DNA from: Gryganskiella cystojenkinii
Taxonomy: Eukaryota > Mortierellomycota > Mortierellomycetes > Mortierellales > Mortierellaceae
Assembly (NCBI GenBank): GCA_015852425.1
Contig: JAAAIG010000929.1
Location: 1 to 14,512 of the forward strand
Direction: 5' to 3'
Length of the DNA stretch: 14,512 nucleotides
Shown here: piece after piece, positions 1-14,512 of the stretch
Position numbering within the stretch: the first letter of the stretch is position 1
Layout: every line of letters begins with the position of its first letter
Notes under the pieces: generated by a model
Seen by the model: only the letters and a program-made list of their open reading frames with translations
The model's database searches: none
What the model was told of the DNA's origin: nothing
Program-made: the position numbers and the translations under genes

Positions 1-3000
1 AGGTGCTCAAAGTCAAGAATGTTGATGAAGAACGTCTGAGAACCAAACGCGACGCAGTGAAACGAACTGAACGCGGACGAACCATGGCGCCTCAGACAGT
101 TTGTGCAAATGCGACACTCATGATTGAACCAAATCATGGTGTGGCTGCAGGTACATGGGCCGCAGACGACGTAGCCCGCCAAATGAGAGAGCAGAAGAAG
201 CGAGAAAAATGGGCCTCCCTCCAAGAATACGTTCGGATCGTTGATGAGAACTTTGACGAGCTATGGGCCAAGGCGGTCAAGAAGAATCAGTCCGAGAAAG
301 GCCCAGAACCAAAGAACAAGGCACCAGATACCAAGCTGCGGACAGTATCAGTGACACTCGACAAAGTTCTTCGGAAAGATTTTTCAGAGGAAGCCAAGGC
401 AACAATCAAGCAACTACTTGTCACCAAGCAGGCAAAGATGTCGTCCCATGTGGATGAGATCCAATCAGCCATCGCTATGGCACAACTTGTGGTCAGTGAA
501 TGAAATGAATTTGTGGCGTTAAGGCAATTTGAAAGAATCGGGTTTTGACTGTGCTTGCTCCTTATGACTTGTAGGTTGTCCAAGGACAATTCCATCCGAA
601 CCAAGACGCCTGCAACGAGTTTGATATCTGCGACATCCTCCCAGAGACCTTTGTGATCCGTGATGACGGTCTTCGGGATAGTCATTCGATCAGAGTCCTG
701 TTGTATCAGATGACTTTCAATCAAACATGAGGAGATACTGCGGCGAGGACATGAAGAGAACGACTTACGAAAAGGACAGCGTAGCCCTCTTTTCCGACGA
801 CTGTATCCAGTATATCGCCACGCGTCTAGTCCGAGATGTCCCTGAGAGGGCTGCGCCGAACAAAAAGCAAAAGCAGAGTAATGACGATCACGACCGTGAT
901 GACGATGAAGATCTGGACCCGAATGATAGCGACGTTGAGAAACCAGACGAAGAGGACGACGATGACAATGTCGAGGCTGGCTCAAGTTCTCTTGCAGGAT
1001 CATCTTTCTCGACAGGCATCAAACGTCCTGCCATTGTGAATAATCCTCCAAAGTCTTTGAACCACCCGCTGTGGAACAAGCTGGCTTTTATTGTTCGAGA
1101 GGAGTGGGCAGGCGACGCTGGATATGTCACGAATGCCACAAGCCCAAAGGGACTGTCCCTAACACGAACAGAGCTCATTGGGACGATTGCCACCAATTAC
1201 AAGAACATTTGGAAGCCCAAGATGTATCTCGACCTCAAGCGAGCGGTTGTCCGTTGTCTATTACGGATCCATCTTCGACCTCTTGGAGAGGAGCGCTACA
1301 GGGACCGAAAGAAGAAATATGCCGCGAAAAAAGTCTCAAAAGCAGCGGAAAAGCTGAAAAGTCCATACGTGCGTCGAAAAGCCCACCGCTGGACAATCAA
1401 GAAGCTCCTTGTTCAGCTGGACGAGGCTATCAGTTCCTGTACGGCAACCTGGGATGGCAAGACGTTGAATATGAGAGATCGTCCGATCCTGCAAGGACAA
1501 CAATCTCGGATTGCCAGAGTCAAGAACATCATCAAGATGCTCAGGGTCGTCAGCAACAAGATCGAAGTCGACAACAGGGATATCGAAAACATGGACAGAG
1601 TCGTTGATGACAGTGATGACTTTGACATGTTGGAGCTAGCGCAGGAAGAAGATGACTTTGATTTTCTTGCCGAAAACGATGCCCCAGACGAAGATGATCT
1701 TGTTGCGGCAGCAGCGGAAGATGCACATGACGATGCAGACTCTGAACAAGTGAAAGACGCAACAGGTATGAAGATCACAGCGTCATGAGGCTCTATCACG
1801 GTTTTAGATGGCATTCTAAAATTCTATATTTCGTCTAGTAGATGTTCTGACTCCCGAACCATCAGCAAAACATCTTCGAGGCCTGGAGGCTGTAACCTGT
1901 CTTTTACTTGACACAGCTGACTGCCCCCCTCAGGTCACACCAGATATCGTCCGAGGTCATCTATTCGAGGCAGAAAAGTTCAATGGTGCCGAGATCAATG
2001 TGGTCGCTGACATTGTCAACAAGCTCAGACCCTATACCCCGAAACGAGATGAGGATGACAAGATCCATGGTCACGTCCTCATTATGGGACCATTTTGCCT
2101 TCTGGCGAACAGCCTGCTGCGGTCTATGGGATACTCTGACTTTACACGCCGATTGTTCCCCTTATCGTCATGTGGTAAAAGCCATCCGATCCCACTGAGT
2201 CCCATCAGTACTTGCGAGGTACTGTGTTCAGCCGAGCCTGGGCACTTTGACGTCAAGAAGGGCGGAATGGTTGTGTCGAACGTGCGCCAAGCCAGAAAGA
2301 ACGAGAGGGCTATTCTAGGTGCCTTTTTTGACTTGGAGGCCATATTCGGCATATGCAGGCAACACCACCTTCTGTTTGAAGACCGGTAATTATTTCAATG
2401 TTGCTATGGTTTCTCAAGGCGTAGTGCATTCGCCATGTAGAATCACTTATTCACATTTGCATTGTAGCACTTTACTACAACTGTGAACTAACAAACCCTT
2501 CAAACCCTTTTTAATGGTTGTGAACTATAGACTTCAGTATGTCGATCCATGGACTGTGCAGATCCTGGGCTCAAAGATAAAAGTCGACACAGTGGAAGAT
2601 GTCTGGTCTGAGAAGAAAAAAAAGCACATCCTGCCGTCGGCGTCCTCTAAACATCCTACGTGCCAACAGGATCTCATCCAATCTGGGATATCGGCAGAGA
2701 TGGCTGAAGAGCGTGCACGAGAGGTGGAGGAGACTTTGAAGGGGAAAATTCGCACACTTCAACAACTCAACCGCATGGTGACAAAGCAGGGGAATCAACA
2801 ACGTCTCTTAAGTATTGGCCTTCAGGAAAAGCTGGCGCTTCGAAAGACCGCTACTGCCCCTATGGACGCCGATTATGGCACTCTGGACCATATGGACTTG
2901 GATGAATCAGCAGGACGTATGGACATGGGTGTTGATTACTCTGAGAATAACCCAGAACCGACGACTGAAGAGTGTATCCAGAGAGCCTACAAGGAGTTGG

Positions 3001-4684
3001 ACGACCAACGGAACCTTGTCCAACAAACTCGAGCCTCCATTCTTCCATTCAAACTCGAGATCAAAAACCTCAAGGAGGAAAAATACGCATACAACAAATT
3101 CTCAAGAGACAAGAGGAGTGCATCAATGCCTTCAACATCGCGCCCCAATACTAAAGGGAAACGAAAGTCAGCCGCAACAGCACAATCCAGTCTCGCTACG
3201 AGTACCAGTAGCGCCGGTGTCACAGCCAGTCAATCCAGCTCTTCAGGTTCGGCCAAGTCCCCGTACACGTCAACGCCCTCGGGAGCACGGCCAGGATCCA
3301 TGGACTATGTCGAGGCAACGTGTATCAAGGAGCTCAGAAAGGACATTGAGGAAAATAACAGGGTAAATGTCCGCAAGATCACTCTGGTCCCTGGAGGGAC
3401 TGACCCAGGGGCAAAAACTCTCTTCGAGACCGTTGTCGTATCAGAAGCGACCCTCATCAAGCTTCAAAATCGATTCCAGTTACTGTCAGAAGACGCTGGA
3501 GACTCACCCGATGACGCCATCGCTGATCAGACCGACTTTGAACAAGCATTGGAAGTGAGCAGGAAGGAGGCGCTCGCTAAGATTAAAATCCCCGATACCT
3601 TCAAAACGACCGTACGCCGTATTCGCCATTTGTCAGGCCTGAATCGACACACTAGACACCGAAAGCAGGCTCTAGAGAAAAACCAGCACATCGGATCTGT
3701 GTACACCGAGTTGGGTAAAACTTCTCCTTACTTGGCAAGGACCATCACCGAACTCAAGACCGCCACCACGGATCGCCGAGAAGCGAGAGAACAGGTCCAT
3801 GCTTTTGAGCATTCCAACAGCATGGCCAGAAACAGCCGCAACACCAAACGACGGCTGAAGCGTACTTATGATCATGTTGCTTCCAAGGAGAGGCAGGCTT
3901 TCAAGAAAACAGGTCAAGGTAAGCCTAGTGCTCCAACTCTGAAGACTGTATCATCAGCCATTTTTAATGCAAGGACATTGTCCCGCTCACATCGTCATCA
4001 TTATTATCATCATTATCATCATCACCGGCAGCAGCACCACCCCTTTCGCACACTCAGATTCATCCCAATGGTTTCTGCACCTCGTGTCAAACCCACCACC
4101 GACCAGAGCTGATTGTCGACCTGTCCCATCCAACCAAGAAACGCCTTGTCCTGAAACACCTCAGCAACTGTCCACGGTCTCTGCCAAAGGTCATTCCACT
4201 GTTTTTCCACGGAGCAGCAGGCATGGGGGTTGGATCGAGGCTAAAGGGGAACGTGAAGATGGGAGGGAACGAAATCCCTCATAGACACATGCACTTTGGA
4301 CCAGTCTGCAAGACAAACGAGCACAACTCTTCAAAAACATGTCCCTTCTGTTTCCAACCCACCCGGCTGGCTCGAGCTCGGAGGATGAGGGAAGGGAAAA
4401 TGAAGCTTTGTCGGGTAAACGGAGCGGTCGAATGCACAAATTCAGAGTGTATATCATATCGCTGTGGATATACGATCAGGGGCCGTGACAGTAATGCGGC
4501 TCTGAACATTGCGATCGCAGGCTATTCTCAGCTCACCTTGTCAGACCGAACCACACTCGCTCCATTCTCTACAACCACCAAGCGACCGTGGTCGCGCCCA
4601 CTTACCAGCACCAGCTCCTCCTTGACTGGAAACAACCTTCCGAGTCCATCCAAGCGATGCGATGACGAACTAAACTTAGTTTAG
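1..4684 (+). CDS. Fanzor (eukaryotic TnpB-like, RNA-guided DNA nuclease), large, multi-exon, 5'-partial
   Basis: Family role: Fanzors are nuclear RNA-guided DNA endonucleases descended from TnpB; they use a guide (omega) RNA encoded next to their own gene. Proposed exons: <1-491, 575-about 690, about 694-1765, 1839-2385, 2531-3918 and 4032 (or 4035)-4684, about 1,420 residues. All junctions except the one near 690 keep the frame with GT..AG introns. Order of parts: helical N-terminus (TLDKVLRKDF); long acidic stretches at 885-1000 and 1600-1760; a conserved-looking block ending GAFFDLEAIFGICRQHHLLF (about 2320-2380); coiled-coil-like region; Ser/Thr-rich basic linker with KGKRK (about 3120-3300); RuvC-I GGTDPGAKT (Asp codon 3402-3404); RuvC-II TNEHNSSKTC (Glu codon 4319-4321); zinc ribbon CPFC...CTNSEC; RuvC-III RDSNAALNIAIAG (Asp codon 4487-4489). 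The frame is open to base 1; an ATG in good context lies at 84. Odd: unusually long, and the frame changes at 682-727, so it may be a pseudogene. Family is confident from the motif set; intactness and start are not. Confidence 0.85.
492..574 (+). other. Fanzor intron 1 (83 bp)
   Basis: Donor GTCAGT at 492, acceptor TTGTAG ending at 574. Removing it joins complete codons (AQLV then VVQGQFHPN) and avoids the stop at 501-503. The length is typical of the other introns in this window. Confidence 0.7.
1766..1838 (+). other. Fanzor intron (73 bp)
   Basis: Donor GTATGA at 1766, acceptor TCGTCTAG ending at 1838. Splicing after the first base of a codon joins KDATV to DVLTPEP and opens an uninterrupted frame of about 180 codons to 2385. 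The later pyrimidine-rich acceptor at 1933 would instead lead quickly to a stop. Confidence 0.65.
2386..2530 (+). other. Fanzor intron (145 bp)
   Basis: Donor GTAATT at 2386, acceptor AACTATAG ending at 2530. The split Arg codon (CG/A) is restored and joins HLLFEDR to LQYVDPWTV. It skips the stop at 2387-2389. Confidence 0.75.
3919..4031 (+). other. Fanzor last intron, containing an ATC/ATT triplet tract
   Basis: Donor GTAAGC at 3919. Acceptor is CGGCAG ending at 4031, or CAG ending at 4034; both keep frame. The more obvious CACTCAG ending at 4057 is in the wrong phase. Splicing connects the exon that carries RuvC-I to the exon that carries RuvC-II, the zinc ribbon and RuvC-III. The unspliced frame stays open until TGA at 4110-4112. 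Confidence 0.7.
3990..4025 (+). repeat. ATC/ATT imperfect triplet repeat
   Basis: About a dozen consecutive ATC or ATT triplets (from ATCGTCATC to ATCATCACC) lie inside the last Fanzor intron. Read in the upstream frame they would give a His/Tyr-rich string. Such a tract is prone to length changes and may act as the poly-pyrimidine-like part of the acceptor. Confidence 0.85.
4670..4684 (+). repeat. Short hairpin ending exactly at the Fanzor stop codon
   Basis: CTAAAC (4670-4675), loop TTA, GTTTAG (4679-4684): a perfect 6-bp stem whose last three bases are the TAG stop. Omega RNAs of this family usually start near the 3' end of the gene, so it could belong to one, but a stem this short can be chance. 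Confidence 0.5.
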
Positions 4685-4952
4685 ATTACGTAAGTATTCT
4701 CAGGCCAAATTGTTTCTGTTCCGTCAGAGGTGCTGAGACCTGGGATAATAATAATACTTATTATATTGTTTATTTTATTTTTCTTTTGTTGACAGACACT
4801 GTACCGCCTTGTGTGAGTCGAACAAGCCACCGTATGGCCCATGCTCCATTGCGCGAAACTCTTTTTTTTTGTCCGCACACACATTGCAACGACTCGACTT
4901 TTTTACAACACATCTCTTCATCAAAACACTCGGCTTGGCTACTCCTTTCAAA
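4685..4952. other. Spacer between Fanzor stop and SmB start; expected site of omega RNA and SmB promoter
   Basis: 268 bp with no credible gene. It holds an AGGT/ACCT short stem at about 4729-4742, an AT-rich inverted repeat ATAATAA-TAC-TTATTAT at about 4746-4764 (possible 3' end processing of the Fanzor transcript), a T-rich stretch at 4764-4790 and a T run at 4861-4870. The SmB promoter must lie here or in the 3' part of the Fanzor gene. No convincing terminal inverted repeat or target-site duplication was recognised, and the left end of any element is outside the window. Confidence 0.5.
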
Positions 4953-6254
4953 ATGGTAATAGACTGCGGGACATTAAAAGGAGATAACGATGCAACAACA
5001 GCCGAAACGATACCCCCTCCAGCACGAAGGAGAAAGTGGCAAAGTCGTTTTTTTTTGACGTTTTCAAGCTCAACAACAAAGAAATGCAATGGTTCTGCAT
5101 CTCGACATCTTTGGGCACATTACTTTCCGCCTCAGGAATGGTCATGTCATTAACTATGACTAGGAAGAACCACCATGGATGCGACCGTAATGGATACCAC
5201 GTCTAAGCAGACGAAATACGTTCGCAAACATGCTCACCGTCTCTCTTGTTTGCTTCTCTTTTTTTTATGTTCAAACATAGGCCATCTCCAAAAACTCAAA
5301 AATGATGAACCTGATCAACTTCAGGCTCAGGATAACACTCACAGACTCAAGAGTCCTAACTGGACAAATGTTGGCGTTCGACAAACATATGAACCTCGTC
5401 CTTGCAGATTGTGAAGAATTCAGAAGGATTAAACCCAAGGCAGGAACCGCCACCAAAGGATCAGGACCACAGGAACAAAAGAGAACGCTCGGACTCGTCA
5501 TCCTCCGTGGAGAGATGATTGTCAGTTTGAGTGTCGATGGACCACCACCACCATCCGCAGAGGATCAAAAGGCGCGCATCTCACAGGTACAAGGCCAAAA
5601 AAAAGGCGACGTTTGACTCGGAATTGACTAGTTTTTGCGTCTTTACAAGAAGTATTAACTCTTTTTGGGCGCTATTATCTGTCGATCAAAAATCCATAGC
5701 TGTCTGCCGGATCAGGAGTAGCAGCACCTGCTGGACGCGGTATGCCTGTTGTGCCTGGAGCTGCACCAGGATTGACTGGACCCGTTCGTGGCGTCGGTGG
5801 ACCCGCACCAGGGATGATGTTGCCCCGTGGACCGGCAGCAGCAGCGCCACCAATGTCATATGGACGTGGCATGCCCCCTGGTATGCCCCCTGGTATGCCT
5901 CCAGCAGGATTCAGACCCTTGGGAGGTATGCACCCGGGAATGGCACCGCCACCTGGCTTCCGTCCCATGGGTCAGCCTGGTATGCCTCCACCAGGATTTC
6001 AACCTCGCCCTGGTATGCCTCCAGGAGCACCGCCACCAGGATTCCATCCAGGCTATGCCCCTGGACCACCCCCACCAGGGTAAGAAAGATCTGAGCCGGG
6101 TGTGTTCAAATAATGGGCCTTGCTTGCTTTTTTACTAACAGTTTCTTTATTTTCTTTATTTTTCTTTATTTTATGTCTCACCAATAGCTTCCAGGGACCA
6201 CCTCCTGGCTTCCGACCCCCACACCCAGGATACCAACAACGACCTCCTCAATAG
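4953..6254 (+). CDS. SMB1: Small nuclear ribonucleoprotein-associated protein B (SmB), Sm core of spliceosomal snRNPs
   Basis: SmB is one of seven Sm proteins forming the ring on U1, U2, U4 and U5 snRNAs. Exons 4953-4955, 5281-5586, 5700-6079 and 6188-6254 total 756 bp, 251 residues, with all phases matching (introns 325, 113 and 108 bp). The Sm1 motif is seen as TGQMLAFDKHMNLVLADCEE and Sm2 as LGLVILRGEMIVSL; GPPPP and GPVRGVGGP follow, then a Pro/Gly/Met-rich tail ending RPPQ, as in SmB of other eukaryotes. The first exon is only the ATG (context AAAATGG); the resulting start MAISKNSKM fits the length and pattern of fungal SmB N-termini. An alternative first exon at 5175-5186 (strong context CCACCATGG, 94-bp intron, donor GTAATG) would give MDATAISKNSKM. 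Identity is firm; only the start is open. Confidence 0.93.
5868..5903 (+). repeat. Three tandem 12-bp units in the SmB tail
   Basis: GGYATGCCCCCT repeats twice and a third unit reads GGTATGCCTCCA, coding for GMPPGMPPGMPP. Related GMPPPGF units recur to about 6060. PPGM/PPPG-type motifs in SmB tails are known ligands for proline-binding domains such as WW. Confidence 0.85.
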
Positions 6255-6869
6255 ATCGCCCAAAGGAATACAAATATTTTTTTTCACTAATGTCATAGGA
6301 CATATCCTCCAACAAGTTCTCGGCAAGGCTATTCCAAATGATGGTTTCTTCAACAATCGGATCGCGCAAGGTTAAGCTCTAGGGGGTTGCTGCGACTGAA
6401 TATAAGAGGAGAACTAAAAAAAGAGGGAAAGAGAGACTGAAGGAGTGTGTCTTTTTGGCTGATATCTAGATGAGCCGACTGGTCATATGCAATCTCGCTT
6501 GTATTTTCGAACAGGGCTGGCTAAGATGGAAACGATCGAATCTCTTCTCTGAGATTCTCATTTATCCCGAGATCCCTTTGTGGGAAAGAATACAACAGAA
6601 AACGTTTTTTTTTTTTCTTTTTCTATTTGCACTCACTCTGCACTAGTAGAGAGATAGCGCGATATCGCCCTCCTCTTGAACGGTCGTCCCCCATCCATTG
6701 TTCGGCGATCACTTTTTTGTCTCCGCATACCTCTCTCTTTTTTTTATTTTATTTTATTGTTTATTTTGATCTACGCCTTTGCCTCCCCCTCTTCTCCCTC
6801 CCACCCTCATAACCCCCTCTCACCTCCTCAGTTACCGTCCCTCGCATTACTCGTTTTCCCCCAAAAAAA
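6255..6869. other. Intergenic: SmB 3' UTR and leader of the Ser-rich gene
   Basis: 615 bp without a supported gene. The left half is the SmB 3' region. The right half has T runs (about 6605-6617, 6731-6765) and a long CT-rich stretch (6780-6835) just before the next ATG, which is typical of fungal leaders and promoters. Small open frames here are low-complexity translations of the CT tract and were not called. Confidence 0.6.
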
Positions 6870-9281
6870 ATGGTGTTCGCGAACAGTCTTGCGGCACGCA
6901 TGTTCGCAAAGATAAAACAACAACTCCTTCCTTTAAACCAACAACCCCCTTCAATTCACCCAGTACTCAACAGTCCAGAGGCACAAAAAGATGCATTCCC
7001 CATGGCCCTGACGAATGTCGATGCACATGAAGTTGCTCCACAGCTGGGCAACTATCTCATTCACCCATTCGACTTTGAAACTCCACAGACACTCACTCAA
7101 AAGAAGGTTGCACAAAAAAAAGTGCGCAACCATGCCCTTGTTGATCCGCAGTCACAGTCGCAATCTCACCAGGACCACAAGCATCAATACCAACACGAGC
7201 CTCAACACCAACCTCAGTCATACCCGCCGCAAATAGGATCCCTGGAAGCCTGCCCAGATCCAGCAGATATTGATCCTTATGGTCTGGGTATTGAACTGAG
7301 CAAGCGCCTTGCCGCCAGTCTACCGTCCCTTCCAGATGATACAAATACCGACAATGAAATCGATGGTCTGCACCACCAAGCTGTGACCATGGCTCTGTCC
7401 TCCCATGGACATCGACCCGAACTAGACGACAGACGCGATACCAGACGCCAAAGTACTGGCAACCTTAATACCCACCACCGTATCCAGCAACACCAATACC
7501 ATCACCAGCATTCTACTACCGCCACTATTGCTAGCGTTGGTCTGCAGCAAAGCCATAGTCTTAACCACCTCCCTTCCGCCTCGTCCTCTTTTTCTTCTGA
7601 ACAATCAAAACGGGAACGTCTTCGCGACTATGCCAAGGTCTTTCCACTGGTTCGCAGAAACACCGGTAGTGCGCACGAGCATCTGAACGGCCGAAACTCA
7701 CCGTTCATGCGCTCTCGCGAGGTCATTGCAAGCAACAGTAACAGCTTGGTGGCATCACCTGCTATTGTCAGTAGCACCTTCTCACCCACCGTCTCAACAC
7801 CGACCACCCCTCTCTCTCGTGGTGGCATCGGCTATATGGGTAACCAGACTTTGAAGGCCCTAAATACGATCCCCAGATCTGCTTCCATGGGGTACATTGC
7901 GGCTGTCAACAACATGAACGCCAATAACTGTAATGCAGCAGCTTCGTCATCTGTGTCAGGCTCTACTGTAACCTCCAATCAAGGATCGCCCGTGATAAAT
8001 AACAACAGCAACAACGGATTCAATGACGGTGCGGTGACACCTACGAGTGTGAGGAGCTACCGATCTACGTCTAGTTTCTTTACACCACCTGCCAGTCAGC
8101 AGGTCAGATACCAGAGTCCAGCCGAGGTCAAGGCCGCGGAACAGAGTCTAGACGATCATCTGAAGGCCATTCGTCGTCGATCCTTTGCTGCTGAGGTGAT
8201 GAGCAGTCCTGGAGGTGTGTCCAGCCCGACTTGCATCGATATCACCTCCGAACCGGGTCAAGAGCAGAACGCAGGCTACGACAATAGCGATTTTGGGGGG
8301 CCAGGATCGCCTAGGACCGTCTCTGGAAGCTCTAGCCGCGCTAGTAACTTCCGAATGTCGTTCTCTTCGCCGAACCTGGGCAAGTTGCAAAGACGATCGT
8401 CCCTTGCCCTCAAGTCTGTCTTGAACTCGATTGTGAACTCGCCTGTTGTCTCGGACGATTCCTCTGTGCTTTCGTCTTCCTCATCTTATACGTCCTCGCC
8501 ACCACGATCCGCGACGAGCTCCGCAGAGCCAAACATGCAGAGTGTTGACCAACTACCACCGTTCCAAGAACCTCCGTTACCAGCACAGGACCTTCTCCGA
8601 GCCGAGTACGGCGAGATTTATTCGGATGTGATGCAGCAGAGGCTTTCTTCGGCGGCGGCAACCGGCGAACAGCAACAACCAGGAGGTCTGACGATGATAC
8701 AAGATTTGGACGCGAGGTTGCAACCGTACGCGACGCCTAGTGCCGCAGTCGTTGGTGGCTATCAAACGGGAGACGTTAGAGGTAACGGTGCTCGTTCTCC
8801 TGCTCAAATGCAAAACGCTACACCGTCAATCACACCCCGCAGATCCCGATCAGGGTCGGTTTCATCCGCATGGACTGCCACGACCACATCCAGCGGTTCC
8901 TCCGATTCGACAACTTCCACGAATTCGAACCTAACATCGCTCTCGAACGAGGAGAAGAGAATTTCCACTGGTAGCGGTTACAATAATGCTGCTTCAAAGC
9001 CTCCCGGCCCGCCACCGACATTTTTGAACCGGATCCTGATCAACCAGTATCATAATCACAGCTCCAGCAACAGCCCAAGGCCTCGACTCTCGCTTTTGAG
9101 GAGGGGAAGTTCCAGTGGTCGTATTCATACGACAGATCTGGGAGGAGTCGGTGGAGACAGTGGTAGTGGCAAGCGCAGCACGCGATCTGGAAACACGACG
9201 CCAATCTCAAAAAAGTTTCCGTCTCAGGGCGACTTGTCCAGCTACAGTTGGGACTATCGCCGCGAGTTGCCTGTTGATTAG
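6870..9281 (+). CDS. Ser-rich, probably disordered protein of unknown function (803 aa)
   Basis: A single uninterrupted 2.4-kb frame; ATG at 6870 follows a C-rich leader and an A run (AAAAAAAATGG). I do not recognise a domain. The N-terminus is mildly basic and amphipathic (MVFANSLAARMFAKIKQQ), then comes a His/Gln-rich stretch (about 7150-7230 and 7470-7560) and a short ordered-looking segment (DPYGLGIELSKRLAASLP). The rest is dominated by Ser, Thr, Asn and Pro. Basic-residue phosphosite motifs recur: RRQS, RRNT, RRRS, RRSS, RRGS and PRRSRSGS. The segment PAEVKAAEQSLDDHLKAIRR and the C-terminal SSYSWDYRRELPVD look least disordered. No membrane segment or clear signal peptide is visible. An ATTAAA at about 9409 may be the poly(A) signal. 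It could be a signalling or cell-polarity scaffold, but nothing proves it. The 2.4-kb open frame with consistent codon use makes it a real gene. Confidence 0.82.
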   Translation: MVFANSLAARMFAKIKQQLLPLNQQPPSIHPVLNSPEAQKDAFPMALTNVDAHEVAPQLGNYLIHPFDFETPQTLTQKKVAQKKVRNHALVDPQSQSQSHQDHKHQYQHEPQHQPQSYPPQIGSLEACPDPADIDPYGLGIELSKRLAASLPSLPDDTNTDNEIDGLHHQAVTMALSSHGHRPELDDRRDTRRQSTGNLNTHHRIQQHQYHHQHSTTATIASVGLQQSHSLNHLPSASSSFSSEQSKRERLRDYAKVFPLVRRNTGSAHEHLNGRNSPFMRSREVIASNSNSLVASPAIVSSTFSPTVSTPTTPLSRGGIGYMGNQTLKALNTIPRSASMGYIAAVNNMNANNCNAAASSSVSGSTVTSNQGSPVINNNSNNGFNDGAVTPTSVRSYRSTSSFFTPPASQQVRYQSPAEVKAAEQSLDDHLKAIRRRSFAAEVMSSPGGVSSPTCIDITSEPGQEQNAGYDNSDFGGPGSPRTVSGSSSRASNFRMSFSSPNLGKLQRRSSLALKSVLNSIVNSPVVSDDSSVLSSSSSYTSSPPRSATSSAEPNMQSVDQLPPFQEPPLPAQDLLRAEYGEIYSDVMQQRLSSAAATGEQQQPGGLTMIQDLDARLQPYATPSAAVVGGYQTGDVRGNGARSPAQMQNATPSITPRRSRSGSVSSAWTATTTSSGSSDSTTSTNSNLTSLSNEEKRISTGSGYNNAASKPPGPPPTFLNRILINQYHNHSSSNSPRPRLSLLRRGSSSGRIHTTDLGGVGGDSGSGKRSTRSGNTTPISKKFPSQGDLSSYSWDYRRELPVD

Positions 9282-9764
9282 GGAAGGGGTCACTCGGTCA
9301 ACAAGTCACAGCGGAACAAACATGAAGAGGAAAAGGTGAAGGAGTATGTCTTTCAACCGGGAAACATAACATACATATCATGTACATGTAGTCTTTGTTA
9401 CAGCAGTTATTAAAGAATTTATGCACTTTGCATGGGAACGCGTTTTTTATGTGTCAAGCAACCGAGCGAGAGGATAATGAATGCGCGCATACTTAAAGGA
9501 ATGGGTTGGACGGGGGACGTTTCGGTACAAACAAAGACAACTAGCAAGGACAAAGAAGAGGGTCAGCGAGAGTGGATGCATAAGAGGAAGGACGTTGCTA
9601 TCCAGGAACAGGAAGATCTGATCACGGCCTTTTCACGAGAGCCCTTGCAAAGCCGAATACGCTGGAGACGAGCTCCGCTCTCTCATTTCTTCATTCATTT
9701 TCTCGTTCGATTGCTTGAAACACGAACAAACGAATCGCGTCCTCTTTTATATCATTGCAATGTC
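9282..9764. other. Convergent intergenic region
   Basis: 483 bp between the stop of the Ser-rich gene (plus) and the stop of the pseudouridine gene (minus); it should hold both 3' UTRs. ATTAAA at about 9409 suits the plus-strand transcript. Open frames here (for example 9432-9941) overlap the last exon of the opposite gene, are low quality and were not called. Confidence 0.6.
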
Positions 9765-12700
9765 TCATTGGTGAGTAGCCTGCAGCAACTTTTTTTGACG
9801 ACAAATTTCCTCGGCTTGAACCGTCTCTGCCAAAGCAGGACTCACGGTCTGATGGGTCTGCATGGTAAGTGTCGCCGCCGACTGACCGTCCCTGACGATT
9901 TTGTCGATATGACTCCAAAGGACGTAACCAGTTTCACTTGATTCGTTCACAGCCCTTGATGTTGGTGAAACCAAAGACGATCCCTGCTCCCGAGAGAGCT
10001 TGGGACGAACATGGGCCAATTGATGAAGACTGGTAACTACAGACGCGACAAGACTATCGCCAGCCCCGGTCACACTCTCGATCCTCTCGACAGCGTGAGC
10101 TGGGAAATGCTCACATGACACGGTCGTTGTCGTCATCAGTCCTGTGAATCTGCTCAAGACAAAGACGCCTTGGGGACCCAACTTGACAAAGAGAGTTGGG
10201 ATAAATTGAGAGAGCACATAGGCATCTTGAAGAAGAGAATGGTCTCCATCGTGTCCAAAGAAAGGTTTCACTTCTGTTTTCCGCTGCATTAGCGCAGAAA
10301 ACTCCTTGTCGACTGAGGCGAGTTGCTGCTTGCTCAGCAAACTATGTGCTGCCGAGGCCATGGCCTTCAGCTCGTACTCGTTCGGACTCGCAAACTGAAG
10401 TGCATGGCTACTCAGTAGGGTCGTCATGGACTTGTCCAAAGCTCGAGTACACTTGGCAACCGATGTGGGCTCAAAGAAGGCTATCGTAGTCAAGAAAGAG
10501 GCGAGAAAAAAAATGAACAAACTTCCGTATTAGATTCTTTTCATTGATATATTTTGAAATGCAGGGCAGTCAGTTCCTATCACGAAAATTGCCAAATTTC
10601 ACTCACTAAGGATATCTTTGCCTTGACACGTCTCGAGGATGGTCTTTATACAGTCGACAGAGAGGTTTCCATCAAAGCACACGGTTCCCGGGTTATGACG
10701 GGCTATCGCTTCTTTCACCTATGAAGACACGAAGAAGAAACAGAAATTTAAGTACTCAAATTACGAAACTTTATATTTGCTTTCTTTTATGCGGCCTGCT
10801 AGAATGCCAATCATGTGGGGGAGGGGAGGAGGGGTTATTTTGAATATATATACCTTGGTAGATGACAACATCTCAAAAACCTCCATATCAGCGATCGCGG
10901 AGAGTAAGCCTCCACTGGCATCGTGAAGGGCGGTATAGGTGGCCGTTCGAGCTCCGGGGATCGGGATGATTTCATGGTTGTCCTGGAGAAACAGGTGAAA
11001 AAAAAAATGAAAAAAAAAACATTTAAAATTGACATCATCCCCTATGCGACTCCATAACAGCCCCAGATCGCGAACACAAAAGAAGGTCATCATACCATCC
11101 CTCTCCGAGCAAGTTCGCTTGTGAGCCAGGGTCCAAAAAGATCGTCCATAGCATCCTCCTCGTCAAGCTTCCTATTCTTGTCCTTGCTTTTTGTCATTGA
11201 GGCCCCTGCCGCGGACAAATGCTTTCCGCCGACAGCAGACACGAGAATGCAGGACTCGCCAGAGAGCTTCGTGATACCCTCGGCTACATTTCGTCCGACA
11301 CCACCGAGTGCGACCCTCATCAATCCTGGATGGGAACTATTGAGCATAGCAGTTGAAGCCGTGGTGGTCGCTGTGGAGGTGATATCGACCACAGCTCCGC
11401 CTATAACCATTATCTATCAAGTCGAGAGAGGGGACAGAGAAATAAATGAAAAGAACAATAAAATAATCTGATCTGAAATGTGGGAAAAGATGAACAAAGA
11501 AGAAAACGGAACCTATTTTTTTTTTGTTTCTTGATTTTATTGAGATGGCACCCTCGTTCTTTCAGCTTCTCGGAAAAGCTTCCTTCGTTCCTGTCGGTCC
11601 AGATACGTAAGGGGCAGCGAGGCTATACAAAACGCCAATCGCCCTTTGTTCAACTTACAGGTCGTTCTTTGGATGACAGATCTTGCTTCATCCGACGGGC
11701 CGATGTCGAGAAGGAGCGTGTTTGGTTCCAGGGACGTGAATTTATATTCTAATGTATAAAAGGAAAAGAGAAGAAAATGATGAGTTATCTCTGTTTCATA
11801 AAGGTAAAAGCATGCTGAATAAGATCCGTGGCCGAAATTGTATGTTTCCTCACCAGGGTCGACAAGTCCTTTGCAATTCTGGCAGCGACGGATGCGTTTT
11901 GTTTGACAAGGGCAATGTCTATAGCCACAGAGGAAGACATAAACAAGGGAGGAAAGGAATGGGACATGTTATGAAATAGTTTATCAGATGATGCACATTT
12001 GACTCTGAAAGACTTTTTTTCTTTTCTTTTCTCCCGAGACTTACTAGACTTGAGTGAATTTCCTCCCGTTAACTCGTTAACGCGCTTGAGCAAGAATGGG
12101 GTGCTTTCTTTGCCAAAGATACCCTGTTCGCTATTTTGTTGGAAAGGTATAAATGAAACAAGATTGAGTCTATCAGCTTCGGTGTTTTTGTGCACAGGAA
12201 TACCATTCTTACCAGAGTTAACAAGTGCGTTATCATACCTCGATTCCTTCACTGCAAGATCGATAGCCTCACCCACGAGTCGGTCGTCCATGGCGTCTTC
12301 CTCGGCGATGGGGACCCCGATAACGATACCACTTTGTAAATTGATGGAAAGGTTCGCGGCTTTTTTTTTATATATATCCCCACACGACAGTTAGTAATTC
12401 GGTTTTCAATTTGGATGTTCTCGATCCTCTTGTTTCCACTTTTATCAACTCACCAATCAGCTCTGCGACCTCGCGAGGAGTCTCGACGTTGAGCATGCTC
12501 TAAGCCACGTCAAAGGAGGTTATGAGTGTTAGTAAGCGAAAGAGGAGTGTAACTAAGCTATGAAGTACGGTTCACTTGTTGATAAGAGTCTCACCTTGAA
12601 ACCGCTGGTTCGAGTAAAGAATGCTGGGAAATCGGGTGTGGTTCCGTAGGTCGCCACGGTGACTCCCTGGGTTTCCAGAAACTCGAGCGTCTTTCCAATG

Positions 12701-13565
12701 TCCAAGATCGACTTTACACCTGCACAGACGACCGCCACAGGTGTCCGGCCGAGCTCTGTTAAATCCGCGCTTGCATCCAGACCTAAAATGTACAAGGTTG
12801 TTTTTTTTTTCTTAATAAGAATTGGGGACTCGTTTCTAGGAACAGTAGATAGTCTTTACACTGACCGTATTCTAATATATTTTTTTTTTTTGGACTTACT
12901 GTTTTCATATCCTCGGTGAACACCTCCGATGCCTCCGGTTGCAAAGACGTGAATTCCAGCGCGATGAGCGAGGAGCATAGTCGCAGAGACTGTTGTGGCA
13001 CCAGTTTGTTTCTAAATAATGGGCGTTTGTACATTTTCCGTATTGTTTGGTTAGGCATAAAGGTGCGATATAAGAATTAAAAAAGCAGAGCAGTGACCAG
13101 TTCTCCATTTTTTTATACCTTGGCCATGACCACGGCGAGATCTCGTCTGGAAGCCTTGACAGCATCCCTGCCGAGTTTCGCGAGTTTCCGGATCTGCTCC
13201 TGTGATAAACCAATCTGGATCTGACCATCCATGATTGCAATCGTGGCTGGGACGGCACCGTTATCCCGGACAACCTTTTCGACCTCGATCGCGGTCTCGT
13301 AATTTTGAGGGTAGGGCATCCCATGGGAGATGATGGTACTCTCGAGTGCGACCAGGGGTTTGTTGGACTCGAGCGCGGATCGGACTTCATCCGAAAAGGT
13401 GAGGGTCGAGAGAGTGGAGAGCTGACGACGAGAGTGGTGGATGAGCGGTGATGTTGAAAGGGAGGAGGAAAGCCACATCCGAGGTGAACTCCGAGTCCAT
13501 GGTTGGGTTGCATAAGTTGGTTTGGGTGCCTGATGCAGACGAAGAGAGATTGCGGCCCGTAACAT
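9765..13565 (-). CDS. Bifunctional pseudouridine-5'-phosphate glycosidase / PfkB-type pseudouridine kinase
   Basis: Breaks down pseudouridine: the kinase makes pseudouridine 5'-phosphate with ATP and the glycosidase splits it to uracil and ribose 5-phosphate. Twelve exons in transcript order: 13565-13119, 13011-12900, 12782-12595, 12499-12454, 12359-12239, 12130-12045, 11918-11854, 11748-11659, 11413-11096, 10982-10854, 10718-10607, 10480-9765; sum 2,430 bp, 809 residues, all phases matching. N-terminal glycosidase: [48 protein letters not shown] (the Asp and Lys spacing matches the known catalytic pair, Lys forming the Schiff base; His in GVHRG also kept), [19 protein letters not shown]-terminal kinase: [43 protein letters not shown] with the catalytic Asp of GAGD. 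The first 55 or so residues are Arg/Ser-rich without acids, a likely mitochondrial presequence; an upstream in-frame ATG at 13646 would hide it. The linker exon 11748-11659 is least certain. Confidence 0.93.
11659..11748 (-). other. Linker exon between glycosidase and kinase domains
   Basis: Acceptor ACATTAG before 11748 and donor GTAAGT at 11658 enclose exactly 30 codons in phase (contains [19 protein letters not shown]), joining STL of the glycosidase to [11 protein letters not shown] of the kinase. No homology is expected for a linker, so the call rests on splice sites and phase. The following intron (11414-11658, 245 bp) is the longest in the gene. Confidence 0.6.
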
Positions 13566-13626
13566 TTTGAACGGGATGAGAAAGAGGGAGATGGATGATG
13601 TGAAATAGAGAAGACAAAAAAAGATG

Positions 13627-13653
13627 TTACTTTGTTGGAGATGCAATGGTCAT
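13627..13653 (-). promoter_or_regulatory. Possible upstream ORF in the leader of the pseudouridine gene
   Basis: ATG at 13653 to TAA at 13627 gives an 8-codon peptide (MTIASPTK), 61 bp before the proposed start at 13565. It matters only if transcription starts upstream of 13653, which cannot be seen. Confidence 0.25.
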
Positions 13654-14314
13654 TCGACAATTCTAAAAAACCGTCCTGGCTGTTGAGTTGCATACTCACC
13701 TTGCCCTGGGAAAAATTGTGGAATTTTTGATCTAACTAGAACGGACCAACGCGTCACTGTCGCGTGTGCTATTATACTCGTTTCTCTGTTTGATTTGGTT
13801 GACCGTTGTTGAATATTGCTCCTGGTCCTCCTTGTCATCTGCCTAAAAGGAGTGTAAATCGTTCCTGTTCTTGATCTCGAACAGAATGCAAATATCTTTG
13901 TCATTGCCTTTTTTTTTGTTGCCTCAACGCACTTTTCTAATCGCTGTCCGCTGCCAAAATTGGTGTGCATTTGGGATGAACGGATGAACTGAACGAACAA
14001 AGTCAAGGAAAAGGATAGCGGGGTCGTCCAAAATCGATCCTAAAGCTCACCATGGAAAGCTATTGGCCAGTGGCGGTATGCGGTAAGTCGGCAAAGAGAT
14101 AAAGGAAGTAGAAAAAGAGAGAGAAGAGTTTCCTTGACGACTCAGCGATCGAACTACTTCGAGGACCGGCAAAGATTCCTTTTTTTTTGTCGTATCGAAA
14201 GTCTCGAGCGAGCTACGATAGATCTACTGAAGTTGCAACGCTAGACCTTTCTTCGTGGCAAAAGTACTTTTGAAGGCGAGGGATAGACCTAAAAGCTAAG
14301 TAGGGAGAGATTTC

Positions 14315-14331
14315 AAAAAAAAAAAAAAAAA
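14315..14331 (+). repeat. A17 homopolymer
   Basis: Seventeen consecutive A residues in an A/G-rich region; similar but shorter A or T runs mark leaders and introns throughout the window. Its length may be unreliable in the assembly. Confidence 0.95.
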
Positions 14332-14512
14332 GGATGACTGTTGCTCGAACATAAAGAGCTCGGGATGCCTGTGCCTTGAAACGGCATTGGTGCGCGATGA
14401 GAAGATAGAGAAAAAGGAAGGAGAGAAGGCTGAGAGGAATATAGGAAGAGGGAAAAAAAAAAGAAGAGGTCGACCTTTGACGACAGGTAGGGACCGTTGA
14501 GTTCATACATGT

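Follow-up and report, generated by a model that had tools for sequence, protein, structure and literature searches.

The question raised by this locus is whether the large, intron-rich gene beside SmB in Gryganskiella cystojenkinii is an intact Fanzor (a eukaryotic RNA-guided nuclease), as a sequence-only reading of the DNA had entertained. The window, i.e. the whole stretch analysed here (14,512 bases), is the entire contig C986, and its position 1 is the contig end. Our preferred reading, to which we give a probability of roughly 0.75, is that its product is a giant and divergent protein of the TnpB/Fanzor superfamily, with a signature nearest to that of Fanzor1.

Positions 3-4684 of the + strand hold one spliced gene with four GT-AG introns and exons joined in frame (Table 1), and the readable protein has 1,420 positions, including one placeholder at the frame break; the in-phase introns and the size of about 1,420 residues had both been read correctly from the sequence, as had the adjoining SmB gene (LSM domain, 61.5 bits against a cut-off of 23.4). 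The gene was also rightly described as unusually large and from an early-diverging fungus (Mortierellaceae). Its NCBI entry is a hypothetical protein of G. cystojenkinii, with a model that omits the last exon and an annotation that has no Fanzor label. Its intactness, however, is not supported. Its 5' end is missing because position 1 is the contig end, and there is an apparent frameshift near 690-735. Paralogue C797 keeps one frame across this segment and the relatives P0001 and P0005 align through it without a gap; we therefore prefer a frameshift to an intron of ∼30 nt across the break, which would fit the frame and resembles the choice made by NCBI. The copy in the window is thus probably broken by one frameshift (unless this is a sequencing error) and, being also truncated at the contig end, may be a recently damaged member of its family.

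Table 1. Features of the gene in the window (codon positions of motifs were counted by hand)
Feature	Position	Strand	Remarks
Exon A	3..491	+	5' end cut by contig end; open frame to GT donor at 492; 37% identity to paralogue C797
Intron 1	492..574	+	83 nt, GT-AG; C797 likely spliced at matching place (by eye)
Exon B, up to approximately the frame break	575..697	+	Open frame; comparison with C797 and relatives
Apparent one-base frameshift	690..735	+	Exact place not fixed; frame of 575 stops at 728-730
Exon C	697..1765	+	Start approximate; open frame 682-1788; donor at 1766
Intron 2	1766..1838	+	73 nt, GT-AG
Exon D, central conserved block	1839..2385	+	Matches at 6 genome places, own locus counted
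Intron 3	2386..2530	+	145 nt, GT-AG
Exon E, helical hairpin region and RuvC-I	2531..3918	+	Open frame, splice sites
Predicted long helical hairpin (coiled coil)	2664..3114	+	Limits approximate; placed on window by sequence
RuvC-I motif DPG in GGTDPGAKT	3402..3410	+	Asp codon 3402-3404, catalytic by homology; invariant in 7-row family alignment
Intron 4	3919..4034	+	116 nt, GT-AG; NCBI model reads through it
Exon F, from knuckle through RuvC-II and zinc ribbon to RuvC-III and stop	4035..4684	+	68% identity to C797 over 172 residues
Extra Cys/His knuckle (NGFCTSCQTHH ... NCP) before RuvC-II	4067..4174	+	All four (Cys, Cys, His, Cys) unchanged across the 7-row alignment
Relocated (Fanzor-type) RuvC-II glutamate in NEHNSSKTCPFC	4319..4321	+	Present in 13/13 rows of the giant family
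Zinc ribbon CPFC ... CTNSEC	4340..4450	+	First Cys pair 4340-4351 (within NEHNSSKTCPFC); CTNSEC 4433-4450
RuvC-III motif RD in GRDSNAALNIAIAG	4484..4489	+	Asp codon 4487-4489
Possible 3'-UTR intron directly after stop (GTAAGT ... ACAG)	4690..4796	+	Limits approximate; similar GTAAGT shortly past stop in C797 and C141 (by eye)

The zinc ribbon and RuvC-III motif lie in the C-terminal exon and the RuvC-I motif upstream, all on the + strand, as had been claimed. The motif given for TnpB and Fanzor proteins in PMC3627910 (section 6), D-X(125,275)-[TS][TS]-X-X-C4 zinc finger-X(5,50)-RD, is present in the window protein (D1033, then 269 residues, then SSKTCPFC ... RD) and in none of 2000 shuffles of that protein. 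Two marks of Fanzors are described in PMC10711439, DPG at RuvC-I and a glutamate placed six residues ahead of the zinc finger, and the window carries both. DPG is found in 11 of the 13 rows of the giant family (seven inside the published spacing and four outside), the remaining two having DYG and DRG; by eye, all 13 rows retain the three acidic residues (D, E, D), these two forms included. A loss of the RuvC-I Asp in one member, C271, was considered and dropped: its DRG aligns with DPG, and the Asp therefore seems kept. Fanzor1 proteins have an extra conserved Gly and Glu (G500 and E536; PMC3627910), 36 residues apart by our own count, and a Gly at −36 from the Glu is found in the window and in 10 of the 13 rows. 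The extra Cys/His knuckle is changed or missing in P0015 and P0017-P0020.

The zinc domain scores below the Pfam cut-off of 26.3 for PF07282 (window, 17.3 bits; P0001, 21.2; P0003, 15.7; P0004, 18.8), a cut-off that is a detection threshold and not a structural feature. At this cut-off a search of the genome listed 19 loci, all of them conventional, without any giant-family member, which indicates that zinc-domain searches of this kind can miss diverged members. Other zinc families also match weakly (PF14354 in seven and PF02748 in five of 14 rows). Profile-profile comparison of the giant family with six conventional Fanzor/TnpB loci from this genome gave a probability of 96.3 over 163 columns (0.5 for a reversed control), while the profile alone against no more than the loci C625 and C398 gave 2.6%. 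The match starts before RuvC-II and runs through the zinc ribbon to RuvC-III; RuvC-I is outside this and every other profile match, and its assignment rests on the motif. The profile match across the RuvC motifs expected by the sequence-only reading was thus obtained for RuvC-II, the zinc ribbon and RuvC-III, and not for RuvC-I. When two family profiles were compared with the PDB, SpuFz1 ranked top among all PDB sequences (E 0.0086 and 0.0034), and two solved Fanzors are among the nine PDB sequences listed for the family profile, the second at E 1.7; these relevant matches came from profiles only, a single-sequence phmmer search of the PDB with the RuvC part having returned none. PHROGs and NCBIfam gave nothing useful, and none of 60 pattern matches in viral contigs was confirmed. 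For the conventional locus C2, a large protein search returned nothing at 1e-6, and its PDB matches (an AI-designed RNA-guided nuclease and TnpB-like entries) appeared only at E 0.055 and worse.

The suggested search for further copies in the genome of G. cystojenkinii found them. Copies of the giant family are many and dispersed, some of them nearly dead and some near-identical (e.g. P0004 and P0006 of Entomortierella parvispora, on different contigs, share 97% identity where aligned), and one paralogue has an OTU protease domain. Three fuller proteins of E. parvispora (1,541-1,686 aa) have both RuvC-I and RuvC-III. In a tree that sets the giant family against conventional loci of the same genome, the 23 giant rows group apart as a clade of their own (support 100/99), with the conventional loci on a separate side. 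Hence the proposed Fanzor identity stands as far as kinship with Fanzor/TnpB goes, but not as a plain Fanzor, since the family is a separate giant clade below the PF07282 cut-off. The family is clearly under long-term purifying selection, with pN of 0.16-0.33 against pS of 0.72-0.88 in all seven pairs. Searches of the open-licence literature found no paper on Fanzor with Mortierella or Mucoromycota and none naming G. cystojenkinii, and nothing on the giant family was among the matches listed in other searches of that literature; a 2023 survey of eukaryotic Fanzors in Science Advances reportedly exists, in which the giant clade may be listed.

About 1,000 N-terminal residues have no detected homology. 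Searches of the PDB and Pfam with the N-terminal domain (8 rows) gave no relative, and an OTU-like remnant suspected in it found no support. Thin full-length profiles (five giant rows against two conventional rows) matched in the N-terminal half only in acidic low-complexity stretches, a weak comparison because these profiles scored just 7% for the zinc part as well. The predicted hairpin derives from the model of relative P0008, in which residues 53-103 and 126-187 are confidently predicted as helices. Two structure models have mean pLDDT of 60.7 and 52.4, with no confident fold for the RuvC core in either, so that the prediction speaks neither for nor against an RNase H core; Foldseek placed PpFz1 first of 350 matches (E 0.12, from an uncertain model), the second model had no significant Foldseek match, and VIA-align returned coiled coils with no Fanzor among its 50 rows, which excludes nothing. 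As for a guide RNA, the RNA fold at the 3' end has z −1.95 (four of 100 shuffles as good), an Rfam search gave no match and synonymous change shows no dip near the 3' end. Neither TIRs nor target duplications were recognised in the copies, whose left ends are mostly unavailable; homology between C141 and C420 stops ∼125 nt past the stop of C141.

At the level of sequence, what is established is the RuvC D-E-D set arranged as in Fanzor, together with the zinc ribbon, homology to conventional loci from RuvC-II to RuvC-III, fuller relatives in another genome and an old multi-copy family under long-term purifying selection. Against the preferred reading stand the low PF07282 scores, the 2.6% obtained with C625 and C398, the lack of profile cover for RuvC-I, the uncertain RuvC core, the DPG spacing (in range in seven of 13 rows), the guide-RNA results and, as a weak point, the absence of a detected N-terminal relation to conventional Fanzors. 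An intact Fanzor1 of the conventional kind, belonging to a transposon and merely long, would share the motif string and would account for the many copies, nearly dead and near-identical ones alike, but it is improbable given the family's own clade, the N-terminal part without detected relatives, and the frameshift and missing 5' end; the lack of identified TIRs and target duplications points the same way, weakly, because the left ends of the copies are mostly unavailable. More improbable still is an unrelated zinc-ribbon protein with a superficial likeness to Fanzors: the low Pfam score, the weak PF14354 and PF02748 matches and the uncertain fold model would suit it, whereas the whole ordered motif unmatched in shuffles, the 163-column alignment with its clean reversed control and the two solved Fanzors among the nine PDB sequences (the second at E 1.7) argue against it.

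The purifying selection, the large new N-terminal part, the OTU domain of one paralogue and the guide-RNA tests (fold, Rfam, synonymous change) would all agree with a host-adopted RuvC protein that uses no guide RNA, e.g. a DNA-binding protein or structure-specific nuclease kept by selection. We consider this unlikely, as every row retains the three acidic residues by eye, and a scatter of copies that includes dead sisters is more suggestive of a family that is mobile or turns over fast. Under the preferred reading of a divergent TnpB/Fanzor member, the C-terminal RuvC/zinc part would fold as in Fanzor, bind a guide RNA and cut target DNA, and the N-terminal part would replace or supplement the usual WED/REC lobe and might serve target choice or partner binding. 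More tentatively, and in our view less likely than not, Mortierellaceae and related fungi may hold an unrecognised class of multi-domain RNA-guided nucleases of ∼1,500-1,700 residues (twice the size of known Fanzors). These would combine the catalytic end of a Fanzor with a new N-terminal module (and, in one paralogue, an OTU deubiquitinase domain), would be kept functional by selection and would serve genome defence or drive-like spread of their own copies. Should the fuller relatives prove active, the RNA-guided nucleases of eukaryotes would include proteins of >1,500 residues that bear accessory domains, and would offer a natural example of what enzymes of this kind acquire, or of how they become tamed, inside a host genome.

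Among known systems, Fanzor1 (SpuFz1 of Spizellomyces punctatus and PpFz1 of Parasitella parasitica) has the same order of DPG, relocated Glu, zinc ribbon and RD, and the second zinc pair is of the CTNP.C type in SpuFz1 and likewise in the giant gene. Fanzor1 proteins are mostly 600-700 aa (PMC11423790), some up to ∼800 aa (PMC10711439), whereas the giant gene has 1,420 readable positions, its fuller relatives are longer again, its N-terminal part is not alignable and it has the extra knuckle. The 19 conventional loci of G. cystojenkinii, Fanzor/TnpB-like in kind (C2, C37, C201, C434, C625, C398 and 13 others), have profile homology to the giant family and share its relocated Glu and zinc motif in six of six tested, but all 19 pass the PF07282 cut-off. 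The FRI domain of PpFz1 is a small domain (∼100 aa) inserted within RuvC of a fungal Fanzor (PMC11423790); the knuckle of the giant gene, likened to it by description and size, is also a small insert within RuvC, but of ∼35 residues and with conserved Cys/His.

Judged from its sequence, the window gene is a member of the TnpB/Fanzor superfamily and falls in a distinct giant clade (the giant family). Its protein carries, in order, DPG, SSKTCPFC (after 269 residues), CTNSEC as the second cysteine pair, and finally RD. This order agrees with the motif that PMC3627910 gives for TnpB and Fanzor, and it did not occur in any of 2,000 shuffles of the window protein. A glutamate lies six residues upstream of the first zinc cysteine, a position reported as a Fanzor trait, unlike most TnpB (PMC10711439), and a glycine 36 residues ahead of it reproduces the spacing of two extra conserved Fanzor1 residues. 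Among the 13 family rows tested (sequences without one end of the region were excluded), all have the glutamate, zinc motif and RD, and 10 have the glycine; DPG is inside the published spacing in seven rows, outside it in four and replaced by DYG or DRG in two, the six rows without an in-range DPG being judged by eye. In a 14-row alignment the glutamate, the four zinc cysteines and RD are all invariant. The ordered motif and four GT-AG introns confirm what the sequence-only reading had described: a RuvC-I motif, a zinc ribbon and RuvC-III in spliced exons.

Homology was also sought with profiles. Against 177,635 distinct PDB sequences, SpuFz1 (Fanzor1 of Spizellomyces punctatus) is the top match of both the seven-row and the 14-row family profiles (E 0.0086 and 0.0034, respectively); PpFz1 (Fanzor1 of Parasitella parasitica) is also in the list of the 14-row profile, but only at noise level (E 1.7). 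When a 15-row profile of the family was compared with a profile of six conventional loci (ordinary Fanzor/TnpB-like loci of the same genome), the two matched with a probability of 96.3 over 163 columns, spanning the helix before RuvC-II through to RuvC-III, with RuvC-I absent from the alignment. The probability was 94.8 for four of the six loci and 2.6 for the C625 and C398 pair alone (reversed-profile controls for the six-, four- and two-locus comparisons: 0.5, 0.09 and 0.25). PF07282, the Pfam zinc domain, scores under the Pfam cut-off on the window (17.3 bits) and on three of five relatives (21.2, 15.7 and 18.8 bits), the other two missing the region or having no match; 10 out of 14 family rows match it at E <= 0.1. 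The claimed Fanzor identity is right at the superfamily level, within a separate clade: the PDB and conventional-locus matches bear it out, but RuvC-I is uncovered and PF07282 stays sub-threshold.

The RuvC core is not resolved in either of two AlphaFold models of related proteins: P0008 (686 aa, 20 rows, mean pLDDT 60.7), whose letters seem to contain a read-through intron, and P0006 (1,081 aa, 12 rows, mean pLDDT 52.4), whose C-terminal end is inside the zinc ribbon. The P0008 model has a confident long helical hairpin ahead of RuvC-I; PpFz1 is the first of its 350 Foldseek matches, at E 0.12 and among coiled coils, and 50 VIA-align rows gave helical matches to the hairpin. Foldseek found nothing for P0006 at E 0.001 or better.

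Features of the window
Feature	Position	Strand	Remarks
Giant-family gene, exons A-F	3-4684	+	coding stretches spliced across four GT-AG introns (83, 73, 145 and 116 nt)
Different open frame (exon C, start approximate)	from about 697		
Stop in the exon B frame	728-730		
Putative 3'-UTR intron	4690-4796		directly after the stop codon; limits approximate
Open frame	6813-9278	+	822 codons; Ser/Asn/Gln-rich; no Pfam match at 0.01
PfkB-type kinase piece and Indigoidine_A (pseudouridine glycosidase-like) piece	9768-13649	-	same strand

The window is the whole of contig C986 (14,512 bases) in an assembly of 35 Mb and 1,050 contigs, and the 5' end of the gene is missing because the first coding stretch runs off the contig. 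The NCBI entry found by protein search (hypothetical protein BGZ83_011783, Gryganskiella cystojenkinii, a member of Mortierellaceae) begins within exon A, does not splice out the last intron and is without the zinc ribbon and RuvC-III. Where the frame breaks in exon B, the paralogue on contig C797 keeps a single frame, and the related proteins P0001 and P0005 align without gaps. The break in exon B/C is an apparent one-base frameshift, either genuine or produced by sequencing; a bridging intron of ~30 nt would be frame-compatible too, though very short, and the frameshift is the preferred reading. With its 5' end off the contig and this apparent frameshift near 690-735, the window copy lacks part of the gene and is probably broken; an intact gene is not supported. 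A GTAAGT shortly downstream of the stop codon was also seen by eye in C797 and C141, which suggests that the three paralogues may have this 3'-UTR intron in common. The PfkB-type and Indigoidine_A pieces are possibly one multi-exon gene.

Further copies are present in the genome: the last exon matches at 16 places on 14 contigs (window counted), five with stop codons, and additional pieces are found on C692, C354 and C787. C232 is a dead copy (86% DNA identity) and C420 a dead sister of C141 (89%); a DNA search with the window gene found no identical copy. Six copies are cut by contig ends (C986, C141, C92, C645, C128 and C692). Outside this genome, relatives come from Entomortierella parvispora, Benniella sp., Mortierella alpina, Jimgerdemannia flammicorona and environmental sets (seven proteins in one search, the window's own counted, and 14 in another); three E. 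parvispora predicted proteins with RuvC-I and RuvC-III have 1,541, 1,570 and 1,686 aa. A 29-row tree separates 23 family rows from six conventional loci with support 100/99, its output flagging long branches, C271 and C272 among them. Seven pairs were compared, one over exon D and six over exon F, giving pN 0.16-0.33 vs pS 0.72-0.88. With synonymous sites close to saturation, this indicates that purifying selection has acted over a long time; it is evidence on the family, not on what has lately happened to the window copy.

Eight rows share a conserved N-terminal domain, for which no relatives were detected in PDB or Pfam; in the window copy it is cut off by the contig end. The N-terminal part of roughly 1,000 residues may serve target choice or partner binding. 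A Cys/His knuckle ahead of RuvC-II is invariant in seven rows, but P0015 has an altered form and none was seen in P0017-P0020, so it is not universal in the family. On C271 (L022, minus strand) an OTU domain (24.8 bits, cut-off 23.3) shares one open frame with the family N-terminal domain, and matches OTUD3 at E 2.1e-14 once its second half is joined. This cysteine-protease domain sits between the N-terminal domain and the remainder, and RuvC-I there is DRG, not DPG.

Homology predicts that the C-terminal part works as an RNA-guided RuvC nuclease. For the window gene, no guide RNA was detected by 3' folding (z -1.95; equally good in four of 100 shuffles), by an Rfam search of the window (no match) or as a dip in synonymous change near the 3' end of the gene (none). 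No transposon ends were identified among copies whose left ends were mostly unavailable; the homology shared by C141 and C420 breaks off about 125 nt past the C141 stop codon.

Another 19 places, each on its own contig, pass the PF07282 cut-off, and no giant-family contig is among these; such conventional loci are expected, since Fanzor1 is reported to be widespread across fungi (PMC10432273). These 19 loci (C2, C37, C340, C201, C434, C625, C398 and 12 others; ten are L037-L046) are of at least three types, judged with translations viewed for about half of them, and some have long open frames. Fanzor1 proteins are mostly 600-700 aa according to PMC11423790, some reaching about 800 aa according to PMC10711439, and the conventional locus C37, as joined and with uncertain ends, already has 835 aa; size alone is therefore not what separates the giant clade.
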